The notes under the pieces: generated by a model | Seen by the model: the letters and a program-made list of their open reading frames with translations, nothing else | Told to the model about the DNA's origin: nothing | Database searches by the model: none | Virus record (IMG/VR): IMGVR_UViG_3300042868_005781 | Location: 1-36,096 of that record | Source of the DNA: a virus | DNA length: 36,096 bases | Strand: one strand, 5' to 3' | Shown: piece after piece, positions 1-36,096 of the stretch | Layout of the letters: each line of letters opens with the position of its first letter | Numbering within the stretch: the first letter of the stretch is position 1 | Made by a program: the position numbers and the translations under genes

Positions 1-186
1 GACATTTGTGTCAAACACCGCCGACGTTCCACTTGTTCCCGTTTGAGCCGCCAAGAAAGAACCTTCCAACGTTCCGTCAAGATACACGTTTATTTGCTGC
101 TGAATGACCGCCGACGGTTCAATGGAGCGAAACGCCACGGGATAAAGGGAACTTGATATTGTATCGGGGTTTATCGTGTAACTCAT
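1..186 (-). CDS. Partial tail protein, N-terminus only (cut by window edge)
   Basis: An ATG at 186-184 opens a frame that stays open to base 1, giving 62 residues beginning MSYTINPDTISSSLYP. The start overlaps the stop of the upstream gene as ATGA, the same coupling used by its neighbours, which supports a real gene. The visible part is Ser/Thr-rich with short predicted beta segments (INVYLDGTLEG), as in phage tail or baseplate proteins. It follows a gp10-like tail-completion gene. The function cannot be fixed from 62 residues; a structural tail role is inferred from position. Confidence 0.6.
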   Translation of the reverse strand, partial: MSYTINPDTISSSLYPVAFRSIEPSAVIQQQINVYLDGTLEGSFLAAQTGTSGTSAVFDTNV

Positions 187-710
187 CTGTTTAAAATTGA
201 TTTGTAAAATGTTTCAACCGTGGTTTCAATGCTGTATGTAATCGCCCTGTTTATCAAGTCAGCCATTTCAGCCTCCTTCTTTTCAAGTGCCTGTTCAATG
301 AAGCCCGTGCGTTTTCCCGTCTTTGAATGCTTTTGACTTTTAATCGTTGGCATCCCTTCCTTTTTATGCTTTGAGGCAATAGCAAAGGCAATACCCTTTG
401 CCTCTTTGTCACTTTTACCCATTCTTTGTTGAACATATTTCATCAAGCCTTTAATGTATTCGCTTTCTTTTCGTCCGCTCCCAGGGTAATAAGGAATCTT
501 TGTTGAAGGTACGCCCTGGTTATTTATCGCCATGTAATCAGGAACATAGCCTTCAATGATAATCTTATCGGTTTCCATGCGAATAACCGTTTCCATGTTC
601 TTAATGGCTGAGCCTGTCAAGTTATGCCCTTGCGCTTTCCATTCATTCGCCACGGCTTCAATAGCCATTTGCGCAATGTCATCCGCTAAAATTTGCAGCT
701 CTTTCTCCAT
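183..710 (-). CDS. Tail completion protein, HK97 gp10-like
   Basis: This 175-aa protein resembles the HK97 gp10/gpZ-type tail completion family. Its N-terminal helix (LADDIAQMAIEAVANEW) is followed by a central basic stretch with SGRKESEYIKGLMKYVQQRM. It has no signal peptide or membrane segment. Proteins of this type cap or complete the tail near the head-tail junction. It lies among small tail genes and overlaps the next gene as ATGA, so translation is probably coupled. The assignment rests on length, composition and position; I see no invariant residue that settles it. Confidence 0.55.
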   Translation of the reverse strand: MEKELQILADDIAQMAIEAVANEWKAQGHNLTGSAIKNMETVIRMETDKIIIEGYVPDYMAINNQGVPSTKIPYYPGSGRKESEYIKGLMKYVQQRMGKSDKEAKGIAFAIASKHKKEGMPTIKSQKHSKTGKRTGFIEQALEKKEAEMADLINRAITYSIETTVETFYKSILNR

Positions 711-746
711 AATGAAAAGAGGTAACCCCGAAGGGCTACCGTGTTT

Positions 747-1136
747 TTATGCCACTGTCAAAGCCAATGCACTTGCGTTAAATTTCACCTCATCCCCCGT
801 TGCAATGGTCTTACTTGCCGTCAACGCGCCTGCGAATAACATATTGCCACCTGTAATGGTATCAAACACTGCCACATGCGTAGCCGTTGCGCCCGATGCT
901 GCACTTGATGTAATCGTAATCGCTGCCGCGTTTGTCAATGTCCCTGCGCCACCTGTTCCCCGTGTCCATCCACCTGCTGCAACGGCTATGCGTGTGTACA
1001 AAGCACCTGTGGCAGAGCCTGCATCAGTTGGGTCTTGTGAATACAATTGTACAAAGGTAGACGTGGGAGCTGTGGCAAAGGTAGTTCCATTTATCCACCC
1101 TGTTATTTGGTCTTCTAAATAATTTGAAAAAGCCAT
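747..1136 (-). CDS. Small virion/tail fibre structural protein
   Basis: The 129-aa protein begins MAFSNYLEDQITGWINGTTF and contains LYSQDPTDAGSATG, AAITITSSAASGATATHV and FDTITGGNMLFAGAL. This pattern is widespread in phage virion proteins, often annotated as tail fibre or virion structural protein. The family typically has an N-terminal helix followed by a beta-rich Ala/Thr/Gly domain, as here. It is expected to be displayed on the virion. It sits between the 133-aa PPKPYPSW protein and the tail completion gene. The family match is good; the exact location in the particle is not known from the sequence. Confidence 0.65.
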   Translation of the reverse strand: MAFSNYLEDQITGWINGTTFATAPTSTFVQLYSQDPTDAGSATGALYTRIAVAAGGWTRGTGGAGTLTNAAAITITSSAASGATATHVAVFDTITGGNMLFAGALTASKTIATGDEVKFNASALALTVA

Positions 1137-1148
1137 GATATTTATTTT

Positions 1149-1547
1149 TTAGTTAATGTTAAAATCTGTGTTTAATTCCCAATTCACTATTTCCTCATTC
1201 CAAATGTAATTATTACCATCATTTGGATAAGGTATTGGTGATTCATAAAGACAAGTATCTTCATTTAATATCCATGAAGGATAAGGCTTAGGTGGTATAA
1301 AAGCATCTCTAATTTCATCGTAATAATATCCAATTCCAGCATAGTTTTTTCTAAATGCTTTGCTTTGGTCTATACTTGGTATTCCATTTGTATAATGGAT
1401 GCCGCCACGCGTGTTGTAAGAGGTGCGTTTGCAAACAATGCCTAATTCATTATGCCAGCCAATTTCGCCATTCCAATCATTTTCATGACCAGCACTTATC
1501 ATGTCAATTACAAAATTATTATCGTCTAAGACTGCGTAGTATGCCAT
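1149..1547 (-). CDS. Virion-associated protein with AFIPPKPYPSW motif
   Basis: From the ATG at 1547-1545 this encodes 132 aa beginning MAYYAVLDDNNFVIDMISAG. A longer frame reaches a TTG at 1565, but that start would overlap the upstream stop, and ATG at 1547 gives the normal N-terminus. The C-terminal half has GYYYDEIRDAFIPPKPYPSW and PYPNDGNNYIWNEE, a signature I know from small structural proteins of marine and T4-like phages. The exact role is unknown. Codon use is more AT-rich (many TTA, ATT, AAT) than in the flanking tail genes, which may mean separate acquisition. Confidence 0.6.
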   Translation of the reverse strand: MAYYAVLDDNNFVIDMISAGHENDWNGEIGWHNELGIVCKRTSYNTRGGIHYTNGIPSIDQSKAFRKNYAGIGYYYDEIRDAFIPPKPYPSWILNEDTCLYESPIPYPNDGNNYIWNEEIVNWELNTDFNIN

Positions 1548-1558
1548 ATTATTAATTT

Positions 1559-3211
1559 TTACCAAGATATATTCCCATTACCAGCCGTAAATATATATGT
1601 TTTATAGCCTGTTCTTGCAGTTGATGGTGCAGGAGCAGTTGTTCCTCCAGCTGCTTGTCCATTGCAAACGTGTGAACTATGTATAGTGACAAGGTCACTA
1701 AATGTATTAGAATAAGAAATTATTACCACGCCAGAACCTCCGTTGCCACCTGCGCCTGTGCCAGATGCACCACCTCCGCCCGCGCCTTTGTTTGCCTCAC
1801 CTGCAGTGGGTGCCGTAGCTCCACTTGAGCGACCTCCGCTACCGCCACCGCCGTCACCGCCTACAATTACCGTTGTTGAAGTACCGCTTCTTGCTGCGCT
1901 TCCTCCTCCGCCTCGTTGAATTGACGTGCCTGTTATACTGGAAAATATACCATCTCCGCCAGAGCCAAGTCCGTCCGTGTTGCCTGCCTCGGCACTTCCA
2001 CCACCACCACCAGCGGGATAAGGGTCAATTGCAACTCCTGCCCCACCTGCATAACCTTGATTAGCAGTTCCGCTGCCACCGTTTGTAGCTGAAGGACCTG
2101 TAGCTCCACCGCCACCCCCTGATCCGCCCGTAGAACCATCAACATTGTGATTTCCATTTCCACCCCCTTGCGAAGTAACGCTATTAAATATACTTGTAGT
2201 ACCATTTGTTAACGACGCGCCTCCAGTTCCAACTTTCACTAAGTATTGCGTACCCTTTATAACATTTAATGGAGACTCAGCTGATGCGCCACCCCCTGAA
2301 ATTTCACCGCTAACACTGCATCGATAACCACCTGCTCCACCGCCACCAGAATTATAAGCGACGTTTCCTCCTCCTCCTCCACCACCACCAGCAACTACAA
2401 GATAATCAACCAATACCGAAGGCGCACCCACCGTCAAATCTGCCGCCGTTGTCCCAGCCCCTGTCAATGATGCTTGAACAAGTTTAGGAATACTTATGTC
2501 CCCCGTGACATTTGCCGACGTTAACAAGGAGGCTTGCACCTTTTGAACGAAGTTAATGTCACCCGTCAATGTGCCGAAGGCATTCAGTGAAGATGCAACC
2601 TTTTTAACAAGGGCAATGTCGGCGGTCACCGTTGCCCTGCCTTCCAAACTTGCGGCAAATTTTATGATTGATTTCAACGAAGCGGTTAAGTTGCTCGATG
2701 TAACAATGTTGGCAATGCACTGAACCAACGTTATAACGCCTGGGTCACAGTTGGTAGGTACAACCAAATTAAAGCTAAGTTGTACGGTTATCATTCTTTG
2801 AATACCCGTAAAGGAATCAAAAGTAATCGACGGTGCCTCAGGAATAAAAAGGTAGTTTGGTAAAATGCTTTGTTTTATCTTATTCAACCGTTGAATGAAA
2901 TAATTTGCATACTGCTGAAGATTTGCCCACTTGTCTATCTGTAACGTCGGGTCTTCATCGCCTTCATTGTCATAACCAAGCAAATCGTCAAAGAACAAAG
3001 TCACTTGATACGTATCTTGTTTCCTCGTTTGGTCTGACCCTGTAATCGTTGGCACGGAAAAGAAAATGCGGGGGAACTCGTTCAACTCCTGAAAGTCCTC
3101 CGTGTTTCCTTGTCGCACGCGGTCGGAAGCCCAACCGAAATTGTAACTTTTTATCGCCGTTATTTCGTCTGCCGTGTCATTAAAAACGTCGCTTATTTCC
3201 CTAATATTCAT
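1559..3211 (-). CDS. Tail-terminator-like domain fused to 20-aa repeats and glycine-rich adhesin-like domain
   Basis: This 550-aa protein has three visible parts. Residues 1-165 resemble a tail-terminator or completion domain (FPRIFFSVPTITGS, QIDKWANLQQYANYFIQRLN, SFTGIQRMITVQLSFNLVV). Residues 182-261 hold four 20-residue repeats of the form xxKxxASLxxxxxxTxDIxx. Residues 267-470 form a glycine-rich domain starting VDYLVVAGGGGGG, typical of phage fibre-tip or receptor-binding domains, and the protein ends in YKTYIFTAGNGNISW, also usual for such tips. A terminator-like domain carrying an adhesin is unusual, because the terminator normally sits at the head-proximal end of the tail. The reading frame is continuous, and the preceding gene ends just upstream. 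A host-binding or virion-decorating role is inferred. Confidence 0.6.
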   Translation of the reverse strand: MNIREISDVFNDTADEITAIKSYNFGWASDRVRQGNTEDFQELNEFPRIFFSVPTITGSDQTRKQDTYQVTLFFDDLLGYDNEGDEDPTLQIDKWANLQQYANYFIQRLNKIKQSILPNYLFIPEAPSITFDSFTGIQRMITVQLSFNLVVPTNCDPGVITLVQCIANIVTSSNLTASLKSIIKFAASLEGRATVTADIALVKKVASSLNAFGTLTGDINFVQKVQASLLTSANVTGDISIPKLVQASLTGAGTTAADLTVGAPSVLVDYLVVAGGGGGGGGNVAYNSGGGGAGGYRCSVSGEISGGGASAESPLNVIKGTQYLVKVGTGGASLTNGTTSIFNSVTSQGGGNGNHNVDGSTGGSGGGGGATGPSATNGGSGTANQGYAGGAGVAIDPYPAGGGGGSAEAGNTDGLGSGGDGIFSSITGTSIQRGGGGSAARSGTSTTVIVGGDGGGGSGGRSSGATAPTAGEANKGAGGGGASGTGAGGNGGSGVVIISYSNTFSDLVTIHSSHVCNGQAAGGTTAPAPSTARTGYKTYIFTAGNGNISW

Positions 3212-3486
3212 TTTTTACTTTGCTTTTGTATTTCATGATACAAGTTATCTTCTGCCGCTTTGCTCGCAAGGTATTGAAATACCTCGTACAAATTTGCCCT
3301 TTCGCTTGATTGTAAGGGGGTCAAGCCTGCCAAGTTAAACAAGCCGCACTCAGCTATTTTCTTAATCGTCAAGTACCAACCGTATTTGTCATTCAATTGT
3401 CTTGAAGCGCTGGCATACTTTGCATCGCCTTTTTGAGCATAGAGGTCTGCAAATCTACTTGATAACTCTCGCTTAACTTCATCAAA
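3208..3486 (-). CDS. -1 frame extension of the tail-chaperone-like gene (T-like domain)
   Basis: This frame has no ATG. It is open from just after a TGA at 3501-3499 to the TAA at 3210-3208, and it lies in the -1 register relative to the 297-aa upstream gene. Its only start is a poor TTG at 3396. The run of nine T (3492-3484 on the minus strand) offers a T TTT TTT slippery heptamer. Slipping there joins residue 267 of the upstream protein to 92 residues of this frame, a 359-aa fusion, as in the gpG/gpGT pair of lambda-like tails. An assembly or sequencing indel in the T9 run is the main alternative. Confidence 0.5.
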   Translation of the reverse strand, partial: FDEVKRELSSRFADLYAQKGDAKYASASRQLNDKYGWYLTIKKIAECGLFNLAGLTPLQSSERANLYEVFQYLASKAAEDNLYHEIQKQSKK

Positions 3487-4286
3487 AAAAAACCAATTTC
3501 AAAGCCAACCTGTAAAGGCAATTTTAAAAAGTCAATGCAATTCCTTTGAAAAACCTCGTCGCTATATGCCTCATCCTTTTTCCTCAGTAACACGGCGATA
3601 ACATGAAGCAAGCCTTGTGCATCATTGTTTTCAATTGCTTTCCTTCCTTTGTCAAATTGGGCTGCCTCAGCGAATTCAAGTAACGTGGATTTTGCCATTA
3701 GCTTATCAGGAAGGTAATACAAAGTGCCATTGAAGTCATAAATCTGTTTGTATTTCAATTCCTCGGGAACGCTTATTGCATTGAGGATCTTTGTAAACAT
3801 GAAGGTAAGGTATTTTAACTCCAGACTTTTGGCAACTTTGCCATAACACGCATCCAAAGGAATGCCCGTGAAATAGTTTACCACCTTTGCCATGTACGGG
3901 TATTTTACCTGAGCCTCCCAAACCTCGTCCATGATTTCAAGGCACTTGTCTAATGCCTTTTGATTTGCATTGAACTGGTCAATCAACGCTGGAAGAAAAC
4001 GACGCACATTGTCTTTGACATCTTTTGTCAAAAGAATTATTTCACATTCCTGAACAACGTCCTCACGCAATTTAAATAAGTCAATGCCCAACTTCTTTGC
4101 ATACGGTTTAATTTTTTCATACGCCGCCATCATTTGCTTTTGTGCAACAAGGGCATCAAGTTCAACCTCGGGGTATTGAGGCAGGATAAACTTATGGAAA
4201 TAAACGTATTGTTCAAGCGTTATATCCGCTGCGGTCTCAGGGTAAAAATACTTTGTATCTGAATGACTTAAATGAAATTGTACCAT
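3393..4286 (-). CDS. Tail assembly chaperone-like protein (0-frame product)
   Basis: The 297-aa protein begins MVQFHLSHSDTKYFYPETAA and is helical and charged, with no signal peptide. I do not recognise it from sequence alone. The proposal that it is a tail assembly chaperone comes from the T9 slippery run at codons 266-268 and the long -1 frame after it, plus its location among tail genes. It is longer than typical gpG proteins (about 140 aa). Its ATG overlaps the TAA of the upstream gene by one base. It could also be an unrelated structural protein. Confidence 0.5.
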   Translation of the reverse strand: MVQFHLSHSDTKYFYPETAADITLEQYVYFHKFILPQYPEVELDALVAQKQMMAAYEKIKPYAKKLGIDLFKLREDVVQECEIILLTKDVKDNVRRFLPALIDQFNANQKALDKCLEIMDEVWEAQVKYPYMAKVVNYFTGIPLDACYGKVAKSLELKYLTFMFTKILNAISVPEELKYKQIYDFNGTLYYLPDKLMAKSTLLEFAEAAQFDKGRKAIENNDAQGLLHVIAVLLRKKDEAYSDEVFQRNCIDFLKLPLQVGFEIGFFLMKLSESYQVDLQTSMLKKAMQSMPALQDN

Positions 4287-4585
4287 TATTTGCGCCTGTT
4301 TTTCTTTGTTGGTTCGGGAATGTTATCTGCTATCATTGCGCTCGGTTCAACGCCTTTTCCATTTTCTTTAACCTCTGGGGTTAATACTTTTGCATGGCTA
4401 ACAAGGGGCAATGATTCAGGGCGTTTAAATTCCCTGTACATTCCCGTGCCTGTCAAACGTACCGCTTTTTCCAAGTGCGAGCGAAGGAGAAGTAATTGTT
4501 TCCTTCGCATCGGGTGTTCCTCTATTTCAAGTGTTATCACCTTAATCAAGTCAATGATGTAATGCGCCTTTTCGTTGTTTGTCAT
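4286..4585 (-). CDS. Unknown small protein upstream of the chaperone-like gene
   Basis: Starting at ATG 4585-4583 gives 99 aa beginning MTNNEKAHYIIDLIKVITLE. This start overlaps the upstream TGA as ATGA, like the three genes before it. A TTG-started extension to 4624 is possible but less likely. The N-terminal half is helical; the C-terminal half is rich in Pro, Lys and Glu and ends in KKNRRK. No family is recognised. It is translationally linked to the genes on both sides. Confidence 0.6.
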   Translation of the reverse strand: MTNNEKAHYIIDLIKVITLEIEEHPMRRKQLLLLRSHLEKAVRLTGTGMYREFKRPESLPLVSHAKVLTPEVKENGKGVEPSAMIADNIPEPTKKNRRK

Positions 4586-4824
4586 TTCGTTATGATATTT
4601 TTTAAATGCAGCTCCACTTCGCACCAGTACGCCGTGTTTTCATCCACGTCTGAGCCAAGCTGTCCGCAAATCGTTTGGTTATTGCTTATGATTTGTTCGG
4701 TCAAAAGCAAGCATATTTTCTTTGCCTCCAGCCAACTGTCGTATTCACCTGTTACCACGTGCCGATAAGGCAATGTGTCGTAAATTATCAAATGCAATTC
4801 CCTTGCTTTTTCCTGAGGTGTCAT
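4582..4824 (-). CDS. MTPxEKA-family small protein, paralog 3
   Basis: This 80-aa protein begins MTPQEKARELHLIIYDTLPY and ends with YWCEVELHLKNIITK. It shares the start motif MTPxEKAxEL, an AKK-C-L segment and a terminal YW-EVE motif with the two genes upstream (4821-5039, 5036-5377), and the same end motif with 19639-19869. The three minus-strand copies are joined by ATGA overlaps. No known function. Its divergence from the other copies argues against an assembly duplication. Confidence 0.65.
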   Translation of the reverse strand: MTPQEKARELHLIIYDTLPYRHVVTGEYDSWLEAKKICLLLTEQIISNNQTICGQLGSDVDENTAYWCEVELHLKNIITK

Positions 4825-5039
4825 AGGTTTTGTATTTCTTGTTTTACTTCTTTCCAGTAATTAATAGAAGGGGATGTGTCGTTTGTATTCGTTAAAAGAT
4901 AATGGATTTTTATTAACTCGTCCACGGCAATCAATGCGCATTTTTTAGCATTAATTTTTTTCATGTTATCGCCTAAAAATGAGGTTATTTCATTCCTAAA
5001 CTTATCAACTAACTCCTGTGCCTTTTCCTTCGGTGTCAT
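4821..5039 (-). CDS. MTPxEKA-family small protein, paralog 2
   Basis: The 72-aa protein begins MTPKEKAQELVDKFRNEITS, has NAKKCALIAVDELIK in the middle and ends SINYWKEVKQEIQNL. The last block closely matches the C-terminus of the plus-strand gene at 19639-19869 (FNYWKEVEREIQNF). It overlaps its upstream and downstream paralogs as ATGA. No enzyme motif or membrane segment is visible. Function unknown. Confidence 0.65.
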   Translation of the reverse strand: MTPKEKAQELVDKFRNEITSFLGDNMKKINAKKCALIAVDELIKIHYLLTNTNDTSPSINYWKEVKQEIQNL

Positions 5040-5377
5040 ATACTTTCGATTTCGTGTTCAACCTCTTCCCAAAAATGATACTCATCTTCGCTGCCTTGTA
5101 CCTCAATGTTCCACTTTTCTTTCAATACCTCCCGTGCCGCAAACAAGGCGCTTTGCTTTGCGAGGATTGAAACAAGTATCTCCTGTCCAAGTTCGCCTCC
5201 GATGCTTTGAATCATGTTGTAATAATGCGTAAATAATTCGTCTGCTTTTTCCTTTGGTGTCATTTGTTTGCTTTGCTTAATAGGATTTATTATTACGTCT
5301 TTTGAACTCGTGGTATTTGATTTACCTAAAATTTCAGGAAACTTTACTAAAAATTCAACCGCCGTTTGTTTTTCCAT
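5036..5377 (-). CDS. MTPxEKA-family protein with KQTAVE N-terminal module, paralog 1
   Basis: The 113-aa protein has two parts. Residues 1-38 begin MEKQTAVEFLVKFPEILGKS, which resembles the start of the 72-aa gene at 19424 (MKQTAVEWLVEEM). From residue 39 it has the family motif MTPKEKADELFTHYYNMIQS, an AKQSALFAAREVL segment and a terminal FWEEVEHEIESI. It may be a fusion of two small-protein families found in this genome, or translation may also start at the internal MTPKEK. It directly follows the large terminase gene. Function unknown. Confidence 0.65.
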   Translation of the reverse strand: MEKQTAVEFLVKFPEILGKSNTTSSKDVIINPIKQSKQMTPKEKADELFTHYYNMIQSIGGELGQEILVSILAKQSALFAAREVLKEKWNIEVQGSEDEYHFWEEVEHEIESI

Positions 5378-5383
5378 ATCTTT

Positions 5384-6613
5384 TTAATTAAATGCCAATA
5401 CGTCCGAGCCTTCCAATAGCCTCATGCACCCGTAGCGAAGCGCGTCAATCCCGTGGTTATCCGCGTCCATTGGTGTTGAACTTTTTTTATCGTTCCAAAT
5501 ATAATTCCTTAACTCATATTTCATATTATACGATTCCTCGGTGACCACAATCGTAAAGTCAGCCATTTTCTTTATCCCATCAACCACGCTGCCTGCGTAC
5601 TTTTCCGTCTTATGCACGTTGATACCATTTGAGGCAAGCGCGTCTATCAACCGTGGTTCGCTTGTATCAGCCACAACCATGGCATCAAGTTCAATGCTAT
5701 TCCTAATCTTTGTCAATACCATGTCGTATGAAAGGCTTTGTTCGTAAATGATTTCCTTCACATATATCTTATTTGCCGTGGTATCAACCGCAACTTTGAC
5801 CAATGCCAAAGGATCGGGATAAAAACCAAAGTCAAGCCCGTAGGCAAAAGGCAAAGAGTTATCAAATTCGCCTTCAATCCAGTTTGGAAATACAACGCCT
5901 TGCTTCTTATCCAGCCATTTACCAAGAAACCTGTGCGCGTATGCCTCAGGTGACTTGCTTTTTATTGCCTCAATCTTTGCAATATAATCCTTGCTTATGT
6001 TATGGTAGTTATCAAGGTAGGTCGTATGAATGTGCGTTATGTCCTCATGCGTACTTATCGGTATCGAATGCCCGTCAATCATCTCCATGCGGTGCGACTT
6101 TTCAAACCAACGTTTCCAAATCCAATGTTCCACGTCCTGCGGGTTCATCACCAGGATAACAAGGTTTGGCGTATCAGGCATACGAATTGATTCGTCGATT
6201 GTATCGAAGTCCTTTTCGCTTACAAATTCTTCAGCCTCGTCCACGATGAACACATTTAACGCGGGTATTGACTTTAACTTTGCCGTTTGATTTCCGCTGC
6301 TTGTTTTGATTCCTGAAAAGATTATTTCGCTCTTTGTTACCTTGTGACTTATTTGCGCGTTTGTCATTTGAAATTCATCGCCAACGCCTAACAAGTCAAT
6401 TTTTTCACGGAACTCCGGTATAACAGATATGTTAGCACTTGATAAGGTGTAACGTGTAAAAAGTATTTTCCAACCTTTGTTGGCAAGTAGCATGTTACAA
6501 GCCCAAAGCCCAACGGTGAATGACTTTGCCGAACCACGTCCCCCAGTTATCAGGAAGTAACGGGTTCGAGGTTGCCAAAGGGCTTCATACTTTTCACTAA
6601 CCTTTATCTCCAT
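5384..6613 (-). CDS. terL: Terminase large subunit
   Basis: The 409-aa protein is the DNA-packaging motor. Walker A is GGRGSAKS at residues 24-31 and Walker B is VFIVDEAEEF at 121-130, followed by VILVMNP near 152-158. The nuclease domain begins near 258 with YGLDFGFYPDP (D261), continues with AMVVADTSEP (D316) and ends with DADNHGIDALRYG (D390), the three acidic positions expected for an RNase H-fold terminase nuclease. Length fits the PBSX/SPP1-like group. It pumps genomic DNA into the prohead through the portal. It lies just downstream of the small terminase gene with one small membrane-protein gene between. Confidence 0.95.
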   Translation of the reverse strand: MEIKVSEKYEALWQPRTRYFLITGGRGSAKSFTVGLWACNMLLANKGWKILFTRYTLSSANISVIPEFREKIDLLGVGDEFQMTNAQISHKVTKSEIIFSGIKTSSGNQTAKLKSIPALNVFIVDEAEEFVSEKDFDTIDESIRMPDTPNLVILVMNPQDVEHWIWKRWFEKSHRMEMIDGHSIPISTHEDITHIHTTYLDNYHNISKDYIAKIEAIKSKSPEAYAHRFLGKWLDKKQGVVFPNWIEGEFDNSLPFAYGLDFGFYPDPLALVKVAVDTTANKIYVKEIIYEQSLSYDMVLTKIRNSIELDAMVVADTSEPRLIDALASNGINVHKTEKYAGSVVDGIKKMADFTIVVTEESYNMKYELRNYIWNDKKSSTPMDADNHGIDALRYGCMRLLEGSDVLAFN

Positions 6614-6822
6614 TTAAAAGGATTATTTAAATCAACCTCATTCCAAAAACCAATAACACCAAATAAAATAATTCCAACAAAAAATGCTATTGTAAGAGTC
6701 AAATAAGACAAAGGATTAAAAGGGTTCAGCCTTCTTTCTTCAACCATGTACATTTTATGACTTGGCATTATTTTTCTTAGTTGAATAACCTTTAAAAATG
6801 TTAAAATCTTAACTCTATTCAT
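6604..6822 (-). CDS. Small single-pass membrane protein between terminase genes
   Basis: The 72-aa protein has one clear membrane segment near residues 40-60 (SYLTLTIAFFVGIILFGVIG). It begins inside the end of the small terminase gene and ends inside the start of terL, so it is in the same transcript. Methionines at residues 19 and 24 are possible shorter starts. Codon use is strongly AT-rich compared with terL, suggesting an inserted accessory gene. Function unknown. Confidence 0.5.
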   Translation of the reverse strand: MNRVKILTFLKVIQLRKIMPSHKMYMVEERRLNPFNPLSYLTLTIAFFVGIILFGVIGFWNEVDLNNPFKWR

Positions 6823-7126
6823 TCGCCTTATCCTTTGTAAATATTATCGTTGGCACGGTGACCTTTTCCCCCTGCGTTGTAATATCAATGTTTTGCTTTG
6901 CCTTCCCGTATGCCCTGTCAAGAAGCAACTGAGCCGCCTTGATATCACCCTTTGCCGCCTGTTCGCGAAGCTTCATGATAATGGCTTCACCTGCACTAAT
7001 GCCGTCTTTTTCAGCGCCTAACACATTTGCCATTATAAGGTCAAGGGCTGGGAGTTTCTTAGGGCGTCCGTTGGGGTTGCCTATCTGTCCTTTTTTAAAT
7101 GGTTTTAAATTTTTTTCATTTGCCAT
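6815..7126 (-). CDS. Terminase small subunit, DUF5681-type
   Basis: The 103-aa protein has the DUF5681 signature KPFKKGQIGNPNGRPKK at residues 8-24, followed by a helical region (AGEAIIMKLREQAAKGDIKA). Proteins with this N-terminus are regularly encoded immediately before terL in phages of many hosts and are taken to be the DNA-recognition subunit of the packaging motor. Position here, one small gene before terL, agrees. DNA recognition itself is inferred. Confidence 0.8.
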   Translation of the reverse strand: MANEKNLKPFKKGQIGNPNGRPKKLPALDLIMANVLGAEKDGISAGEAIIMKLREQAAKGDIKAAQLLLDRAYGKAKQNIDITTQGEKVTVPTIIFTKDKANE

Positions 7127-7135
7127 TTCTCACAT

Positions 7136-7951
7136 TTAGTTCACATTTATTGCATCTGAATTGAGCGCAAGGGTCGGATTCGAACCGCCTATTTCAATGC
7201 TGGAAGCATCGCGTTTATCCTGATTAACTTCTTGCGCTTGTTGCCTTTCGGCTAATGTTATCTTTTCACCTTTGTACATTCCCGCACCCATTTTGTCAAT
7301 CATTGAGAATGGTAAAATAGGAACGGTAATTTTACATGATTTGTCAATTAGGTAAATGTATCTTAATTGAAATCCTTCAATTGGCTTTGCTATTGCTTTT
7401 ATTTGATTCCAAATGTTTGACGCCATATTAATATTATAGGCATGACATATTTTTTTCACTTGAGGGTCTTTGTAGTCATTTCTAAAAACTATATCCGCAA
7501 CAACTTCTCTATTAGGAAAAATCATCATTGTTTTATTAACCTTTATTCCAGTCAGATAAAACGAAGCTGCCCTATAATTGCACCCATCACCGCATTGTGT
7601 AGCATCTGAATAACTTAAAATCCACTTTACATGAGGTGCGTTTTTTTTAATTAGTTTAATTGAAATGGCCAAGCATCTACTTTCTGAATTTTTAGGCAAA
7701 TAATCATCAAAAGCCATTCTGTTTAATTCAACATATCCATTCCATGCGCTGGGAGTTACTAAAGTGTATGTTTTAGCTTTTACCATGCTATGACCATACT
7801 GCATAACTCCATGTAGCTTTCCGTCTAAAAAACAGCCAAAATGCAAAACGCTATAAGGAACAACCTTACCAGAATAATGATGCTTTTTTACAAACTCATT
7901 AGCCAACTTTGACGGTATCACCTTGACGATTATTTCCTTTGCTCTGCCCAT
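7136..7951 (-). CDS. Mom-like DNA adenine modification protein (GNAT-like)
   Basis: This 271-aa protein resembles phage Mu Mom, which converts DNA adenines to a methylcarbamoyl-type modified base and so protects against restriction. Visible family features are KKHHYSGKVV near residue 20, FGCFLDGKLHGVMQYGHS, LNRMAFDDYLPKNSESRCLA and WILSYSDATQCGDGCNYRAA. Mu Mom is 241 aa, so the length is similar, with a C-terminal extension here. The gene starts within the 3' end of a ParB-like gene (22-base overlap), a pairing I have often seen for phage Mom homologs. Codon use is more AT-rich than its neighbours. Substrate and target site are unknown. Confidence 0.75.
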   Translation of the reverse strand: MGRAKEIIVKVIPSKLANEFVKKHHYSGKVVPYSVLHFGCFLDGKLHGVMQYGHSMVKAKTYTLVTPSAWNGYVELNRMAFDDYLPKNSESRCLAISIKLIKKNAPHVKWILSYSDATQCGDGCNYRAASFYLTGIKVNKTMMIFPNREVVADIVFRNDYKDPQVKKICHAYNINMASNIWNQIKAIAKPIEGFQLRYIYLIDKSCKITVPILPFSMIDKMGAGMYKGEKITLAERQQAQEVNQDKRDASSIEIGGSNPTLALNSDAINVN

Positions 7952-8517
7952 TTGCTTACAATTAAATACAAAGCATTCCCGTTGCTATTTTCGTTTCCCA
8001 TTGTCTCAATGTACTTATATTCCTCCGTGTGCTTTATATCGCTTATTGCGTTCTGTATAACCGTTGCCTGTTCATCGGCTAAAGTAAATGTCATTTGCTG
8101 AAAAGGTGCTTTATCGCCCTCAGGCAAAGTAAAATCTTCGTCAAAATCTTCGGGTCTGTCAAACTGCGGTATCTCCAAGCCCCATGCCTCCAAGTCCACC
8201 ACCTCCCAATCATTCGCCAACGTGTCCCAGTCCCAGCCTCCCGTGTTTGCGTTTAATCGAATATTCAATTCCTTTTCGTCTGCCTCATTCAAATCAACAA
8301 TGACACATTCAATTTCCTTGATGCCAAGTTTCTTTAATTCACGGACACGGAAGTGACCGCCGACAATGTAGCCCGTTTGCTTATTGAAAATAATCGGTTC
8401 AACCATGCCAAACTTTTCAAGGCTCTCCTTCAAATGCTTTTCCTGCTTTGCCGTGCTTTGCCGTGGATTGTACGGAGCTGGGATTAAATCGGCGATTTGC
8501 TTTTTTTCAATTATCAT
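7930..8517 (-). CDS. ParB/sulfiredoxin-fold protein
   Basis: The 195-aa protein has an N-terminal ParB-like domain: IADLIPAPYNPRQ near residues 8-20, then GYIVGGHFRVRELKKLGI at about 49-66, which contains the GGHxR motif of this fold. The C-terminal half is acidic and unassigned. Phage ParB-fold proteins of this kind are usually found next to DNA-modifying enzymes and may guide or support them. Here it is coupled to the Mom-like gene. It is not a partition protein in any evident way: there is no ParA. Confidence 0.8.
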   Translation of the reverse strand: MIIEKKQIADLIPAPYNPRQSTAKQEKHLKESLEKFGMVEPIIFNKQTGYIVGGHFRVRELKKLGIKEIECVIVDLNEADEKELNIRLNANTGGWDWDTLANDWEVVDLEAWGLEIPQFDRPEDFDEDFTLPEGDKAPFQQMTFTLADEQATVIQNAISDIKHTEEYKYIETMGNENSNGNALYLIVSKWAEQRK

Positions 8518-8816
8518 GCCTCCCTGCTTTTTAAAAACATTTGGTAAAGTTCGCTCAATTCTCTTTGTTCATCGGCGGGCTTTTGCCATTTGCCGTTGAG
8601 GTAATTTAAAATATATTTTTCCTTTACAAGCCATTGGGAAAACTCTTCCATGATTTCCATTTCCCTAATCTTCGCCTCCTTAAATATGTTTTTCAAAAAT
8701 ATGCCTTCCAGACTTTCATTAATTTGTAAAAAAGTTTTTTTAGCAAGGTTGTAATCCTTTTCGGTTAATTCATTCTTTAACCAATCGATAGGCGTTTGTT
8801 TTACATTTCCTTTCAT
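8514..8816 (-). CDS. Unknown helical protein, KQTxxxWL family
   Basis: The 100-aa protein begins MKGNVKQTPIDWLKNELTEK and contains NIFKEAKIREMEIMEEFSQW. This arrangement (KQT-x-WL start, then an AKxxEME helix) resembles the plus-strand 72-aa gene at 19424-19642 (KQTAVEWL, KAKEMEKEQIIDAF) and the start of 5036-5377. It overlaps the ParB-like gene as ATGA and the glycosyltransferase gene as ATGA. No function known. Confidence 0.6.
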   Translation of the reverse strand: MKGNVKQTPIDWLKNELTEKDYNLAKKTFLQINESLEGIFLKNIFKEAKIREMEIMEEFSQWLVKEKYILNYLNGKWQKPADEQRELSELYQMFLKSREA

Positions 8817-9817
8817 ATTCCTTTTAACACTTGTTTACGTTTGTTGTTGACGGTGAGCAAATTTCGCTCAGTCAAAAGCCATTTCCTGCCTGCCTGCAAA
8901 TGATTAAAATAATCCCCATCCTTTGCCAACGCCTTTTCAAATTGATAATACAAATCGTCCGAACCCTCGTACAACCGAACGCCTGGGACATTGAACTCGG
9001 TTATTTCCTTTGGTGCATAAGGAACGCAACCTGTAACAAGCATCTCCATGGCAAAGTTATTCGACTTGCTTTGATTGAAATTGTCATTTGTCAACGGGAA
9101 CACGGCGTAATGAGCCGCACTGTTTTTGATTAACTCGAAATATTGAAATAAGGAATTGTTCCACGGTATGACCTTGACATTCGGATACAATGTTTTTCCC
9201 AACCACTCAGGGATTCCAATGAATGCAACCTCCGTGTCCTTGCGGCTGCTGACATAATGCCAAAATGTATCCACGGTTTTTAAGTCCTCAATGTGCGTCA
9301 TGCTTCCACGCCACAACACGCGTTTTACCTTTGCCTCCAGCTTATCAGGTGACACGGGGCAAAGTGGCGTTACATGAAAGTCAATGGCGTTGGGGATAAC
9401 CATTATTTTACTTTCGTCAAAGAATTGCTTGTAAAACTCTTTGAGAAAGGGCGTTGATACAATGATATAATCCGCATACTTGAAAGCCTTTTCAACCGAT
9501 TCCTTTACCTGTGTTTTACCAAAATGTGCCGACGCTGGATTCGCGGCGTTGACCTCATGCAATAAATCGTCGTGGTCAAGAATGATCTTCTTTCCCATCT
9601 TCTTTGCCTCCGCGATCATGGATAACATCCCGTCGCCGTTGGGGCGTTGAAAAAGAATAACGTCAACGTCGTAAAAATCGTACCATTTGACTGTCTCGGG
9701 ATTCAAATACGTAATGGTTAAATTTACCATTTGTGAGCGAAGCCGCATGAATGGATTAACCGAACGATAGTAATCAGTTGTGGGGCTGGTTAAATTGGTT
9801 ACAATGCCTAACCTCAT
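8813..9817 (-). CDS. Glycosyltransferase, GT-B fold, family 4-like
   Basis: The 334-aa protein has the two-domain layout of GT-B glycosyltransferases. The N-terminal domain ends around KKIILDHDDLLHEV, followed by ADYIIVSTPFLKEFY and VIPNAIDF; the C-terminal domain contains VKRVLWRGSMTHIEDL, FPLTNDNFNQSKSNNFAMEM and VTGCVPYAP. The acceptor could be a virion protein, the host envelope or modified DNA. The gene sits in the same minus-strand operon as the Mom-like and ParB-like genes and the terminase, so a phage DNA or capsid substrate is plausible but unproven. It overlaps both neighbours. Confidence 0.8.
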   Translation of the reverse strand: MRLGIVTNLTSPTTDYYRSVNPFMRLRSQMVNLTITYLNPETVKWYDFYDVDVILFQRPNGDGMLSMIAEAKKMGKKIILDHDDLLHEVNAANPASAHFGKTQVKESVEKAFKYADYIIVSTPFLKEFYKQFFDESKIMVIPNAIDFHVTPLCPVSPDKLEAKVKRVLWRGSMTHIEDLKTVDTFWHYVSSRKDTEVAFIGIPEWLGKTLYPNVKVIPWNNSLFQYFELIKNSAAHYAVFPLTNDNFNQSKSNNFAMEMLVTGCVPYAPKEITEFNVPGVRLYEGSDDLYYQFEKALAKDGDYFNHLQAGRKWLLTERNLLTVNNKRKQVLKGI

Positions 9818-9987
9818 TTATTGTGCTTTTGGTATGTGTCCAATAAAATACTTAATACATCCTCCATCGAGTGTTTGACATTCGTTTCCTTCCAGAGTTG
9901 AAATTGTAAGTCCAACAACTTCTTTCTTATTTTTTCGTCCCGATAGCTTACCGAAAACACGGCGGGCGTTTGTTTATTCACATTCAT
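9814..9987 (-). CDS. Small protein, possibly ribbon-helix-helix
   Basis: A 57-aa frame starts at the ATG near 9987 and ends in a TGA overlapping the glycosyltransferase ATG (ATGA). It begins MNVNKQTPAVFSVSYRDEKI and continues with two helices ending VLSILLDTYQKHNK. A short beta strand followed by two helices is the layout of small ribbon-helix-helix DNA-binding proteins, but this is a weak inference. It is shorter than 60 codons. Its 5' end overlaps the upstream gene by about 14 bases. Confidence 0.55.
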   Translation of the reverse strand: MNVNKQTPAVFSVSYRDEKIRKKLLDLQFQLWKETNVKHSMEDVLSILLDTYQKHNK

Positions 9988-10198
9988 TTTTCTTTTCTTT
10001 TAATCTGTAATATCTTTCCATTTGGTATTTATTCACCCTTTCCTTATTCGCTTGATACCATGCCTGATTCTTAATCCTTTTTTCAGCCTTTTTCTCAGGT
10101 GATTGATTCTGGTGGTAAAGCCTGAAATATTCCCTTAACTTTTGCTTTTGGTACTCGGTCATATTTTCCCGATACTGCCTTTGATACTCAGGTGTCAT
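9974..10198 (-). CDS. Small basic Tyr/Lys/Arg-rich protein
   Basis: The 74-aa protein begins MTPEYQRQYRENMTEYQKQK and carries YQANKERVNKYQMERYYRLK, a YxxNKExxxxKxxxYY pattern also present in the two tandem plus-strand genes at 20411 and 20655. It is strongly basic and helical. Such repeats occur near zinc-finger or HNH domains in phages, but no Cys/His cluster is present here. It starts one base after the SSB stop. DNA or RNA binding is a guess based on charge. Confidence 0.6.
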   Translation of the reverse strand: MTPEYQRQYRENMTEYQKQKLREYFRLYHQNQSPEKKAEKRIKNQAWYQANKERVNKYQMERYYRLKEKKNECE

Positions 10199-10199
10199 A

Positions 10200-10613
10200 T
10201 TAAAATGGGAATGGTTCGTCAGCGTTTAATTCTTTTTTTAATTCCTGAACAGCTGGACTTGTCAATGGATTAACATAACCGCCAGACGTGTTCTCCCCCG
10301 CCGTTGCCTTGCCTCCAAACTCGATATTATTAACCATGCAACGAATGATCCCAGTTGGTTCTCCGTTTTTCATGTACGCATTTACGCCGCCCGTTCCTTC
10401 CACGACAACATACGTTCCCTTTAACAAGTGCGGTGCAAGCTTGGAACCACGTTCACCCCACATTGAGCAAGTGACCCAAACCGTCTTTTCCGTGGGATTG
10501 TTACCAAACGTCTTTTCCGTGTGAGCAACCGAGAAGGAGCAAACGGTTGTATCGCCAACCGATTTTATTTCAGCATCCTGACCAATGCGACCTGCAACTA
10601 TTAATTTTATCAT
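10200..10613 (-). CDS. ssb: Single-stranded DNA-binding protein
   Basis: The 137-aa protein is an OB-fold SSB: MIKLIVAGRIGQDAEIKSVG, VCSFSVAHTEKTF, TVWVTCSMWGERGSKLAPHL and GTYVVVEGTGGVNAYM match successive strands of bacterial SSB. The C-terminus ADEPFPF is the acidic tip used to recruit partner proteins. It coats ssDNA in replication and recombination. It is the first gene of the minus-strand operon, 18 bases below a TATCTTTG -7 box. It is surprising that SSB is transcribed with late genes and not with the replication genes on the other strand. Confidence 0.92.
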   Translation of the reverse strand: MIKLIVAGRIGQDAEIKSVGDTTVCSFSVAHTEKTFGNNPTEKTVWVTCSMWGERGSKLAPHLLKGTYVVVEGTGGVNAYMKNGEPTGIIRCMVNNIEFGGKATAGENTSGGYVNPLTSPAVQELKKELNADEPFPF

Positions 10614-10630
10614 TTTATTTTTTCTTTCTG

Positions 10631-10638
10631 CAAAGATA
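10631..10638 (-). promoter_or_regulatory. Candidate -7 box for the minus-strand operon
   Basis: The minus strand reads TATCTTTG here, an exact match to the Bacteroidota -7 consensus TAnnTTTG, 18 bases before the SSB start codon. A TTTG lies 16 bases further upstream, slightly closer than the usual 19-21 bases. It faces away from the matching plus-strand box at 10688. Confidence 0.5.
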
Positions 10639-10687
10639 ATAATTTATTTGTTATCAAATTTAAAATATTTTTTAACAAAATTATTTA

Positions 10688-10695
10688 TATCTTTG
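10688..10695 (+). promoter_or_regulatory. Candidate -7 box for the plus-strand leader operon
   Basis: TATCTTTG on the plus strand matches TAnnTTTG. It lies about 88 bases before the 56-aa membrane protein gene. No convincing TTTG is found 19-21 bases upstream, only an AT-rich run. Together with 10631-10638 it would form a divergent promoter pair about 50 bases apart. Confidence 0.45.
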
Positions 10696-10782
10696 TGGCG
10701 AAAGTTAGTTTAGTGTTAAAATGTTTTGCGACGGCAAAAAGACGAAGATTAGATTTCTTCACTTGCTGCTAAAATTGTAATT

Positions 10783-10953
10783 ATGGAAATAACAATGATT
10801 GTAGGATGGGCATTTCTACTATTGAGTTGGATAATACCCCCTTTTATTAAAGATACACCTATTAAAGATGTATCCAGCAGAAGATTTGTAGCATTAATTT
10901 TAGCAACATTTGCATTAGGTATTTTCTTAGGTCATGGATTATCTTTATTTTAG
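10783..10953 (+). CDS. 56-aa membrane protein
   Basis: An ATG at 10783 opens a 57-codon frame ending in TAG at 10951-10953. The protein begins MEITMIVGWAFLLLSWIIPP and has a second hydrophobic segment ALILATFALGIFLGHGLSLF, so two membrane passes joined by a short polar linker are predicted. It is the first plus-strand gene after the divergent promoter region and lies just before the tRNA-like element. No family is recognised. It has good codon use and a clean frame but is short. Confidence 0.55.
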   Translation: MEITMIVGWAFLLLSWIIPPFIKDTPIKDVSSRRFVALILATFALGIFLGHGLSLF

Positions 10954-10970
10954 TTAATTTAAAATTAATT

Positions 10971-11060
10971 AACAAGGTGGCGGAATTGGTAGACGCTATA
11001 CATAAGCAGTTGAAGCTGGGTAATTCAACATTGCAGGTTCGATTCCCGCCCTTGTTGCCA
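10971..11060 (+). tRNA. tRNA-Leu-like element with degenerate anticodon arm
   Basis: The acceptor stem AACAAGG (10971-10977) pairs perfectly with CCTTGTT (11050-11056), followed by G and an encoded CCA (11058-11060). The D arm GCG/CGC with GAATTGGTAGA is that of tRNA-Leu. The T arm has a normal TTCGATT loop and a stem with one A-C mismatch. A long variable arm fits class II. No good 5-bp anticodon stem exists: the best fold gives three pairs and an AAG anticodon with C37. A competing 6-bp hairpin GTTGAA/TTCAAC occupies this region. It may be a decaying tRNA or a tRNA mimic. Confidence 0.65.
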
Positions 11061-11096
11061 TACAAAAGGCAGACGTTAAACTAGAGTGAAATAAAT

Positions 11097-11141
11097 GGTG
11101 GTAATATTTCTAAAGTCTGTATTGTACCACCACTTACCACC
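11097..11141 (+). repeat. GGTGGTA / TACCACC inverted and direct repeats
   Basis: GGTGGTA at 11097-11103 is followed by its reverse complement TACCACC at 11125-11131 and again at 11135-11141, 10 bp apart. Another GGTGGTA lies at 11554-11560, directly before the second copy of the 30-nt leader repeat. Half-sites spaced by one helical turn suggest an operator or origin element, by inference only. Confidence 0.45.
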
Positions 11142-11160
11142 CGAAGGTTGAGCAATGCTG

Positions 11161-11201
11161 GCACCGTGCGTTGATAAAGGGATGGAACGGTGCAAATTTT
11201 T
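11161..11201 (+). terminator. Hairpin with T run, upstream of first plus-strand gene
   Basis: GCACCGT (11161-11167) pairs with ACGGTGC (11187-11193) across a 19-nt loop, followed by AAATTTTT. It could end transcripts that carry the 56-aa gene and the tRNA-like element. The large loop makes it a weaker terminator candidate than the others in the window. Confidence 0.4.
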
Positions 11202-11204
11202 AAC

Positions 11205-11248
11205 CTCTCTTAAATCTCTAATTAAATCTCTCTTAAACTCTCTTAAAT
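11205..11248 (+). repeat. Four tandem 11-bp AT-rich repeats (iteron-like)
   Basis: Four adjacent imperfect copies of CTCTCTTAAAT occupy this stretch (the second reads CTCTAATTAAAT). The period is about one helical turn. They lie in the 340-base gene-poor region between the tRNA-like element and the first early gene. Iteron arrays of this kind serve as replication origins or repressor sites in other replicons; which applies here is unknown. Confidence 0.5.
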
Positions 11249-11263
11249 TATACCATTTCGTTG

Positions 11264-11293
11264 ACGTCAACAAAATAATAAAAACAAAACAAA
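11264..11293 (+). repeat. 30-nt translation-leader repeat, copy A
   Basis: The 30 bases before the ATG at 11294 recur at 11561-11590 with a single A/G difference. The second half is AATAAAAACAAAACAAA, the A-rich, SD-less leader typical of Bacteroidota. Because copy B ends with the A of the ATG at 11590, it points to that codon as the start of the next gene. Confidence 0.6.
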
Positions 11294-11575
11294 ATGAACT
11301 TTGAAAAATTTAGAAAACAACATTTTGAAGTAGAAAAAAGGATTTGGGAAATAGTTTTATTACTATATAAACACAATAAAAATAAATGTCCTGAATTACC
11401 TATATTTTTTGAATTTTCATTTGGATGTGTTTTTGTTCACTTAAGAGTAAAAATTAATTCTCAAGAATCTTCTAAATTAGCATTTCCATTTGAATGGTTA
11501 GAAATGTCAGACGATAAAGTTGTTGTTCATATTTTGGAAGAAAAAAAAAGCATGGTGGTAACGTCAACAAAATGA
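11294..11575 (+). CDS. Unknown small protein, first early gene
   Basis: The 93-aa protein begins MNFEKFRKQHFEVEKRIWEI. It has mixed helices and strands and no recognisable motif. Codon use is very AT-rich. It follows the duplicated leader copy A, and its 3' end contains leader copy B of the next gene, so its last residues (TSTK) are encoded by regulatory sequence. Function unknown. Confidence 0.6.
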   Translation: MNFEKFRKQHFEVEKRIWEIVLLLYKHNKNKCPELPIFFEFSFGCVFVHLRVKINSQESSKLAFPFEWLEMSDDKVVVHILEEKKSMVVTSTK

Positions 11576-11590
11576 TAAAAACAAAACAAA
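11561..11590 (+). repeat. 30-nt translation-leader repeat, copy B
   Basis: This copy differs at one position from 11264-11293 and overlaps the last codons of the 93-aa gene. It is preceded by GGTGGTA. It places the methyltransferase start at ATG 11590 instead of the upstream ATG at 11572. Confidence 0.6.
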
Positions 11591-12198
11591 TGATTGATAA
11601 CAAATTCTTTTTTGACAAATCCGTTGAGCTTGGTTTTACCACGACGGACTACGAACCCCTTGTCAACTTGCATACCAACGGCGCAAGGGTTTTGCAAATA
11701 ATGGGGTGTGAATCCGTGTTTGAATTCGGCTCAGGACTTGGCTTCTTTTTATCCGCGTGCCAGCGCGTGGGCTTGTATAATTACATGGGTTACGACATTA
11801 ACCCGTATGAAAGGGAATTTGCGATAAACAAGGGCATTGAGCCGTCAAAATATATGCTTGCAAAGTGGGCTTCAAAATATCAACAGGGCAGGTATGAATT
11901 GAGGATAAAAGGAAAGTATGATGCCATTTACTCCACCGAGGTATTTGAACACATGACCGACGCGCAAATATCCTTTGTCATGCCAATTCTTTACAAAGCC
12001 TGTAACAAATATTTTTATTTCACCTCCACGCCTTATGCCTCAGCGGATCCTGCTTTTGACATTGAATGGGGACATATTAACTTGAAAAAAAGAAGTGAAT
12101 GGGTTCTCATTTTTGCAAGCCACGGTTTTGACTTGCTCAGGGAAGCAACGGAGGTGACGCCCTGGGGATTGTTATTTGTAAAACGGGAGAAAAAGTAA
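11590..12198 (+). CDS. Class I SAM-dependent methyltransferase
   Basis: From ATG 11590 the protein is 202 aa. Motif I is SVFEFGSGLGFFLSAC at about residues 42-57, followed by YNYMGYDINPYEREFA, whose acidic residue would bind the SAM ribose, then YDAIYSTEVFEHM. Those are the SAM-binding signatures of the class I fold. There is no DPPY or PC motif, so it need not act on DNA; small molecules, sugars or protein are possible targets. The earlier ATG at 11572 would add six residues, but the duplicated leader favours 11590. It precedes the first structured leader RNA. Confidence 0.75.
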   Translation: MIDNKFFFDKSVELGFTTTDYEPLVNLHTNGARVLQIMGCESVFEFGSGLGFFLSACQRVGLYNYMGYDINPYEREFAINKGIEPSKYMLAKWASKYQQGRYELRIKGKYDAIYSTEVFEHMTDAQISFVMPILYKACNKYFYFTSTPYASADPAFDIEWGHINLKKRSEWVLIFASHGFDLLREATEVTPWGLLFVKREKK

Positions 12199-12209
12199 AA
12201 TAAATTTCG

Positions 12210-12218
12210 TATATTTAC
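12210..12218 (+). promoter_or_regulatory. Candidate -7 box before structured leader 1
   Basis: TATATTTAC resembles TAnnTTTG with A in place of G. The same string occurs at 15613-15621, and close relatives lie in the three repeated AT-rich promoter-like segments. Hairpin 1 of the leader starts at the next base. A TTTG lies 31 bases upstream, further than usual. Confidence 0.4.
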
Positions 12219-12312
12219 ATATCCTTCGGACGGAGTGCAGCCCATTCAAAGGATATTGAAACAAACTATTTTTTTGTTTCATTTACGCCCAATAGCTGCA
12301 CCTGTTGGGCGT
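12219..12312 (+). ncRNA. Three-hairpin kissing-loop leader RNA, copy 1
   Basis: Hairpin 1 pairs ATATCCTT (12219-12226) with AAGGATAT (12249-12256). Hairpin 2 pairs GAAACAAA (12258-12265) with TTTGTTTC (12273-12280). Hairpin 3 pairs ACGCCCAA (12285-12292) with TTGGGCGT (12305-12312). Loop 1 contains GTGCAGC (12235-12241), complementary to GCTGCAC (12295-12301) in loop 3. It ends 17 bases before the ATG of the ParB-methyltransferase gene. A second copy at 14206 has the same architecture with a different sequence, which is strong evidence for a selected RNA structure. It could be a cis-acting leader or a terminated small RNA. Confidence 0.75.
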
Positions 12313-12328
12313 TCTCATTTTTATACTC

Positions 12329-13597
12329 ATGCAAATATCAAAAGAACTTGAAGTCTTGATTCCACCGTTAACAAGCGAGGAATTTAAGCAACTGGAGCGT
12401 AATATTCTGGAAGAAGGAATCCGCGACCCATTGGTGACATGGAACGGTATCTTAGTCGATGGACACAACCGTTACAGGATTGCAAAGGAATATGACATTG
12501 ACTTTGAAACCGTGGAAAAGGAATTTGCCGACATGAACGCGGTAAAGGAGTGGATGATTAACAATCAACTTGGAAGAAGGAATTTACCAGAATTTGTAAG
12601 GGGAGAACTGCTTTCTTATGTTCGCGAAATGCGCAAAATAGAAGGAAAAGAAAAACAATTACTTACTCTTAATAAAGGTAAAGAATCTCCCGTTTTGTCA
12701 AATATTGACAAAACGGAACATAATACACGAAATGAATTTGCCGAAAAACTTGGCTGGAGTACAGGTAAGACTGGAATGTTTGACGTTGTAACAAAAAAAG
12801 CACCAGAGGAATTAAAAGTAAAATTAAGAACAGGTGAAGTAAATATTCATCAAGCATACAAAGAGATAAAAAAAGATGAAAAGGAACAATATAAAACGCA
12901 AAAGGCGATTGAAATAATTGAAAAGGTTTACGAAAGCAATGCAAATATTTTCCATGGAAATTGCATTGAGTTTATTAAGACCATTGAGGACAAAAGTATT
13001 GATTGTTTAATAACCGACCCACCCTACGGAGTGGACATTCAATTTGGCGCGTATGACAATCAACTGAGCCGCAAGATTGAGAACGATGGAAACATTGACA
13101 ATGCTTTGCTTTTGCTTGATACAATGTTACATGAGGTAAAAATCAAGTTGAAAGACAATGCACACATTTACATTTTTTGCAACTGGAAAATTTACCCTCA
13201 ATTCAATGCAATTATTTCAAAGCATTTTCAAATCAAGAACCTTATAATTTGGGATAAATTATTCATGGGAATGGGTGACTTAAAAGGAAATTATTCGAGC
13301 TCTTATGAAATGATTGTTTTTGCTGGAGGTAACAGGGAATTCTTAACAAGACCCAAAAATATAATTCAATGCAGATTTAATGATGAAAGATTTCATAACA
13401 CACAAAAGCCAGTTGACTTAATTAAGCAACTCATTGAAAATAGTACCAACGTCAACGAAACAATTTTCGATCCTTTTCTTGGGAGTGGTTCAACTGTTGT
13501 TGCGGCAAATCAATTAAAAAGGAATTTCATTGGATGCGAGATTGACGAACAAAATTATAAAATAACTTTAAAAAGGCTTGAAGATGGTAAGTGTTAA
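12329..13597 (+). CDS. ParB-domain / DNA methyltransferase fusion
   Basis: The start is ATG 12329. A TTG-started frame from 12305 would begin inside hairpin 3, so I reject it. The 422-aa protein has an N-terminal ParB-like domain (GIRDPLVTWNGILVDGHNRY) and a middle helical segment containing LGWSTGKTGMFDVV. The C-terminal methyltransferase has catalytic DPPY at 230-233 and the SAM-binding FDPFLGSGST at 380-389. DPPY before FxGxG is the beta-class order, so N6-adenine or N4-cytosine methylation is expected. Fusions of a ParB domain to a methyltransferase are known in phages. It probably protects phage DNA or controls gene expression. The target sequence is unknown. Confidence 0.88.
   Translation: MQISKELEVLIPPLTSEEFKQLERNILEEGIRDPLVTWNGILVDGHNRYRIAKEYDIDFETVEKEFADMNAVKEWMINNQLGRRNLPEFVRGELLSYVREMRKIEGKEKQLLTLNKGKESPVLSNIDKTEHNTRNEFAEKLGWSTGKTGMFDVVTKKAPEELKVKLRTGEVNIHQAYKEIKKDEKEQYKTQKAIEIIEKVYESNANIFHGNCIEFIKTIEDKSIDCLITDPPYGVDIQFGAYDNQLSRKIENDGNIDNALLLLDTMLHEVKIKLKDNAHIYIFCNWKIYPQFNAIISKHFQIKNLIIWDKLFMGMGDLKGNYSSSYEMIVFAGGNREFLTRPKNIIQCRFNDERFHNTQKPVDLIKQLIENSTNVNETIFDPFLGSGSTVVAANQLKRNFIGCEIDEQNYKITLKRLEDGKC
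12690..12716 (+). repeat. 12-bp perfect inverted repeat inside the methyltransferase gene
   Basis: CCGTTTTGTCAA (12690-12701) and TTGACAAAACGG (12705-12716) are exact reverse complements separated by ATA. A 12-bp perfect match is unlikely by chance in a window of this size. It is coding sequence, so it may also reflect protein constraint. It could form an mRNA hairpin or bind a dimeric protein. Confidence 0.6.
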
Positions 13598-14177
13598 TTA
13601 TAAAGAATTTAGAAAGTATTCAGACAAAAGCCTTCCAGAGGCAAAGGAATATATCGCAAAGTTTTTAAAAGCTAAATTACAAGTTATTAAAACTGAAAAA
13701 TATATTTCAATGATTAAAGCATCAGACGTTTATAATGACACAATAAATGCTATTGATTTATTCATAGACTTGCCTTGCTACTTTCCAAAAATAAAAGTAA
13801 GTCACAGGGCGCGAAAAATGCACGGAGATATAATTGACATAACCATTAAAACAAAAAGTCAAAATCCTGAAATAAAATCTGAGTACGATAAGCTATTAAA
13901 TTTTGCATCAGGAAATACAAATCCATGGTATTATTTTTATTGTTTTTACGATGAAGATAAAGGAAATATAAGTAAATATATTATTTACGACTTACGCGTA
14001 TTAATAAAACTTCCAGAGTTTAAAGACAAATCAATTTTTGCTTATAAAGATGATAAATTTAACACTCAAGACGGAGGATCGTATTTTAATTGCATAACCG
14101 TTAAAACTTTAATTGAGAAAGGCGTTGTTGTGGCTGACTGGTCAAAAGGTGAAGGCGAAGTAAAATATTATATATAA
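13584..14177 (+). CDS. Unknown protein coupled to the methyltransferase; possible nuclease
   Basis: Starting at ATG 13584 gives 197 aa and a 14-base overlap with the methyltransferase gene. Residues around MHGDIIDITIKTK followed by a conserved-looking WYYFYCFYDEDKGN and YIIYDLRVLIKL could represent the acidic core of a PD-(D/E)XK-like fold, but the exact motif is not clear. Its position right after a methyltransferase invites the idea of a restriction partner. That is a weak inference, and I do not recognise the family. Codon use is very AT-rich. Confidence 0.6.
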   Translation: MVSVNYKEFRKYSDKSLPEAKEYIAKFLKAKLQVIKTEKYISMIKASDVYNDTINAIDLFIDLPCYFPKIKVSHRARKMHGDIIDITIKTKSQNPEIKSEYDKLLNFASGNTNPWYYFYCFYDEDKGNISKYIIYDLRVLIKLPEFKDKSIFAYKDDKFNTQDGGSYFNCITVKTLIEKGVVVADWSKGEGEVKYYI

Positions 14178-14193
14178 TTTGCCAAATATTCCT

Positions 14194-14201
14194 TATCTTT
14201 A
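14194..14201 (+). promoter_or_regulatory. Candidate -7 box before structured leader 2
   Basis: TATCTTTA matches TAnnTTT with A at the last position and lies four bases before hairpin 1 of leader 2, placing a start site near 14206. No TTTG is seen at the usual distance upstream. Confidence 0.4.
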
Positions 14202-14205
14202 ATCA

Positions 14206-14296
14206 TTCTTTTGAACGAGGTGAAGGTCATTCAAAAGAACTTCGGGACAATATCCGCATTGTTCAACTAACCCAGTACCCCTTCACGTGCTGGGTT
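14206..14296 (+). ncRNA. Three-hairpin kissing-loop leader RNA, copy 2
   Basis: Hairpin 1 pairs TTCTTTTGAA (14206-14215) with TTCAAAAGAA (14230-14239). Hairpin 2 pairs GGACAAT (14245-14251) with ATTGTTC (14258-14264), including one G-U. Hairpin 3 pairs AACCCAG (14269-14275) with CTGGGTT (14290-14296) and runs into seven Ts. Loop 1 GTGAAGG (14220-14226) is complementary to CCTTCAC (14280-14286) in loop 3. Compared with copy 1, two of the seven loop-loop pairs have changed on both sides. The ATG of the HTH replication protein is 16 bases after hairpin 3, nearly the same distance as in copy 1. The U run would allow termination or attenuation. Confidence 0.75.
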
Positions 14297-14311
14297 TTTT
14301 TATACATTTTT

Positions 14312-15328
14312 ATGAATAAGTTAAATAACAAAATTAAGGATAATTTTACCATTATCCCCAATGACATTATCCGAAACAAAAGCCTGAGCGACCGCGCCCG
14401 CTTCATCTTTTGTTACATGGCTTCCATGCCAGATGATTGGAAATTTTATCAAGGCGCAATGGCAAAGGAACTTGGATACACAAAGGATACATTGAGAAAA
14501 TACATTGAAGAACTTTTGACAACAGGTTACCTTCATCGGGAACAAAGGAGGGAAACGGGTAAATTTGATAGTTACGATTATACCCTGAATTTTACACCGA
14601 GTGGTAAAAAAGCCGACACGGTAAAAATCCGCAACGGAGAAAAACCGACACGGGAAAAGTCGGCACTAATAAATAAAGACTTGGAACAAAGAAAGATTAT
14701 AACAAATATAGACTTTGAACAAAGTATTGAAAATCCTTCAGATTTTACCGACTTTGAAAAAGTTGAAACAAATGATTTTCCAAACTTTCCAACTGTAGAA
14801 ATAAAATCTGTATCAGTTAAAACAAATCTTCAAAGCCCCAAAGTGAACCCCTTTACCGTTGTTGCTAAGTTGCAAAGTGAAAAAGAAAGAAAAATTGTTG
14901 CGACGCAAAAAGAAAGAAAAGCCGCCGCCGAGCCGAAAGCCGACCGCCAGCCCTCCCCCACGTACGCCGCCTTTACCGTGTTTTGCCAAACGTTTGAATC
15001 GTTATCTGGTGCAGCGTACCCAACTGACCAGAACGGGCATTACATCATGATGCCAAAAGATGCAGGGCAAATGAAAAACCTTATGCAATACATTGACAAA
15101 ATAGATAAGCAGGGCAATAGCATTGAGGCATTGAAGGTGTTTATCCAAGCCGCGTGGTCATTGCCTGACAAATGGTTAAAAGCAAATTTCACAATAGCCA
15201 ACCTTTACTCCCAAGCCTCAAAGATATTTACCGCATACCAAACCACAAGCCCAGCGGCAAAGGACAAGGCGTACAATGACAGGATTCAAGAATTGCTTGC
15301 CGAAAGAATGGCAAAATTTCAAGATTAA
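14312..15328 (+). CDS. Helix-turn-helix replication protein
   Basis: The 338-aa protein has an N-terminal winged-helix domain of the kind found in phage replication initiators: NFTIIPNDIIRNKSLSDRAR, YMASMPDDWKFYQGAMAKEL, GYTKDTLRKYIEELLTTGYL. The middle (residues about 110-210) is low-complexity and charged. The C-terminal domain (PTYAAFTVFCQTFESLSG onward) is helical, with WLKANFTIANLYSQ near the end, as in DnaD- or O-like replication proteins. It most likely binds an origin and recruits a helicase loader; the 244-aa gene downstream is a candidate partner. It is preceded by leader RNA copy 2. Confidence 0.7.
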   Translation: MNKLNNKIKDNFTIIPNDIIRNKSLSDRARFIFCYMASMPDDWKFYQGAMAKELGYTKDTLRKYIEELLTTGYLHREQRRETGKFDSYDYTLNFTPSGKKADTVKIRNGEKPTREKSALINKDLEQRKIITNIDFEQSIENPSDFTDFEKVETNDFPNFPTVEIKSVSVKTNLQSPKVNPFTVVAKLQSEKERKIVATQKERKAAAEPKADRQPSPTYAAFTVFCQTFESLSGAAYPTDQNGHYIMMPKDAGQMKNLMQYIDKIDKQGNSIEALKVFIQAAWSLPDKWLKANFTIANLYSQASKIFTAYQTTSPAAKDKAYNDRIQELLAERMAKFQD

Positions 15329-15342
15329 AAAAATTAACAATT

Positions 15343-15564
15343 ATGACAAACGAAGATTATTTAGTTACCCATCTTGGCGAAGGTAAATTTCAAGTAAAGA
15401 TGAAAAATAATGAAATTAAGGAGGCTGGTTCTTTATTGCGCGGCATTATTAGATATACGTATTTTGAAGATTATAGTTTACCTAAAATTGGGTGGAAGGT
15501 AACAAGAAGCCAATTAATGAAAGATTATTTACCAAAGATGCAGCAAGATTTTTTAAACCGTTAA
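15343..15564 (+). CDS. Unknown small protein
   Basis: The 73-aa protein begins MTNEDYLVTHLGEGKFQVKM. It is AT-rich, mixed in secondary structure and has no recognised motif. It lies between the replication protein and the 244-aa gene. Function unknown. Confidence 0.6.
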   Translation: MTNEDYLVTHLGEGKFQVKMKNNEIKEAGSLLRGIIRYTYFEDYSLPKIGWKVTRSQLMKDYLPKMQQDFLNR

Positions 15565-15612
15565 CTTGTGTCAAATATTGATTGTTTTTGTGGCGATTAA
15601 TTTATTTTAATT

Positions 15613-15621
15613 TATATTTAC
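15613..15621 (+). promoter_or_regulatory. Candidate -7 box before the 244-aa gene
   Basis: TATATTTAC is identical to the box at 12210-12218. A TTTTTG ends 22 bases upstream at 15590, close to the spacing of Bacteroidota promoters. The gene starts at 15642. Confidence 0.45.
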
Positions 15622-15641
15622 AATTATAAAACCAACCAATT

Positions 15642-16376
15642 ATGAACAATTTACCAATGATTGCAAACCGCGTGGAAGAGAAAATACAAGACGTGCAGCT
15701 TGTTATCCAAAACCGCGAACTCAGGATTTTTAAAACAGGGACAAAAGAAGCGATCCCGAAGATTGCCCAAACCTTAAGCCAACTGCTCCCCGTGTATGGC
15801 ATTGAGCCAAAGCCCGAACACTTGATGGAGGTTACCGAATTTATTTCAAATTACAAGTTGTTAGCCGTCGATGAAATTAAACTGGCTTTTGAAAAGTTTG
15901 CCAAACAAGAACTTGATATTAATGATCATAAATTATATGGAAAAGTTGACCTTCATGCCATTGGGCGAATAATCACCGCTTATATAACATGGAGGCAAAA
16001 GATATACTTTGCCATGGATTCAGATTTGCAGGCGAAGAAAGAAGAAGAAGATCGCATGAAACGCCTGGGGAAAGTGGCTGAGGAATACGATAAGGACTTT
16101 GATAATAAGCTGAAAAACTTTCAAAAGCCGTTGGAAGAAATACCAGTATTTTGGTACGACGAGTGCGTCAAACGTGGTTATATCAATGAATGGAAGGAAG
16201 GGGAAAAGGAAGCCTTGTGGGCTGAGGCGCAGGAAATGGCAAAGAATGAAAAGCCCGATTCAGATAATATGATTGATCGCAAGAACCACATGAGGAAAAT
16301 AGAAGAAGGAAATATGCCACGCGCCCGCGCACTTGCTTACAAGTTAGCCGTCTGGCGCAAGGTGTTACTAAGATAA
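15642..16376 (+). CDS. Helical protein, possible replication accessory
   Basis: The 244-aa protein is mostly alpha-helical and charged. It contains YGKVDLHAIGRIITAYITWR near residue 105 and a coiled-coil-like stretch QAKKEEEDRMKRLGKVAEEY at about 130-149. Proteins of this layout follow the replication initiator in several Bacteroidota phages, and the place is where a helicase loader is often found, but no Walker motif is present. It has its own candidate promoter and ends at a strong terminator. Replication role is inferred from position. Confidence 0.6.
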   Translation: MNNLPMIANRVEEKIQDVQLVIQNRELRIFKTGTKEAIPKIAQTLSQLLPVYGIEPKPEHLMEVTEFISNYKLLAVDEIKLAFEKFAKQELDINDHKLYGKVDLHAIGRIITAYITWRQKIYFAMDSDLQAKKEEEDRMKRLGKVAEEYDKDFDNKLKNFQKPLEEIPVFWYDECVKRGYINEWKEGEKEALWAEAQEMAKNEKPDSDNMIDRKNHMRKIEEGNMPRARALAYKLAVWRKVLLR

Positions 16377-16400
16377 GTTTCATAATTTGGTTTTGTTTTG

Positions 16401-16433
16401 GTGGGGCATAGAAATTATGCCTCACTTTTTTTT
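16401..16433 (+). terminator. Rho-independent terminator after the 244-aa gene
   Basis: GTGGGGCATA (16401-16410) pairs with TATGCCTCAC (16416-16425), ten pairs including one G-T, with a GAAAT loop, followed directly by eight Ts. It ends the first block of the plus-strand operon. Confidence 0.85.
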
Positions 16434-16436
16434 AAT

Positions 16437-16493
16437 TTATTTTTGTAAATATTTTTTTATTCAAATAATTAATATTAAATTTACGTATTGAAA
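16437..16493 (+). promoter_or_regulatory. 57-bp AT-rich promoter-like repeat, copy 1
   Basis: This segment is nearly identical to 22191-22247 and related to 21251-21307. Shared elements are TTATTTTTGTAAAT at the left and TAAATTTACGTATTGAAA at the right. GTAAAT and ATTTAC form an inverted pair about 30 bases apart. It directly follows a terminator and precedes a new gene, as copy 3 does. It is probably a phage promoter. Confidence 0.6.
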
Positions 16494-16512
16494 ATATTTT
16501 AAAACTTACCAA

Positions 16513-16767
16513 ATGAATGTTACAAAATACACCTGCAAATGTACCCTAGATAAAAAGCTGGGTCACTTTGTACACGTTATTTTCTCCCACGGCTTCGGCT
16601 TGTACGGACAAACGTCGCCGCATTCCCCTGAGGATAACATCGAGATCCACGGCTGGACATTTGAGCCAGAGGACATTGACTTGGAGTTATACCCACAAAT
16701 CAACCGTTACAATCTCATGCCCCTTGTTGCTGAGAATGAAATGGACTGGGTAATTATAAATAATTAA
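16513..16767 (+). CDS. Unknown small protein
   Basis: The 84-aa protein begins MNVTKYTCKCTLDKKLGHFV and includes HGFGLYGQTSPHSPEDNIEI. It is the first gene after the promoter-like repeat at 16437. It is probably beta-rich and has no catalytic motif that I recognise. Codon use is closer to the GC-richer genes of the phage. Confidence 0.6.
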   Translation: MNVTKYTCKCTLDKKLGHFVHVIFSHGFGLYGQTSPHSPEDNIEIHGWTFEPEDIDLELYPQINRYNLMPLVAENEMDWVIINN

Positions 16768-16788
16768 TCACTTTAAAAACAAACCAAG

Positions 16789-17130
16789 ATGAACAATTCA
16801 TTAGAGCAAGCAAACAATCTTCTAAATTATTACGAAGAAACCGTTATTAAACTTAGACAAGAAATCAACAAGTTAAGCCTTGATAGCCAGAATGATTGGC
16901 TTATGTCTTTAGATATGTATATGTATTCGCTGAGATATACATTTAAATTAGTTGATTCTTACAAAGTAACGCCGATACAATTTTACAAAGACGAGGTTAT
17001 TGAAATGATGCACAAATTTGAAAAACACGCGGCAAATAATAAAAATTCAAGAATGTTTAATTTAAATATTAGCATTATTGAATATTGCGGAAATGCTATT
17101 AAGGAAATGGAAAAAATACCAACAAAATGA
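16789..17130 (+). CDS. Unknown helical small protein
   Basis: The 113-aa protein begins MNNSLEQANNLLNYYEETVI and is almost all alpha-helical (KLRQEINKLSLDSQ, KDEVIEMMHKFEKHA). It is AT-rich with AGA/TTA codons. Its stop overlaps the next start as ATGA. No family recognised. Confidence 0.6.
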   Translation: MNNSLEQANNLLNYYEETVIKLRQEINKLSLDSQNDWLMSLDMYMYSLRYTFKLVDSYKVTPIQFYKDEVIEMMHKFEKHAANNKNSRMFNLNISIIEYCGNAIKEMEKIPTK

Positions 17131-17387
17131 TAACGATTCAAGAATTTGCATTAAAAGTCTCATTAAGTGTTTGTCCTGACTATGTTCTTGAACCATTTAG
17201 ATTAAAAAAATGGTGGAGAGATAAAGGAGCAAGGGAGCTTGAAAAATACTTCTTTGCAGGGCATAAGGTTGATTACGATCAGGAAATCGATTGGAAGGCA
17301 ATAAGTGACCATAAAAAACAATTATGGTACGATTCTCAAAATTTTCAAATTCAAGCAGGAAATGAATATTCTAAAAGGCAAGGTTAA
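17127..17387 (+). CDS. Unknown small protein
   Basis: The 86-aa protein begins MITIQEFALKVSLSVCPDYV and contains RLKKWWRDKGARELEKYFFA. It overlaps its upstream neighbour as ATGA and its downstream neighbour by 26 bases, so it is tightly coupled. No function recognised. Confidence 0.6.
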   Translation: MITIQEFALKVSLSVCPDYVLEPFRLKKWWRDKGARELEKYFFAGHKVDYDQEIDWKAISDHKKQLWYDSQNFQIQAGNEYSKRQG

Positions 17388-17820
17388 ATACACAGCGGGC
17401 AAAGTGTTTGAGGGTCAATACGGACCTTCCATTAACGCCGCAATTACATTAGATAACGGAACGGACATCCGTGTTTATGGAAAACCAGACGATACAAAGT
17501 TAATGGCATTGAAGAAAGACGATGCCGTGACCGTTATCCACGACGGCAAATCTTACAAAATAGCATTTGATATGCTCACAGCGAACGAAATACCTGAAAA
17601 GGTACAAACACCCACCGAAGGCGCAAACGTGCAGCAGGCGGCAAATGTACCGCTTAAAAACAACGGTAAAATGACACATGAAGAAATAACAGAGAAGGCC
17701 ACGCTTATGACCTCGGTTTACGCTGACATATTTCACCAGTTGCAAGCCTCAGGACTTGAGCCTGCCCAGGCGCAACCAGCCGCCGCCACGATATTTATTC
17801 AAATAGGAAAATATTTTTAA
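17362..17820 (+). CDS. OB-fold-like protein, possible ssDNA-associated
   Basis: The better start is ATG 17362, giving 152 aa beginning MNILKGKVKYTAGKVFEGQY; a GTG at 17305 is less likely. Residues 1-65 look like a five-stranded OB fold (INAAITLDNGTDIRVYGKPD, DAVTVIHDGKSYKIAF), followed by a flexible linker and a helical C-terminus (ATLMTSVYADIFHQLQASGL) ending in an Ala/Gln-rich segment. Similar layouts occur in phage recombination and ssDNA-associated proteins. Nucleic-acid binding is an inference from the fold. Confidence 0.55.
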   Translation: MNILKGKVKYTAGKVFEGQYGPSINAAITLDNGTDIRVYGKPDDTKLMALKKDDAVTVIHDGKSYKIAFDMLTANEIPEKVQTPTEGANVQQAANVPLKNNGKMTHEEITEKATLMTSVYADIFHQLQASGLEPAQAQPAAATIFIQIGKYF

Positions 17821-17840
17821 TCAATTTGGTACGTTTTTTT

Positions 17841-17866
17841 CCCAGCCTGAAACATGGCTGGGGTTT
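17841..17866 (+). terminator. Hairpin upstream of 17892 gene
   Basis: CCCAGCC (17841-17847) pairs with GGCTGGG (17856-17862) across an 8-nt loop, followed by GTTTT. It lies between the stop at 17820 and the next ATG at 17892. The short T run makes it a weak terminator or a regulatory hairpin. No loop partner upstream was found, so it is not a third copy of the kissing-loop leader. Confidence 0.5.
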
Positions 17867-17891
17867 TACCGCGCCGCAAAACAAAAGAAAG

Positions 17892-18200
17892 ATGACAGAG
17901 AAACAACTTATAGACTTAGGGTTTCAAAGGGTTTACTTAGATGAACACTCAAATATAATTGATGAAGAATCAGTAGATTTAGAAAATATTTATTTTTGGT
18001 ATGAATTAATATTAGAAAATAAAATGATATTTAATTCTAATGCAAATGAAGATATTATAAACAACGAAGATATACTAAACGATAATTGGTATGTTGATTT
18101 TTGTTTTGAAGATGCGGCTTATTTAAATGGATTTAAGATTGAATCTTACGAAACAATTAAAAGTATCATTGATTTGTTTAAAAACATAAAATTAAGATAA
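17892..18200 (+). CDS. Unknown acidic small protein
   Basis: Start ATG 17892 gives 102 aa beginning MTEKQLIDLGFQRVYLDEHS. A longer frame from 17826 would run through the hairpin at 17841 and is rejected. The protein is acidic and Asn-rich and contains NWYVDFCFEDAAYLNGFKIE. Codon use is very AT-rich. No family recognised. Confidence 0.6.
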   Translation: MTEKQLIDLGFQRVYLDEHSNIIDEESVDLENIYFWYELILENKMIFNSNANEDIINNEDILNDNWYVDFCFEDAAYLNGFKIESYETIKSIIDLFKNIKLR

Positions 18201-18202
18201 CC

Positions 18203-18445
18203 ATGGAAAACCAAGAAGAAAAAGAAACGTCGTTGGATTATTTTTTCAGAATTACAAAAAACAACGCTATTAATTTAGGTCGTTTGATTGAAGCGTATGT
18301 TCCCGCAAAGAAAATATACGACATGGAAATTGAAGAAGCTAAAAAAGATGCTTTGAATGAGGCAAAGAAAATGTATGCTGAGGAACTCATAAAAGCCTAT
18401 AACAAAGGTTGGGACGAGGCAGCTTTAATGTATCACAACTATTAA
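18203..18445 (+). CDS. Unknown helical small protein
   Basis: The 80-aa protein begins MENQEEKETSLDYFFRITKN and is predicted to be helical (KKIYDMEIEEAKKDALNEAK, AEELIKAYNKGWDEA). The final helix resembles the AKxxEkexIxxAy segment of the KQTAVEWL family in this phage, without that family's N-terminus. Function unknown. Confidence 0.55.
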   Translation: MENQEEKETSLDYFFRITKNNAINLGRLIEAYVPAKKIYDMEIEEAKKDALNEAKKMYAEELIKAYNKGWDEAALMYHNY

Positions 18446-18455
18446 TAAAACAATC

Positions 18456-19058
18456 ATGCTCCTTCCAAAAAAATATATATCCGTCAGCCAAATTAATCTT
18501 TGGTACAGTGACCGTCAAAAGTATATCAACCGTTACTTTTTAAACCTTCCCGAAGAACCATCCATTTACATGGACTTTGGCAAACGCTTTGCCGAGGACA
18601 CGGAGGCGTTTATCAAAAACGGTATAATCATGGAAACCTTTCCAGATTTTTACATTGACAAAATACAAAGCTTCAAAGGACTTGAGGCTGAGAAACCAAT
18701 TAGCCTTTCCATTAATGACATTCAAGTCATTGGTTACATTGACGCATGGGACAGGGAGAATAACCGCGTTATCGATTTTAAAACATCAGGGAGACCGTGG
18801 ACAATGCACACGTTGTATAATAGCCTTCAAATGAAAGTGTACGCGCTGGCAATGTTCGTAAATGGCGATACAATCCCCGAAAGCCAAATTAACTGGCTGG
18901 GAACAAAGATGACAAAAAACGGCTTATCTTTTACGGGCGAAAGTTATGAATTAAACCATACCTTTGAAATGGATGACTTGCTTAAAGCCATTGTTTTAAT
19001 CGAGCAAACTTGTAAGCAAATCAGCGAGGATTATAAAAGTTTTTTACATACCCATTAA
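18456..19058 (+). CDS. PD-(D/E)XK nuclease, RecB/Cas4-like
   Basis: The 200-aa protein has the motifs of the RecB-like nuclease superfamily: an N-terminal SVSQINLWYSDRQKYINRYF, then GYIDAW at 93-98 (D96), VIDFKTS at 105-111 (D107, K109) and QMKVYAL with Q125 and Y129 as the QxxxY helix. The four-Cys iron-sulphur cluster of Cas4 is absent. Phage proteins of this type act as exonucleases in recombination. It is grouped with nucleotide-metabolism genes downstream. Catalytic residues look intact. Confidence 0.85.
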   Translation: MLLPKKYISVSQINLWYSDRQKYINRYFLNLPEEPSIYMDFGKRFAEDTEAFIKNGIIMETFPDFYIDKIQSFKGLEAEKPISLSINDIQVIGYIDAWDRENNRVIDFKTSGRPWTMHTLYNSLQMKVYALAMFVNGDTIPESQINWLGTKMTKNGLSFTGESYELNHTFEMDDLLKAIVLIEQTCKQISEDYKSFLHTH

Positions 19059-19067
19059 AATGATGCC

Positions 19068-19427
19068 ATGACCGATGACTTGGAAAATGAATTGAAAAAG
19101 ATAATGAAATCAGAAACAAGGGGATTAAGGTTGAATGATGAAAAAATCAGGTACGACCTTATTCCCCCGTTGGCTCACCGAGAATGTGCCAAAGTCTGGA
19201 CAAAGGGTTTGGATAAATACCCCGCGGGCAACTGGGAAAAAGGGATGCCATGGAGCGAAGTAATCGCCTCCGCCTTGCGTCACTTGGAAGCCATTCGCCT
19301 GGGTGAGGACATTGACCCTGAATCAGGATTATTGCACGCGGCACACTTGCAATGCAACGCGCAAATGCTTACTGAATATTATTTTACTAAAAAGGAATTT
19401 GATAACCGTAAAAAATACGATTTATGA
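19068..19427 (+). CDS. dATP/dGTP diphosphohydrolase N-terminal-like protein (DUF5664)
   Basis: The 119-aa protein matches the DUF5664 family pattern: RLNDEKIRYDLIPPLAHREC, TKGLDKYPAGNWEKGMPWSE, ASALRHLEAIRLGEDIDPES and GLLHAAHLQCNAQML. The conserved K-D-P, KY-NW, RH and ED-DxxSGxxHxAH residues would form the metal site. Family members hydrolyse dATP/dGTP, and in some phages they support base-substituted genomes (MazZ with PurZ). No PurZ is seen here. It may simply tune the nucleotide pool together with the dCTP deaminase downstream. Confidence 0.75.
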   Translation: MTDDLENELKKIMKSETRGLRLNDEKIRYDLIPPLAHRECAKVWTKGLDKYPAGNWEKGMPWSEVIASALRHLEAIRLGEDIDPESGLLHAAHLQCNAQMLTEYYFTKKEFDNRKKYDL

Positions 19428-19642
19428 AACAAACGGCAGTTGAATGGTTGGTAGAAGAAATGATACTTAGATTATCTATAAGGATAGAAAATACATTTGA
19501 AGTTAATGATTTGCTTATAAAAGCCAAAGAAATGGAAAAGGAGCAGATAATAGATGCTTTTGATACAGGTCGTAGAAAAGGAGATTGGATATTTGATGGC
19601 GAAAAATATTACGAAGAAACTTATAAAAACGAAGCAAAATGA
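19424..19642 (+). CDS. KQTAVEWL-family small protein
   Basis: The 72-aa protein begins MKQTAVEWLVEEMILRLSIR and has KAKEMEKEQIIDAFDTGRRK and YYEETY near the end. I know this family as a common small protein of Bacteroidota phages and prophages, without a known function. Related N-termini occur at 5036-5377 and 8514-8816 in this window. It overlaps both neighbours as ATGA. Confidence 0.7.
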   Translation: MKQTAVEWLVEEMILRLSIRIENTFEVNDLLIKAKEMEKEQIIDAFDTGRRKGDWIFDGEKYYEETYKNEAK

Positions 19643-19869
19643 TTTTAGCGCCAAAATTAAAAGCAAAAAAATTAATTAAACATTACGAAACATTAATTCA
19701 AGCAATTGGAGAAGTTTTTAATGATGAATTTCTTTTAATTATTTGCGCTAAAAAATGCGCAGAAAGTACAGTTGTTGAAATTTTAAATGTAATATCAAGA
19801 GGAACTGATATTGATTTATTTAATTACTGGAAGGAAGTTGAAAGAGAAATACAAAACTTTAAAATATAA
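19639..19869 (+). CDS. Small protein related to the MTPxEKA family, plus-strand paralog
   Basis: The 76-aa protein begins MILAPKLKAKKLIKHYETLI and has CAKKCAESTVVEILNV and a terminal FNYWKEVEREIQNF. These match the AKKCA and YWKEVxxEIQN blocks of the minus-strand tandem genes at 4582-5377, so this is a fourth member on the other arm. Function unknown. AT-rich. Confidence 0.65.
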   Translation: MILAPKLKAKKLIKHYETLIQAIGEVFNDEFLLIICAKKCAESTVVEILNVISRGTDIDLFNYWKEVEREIQNFKI

Positions 19870-19874
19870 ACAAA

Positions 19875-20414
19875 ATGATTTTAACCGACAAAACCATTAT
19901 TGACGAAATCGCCGAAGGTAACATCGTTATTGAGCCTTTCAATCCTGATAACTTAGGAACAAATAGCTACGACCTTACTTTGTCAAACACCTTGGTACTT
20001 TACACGGAGCGCGTATTGGATGTTCGCAAGAAAAACCCCTCCGCACCAATGATTATTCCTGATGAAGGATTGATTTTGCAACCTGGCATTGTTTACCTTG
20101 CTTCCACGGTGGAATACACGGAGACCATAAAACACGTGCCAATTATCCAGGGCAAAAGTTCTTTAGGGAGGCTTGGTTTATTTGTCCACGTGACCGCAGG
20201 ATTTGGCGACGTTGGATTCAAAGGACATTGGACGTTGGAGCTTTTGACGGTTCAACCGCTCAAGATTTACGCGGGAATGAAAATTGCCCAGCTGACCTAT
20301 CAGGACATAAGCGAGATGCCAAATATTTCGTATGATAAAAAGCAAGATGCCAAGTATTCGAATCAGGGGAAAGATCCTGTTGCCTCAAAAAATTATTTAA
20401 ACAAGCAGCCATGA
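19875..20414 (+). CDS. dcd: dCTP deaminase
   Basis: The 179-aa protein matches dCTP deaminase: GTNSYDLTLSNTLVLY (28-43), QGKSSLGRLGLFVHVTAGFG (92-111) and GFKGHWTLELLTV, where E122 in TLEL corresponds to the catalytic glutamate of the Dcd/dUTPase family. The C-terminal motif AGMKIAQLTY is also standard. It deaminates dCTP to dUTP, feeding dTTP synthesis. Length is close to the usual 190 aa. It follows the nucleotide hydrolase and overlaps the next start as ATGA. Confidence 0.9.
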   Translation: MILTDKTIIDEIAEGNIVIEPFNPDNLGTNSYDLTLSNTLVLYTERVLDVRKKNPSAPMIIPDEGLILQPGIVYLASTVEYTETIKHVPIIQGKSSLGRLGLFVHVTAGFGDVGFKGHWTLELLTVQPLKIYAGMKIAQLTYQDISEMPNISYDKKQDAKYSNQGKDPVASKNYLNKQP

Positions 20415-20662
20415 CCGACGAAGAAAGGGAAAAGCAACGGGCGTATGACCGTGAGTATTATAGAAATATGCCAGCCTTCCAAAAGGACAAAAGAAGGGAG
20501 GCAACGCGCCTGAGGAACAAAGACAATTACTGGAAGTTGACGGACGAAGAAAGGCAAATAAGGAAAGACAAAAGCCTTGCTTATTATTACGCGAACCATG
20601 AGGCATTGAAAATAAAAGCAAAAGAATATCGAGAACGAAAATTAAAAAGTAAATATGAGTGA
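20411..20662 (+). CDS. Small basic Tyr/Lys/Arg-rich protein, tandem copy 1
   Basis: The 83-aa protein begins MTDEEREKQRAYDREYYRNM and contains LTDEERQIRKDKSLAYYYAN. Two internal DEER blocks suggest an internal duplication. It resembles the next gene and the minus-strand gene at 9974-10198. It is strongly basic and helical and may bind nucleic acid. It overlaps dcd as ATGA. Confidence 0.6.
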   Translation: MTDEEREKQRAYDREYYRNMPAFQKDKRREATRLRNKDNYWKLTDEERQIRKDKSLAYYYANHEALKIKAKEYRERKLKSKYE

Positions 20663-20909
20663 CGAAGAAAAGAAAGCAAAACGCGCCGCTTATATGGTAA
20701 AATGGAAGGCTAATTTAAACGCATTCATAAAGGAAAAACGGCGATTAAAAAACAATGAATACCGAAAGAAGGCTCGCGAAAAATGGTCTCCTGAGTATTT
20801 GGAAAAAATGAGAGAAAGAAATAGGACTTATTATGCAAAAAATAAGGAGGTATTATTAGCCAAAATGAAAATTTATCAAGAAAACAAAAAAAAAGAAAAA
20901 TCATGTTAA
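20655..20909 (+). CDS. Small basic Tyr/Lys/Arg-rich protein, tandem copy 2
   Basis: The 84-aa protein begins MSDEEKKAKRAAYMVKWKAN and has SPEYLEKMRERNRTYYAKNK near residue 50. The YYAKNKEVLLAKMKIYQEN block matches the family block of 20411 and 9974. It overlaps the previous gene by 8 bases. No zinc ligands except one terminal Cys. Function unknown. Confidence 0.6.
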   Translation: MSDEEKKAKRAAYMVKWKANLNAFIKEKRRLKNNEYRKKAREKWSPEYLEKMRERNRTYYAKNKEVLLAKMKIYQENKKKEKSC

Positions 20910-21034
20910 CCGAAAACGAAAAACAAAAATTAATCAAAGACTTTGCCAGCATGTTAGTTGCCGCTGGAGGCATTTTAACCTTGGCTTTTGCCATTTATTA
21001 TATTGTTGACCTTTTAAAAAAATGGTACTCATGA
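20903..21034 (+). CDS. 43-aa single-pass membrane protein
   Basis: An ATG at 20903 overlaps the previous stop, and the frame ends at a TGA (21032-21034). The protein begins MLTENEKQKLIKDFASMLVA and has one membrane segment (AGGILTLAFAIYYIVDLL) before a basic end. It overlaps the next ATG as ATGA, which supports translation. Function unknown. Confidence 0.55.
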   Translation: MLTENEKQKLIKDFASMLVAAGGILTLAFAIYYIVDLLKKWYS

Positions 21035-21180
21035 GCAAATTTGAAATTAAGTACAATGACAAACGAATGATCATTGAAGCCGAAAATATGGAGAAGGCAT
21101 TGGAACAATTTAAGGAATTAAAAATCGACGTGAAAAACTTTGAGATAAGCATTTCAAAGTTTGGAGAATACAGGAAATAA
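21031..21180 (+). CDS. 49-aa unknown protein
   Basis: ATG 21031 overlaps the previous TGA; the frame ends in TAA at 21178-21180. It begins MSKFEIKYNDKRMIIEAENM and continues with a helix and a strand (ELKIDVKNFEISISKF), like a small beta-alpha-beta domain. It is the last gene before a strong terminator. No family recognised. Confidence 0.55.
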   Translation: MSKFEIKYNDKRMIIEAENMEKALEQFKELKIDVKNFEISISKFGEYRK

Positions 21181-21214
21181 ATGTGAAGTAGTAAGTTGTT
21201 AAAGTGTTCTTTTG

Positions 21215-21247
21215 TGTCCGTGTCCTTCGATGCGGACATTTTTTTTT
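21215..21247 (+). terminator. Rho-independent terminator
   Basis: TGTCCG (21215-21220) pairs with CGGACA (21233-21238) with a 12-nt loop, followed by about nine Ts. It closes the nucleotide-metabolism block. Confidence 0.8.
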
Positions 21248-21250
21248 AAT

Positions 21251-21307
21251 TTATTATTGTAAATATTCTTTATTATAAATAATTATATATATTTTTACAA
21301 TAAGAAA
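21251..21307 (+). promoter_or_regulatory. AT-rich promoter-like repeat, copy 2 (divergent)
   Basis: This segment aligns with 16437-16493 over its whole length. It keeps TTGTAAATATT at the left and ATTTTTACAATA at the right, with many differences between. It sits between a terminator and the glucosaminidase-like gene, as expected for a promoter. Confidence 0.5.
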
Positions 21308-21335
21308 TTTATTTACCAGTTTAAAAACCAATTTT

Positions 21336-22178
21336 ATGAAAGACAAAATCATTGATTATGTTCCACAGAACAAACGCCTCCCGTACCAAGTTGCCGCAGG
21401 CGTTGGCGTTGCCTTCGTGGTTGGGTTGATTTATTCCCCAATCAACACCCAGTATCATCATACCTCATTCATTCCCATCATTGAGCGCGACACCGTTTAC
21501 GTTCACAAAATTACAACGCTTACTTTTCCTGCAAAGGAAGAAAAAGGCGAAGTAAATGAATTGGCTTATGGCTCACGGTCATACGGGTGGGAAATACGTA
21601 AAATGAATATTCACCAATTAAGAAAAAACCTTGAAGGCAAAGGATTCCGAAACCTTGATAAAATTGACCTTTTTAAAATGCGTCGTATATGGCTTGCCTA
21701 TTCTTACGAAGCCATGCTTATGAACGTGCATCACCTGACCGACTTCCCTGTGTCGATGATCTATTCCTTTTTCATCATCGAGGCAACGACCTCAGGCGTT
21801 GAAACCGAACTTTGGCGTAAACACGCGAACGCTGGCGGCGTTAAGGCTTTGAAAAATCAAAAGTCGGTTACTTACAAAACACGGGAGGTCATTCGCGGAC
21901 GTGACAAGTACATTCGCGCCAAGTTCATGAGCGCAAGCACCACAGAAGAAGGCATGAAGCTTTGGGCTGGCGTTTTAAACTCAGGAAGATACGCCGAATG
22001 TAAAAAGGCAAATTACAAGATGAAAGGCAGACGGTTATACGAAAGCATTTGTAAATGCGTGTACAAATCAGGTTATCACACGGATCGAGATTATAAATTC
22101 CGTGCATCTTTAATGGCTGAGTTCTGGGAGTTGAAAAAGAATCATTACCCATTGAAAGGGAAAAGAGATGAATTTTAA
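21336..22178 (+). CDS. Membrane-anchored glucosaminidase-like protein (GH73-like)
   Basis: The 280-aa protein has an N-terminal membrane segment near residues 17-34 (YQVAAGVGVAFVVGLIYS). A C-terminal domain has FPVSMIYSFFIIEATTSGVE with candidate catalytic E149, then KHANAGGVKAL, MSASTTEEGMKLWAGVLNSG and YKSGYHTDRDYKF, the order seen in GH73 glucosaminidases. These cut peptidoglycan glycan strands. It is expressed from the early strand with its own promoter and terminator context, apart from the holin-amidase set. Roles in lysis, wall remodelling or superinfection control are all possible. The family call is moderate. Confidence 0.65.
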   Translation: MKDKIIDYVPQNKRLPYQVAAGVGVAFVVGLIYSPINTQYHHTSFIPIIERDTVYVHKITTLTFPAKEEKGEVNELAYGSRSYGWEIRKMNIHQLRKNLEGKGFRNLDKIDLFKMRRIWLAYSYEAMLMNVHHLTDFPVSMIYSFFIIEATTSGVETELWRKHANAGGVKALKNQKSVTYKTREVIRGRDKYIRAKFMSASTTEEGMKLWAGVLNSGRYAECKKANYKMKGRRLYESICKCVYKSGYHTDRDYKFRASLMAEFWELKKNHYPLKGKRDEF

Positions 22179-22190
22179 ATTATTTTGCAT

Positions 22191-22247
22191 TTATTTTTGT
22201 AAATATTTTTTTATTTCAATATTTAATATTAAATTTACGTATTGAAA
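22191..22247 (+). promoter_or_regulatory. 57-bp AT-rich promoter-like repeat, copy 3
   Basis: Nearly identical to 16437-16493 over 57 bases, including TAATATTAAATTTACGTA. It lies between the glucosaminidase-like gene and the 163-aa gene, followed by leader repeat 22261-22280. Conservation outside genes supports a shared promoter. Confidence 0.6.
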
Positions 22248-22260
22248 CAACGAAACGATA

Positions 22261-22280
22261 TTACACACAACAAAAACAAA
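22261..22280 (+). repeat. 20-nt leader repeat, first copy
   Basis: TTACACACAACAAAAACAAA occurs here and again at 22821-22840, each shortly before a start codon (22285 and 22847). It is an A/C-rich leader without a Shine-Dalgarno core, and probably aids initiation. Confidence 0.6.
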
Positions 22281-22284
22281 CAAA

Positions 22285-22776
22285 ATGACAACTTTAGAAC
22301 TCATCGAACAAAAAATGGAATTAGCATTACAAGCTATTAACGCTATTCTTCCAGAAGGATATTTTGTTGGACAGGCGCTTTCATCTACTGATTTTGGAAA
22401 TAGCGGTTATCTTATAATTAAAAAAGAATGTCCAGTTGAATATTTAATCAATGTATGTAAAGTAAGAATTAGCGATCATTCAGCTACAAATAGCGTAAGA
22501 CAGGCTACTGAAATTATGATAGATTTAGTAAGATTTAATCTTGATGATTTAATTTCAAGAGTTGAAAGAGCGGTTTATCCTGAAAGATTTGAGCAAGTTG
22601 AAGTCAGAACATTAACTGGCGATATTTTAACTTCTAATTTTCAAGTAGGTAGAAAACCATTTACAACATTAACAGAGCCTACTTTTTTAGGCGAAGTTAT
22701 CGGCAAAAAAGGTAATTTGCTACACAGCTACTCTTGGATGAAAGAAGATATGAGATACGAGTGGAGAAGGAAATAA
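22285..22776 (+). CDS. Unknown protein
   Basis: The 163-aa protein begins MTTLELIEQKMELALQAINA. It has helical N- and C-terminal parts and the segment VRTLTGDILTSNFQVGRKPF. Codon use is strongly AT-rich (TTA, AGA), unlike the membrane protein gene downstream. It has its own promoter-like repeat and ends before a terminator, so it forms a one-gene unit. No family recognised. Confidence 0.6.
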   Translation: MTTLELIEQKMELALQAINAILPEGYFVGQALSSTDFGNSGYLIIKKECPVEYLINVCKVRISDHSATNSVRQATEIMIDLVRFNLDDLISRVERAVYPERFEQVEVRTLTGDILTSNFQVGRKPFTTLTEPTFLGEVIGKKGNLLHSYSWMKEDMRYEWRRK

Positions 22777-22793
22777 TTATTAATCACCCCAAC

Positions 22794-22821
22794 AGGGCAG
22801 TCCACAGCTGCCCTACTTTTT
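22794..22821 (+). terminator. Rho-independent terminator
   Basis: AGGGCAG (22794-22800) pairs with CTGCCCT (22808-22814) with loop TCCACAG, followed by ACTTTTTT. It separates the 163-aa gene from the membrane protein gene. Confidence 0.8.
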
Positions 22822-22840
22822 TACACACAACAAAAACAAA
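22821..22840 (+). repeat. 20-nt leader repeat, second copy
   Basis: Identical to 22261-22280. It begins in the T run of the terminator at 22794 and ends 6 bases before the ATG at 22847, so either termination is incomplete or a promoter overlaps. Confidence 0.55.
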
Positions 22841-22846
22841 TTAATC

Positions 22847-23395
22847 ATGGAAAAGAATTTTAACAACCTTCAATTTAAATGGACATTCGAAAGTATTTCG
22901 GATAACATTCCAACTATCATGCTTTTAACAATCGTTTTAACGTATGGCATTAACGCATACCTTACCGCCATTTTTCTCCCCATTGACTTTTGGCTTGCGA
23001 TCATTGCCGCCAGCATCTTGCAGCTCGGACGCTTTGCCGTGGTTTTCATGGACTTCCTGAATCCAACCAAAGGGCGAAGTACCTACCCGCCAAAGATTGC
23101 CCTGGGCGCGACGCTTGTCGCATTGGCTGAAATCTTCTTTGGATTGCAGGAAAAGTACGAAGGAGGCGAATTTATAACCATGTTTCTTTTTGTCGGAACA
23201 ATCGTTGTTTTCGGTTACCTGCTTGAAATCAACTTTGTTGACAAAGGTGTGGAAGCATACGGAATCAATGCACCTGAGCCAAAGCCAAAGCGCAAAAGGA
23301 AACCACGCGTAAAGGTTGAGGCAAAAGAAAACAATGAAACCACGGGAACAACGACAAAAAACTTTGTATCTTCATTTAAAACAATAACACTTTGA
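22847..23395 (+). CDS. Multi-pass membrane protein
   Basis: The 182-aa protein has about four hydrophobic segments between residues 20 and 128 (TIMLLTIVLTYGINAYLTAI, FWLAIIAASILQLG, IALGATLVALAEIFFG, FITMFLFVGTIVVFGYLL). A basic, flexible C-terminal tail contains PEPKPKRKRKPRVKVEAK. It might be an envelope protein of the takeover phase or an anchor with a nucleic-acid-binding tail. No family recognised. Its stop overlaps the TTG start of the resolvase gene. Confidence 0.65.
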   Translation: MEKNFNNLQFKWTFESISDNIPTIMLLTIVLTYGINAYLTAIFLPIDFWLAIIAASILQLGRFAVVFMDFLNPTKGRSTYPPKIALGATLVALAEIFFGLQEKYEGGEFITMFLFVGTIVVFGYLLEINFVDKGVEAYGINAPEPKPKRKRKPRVKVEAKENNETTGTTTKNFVSSFKTITL

Positions 23396-23868
23396 GGACA
23401 TTGATAGGGGTTGACCCGGCGTTAAGAATAAAGGGAATGGCGGTTTGCATTATCGCAGACCGCACCATGATTTTTAAAAGTTATAAAAGGTTTGTTGATT
23501 TTATTGGCGACGTTATAACCTGGGTAGCATACGAAAACCCTGTTGTTCTTGTGGAAGATTCAAGCCTCCAGAATGTGACCTTTAATAATTCAATTAACCG
23601 CGCAATCCTTTCTCGAATGAGCCGCAACGTTGGCATGAATCAAGCCGCTTCGCGAATAGCTTACGAATGGATAAAGGAACATGACATTGAAGCGTACAAT
23701 ATTAGCCCTGAGGCAAAGGGGAAAAAGTTTAATAAAGACATATTTATGAAAGTTGTCGCAATTGAGCGACTGAAATTTGAACCAGATTTTAAAACCGCCA
23801 AAATAAGTCAAGACGAAATCGACGCTTTTTTCCTTGCGCTTATGGCAAAAAATTATATTAAAAGATGA
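23392..23868 (+). CDS. RuvC-like Holliday junction resolvase
   Basis: The 158-aa protein has the RNase H-fold acidic set: IGVDP with D8, VVLVEDSS with E55, and SQDEIDAFFLAL with D141 and D144 at the C-terminus. RuvC proteins resolve four-way junctions before packaging. No ATG is available before the first acidic motif, so initiation at TTG 23392, overlapping the upstream TGA as TTGA, is the best start. The length matches bacterial RuvC (about 170 aa). Confidence 0.8.
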   Translation: MRTLIGVDPALRIKGMAVCIIADRTMIFKSYKRFVDFIGDVITWVAYENPVVLVEDSSLQNVTFNNSINRAILSRMSRNVGMNQAASRIAYEWIKEHDIEAYNISPEAKGKKFNKDIFMKVVAIERLKFEPDFKTAKISQDEIDAFFLALMAKNYIKR

Positions 23869-24200
23869 TTTATATATGTAAAAATTGCAGCTCTGAATCA
23901 AACAACATGAATCTCGGAGAGTACTGTGAAGATTGTAAGGATCTTACAAGGGAAAAAACGATGCCTCAGAAAAGAGAATATACGCATGATTTGATATGGA
24001 AAAAGTACCTGGAGGATAAATGCCCTGTTTGCGATGGTAAAGTAGATTCTGATTCTCAATATTCTCACACCGAAAATGGCGGTAAATGTATGGCAAAGTA
24101 TTTTGCTTGTGACAGCTGTTTCAGCCGTTATACCGTTGGATACAACAGAAGCCGTCACCCAATAATGTGCGAAATAACATATAACGCTGTACACAAATAA
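23865..24200 (+). CDS. Zinc-ribbon protein
   Basis: The 111-aa protein has two zinc-binding pairs at the N-terminus (CKNC and CEDC) and two more, CPVC and CDSC, further on, fitting two zinc ribbons. It begins MIYICKNCSSESNNMNLGEY. Such small proteins may bind DNA or modulate host transcription. It overlaps the resolvase gene as ATGA. Function unknown. Confidence 0.65.
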   Translation: MIYICKNCSSESNNMNLGEYCEDCKDLTREKTMPQKREYTHDLIWKKYLEDKCPVCDGKVDSDSQYSHTENGGKCMAKYFACDSCFSRYTVGYNRSRHPIMCEITYNAVHK

Positions 24201-24211
24201 AACAAAGACAA

Positions 24212-24496
24212 ATGAAAAATAACGAATTAACAGACGGCTTAACCAATGAACAATGGAAGGAGGCGCAAAGATGTTTCAACGCGCGCCCGAAGCCTGTTCG
24301 CTTTGCAGATACGGTAAATAGCAAACAATCCGTGATAAATTTTTACTTGAATCCTTTGATTCCTGAGACGATGCCTGCCTATCAATCAATGAATAAGGAA
24401 AGAATGATAAGCATTTGTTACCAACTTTATCATGCAAAGGAAACCGATACTTTAAAAGAATCAGCCGCAAGGCTAATAAAACTTATAATTGATTGA
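24212..24496 (+). CDS. Unknown small protein, last plus-strand gene
   Basis: The 94-aa protein begins MKNNELTDGLTNEQWKEAQR and is mostly helical. It ends just before the terminator between the two convergent arms. No family recognised. Confidence 0.6.
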   Translation: MKNNELTDGLTNEQWKEAQRCFNARPKPVRFADTVNSKQSVINFYLNPLIPETMPAYQSMNKERMISICYQLYHAKETDTLKESAARLIKLIID

Positions 24497-24529
24497 TTAC
24501 TAATTTGTTGAATTGTTGATGTGTATATC

Positions 24530-24558
24530 GGGGCTGGCATTTGAACCAGCCCTTTTTT
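24530..24558 (+). terminator. Terminator between convergent arms
   Basis: GGGCTGG (24531-24537) pairs with CCAGCCC (24546-24552) with an 8-nt loop and is followed by six Ts. It ends the plus-strand operon two bases before the amidase stop codon on the other strand. In the minus direction there is no T run, so its action is mainly on plus transcripts. Confidence 0.85.
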
Positions 24559-24560
24559 AT

Positions 24561-25223
24561 TTAAAAGATTACCCCTTGCGTTTTCGCATAATCCACGACC
24601 GCCCTTGCGTGAGACAAAGCCAACGTGTTTTGAAACACAGGGTCAAACATCATTAAAGCGTCGTGGTAATTTGTAAAGAAGCCATTTTCACTGAGTACCG
24701 CTGGCATATTTGTTTGGGTAATAACAAAGAAACTTTCTTCTTTATCTTTGTCCCCGTCCGTGGTATCCATGCGATACACCCATTTGGGAAAAGCCTCCTG
24801 AACCTCGTTAAACAAGAACTCCGCGTAAATGTCCGACCTTGTTTTACCTTTGCTCGTAAAGACTTCGAATCCCCTTGCATTGGGCGAAGCCGCCGCGTTA
24901 CCGTGAATGCTGAGGTATAACGAATCTTCGTAATTTTTTGCGTTGATATTCGCTTTCGCCACGCGCTTTGCGAGGGTTAAATCCAAAACAGGATCGTAAA
25001 CGCGCACCACGGGAAACCCCCAGTCAATTAAATACTGCTCAATTTTTGCCGCAACTATGCGGTTGAACACGCCCTCAAAGAACCACCCGTAACCGTGGAA
25101 CTTTGCGTTGTTATGCTGAGCGCACTTTGAAGGATACGTGGTATAATTGTAAGGTAACTTTTTCTTTGCGTCAATACCTCCATGACCCGCGTCGATGAAG
25201 ATGCAAAATTTAGATGCTTTCAT
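24561..25223 (-). CDS. N-acetylmuramoyl-L-alanine amidase (endolysin)
   Basis: The 220-aa protein is an Amidase_3-type zinc amidase: IDAGHGG with H14, EGVFNR with E50, LSIHGNAA with H107 and VLSENGFFTN with catalytic E179. It cleaves the bond between muramic acid and the stem peptide. No signal peptide, so a holin is required, and one is encoded two genes upstream. An 11-bp hairpin stands 15 bases before its start. It is the last gene of the minus-strand late operon in this part. Confidence 0.92.
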   Translation of the reverse strand: MKASKFCIFIDAGHGGIDAKKKLPYNYTTYPSKCAQHNNAKFHGYGWFFEGVFNRIVAAKIEQYLIDWGFPVVRVYDPVLDLTLAKRVAKANINAKNYEDSLYLSIHGNAAASPNARGFEVFTSKGKTRSDIYAEFLFNEVQEAFPKWVYRMDTTDGDKDKEESFFVITQTNMPAVLSENGFFTNYHDALMMFDPVFQNTLALSHARAVVDYAKTQGVIF

Positions 25224-25238
25224 ATTTTGATATTTTTA

Positions 25239-25266
25239 AGGGCGATGCAAGTCAATGCACCGCCCT
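25239..25266 (-). promoter_or_regulatory. Hairpin upstream of the amidase start
   Basis: On the minus strand an 11-bp stem forms: AGGGCGGTGCA with TGCATCGCCCT (one G-U) and loop TTGACT. It ends 15 bases before the amidase ATG and has no T run, so it is not a classic terminator. It may control amidase translation or mRNA processing. Confidence 0.45.
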
Positions 25267-25306
25267 GTAAAACGCATAAGGTAGCGAATCGTCTGCGCCT
25301 ATTTCT

Positions 25307-25600
25307 TTACAAACGAAATCCTATAAGTGAAAAAGCTGCAGAAATCAAAGAAAATTTGGGAGGTAAATTTACTTGAATCTCCTTTCCTGCACATTCTTTT
25401 GATGTCTCCTTTATTTTATCCCAAATTATTTGGGCTAACTGGATATATTCGCGCCACGTGAATTTGACTTTGTTGCCCTCAAGATGAACGTTAATCTCCG
25501 AAGCAAGCTCCGCAAAATTCATTGAATAACAAGCGATGTCACCCATTGGTGATTTTATCCCATCTGCATTTTTCAATGCTTCTTTTAAATTAGTCTGCAT
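25307..25600 (-). CDS. Unknown protein in lysis cluster
   Basis: The 97-aa protein begins MQTNLKEALKNADGIKSPMG and is helical, with FTWREYIQLAQIIWDKIKET near residues 49-68 and a weakly hydrophobic end. It lies between holin and amidase, where lysis regulators or spanin parts may be found. It has no lipobox or clear membrane segment. Function unknown. Confidence 0.55.
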   Translation of the reverse strand: MQTNLKEALKNADGIKSPMGDIACYSMNFAELASEINVHLEGNKVKFTWREYIQLAQIIWDKIKETSKECAGKEIQVNLPPKFSLISAAFSLIGFRL

Positions 25601-25610
25601 ATTATTTATT

Positions 25611-26015
25611 TTAACGATTAAAAAAACGTGTGATTAAAACGCCCAAATTTACGCCAGTAATGCGTTTAATGTTTTCCGAAATAGAATAAAGCTCCACTGT
25701 TGCAATTAAAAACGCTGCCATATACGTTATGTTAAATGGAAGCGAAAAAGTATTTCTTGCACCCTCGAAAATCAGGATACCACAAAAATAAACGACTATC
25801 TTTTCCATTGTCCGGTAAAGCCCTTTGCTATTTATCTTTTGCTGCTCTTTCCTTGCTGCCAGGATCCCAGTTGCCATGTCGGCAAAAACCACGAAAATTG
25901 TAAATATCAAAAATCCCTTAATCGGTATAAAGAAAGAAAAAATATAACCACAGCAAATGGCATACGTTATTTTCTCCCATCCAAGGTGCAAAAAGTTGAT
26001 TAATGTTGTTTTCAT
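25611..26015 (-). CDS. Holin
   Basis: The 134-aa protein has the pattern of the phage holin/toxin-secretion family: hydrophobic N-terminal half (YAICCGYIFSFFIPI, IFTIFVVFADMATGILAARK), then KINSKGLYRTMEKIVVYFCG, then a second hydrophobic stretch (TYMAAFLIATVELYS) and a basic end. It makes pores that release the amidase to the wall. It is adjacent to the amidase cluster. Confidence 0.85.
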   Translation of the reverse strand: MKTTLINFLHLGWEKITYAICCGYIFSFFIPIKGFLIFTIFVVFADMATGILAARKEQQKINSKGLYRTMEKIVVYFCGILIFEGARNTFSLPFNITYMAAFLIATVELYSISENIKRITGVNLGVLITRFFNR

Positions 26016-26605
26016 TATTTTATTTTTCTAAGGATTAATTTGTTATCAAAGTCTTTGAATATATTTGCCTTTGTTAAATAAATAATCATTCTTTCGCCTT
26101 GATTTGGATAATTTGAAATATATCCATACGTGTCAGAAATAATAACTAAAGGTCTATTTAAAGACTCGCCAATTTTAATCCTCAGGCTTCCCGTTTGATT
26201 TACAAATATTTCAGCTCCTGCCACAACCTTTGTTCCGTTGGCAATAGCTTGATAATTGCCAATCCAAAACCTTTTAAATTGTTCTTTCAGATAATCAAAA
26301 GAACCTTGTATTTTCGCGTTAATTAATGATTTGTCCAACTTGATTGCATTAGCAATAAACTTGTTTTGCCCCTCAAGTAAATTCAAAGCATCTGCCATTT
26401 TCCGTGAATCGTCAACCAAGTCATTGGTAAGGAATGGAATAATTAAATTTGAATCAGAAAATATTTTTAAATTTGAGTTGTCCGCGTCGGTGATTTGCTT
26501 CACTTGCCAAACCGTGTCAGGGTCAATAAATACCTTTTTAATAATAATTGTATCCTGAGCGAAGGAAAACAATGGGAAAAGGAAAAGAAATAATATTTTT
26601 TTCAT
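26015..26605 (-). CDS. Secreted protein with Bacteroidota-type signal peptide
   Basis: The better start is ATG 26605, giving 196 aa beginning MKKILFLFLFPLFSFAQDT, a signal peptide probably cut at FA-Q or just after. The mature part is helical then beta-rich (NQTGSLRIKIGESLNRPLVI). A TTG-started form from 26641 would overlap the fibre gene and is unlikely. It lies beside the holin, so a periplasmic lysis or envelope role is plausible; it is not recognisable as a spanin. Confidence 0.65.
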   Translation of the reverse strand: MKKILFLFLFPLFSFAQDTIIIKKVFIDPDTVWQVKQITDADNSNLKIFSDSNLIIPFLTNDLVDDSRKMADALNLLEGQNKFIANAIKLDKSLINAKIQGSFDYLKEQFKRFWIGNYQAIANGTKVVAGAEIFVNQTGSLRIKIGESLNRPLVIISDTYGYISNYPNQGERMIIYLTKANIFKDFDNKLILRKIK

Positions 26606-26612
26606 GTGTTTT

Positions 26613-28805
26613 TTATTTAAAAGCAATCCAGTAAAAACCAACAGAAACAGTATTTAAACCTACTCCCGTCGTTGAATCATATATTGTGAATTCTAAATTT
26701 GAAGATGTAACCCCCTTTACAACTATAACATAGCTATTTAACTGGGCAATAGTTGCAATGACTTTTGAAGGAGTGTAAGATAAGCCATGAGCAACGTTAA
26801 TATTTCCAACGGCGTCCGTTGTTGCAGTTGTGCCTCCTACTTTCATAACCCCACTTTGATTAATATCCGTCACCTCGCCCACCACATTGCTCCCGTCTTT
26901 TCCAAGTAAACTTGTCGGTGTTGCCGTTACCGTTGCAATTTTTACCTCACCGTTTACATGAAGCGTTTTATCAGGTGTGTTTGTGCCAATGCCTACGCGG
27001 TTGTTTGTGCCATCTACGAAAAGCATGTTTGCGTTGCCGTCACTTTCCACACGGAAATCTGCAATGGCTGAGCTTTCATTGAACACGGCTGATCCATGGA
27101 CTTCAAGTTTTGAAAGTGGGTTTGTTGTTCCAATGCCAATGTTGTCTGTTAAACTTATAACAAATGGAACGCTATTGTTTTTTAAATTATAAATATACAT
27201 ACCATCATTTATAACTCCACCACTTTGCGGAGACCTTGCTATTTGCCATCCGTATTCATTGATTGCATTTCCGCCTAAACTTAATATTTGATATTGAGAC
27301 CGACCTAAATTATTTCCTATTTGTAAATCTCCTGTTACACCAAGCGTTCCACCTATTAAACTATTTCCACTTGCATTAAATGTTCCATTTACGTCTAATT
27401 TATAATCTGGATTTAATTTACTTATACCAATCCTGCCTCCATCTTGATTTGCCACAACGGATAAAGTTGTATCAAGGTATTGCCCTAATGATGTTCCATT
27501 CCAATTTCTAGCAGTCATTAAATATATGTCAGATGTTCTTACGTTATTTGGAAAAGTTAAAGTTCCAGGTCTATCTGTAAATGATATTTGAGCAGTTGGA
27601 TTGTATTTTATATTATCTTGTCTTGCAAAGTAATTTAATATATTATAATAAAATGTACCTGTACTTCCGTTATGACTTCCCTCCTGCCTGTTTATTGTCC
27701 CTGATATTGTCCCCCCTGTCAATGGCAAATACGTTGAAGCCGCCGTGCCCGTGCGCAAGTAATTTGTAAGCATGGAAGCCGTGTCGCTCACCAAAAGGGC
27801 AGCCGTCGTATCGCGCCAAAGTTTTTCGCTTAATTTATAGTAAAGTGATGCATTATTAATAGGATTAGAAATTCGAACATCATGAAGCTCGTCCAATTCC
27901 TGCCCATTTCTTATCTTAACAAACAATTCTCCTGAACCGTTATTGCTTTTGACGCATACGCCAATATATACGCTGTGTTGTGGTGCTTGCGGCTTTGTTG
28001 AAGTCAATGCACCTGCCACCGTTGGCGATAAATAAACCGCGCTATCTTCTGTTAAGGCTGAGGTGTTTAATCCTGTTATTAAGCCTTCGGTAATAATGAA
28101 ACCGCTTTGATTGTCCGCAATGCTTTCCGCAACTACACCAAAAGTATTAGCCGAAAAAGCATCACTAACCGCTAAGCCTTTTGCCACTGTTATTCGATTG
28201 CCCTGGCTGCCTGCCAAATAAACCACGTCACCCTTTGCCAATGGTGCGCCTGTTCTGTTGTTCACCCGTTGGTGCAATTGTTGCCCAATTACATTGGTAA
28301 CGTTACCTCCTTTTAACCCTTGTATTAAACCTCCCTGTGTATCATTGTATTCAACCTCACCCACACCAACCGTGCCATCCTTTGCCGTGTTGAAGGTAAT
28401 TGAATCAAAAGGCATGGTTAATCCTTGCGCACCGCCTACCAAGTTCCAAACGTTGGAGGTAAAGTCAAACGTATAAAATTTAAGGTTAATGGTATCAAGA
28501 ATCACCCACGCGCTTTGGTTGTTTATCGGTTGAATGGAAGCTGTGTCGGAAATTGAACCGCGCCACGTCAACCCGTCTGCCGTCGTCTGGAAACCTAATC
28601 TTTGTTTGTTGCCAGTGTTTGGGAACTGGGCAAAGAGGCTGAGGGAAAGGAATATAAAAAGAATTGAAGGCAAAGTTTTTTTGCCTCCAATCTTCTTGAT
28701 TATGCTACTCCCCAGTTTAAGCAATACTTGTTCCACCAATATTTCACCAACGCGCCCTAATGTTTTCAGGAATCGCCTTTCTTTCTTTGGTTTTATTTCG
28801 TTCAT
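26613..28805 (-). CDS. Large tail fibre protein with internal signal-peptide-like segment
   Basis: The 730-aa protein carries fibre features: IGIGTTNPLSKLEVHGS and RVGIGTNTPDKTLHVNGEV are the repeats seen in trimeric fibres of Bacteroidota phages, and the C-terminus (GLSYTPSKVIATIAQ) is typical of fibre ends. Unexpectedly, residues about 40-61 read IKKIGGKKTLPSILFIFLSL and continue to LFAQ, a normal Bacteroidota signal peptide, after a basic N-terminal 40 residues. There is no internal Met to start at it. It overlaps the connector gene as ATGA. A receptor-binding fibre is the best call. Confidence 0.75.
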   Translation of the reverse strand: MNEIKPKKERRFLKTLGRVGEILVEQVLLKLGSSIIKKIGGKKTLPSILFIFLSLSLFAQFPNTGNKQRLGFQTTADGLTWRGSISDTASIQPINNQSAWVILDTINLKFYTFDFTSNVWNLVGGAQGLTMPFDSITFNTAKDGTVGVGEVEYNDTQGGLIQGLKGGNVTNVIGQQLHQRVNNRTGAPLAKGDVVYLAGSQGNRITVAKGLAVSDAFSANTFGVVAESIADNQSGFIITEGLITGLNTSALTEDSAVYLSPTVAGALTSTKPQAPQHSVYIGVCVKSNNGSGELFVKIRNGQELDELHDVRISNPINNASLYYKLSEKLWRDTTAALLVSDTASMLTNYLRTGTAASTYLPLTGGTISGTINRQEGSHNGSTGTFYYNILNYFARQDNIKYNPTAQISFTDRPGTLTFPNNVRTSDIYLMTARNWNGTSLGQYLDTTLSVVANQDGGRIGISKLNPDYKLDVNGTFNASGNSLIGGTLGVTGDLQIGNNLGRSQYQILSLGGNAINEYGWQIARSPQSGGVINDGMYIYNLKNNSVPFVISLTDNIGIGTTNPLSKLEVHGSAVFNESSAIADFRVESDGNANMLFVDGTNNRVGIGTNTPDKTLHVNGEVKIATVTATPTSLLGKDGSNVVGEVTDINQSGVMKVGGTTATTDAVGNINVAHGLSYTPSKVIATIAQLNSYVIVVKGVTSSNLEFTIYDSTTGVGLNTVSVGFYWIAFK

Positions 28806-29341
28806 AGTACTATTCCCATCGTGTTATAAATGTCAAATATTTCTTCATCCTCATCGCAAGTTGCCTCGGGGCAGCCAATGGCACTGGGAATAAAGCCAAG
28901 TAAATTACTTGCGCAAGTACACAAATAATCCTTAATCCTTTTCTTCTTAACTCCCAATCTTTGAAGCATTGTATCTTGATAAAATTTCAATCCGTCAACC
29001 CCCACGTTTTGCCCGTACTCGTTATCAAGTGTATAAAGTCCATTTGTACCAAGTTGCATCACCATGTACGGAGCTGCCTCGTACAACACGGCGTTGGCGC
29101 AAAAGGATTTTAAATGATCATTCCATAACGCTTGATAAGCCGTGGACGTGAAAGCGGTTGAACTTCCTTTGTCAGCCACTAAGGTATCGTAAAAAGATAC
29201 GCCAATCGCTGGGACAATCCATTGAAACTCCGCATCTTGAATGTGAGGGCTTATAAGGCTTTTATCAAGTCTTATGTCCGCTGGCGTTGGTCTTGCAACT
29301 CCGCCGCTTATTACCTCAGACGGTTGTATTAATTGGCTCAT
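28802..29341 (-). CDS. Head-tail connector/adaptor protein
   Basis: The 179-aa protein begins MSQLIQPSEVISGGVARPTP and has DAEFQWIVPAIGVSFYDTLV and NAVLYEAAPYMVMQLGTNGL. This arrangement is typical of the helical head-completion proteins (DUF6712-like) that follow the portal in Bacteroidota phages. It binds below the portal to make the head-tail junction. It overlaps the portal stop by 26 bases and the fibre start by 4. Confidence 0.7.
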   Translation of the reverse strand: MSQLIQPSEVISGGVARPTPADIRLDKSLISPHIQDAEFQWIVPAIGVSFYDTLVADKGSSTAFTSTAYQALWNDHLKSFCANAVLYEAAPYMVMQLGTNGLYTLDNEYGQNVGVDGLKFYQDTMLQRLGVKKKRIKDYLCTCASNLLGFIPSAIGCPEATCDEDEEIFDIYNTMGIVL

Positions 29342-30725
29342 TTGTTTCGATTGGTGAATAACCTAATATTTCCCTCTTTTCATCTACCGTCAAATTATCC
29401 TCAACCTTTATTTCACCCATGAAAGACACGGGTAAAGTATTTGATATTGAGAATTGAACATCTTTAAAGACTGGGTTATAAAGCCCAATTTCGGCTAAAT
29501 AAGGATTTATGATTTTAGATAGCATCAAGTTTTGGCGCGGCTTAATAACCGTACTTTGCAAGTATTCCATTTCTTGTCTTATCTGTTGATTGCTTCCAAG
29601 TTGCCCCGCCGTGGCGAAGCCTGCAAGTGACTTGCTCCACCTGTTTGCCACGACAATCGCCGAGGCTGCTAAGTTTTGCAAGTTTAAAAATTCGCCCTCG
29701 CTTTCTTTGGAGGTGGGAATCCAATTTGCTTTTAATTTTTCGTCCCTCAGAACTTGAACGAATAACTTATGATTATTACCCATTCCCGTGAACTTGCTTT
29801 CTATGCCTTCGACAAGTTTCTTTGCCTGGTCGGGCGTAATTGAGCCGAAGAATTGCATCACCCCTGAAGGCATGAAACCATTTTCGAACTTACTTGTATT
29901 AAACCGCTGAATCCTGTATTCAATTTCAGCCCACATTTTCGCGCCAATCCACTCAGGTAAGCCAAAGTAAAAATAGCCTGCGGCGTATTGCTTCACATGG
30001 ATAACGCTTCTTTGCGTTCCATCTTCAAATTTCTTAAAGTCTGGATAAATCGGTACTTCCCTGAATCCTTCGCTTTCGTAAAATACGCCGTCGGTGGTAA
30101 GTGGAACTTCTTCCCAGTTATCGTAAATGCCAACTGATTTTATAATCTGGTCGGCTTCCGCTTTCCTTATACCAACGTTGTACACGGGTACATGATAAAT
30201 ATAAGTAAATGGTTCTGACCCTACTTTGCCTTTAACAATTTCGCAAAAGCTATTCCCAAAAGCATCATAGTCAAACGCAAGTTGAGCCAAAACCTCCTGC
30301 AGATTTTGCCCGTGTAAATTAACCTGTGAAATAACATCTTCTATTTCGCTTAAAGAATCGTCGGTGATAACCTCACCCTTCATGGACGTGGTAAGCAAGG
30401 TATTTGCTTTGCCCTTCATCGGAATGAAGCCGTCACCAACGACCATGTTTGTTTTATCTTCTATTATCCTCCTTAACGTCGGCGAATTATTTACAATGGC
30501 GATAAGGCTCTTTAAAAAGTCATCCTTTTGTGTAAAGAACCGCACCCATTTTGCCCCCGTAAAATCAAGCCTCTCCCGTGACGGCTCATTAAAAATGTCC
30601 TCCTTTACAAGCATTGTATTGGAGGTATCTAAGGTAACCGAAGCAAGTAAAGGACTTTGATTCCGTTTACTTACTCGATTGTTCCGATTCGGGACTGCCT
30701 GTATTTTCTTTAATTGTTGGCTCAT
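29316..30725 (-). CDS. Portal protein
   Basis: From ATG 30725 the protein is 469 aa, a normal portal length. Markers are WVRFFTQKDDFLKSLIAIVN, RRIIEDKTNMVVGDGFIP, FDYDAFGNSFCEIVKG, VIHVKQYAAGYFYFGLPEW and YRIQRFNTSKFENGFMPSG, in the order of the portal wing, stem and crown. A TTG-based extension to 30764 is less likely. The portal is the DNA channel and binds the terminase. It is 23 kb from the terminase genes in window coordinates, an unusual separation. Confidence 0.85.
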   Translation of the reverse strand: MSQQLKKIQAVPNRNNRVSKRNQSPLLASVTLDTSNTMLVKEDIFNEPSRERLDFTGAKWVRFFTQKDDFLKSLIAIVNNSPTLRRIIEDKTNMVVGDGFIPMKGKANTLLTTSMKGEVITDDSLSEIEDVISQVNLHGQNLQEVLAQLAFDYDAFGNSFCEIVKGKVGSEPFTYIYHVPVYNVGIRKAEADQIIKSVGIYDNWEEVPLTTDGVFYESEGFREVPIYPDFKKFEDGTQRSVIHVKQYAAGYFYFGLPEWIGAKMWAEIEYRIQRFNTSKFENGFMPSGVMQFFGSITPDQAKKLVEGIESKFTGMGNNHKLFVQVLRDEKLKANWIPTSKESEGEFLNLQNLAASAIVVANRWSKSLAGFATAGQLGSNQQIRQEMEYLQSTVIKPRQNLMLSKIINPYLAEIGLYNPVFKDVQFSISNTLPVSFMGEIKVEDNLTVDEKREILGYSPIETNEPINTTV

Positions 30726-30903
30726 AGCTTTTTTTCTCAGGGGTATAAATGACGTGTTGCCCAACGTCCTGAGGGCTTGATTTATACCAAGCCCTCAATT
30801 CGTTTTGTGAAAGTTCGCCGATAGTTTTTCGAATGATGCCAGCTTTTCCCGAAAGGTCAGCCCCAACGTAAAGCATTTGCTTACTTTTTTCTCTAACTAT
30901 CAT
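30667..30903 (-). CDS. Unknown small protein upstream of portal
   Basis: The 78-aa protein begins MIVREKSKQMLYVGADLSGK and has a flexible acidic end (TGSPESEQSSK). It overlaps the portal ATG by about 59 bases. It may be a small head-assembly factor. No family recognised. Confidence 0.55.
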   Translation of the reverse strand: MIVREKSKQMLYVGADLSGKAGIIRKTIGELSQNELRAWYKSSPQDVGQHVIYTPEKKSYEPTIKENTGSPESEQSSK

Positions 30904-30910
30904 ACTTTTA

Positions 30911-31459
30911 TTAATCTAAGGCGTTCATCACTGTTTCGCCGTTCACAATGTACCTCGCTTTGTTCGTTGTTCTACAAGTAATGGTAAGTGTCTCTTGATT
31001 TGAATCGGTAAACAATGCACCCGATAAACCTTCGGCACTTGTTAACCTTGCAACCCTTTTCTTACCGCCTACTGGTTCAACGCCCCAAATCCAATAATTA
31101 CCCGTGTTTTCAACGTGCACACAAACCAAACCGCACGCTTGATTTGCCATGTCTTGAATAAGGTTTCTTAATTCCTGATCGCGGCAATTAATGATTCCCG
31201 TCAAACTTTGCTCAATGGCTACTGACAAAGTATCAGGATCTTGCGTTACCGTTTCCGTGAACGCGCCTGAGTTATCCCTAAATTCAATTTCGTAAAAAAC
31301 GGCAGCCGTTGAGGTCATTGTTATTGCCGTGGTTGCTCCCGATGCGTTGTTGGTTATGCTTGTCACCTGATTAGCATTGGCAACATAAAATTTGCCAATA
31401 CCTCCTGCGCAAGTGCCATCTGTACATTGATTAAGCCAACCGCCTGTTATTGCGCTCAT
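30911..31459 (-). CDS. Tail-tube-like or head structural protein
   Basis: The 182-aa protein has FYEIEFRDNSGAFTETVTQD, LTGIINCRDQELRNLIQDMA, VENTGNYWIWGVEPVGGKK and SNQETLTITCRTTNKARYI. This beta-rich plan with a central helix resembles phage tail tube proteins, though the gene lies between the capsid and portal genes instead of beside the tape measure. It could also be a head decoration protein. Confidence in being structural is high, in the exact role low. Confidence 0.6.
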   Translation of the reverse strand: MSAITGGWLNQCTDGTCAGGIGKFYVANANQVTSITNNASGATTAITMTSTAAVFYEIEFRDNSGAFTETVTQDPDTLSVAIEQSLTGIINCRDQELRNLIQDMANQACGLVCVHVENTGNYWIWGVEPVGGKKRVARLTSAEGLSGALFTDSNQETLTITCRTTNKARYIVNGETVMNALD

Positions 31460-31469
31460 TCGTTTTTAA

Positions 31470-32453
31470 TTAGTAGCCTAAGCTGATTAATGATGGGTGA
31501 ATATAATTTACGCCCATTTTAAAGCGCGCCTTTATGTACACCTTTTCGTCCTTCTGGTCATACCAAAGTTCCAAAGCCGTTTCAGGGCTTAACACGTCCG
31601 TCGCAAGTACCTTGTTTTGCGGCGTGGTATATTCCACGTAGTGAGGCTTGGTTGTTCCAAGTCCTGTTGCAATGTCGTCCCAACGGAATTGAGGAATAAC
31701 GGTTACACCACGGAAGGTGAATTGCTCAACCCCGTTGATTAACTGAAGTAAACCGTAGTCACCGCCACCGCCGTTTTCAATGTCTTCCCTTAATTGAGAA
31801 TAAACGCTTTGAGTTACATTGAATACCTTTTGATTGGCAGGTAAACCTTTCAACTGCAAAGGAGCCTGGTCATACACCGCGCGAAGGATCGCGAAGCCGT
31901 CACCTGCACCAAGGTCAGAACCTGAACCAGTGTTGCAACGTGGCACTAAGTCTTGTGCAACTAATTGAGGATAGTAAACCGTCCAAAAACCGTCTAATGA
32001 ATCAAAGTTAGGATTGTTTGAAGACTGGTCACCGAAGTAAGAAAGACGGGTAATGTCATTTCTTATCGCCTGTTGTGTACGGGTCAAAAGAATATTTTCA
32101 ATCAATGTTCCTGAAACATCTGGAAGCCTTGTACCTGTTTTCAATAACTCTTCGAAAACGGTATCCTCGAACTCGTCCCAACACATTTCTAAATCCACCT
32201 TCATTTTTTCAACGTCGATGGTACGCTGGTAAATGTCAACTGAACCAATGGGATTAAATCCGCAGCCCGAGTACTTACGTACAATGTTTTCCAACTGCTG
32301 AACAAAAACCATCTTCTTTTTATTCGCGACGTTACCAAGTACACGGAATTGTCCGCGAAGGTCATCGTCAAAGAATACTGGTTCTAAAAAAATGTTATTT
32401 GCCTCCGTACCTCTAAAGGATACGTCAAGTTGGCTTATTTCAACTAATGCCAT
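31470..32453 (-). CDS. Major capsid protein
   Basis: The 327-aa protein begins MALVEISQLDVSFRGTEANN and has TRTQQAIRNDITRLSYFGDQ, GFWTVYYPQLVAQ, LKGLPANQKVFNVTQSVYSQ and GVTVIPQFRWDD, then EYTTPQNKVLATDVLS near the end. This is a HK97-fold capsid protein of the type common in Bacteroidota phages. It follows the protease/scaffold and decoration genes, as expected. It forms the head shell after proteolysis of the scaffold. Confidence 0.88.
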   Translation of the reverse strand: MALVEISQLDVSFRGTEANNIFLEPVFFDDDLRGQFRVLGNVANKKKMVFVQQLENIVRKYSGCGFNPIGSVDIYQRTIDVEKMKVDLEMCWDEFEDTVFEELLKTGTRLPDVSGTLIENILLTRTQQAIRNDITRLSYFGDQSSNNPNFDSLDGFWTVYYPQLVAQDLVPRCNTGSGSDLGAGDGFAILRAVYDQAPLQLKGLPANQKVFNVTQSVYSQLREDIENGGGGDYGLLQLINGVEQFTFRGVTVIPQFRWDDIATGLGTTKPHYVEYTTPQNKVLATDVLSPETALELWYDQKDEKVYIKARFKMGVNYIHPSLISLGY

Positions 32454-32465
32454 TTGTTTTTAATT

Positions 32466-32930
32466 TTAAAGGTTTGGGTAAGAAATGGTTGCAGACGTAT
32501 TTGTTAAAACAAAAGCATCCTCAATACCAAATGAAAACTCTGTTTTTGCGCCTGCGGTTGTTGCCACGGCAAATAATACTTTCCAATCATTACCCGCGTT
32601 TAACGCTGAAGTATTGATTTGTAAAATAGCGGTTGGTGCTGAGGATTGCCAATTTGCGTATGCCTCGTTACCTGATTCGTCCATTACGGTAACCTTGTAA
32701 AAATCGCTTGCGCTCGTTACACCTGTCAACGGTGCAAAGTTCAAACGCTTTCCAGCTGAGGAAGTTCCGTAAGTGAAGGAAACGGGAATGCGATCCGTAA
32801 AGGTATCAATTCCGTATAATTGCTCCGCGTTTACTCCATTTGCATTTGCATACGGATTTGTACGGTTTAAACTGTTTTGCCCGATGTATGTATTTGAATC
32901 GAGAAAACCATTAACGTTTGCTGTTGCCAT
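32466..32930 (-). CDS. Capsid decoration-like protein
   Basis: The 154-aa protein is Ala/Thr/Asn-rich and beta-predicted, beginning MATANVNGFLDSNTYIGQNS. It lies between the protease/scaffold and the capsid protein, the standard position for a head decoration or stabilising protein. The start overlaps the protease stop by one base. No specific family seen. Confidence 0.65.
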   Translation of the reverse strand: MATANVNGFLDSNTYIGQNSLNRTNPYANANGVNAEQLYGIDTFTDRIPVSFTYGTSSAGKRLNFAPLTGVTSASDFYKVTVMDESGNEAYANWQSSAPTAILQINTSALNAGNDWKVLFAVATTAGAKTEFSFGIEDAFVLTNTSATISYPNL

Positions 32931-34312
32931 TATCTTTGTGAGATTTTAGTTTGAACTAATGAAGCGAAAGAATCAAAGTAACTCGATTTCGCTTTTGTTT
33001 CCTGAACCTTTTCGTGCGCCGAACCGCCCGAAGGAAGTCCAACGCCTTTTTTAACTTGCGCCCGAAGTGCGACTAATTCGTTACCCAATGTTTCCAAAAC
33101 CGATTCAATTTCAGTTATCGAGTTCTTTTGTTCTTCGGTCTTTTTGTACATAGATTCCATTTCCTCTTTTTGCTTTGAGTGCATTGTCTCCATTTCATCG
33201 GGTGATAAAACAAAGTAGCCTTTTTCTTTGAGCATGGAAATAGCAACTTCCACCTCGTCGTTTTTTGGCTCTTCCTCAACTAATTTCTCCTCCTCAATAA
33301 CATTTTCCACAACGGGAGTTTCATCTATGCTATTAAGAAGGCTTTTGATTTTTTCTAAAATAGAACTACCCATTTCATCTTCTTTTTTTGTATTGTTTAA
33401 TAATGCGGCTGGTACATTCAAGAACTTGTTTAGGCTATTTTGCAACGGTAACATATCTATGTTTTTTTCGCCAACTTTAACAATTTCATCAATGAAGCCA
33501 AATTCTAATGCCTCCTGAGCGGTCAGCCATGTTTCAGCTGCCATCATGTTCGTAATAATTTCTTTTAGGTTCTTTTGTTCTCCTTTGCGTTTAATAACCG
33601 AAGCCGTGTAAATGTCAAGTAACTTTGCCTCCATCTTGTCCAATAATTCAGCCGTTGCCTCAAGTTCGTCGGCGTTACCCATCGTGTAACTCCAAGGTCG
33701 GTGAATCATCATAAAAGCATTTTCCGTCATTTTAACATTATCCGCTGCCAACAATACAACCGTTGCAATGCTTGCTACCAAGCCGATTCCTGTTGCCGTG
33801 GTTTCTTCTGGGTAATTAGCCACTAAGTCAGCAATACCCATTCCCTCGGTGACGCTGCCACCGCCTGAGGATATCGTTAAATTAATTGGCTGCCCGTTCG
33901 CCTGGTTAATTTTGGTTCTTACTGAGTTGTAAGAATTAACCGATTCCGAAATTTCCCCTAAAATATCTATACTTACTTTTGCCATGTTTTTTTCTTTGTC
34001 CTTTTGTATCGCCTTGTATTTTGCCTCAGCCCAAACCCTCATAGCACTCCCGCCCCATGCATCATACATGATGCTTCCACACTGTTCTTTTCCATCTTCA
34101 TCAAAGTATTTGCCCTGGTCATACGTTTCCGCGCGACTTAAAAATGAATAAGTACGTTGCACCGTTTCTTCCGATAAGCCCTCGCCGTTGGCGATTTGAT
34201 TCGCCCGTTGCCAACCGACAAGCGTACCGCAGTCTGACCCGTTCTTTTCCTTGTGGTCAAGTGCGCGTCGTGCGTTGTTCTTTGCAGCATCTGGATAATC
34301 GGCGTATGTCAT
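32930..34312 (-). CDS. ClpP-type prohead protease fused to scaffold
   Basis: The 460-aa protein has three parts. Residues 1-105 are a conserved N-terminal domain (AKNNARRALDHKEKNGSDCG, TYSFLSRAETYDQGKYFDED). Residues 110-285 are a ClpP-fold serine protease with Gly-rich TISSGGGSVTEGMGIA, nucleophile S181 in LVASIATVV, H204 in MMIHRPW, and EALEFGFIDEIV at its end. Residues about 345-425 are a charged coiled coil (KQKEEMESMYKKTEEQKNS), the likely scaffold. It processes the prohead and cleaves itself. A D at 234 is a candidate third residue. Confidence 0.88.
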   Translation of the reverse strand: MTYADYPDAAKNNARRALDHKEKNGSDCGTLVGWQRANQIANGEGLSEETVQRTYSFLSRAETYDQGKYFDEDGKEQCGSIMYDAWGGSAMRVWAEAKYKAIQKDKEKNMAKVSIDILGEISESVNSYNSVRTKINQANGQPINLTISSGGGSVTEGMGIADLVANYPEETTATGIGLVASIATVVLLAADNVKMTENAFMMIHRPWSYTMGNADELEATAELLDKMEAKLLDIYTASVIKRKGEQKNLKEIITNMMAAETWLTAQEALEFGFIDEIVKVGEKNIDMLPLQNSLNKFLNVPAALLNNTKKEDEMGSSILEKIKSLLNSIDETPVVENVIEEEKLVEEEPKNDEVEVAISMLKEKGYFVLSPDEMETMHSKQKEEMESMYKKTEEQKNSITEIESVLETLGNELVALRAQVKKGVGLPSGGSAHEKVQETKAKSSYFDSFASLVQTKISQR

Positions 34313-34338
34313 AAAATAAAAATAATTTATTTACAAAA

Positions 34339-34689
34339 TTACTCGGTCTTGTTTTTATCTTTTCTTTTTTGCTTGATTTGATAACCAAACCTTTCAGGAT
34401 GCTGCACCATGTTATAAACGTGTTTCTTTGAAATACCCGTGCGTATGCTTATTTCCATCATGGCATCCATTTTTGAATCATTTGAATAAAGGCTGTTCGG
34501 GTAAAGGTGCATAACCATATATTTCGCCACCGTCTTTTCCTTCACCACGTCGGTTTTAACGAGGAAGGAAATCAAGTGAAAAAAACTGGGCACAATGCTT
34601 TCCTTTTGGCAAAATGCACTGTATTTATTCAAGATTTCATGTGTAAAATCCTGTAATAAATCTTCGTTAATCATTTCAAATTCATCCAT
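34339..34689 (-). CDS. Unknown helical protein upstream of protease
   Basis: The 116-aa protein begins MDEFEMINEDLLQDFTHEIL and has a C-terminal helix-turn-helix-like segment (EISIRTGISKKHVYNMVQHP) with a basic end. It might be a small DNA-binding or terminase-related factor. It overlaps the previous gene by 8 bases. No family recognised. Confidence 0.55.
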   Translation of the reverse strand: MDEFEMINEDLLQDFTHEILNKYSAFCQKESIVPSFFHLISFLVKTDVVKEKTVAKYMVMHLYPNSLYSNDSKMDAMMEISIRTGISKKHVYNMVQHPERFGYQIKQKRKDKNKTE

Positions 34690-34945
34690 TTTCGTTCCAA
34701 TAATTTACTATTTGCCTCATTTTACCGACTACTTTTGTCCGACACGCGGGACAATTTCGCCGCTCAGGCTCATAATTATTAACAAAGTTGTTATAAACAT
34801 TGAACAAATAATCCATATCCGCTGGGTCAATGCTCAAAACCCTGTATGTCCTGTTTACCGTGGCGGTGACTTGCGCCTTGTATTCCTCGGGAATGCGTGA
34901 ACCAAGTTCTCCCCAAATGCTATCCGTTTTCATACAATTGCACAT
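34682..34945 (-). CDS. Unknown small protein with CxxC
   Basis: The 87-aa protein begins MCNCMKTDSIWGELGSRIPE and has CPACRTKV near residue 65, so two cysteine pairs (CNC at the start, CPAC) could bind a metal. Met at residue 5 is an alternative start. It follows the tape measure stop with no gap. Function unknown. Confidence 0.55.
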   Translation of the reverse strand: MCNCMKTDSIWGELGSRIPEEYKAQVTATVNRTYRVLSIDPADMDYLFNVYNNFVNNYEPERRNCPACRTKVVGKMRQIVNYWNENG

Positions 34946-36096
34946 TTATAAAGTGGCGTTTATTTTCAGCTTATTTCCCTCAGCAAGATCGCGCGCAATG
35001 TCCTCACTTACAACGTATGCTTGAAGCCTGTCTATCCTGTTGTTTATCGCGTCCGTCTTTGCCTCCATTACTTGCAAAAATTCATTCATGTTTCCCTGTA
35101 ATCCCAAGCCTTGAATCGGTGGGCTTATCGGTGGAACCATGCCACCCTCCGCAAAACCTTTGATACCAAGGCGCCTGAATGTTGGCGAACCGCCAAGTAA
35201 ACTTTGTTGACGTTGGTTCAATACAACCTCACCACGTTTAACGTATGCAAGTACATTGTCACCATTTGAGCGCGTTGGTATATTTTGCTTTTGATTCACC
35301 CGTTGCCCTGTGACAACGCCACCCTCTGCAAGTGGCTGGGCAATAATCGTTGCCGTTTGTATTCCTGCGAAAACACCTGCAGAAATGGCTGAACCAATAG
35401 TAAATGGCGGACCAGGTGGAACGGCTAAAGCCCTGTTTACCGCCAAAGCCCCTTGTATTATTGACTGAAGAATGGCTATTTTCTTTTCAGCCTTCGCCGC
35501 TTTTAATTGCAATGCTTCGGCTTCTTTGTTTCTTGATTCTAACAACGCCTTTTCCTGAACAATTTCTTTTTCTAATCTCCTCTTTTTTATGCCACTTGCT
35601 TTTTCTGCTTTGGCTTCAAGCGTTGCAATATTTTCTTCCGTTAACTCGATTTGTTCATTTAATTGGTCAGCATCCTTTTTAAAACGCGCTTGCTGTACCG
35701 TGGAAAAAAAGTCGGTGACTAAAGAAGCGGTTTGCAAATAAGTTTCAATTCTCTTTGCCCGTTCCTCTAAATCTTGTTCCTCTTTTTTCTTTTGTTCGTC
35801 CCTAAAGTCGTCCGCGTTTTTTGTAACCTCTTTAAACACCTTTTGAATATCTTCAACCTCCTTTTTTAATAATTCTGGCGGCTTTGTCGTCAATGGCAAG
35901 GTTGCAAGTTGTTCCGCGTTTTTCAAGTTATTAAGCAAGTTACCACGGGAAGCATCTGCTAAGATTTGGTTTTGTTGTTCAACCGCTGACTTGATTTGGT
36001 TATTAATTGCGTTCAACTTTACCGCCAGTTCTTTTTGTGTCCCTGAGCCAACCACGGCGTTGGAAAACGCGCTTTGCAATTTGCTTCGTTCATCTT
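34946..36096 (-). CDS. Tape measure protein, C-terminal part (cut by window edge)
   Basis: The frame is open through the window edge (codons for DERSK precede a TTG that is not a start), so only the last 383 residues are seen. Residues around 95-205 form a long coiled coil (FKKDADQLNEQIELTEENIA, KKRRLEKEIVQEKALLE). A hydrophobic stretch follows (FTIGSAISAGVFAGIQTATI), and the end has LAEGGVVTGQRVN, DNVLAYVKRGEVVLNQRQQ and KGFAEGGMVPP, the pattern of tape-measure C-termini. It sets tail length and is delivered with DNA. It is followed by head genes, an uncommon order. Confidence 0.8.
   Translation of the reverse strand, partial: DERSKLQSAFSNAVVGSGTQKELAVKLNAINNQIKSAVEQQNQILADASRGNLLNNLKNAEQLATLPLTTKPPELLKKEVEDIQKVFKEVTKNADDFRDEQKKKEEQDLEERAKRIETYLQTASLVTDFFSTVQQARFKKDADQLNEQIELTEENIATLEAKAEKASGIKKRRLEKEIVQEKALLESRNKEAEALQLKAAKAEKKIAILQSIIQGALAVNRALAVPPGPPFTIGSAISAGVFAGIQTATIIAQPLAEGGVVTGQRVNQKQNIPTRSNGDNVLAYVKRGEVVLNQRQQSLLGGSPTFRRLGIKGFAEGGMVPPISPPIQGLGLQGNMNEFLQVMEAKTDAINNRIDRLQAYVVSEDIARDLAEGNKLKINATL

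Follow-up and report, generated by a model that had tools for sequence, protein, structure and literature searches.

Kissing-loop leader RNAs ahead of replication and other early genes in Bacteroidota phages, candidate mobile transcription attenuators

In the copy-control systems of ColE1, pT181 and IncI/IncB, loop-loop pairing takes place in the leader of a replication gene and involves a counter-transcribed RNA, with attenuation in the case of pT181. The CI RNA of P4 and the c4 antisense RNA of P1 likewise belong to the leaders of phage replication or early operons, where short complementary segments are used and termination is the effector. The put RNAs of HK022 are cis-acting antitermination leaders that are not known to have an internal terminator or a loop-loop contact ("kiss"). 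Finally, the PeSLs of T4-like phages, a name associated with Arbiol 2010 and Comeau 2014, are said to be mobile intergenic units in which an early-type promoter and a stem-loop or terminator stand ahead of shuffled genes; we know of no kiss in any of them. The leaders described here share with the plasmid copy-control systems a loop-loop pairing located ahead of a replication gene.

The DNA analysed, hereafter the window, has 36,096 nt and makes up a complete IMG/VR record, an uncultured phage contig. It carries the genome of a tailed phage, in which genes for terminase, portal, head-maturation protease and endolysin are accompanied by a plus-strand replication module. No integrase or repressor was found among the window proteins scanned, which did not cover every ORF. 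The two leaders and the genes behind them are composed as follows.

12210..12217, plus strand: putative promoter -7 box of copy 1, TATATTTA, of the Bacteroidota TAnnTTTG type (box conserved in 85 distinct relatives)
12219..12256, plus strand: hairpin 1 of copy 1, its loop carrying the kiss GTGCAGC at 12235-12241 (folding, covariance model, covariation)
12257..12281, plus strand: hairpin 2 of copy 1, TGAAACAAA / TTTGTTTCA (folding; linker folding in relatives)
12285..12312, plus strand: hairpin 3 of copy 1, its loop carrying the kiss partner GCTGCAC at 12295-12301, followed by an imperfect U-tract, TTCTCATTTTT
12329..13597, plus strand: gene behind copy 1, a ParB-like / N6-N4 DNA methyltransferase fusion of 422 aa (Pfam PF01555, PHROG 67, ParB-like PHROG 4715)
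14194..14201, plus strand: putative promoter -7 box of copy 2, TATCTTTA (box conserved in relatives)
14206..14239, plus strand: hairpin 1 of copy 2, its loop carrying the kiss GTGAAGG at 14220-14226 (folding, covariance model, covariation)
14245..14264, plus strand: hairpin 2 of copy 2, GGACAAT / ATTGTTC (folding; linker folding in relatives)
14269..14303, plus strand: hairpin 3 of copy 2 (14269-14296, kiss partner CCTTCAC at 14280-14286) with its U-tract, resembling an intrinsic terminator
14312..15328, plus strand: gene behind copy 2, an HTH replication-initiation-like protein of 338 aa (PF13730; PHROG 428 / 270 / 4221, "replication initiation protein")

Several other features of this genome were recorded. 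The first-ranked full-length matches of the ParB-methyltransferase in the phages collection were archaeal Methanoculleus viruses (32% over 99%), and its coding sequence contains, at 12690-12716 between the ParB-like and methyltransferase parts, a near-perfect inverted repeat (CCGTTTTGTCAA..TTGACAAAACGG). Genes for a Mom-like DNA modification protein, a ParB-like protein and a glycosyltransferase form a cluster at 7136-9817, and a dCTP deaminase-like gene lies at 19875-20414; with this gene content the DNA of the window phage may be modified. Two tRNAs are predicted: tRNA-Gly at 7163-7237, within the Mom-like gene and sharing its strand, and tRNA-Leu(AAG) at 10971-11060, directly ahead of the replication module.

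The initial annotation, made from the window alone, had described three hairpins in each intergenic segment, and both fold more stably than dinucleotide shuffles (z -5.7 for copy 1 and -3.9 for copy 2). The 7-mers of loops 1 and 3 are perfectly complementary in both copies, as it had read them, a match whose chance we estimate at about 5e-4 per element; the common motif CATTCAAA is present in both, hairpin 3 ends 16-17 nt ahead of the ATGs at 12329 and 14312, and copy 2 does end in a U run. Overlooked at that stage was the promoter box found a few nucleotides upstream of stem 1 in both copies. The further claim of covariation within one genome had been inferred from two copies; the real evidence comes from 85 distinct relatives, in which all seven kiss pairs have changed on both sides and pairing is 100%. 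No other copy exists in the window according to the covariance model R1.

R1 was built from 39 such elements in relatives, the IMG/VR homologues of both window proteins having the same element in the same place. Searched against the window and 96 related loci, it returned 104 plus-strand matches above 62 bits (85 distinct RNAs), which a clear gap separated from the opposite-strand matches, self-overlapping artefacts below 40 bits. Another 24 elements came from further contigs through a pattern scan of viral contigs that made no use of the proteins, and whole-contig searches found one or two elements, never more, in 45 of 50 phage contigs. An empty covariance search, a lack of covarying pairs, or homologous phages keeping neither kiss nor hairpins would have refuted the initial annotation; each of these conditions was checked, and none applied. 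The kissing-loop leaders are real, and larger in extent than had been thought. Outside phages, six pattern matches in GTDB contigs all failed R1, and searches of 395 sampled genomes of one class with R1, R2 and R3 gave two weak matches and no true copy. Both weak matches were rejected: L380 matches R1 but lacks the kiss, and L381 looks like a plain terminator. A search for DNA similarity to copy 1 in cultured phages gave nothing real.

The structure was quantified on an alignment of 90 rows (A4), 85 of them distinct. Every one of the 591 kiss cells in the distinct sequences is Watson-Crick, without a single G-U pair or mismatch, and none of the seven kiss pairs shows a one-sided change. Because 19 distinct kiss 7-mers occur, at least 18 transitions must have preserved complementarity on any tree. 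Pairs altered on both sides number 8 of 10 in stem 1 and 9 of 10 in stem 3, with Watson-Crick, G-U and mismatch counts of 782/44/21 and 699/53/10, respectively. Over the whole structure the covariation score reached 0.662; shuffles scored 0.214, and slid partners no more than 0.133. Sliding the partners by 1-3 columns lowered pairing over all helices from 98.6% to 49% or less. When all column pairs of A4 were scanned, stem 1, stem 3 and the kiss ranked top and were mutually compatible, and no mutually exclusive (antiterminator) helix was found among the top covarying pairs. The middle hairpin varies in sequence, the linker nevertheless reaching -3 kcal/mol or lower in 85/85 elements against 56% of shuffles. 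By entropy the kiss is more variable than stem 1, and its energy is not correlated with that of hairpin 3 (r 0.01). The leader folds as one locked unit of about 95-100 nt, and, as loop-loop covariations go, its kiss is among the cleanest to be hoped for.

A TAnnTTT[AG] box lies upstream of hairpin 1 in 85/85 distinct elements, exactly 4-5 nt ahead of stem 1 in 79; we take TAnnTTTG to be the Bacteroidota -7 promoter box, and from its position infer that the RNA starts at the foot of stem 1 or close to it. Stem 3 is followed by at least five T in the next eight bases, again in 85/85, and the ATG mostly comes 13-16 nt after stem 3. Promoter box, leader, G+C-rich hairpin with U-tract and gene follow one another on the same strand, the layout expected of an attenuator. 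The strand bias, the promoter and the U-tract argue for an RNA rather than a DNA structure. One alternative is that the kiss-locked 5' hairpin protects the mRNA by blocking 5'-end-dependent decay, the U-rich tail being an unstructured ribosome entry and hairpin 3 a poor terminator. The probable start of the RNA at stem 1 suits such a role, whereas a U-tract directly after stem 3 in every element is the signature of a terminator, and a lone 5' hairpin would protect without any terminator loop; we consider this quite improbable.

The leaders are not tied to one gene. Ten clusters of unrelated proteins stand behind them, among them ParB-methyltransferase, HTH/replication, HNH-like, zinc-finger-like, DUF3102-like and HNH-helicase proteins (names beyond the first two were read off the sequences only), and one and the same kiss sequence is found ahead of different genes. 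Copy 1 of the window is 100% identical to an element ahead of an unrelated HNH-like gene in L063/L064, while elements 97-99% identical to each other precede replication proteins only 62-65% identical; the element therefore moves separately from the genes. Unrelated genes behind leaders (L012, L016, L005 and others) often begin with ATGCAAATATTA (MQIL..), so that the exchanged cassette may reach a few codons into the gene.

This mobility bears on two further explanations. The first is that promoter and stem-loops, repeated between genes, serve as a PeSL-like recombination cassette by which phages shuffle genes, as could be supposed from the same element before unrelated genes and from near-identical ones before replication genes 63% identical. 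Recombination would, however, favour one constant sequence, and the two-sided matching of 591/591 kiss cells would be left unexplained; we find it barely credible. The second is that a terminated small RNA of about 100 nt is itself the product, made nuclease-resistant by the 5' hairpin and the kiss and acting in trans on phage or host targets, with the gene behind expressed by leak-through. An own promoter, an own terminator, a locked fold whose 5' end sits in a stem and 100% identical elements ahead of unrelated genes all fit this proposal. A trans-acting RNA would nevertheless have no need of a tight, conserved ATG spacing before ten gene families, and the most exposed parts, the loops, pair with each other and vary freely, leaving no conserved seed. 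On balance we hold it to be unlikely.

We favour a cis-acting transcription attenuator that limits or times the expression of replication and other early genes, and we rate this proposal about as probable as all else together; termination is inferred, in the absence of transcript data. Hairpin 3 is separated from the ATG by only about 13-16 nt, so that a transcript of the ParB-methyltransferase or replication gene must in every case cross this hairpin. Wherever a promoter might lie, hairpin 3 stands between it and the ATG, the gene can be expressed only by read-through, and cis attenuation is the simplest reading. Each segment would be a self-contained mobile leader cassette, in which a promoter of host type, judged by the position of the box, would initiate the RNA at the base of hairpin 1 or nearby, and hairpin 3 and the U-tract would form an intrinsic terminator at which RNA polymerase stops. 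A strict Watson-Crick kiss of 7-9 bp, shown by covariation, ties the loop of hairpin 3 to that of hairpin 1. The kiss may set the folding or the efficiency of the terminator, both its effect on termination and the direction of that effect being inferred. Stem 1, stem 3 and the kiss covary in the same molecules without an exclusive helix, unlike in a classical two-state attenuator, and because they coexist the kiss is more likely to tune or lock terminator folding than to compete with it. The lack of an exclusive helix counts against the attenuator, as does the coexistence, what a kiss contributes to a terminator hairpin that is strong in itself being unexplained; so do the uncorrelated energies of kiss and hairpin 3 and the imperfect U-tract of copy 1. 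The initial annotation had offered attenuation or a terminated small RNA as inference only, and rightly so. The conserved promoter box, U-tract and ATG spacing make attenuation the leading reading without proving it; structure, kiss, box, U-tract, spacing, mobility and spread across phage groups are themselves established.

A different use of the kiss, RNA-based immunity or copy control, would have the terminated leader pair loop-to-loop in trans with a leader still being transcribed from a like genome and force its termination, after the manner of P4 CI or P1 c4 RNA or of plasmid antisense attenuation, kiss diversity then defining specificity groups. The leaders do lie ahead of replication genes, their kiss varies more than stem 1, and complementary loops could in principle pair in trans. 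None of 19 genomes has the same kiss in both leaders, but these make only 15 distinct combinations with a 7.9% chance each, and Hamming distances between the two kisses of a genome do not exceed those of a permutation, one pair differing by a single base; orthogonality of the two kisses in one genome thus has no statistical support. An antisense promoter (TAnnTTTG on the opposite strand) was found in 3/85 elements, not above the 14/248 of background windows, and the bacterial genomes searched yielded no true copy. Moreover, like leaders are present in Muminvirus tooticki, and Muminvirus is reported as lytic (PMC7077304). We therefore give such a role of the kiss very little credence.

More distant relatives have different leaders of the same plan at equivalent sites, and two independent architectures keeping this plan, classes II and III, speak for the attenuator. 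Class II consists of two hairpins with an 8-nt kiss adjoining ATTATA, its covarying kisses taking the forms CGTCTAAC, CGTCTGAC, GGTCTAAC, GGTCTCAC, CATCTCAC and CATCCTAC besides a TCTTCAC group. Class III has a TAGCT/AGCTA hairpin and the kisses CTTCGAC, CATCGAC, TATCGAC, CATCCAC, CATGCAC and CAACGAC; six of its seven kiss pairs have changed on both sides, the sole unpaired row being misaligned. Other leader forms occur in L107, L116, L125 and L142. Classes II and III look related: R3 gives a weak match with a class II element, and L125 is matched by R2. A generic descriptor applied to 130 loci gave 89 gene-strand matches, versus none with a reversed kiss, three with a complement kiss and one on the opposite strand. 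One class II phage contig (L118) has a third leader at 6653-6751, ahead of an HNH-like gene, of the tooticki site type and with the covarying kiss GTTACGG.

Leaders of like anatomy in cultured phages lie ahead of replication or HNH genes.

Flavobacterium phages tooticki9-1 and hemulen6-1: two leaders each, kisses GTCGTCG and GTGAGACG
Elemoviruses B, C and D: leader kiss TGAGAGC
Olleya phage Harreka_1: leader kiss GTGGTGG, with an ATGGTGG relative in L315
Cellulophaga phages phi19:3 and phi13:2: leader kiss CTCTCACAA, hairpin 1 weaker

When single cultured phages were scanned genome by genome, the descriptor gave 7 matches versus 3-4 in controls, a noticeable rate of chance hits. As evidence, the single cases therefore fall short of the three classes, and they also lean on their intergenic position and complete anatomy. 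Riemerella phage CRP19 has no such leader at the equivalent gene. The presence of like leaders in cultured Flavobacterium, Olleya and Cellulophaga phages makes the role of the kiss in termination directly testable.

The initial annotation had recognised no named RNA family, and this remains so: at the gathering threshold of Rfam 15 only tRNAs pass, in the window and 11 related loci, and at a permissive threshold the best sub-threshold matches at the leaders are at chance level. Literature searches found no description of such leaders, and kissing-loop leaders of Bacteroidota phages appear never to have been described before. To our knowledge nothing else has a strict, freely evolving kiss that joins a 5' hairpin to a terminator. 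The leaders make up a large undescribed superfamily of structured RNAs with at least three architectures, in phages of a major phylum whose gene regulation is poorly known.

Compared with P4 CI and P1 c4 RNAs, the leaders show no match to the Rfam c4 family (RF01695), their complementarity is a loop-loop pairing within one compact leader with its own terminator, and they occur in a phage reported as lytic, without evidence of action in trans. From ColE1, pT181 and IncI/IncB they differ in having both kiss partners on the same RNA and no antisense promoter that we could find. Like the put RNAs of HK022 they are phage leader RNAs that adjoin an early promoter and could act on RNA polymerase, but they possess an internal terminator and a kiss. 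Riboswitch-type attenuators with kissing loops, such as the purine and guanidine-II ones, likewise combine a loop-loop contact with a leader that ends in a terminator, whereas our leaders lack an Rfam match, a conserved unpaired core suited to a ligand and a conserved alternative helix. As for PeSL (promoter-early-stem-loop) cassettes of T4-like phages, cited in PMC4503421, the likeness lies in a mobile promoter and stem-loop between shuffled genes, with identical elements before unrelated genes; the leaders differ from them by two or three hairpins, by a covarying loop-loop kiss and by their occurrence in unrelated Bacteroidota phages. It is a tentative possibility, which we would sooner doubt than assert, that a new regulatory principle operates across Bacteroidota phages, in which the loop of a 5' hairpin matches and thereby addresses that of the terminator, with freely evolving, strictly Watson-Crick addresses, in interchangeable promoter-attenuator cassettes for early genes, possibly with a phage- or host-encoded protein binding the kissing complex or with trans pairing between genomes. 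The leaders resemble attenuators in function and PeSLs in mobility, and there is a fair chance that such mobile promoter-attenuator leaders represent a new principle.
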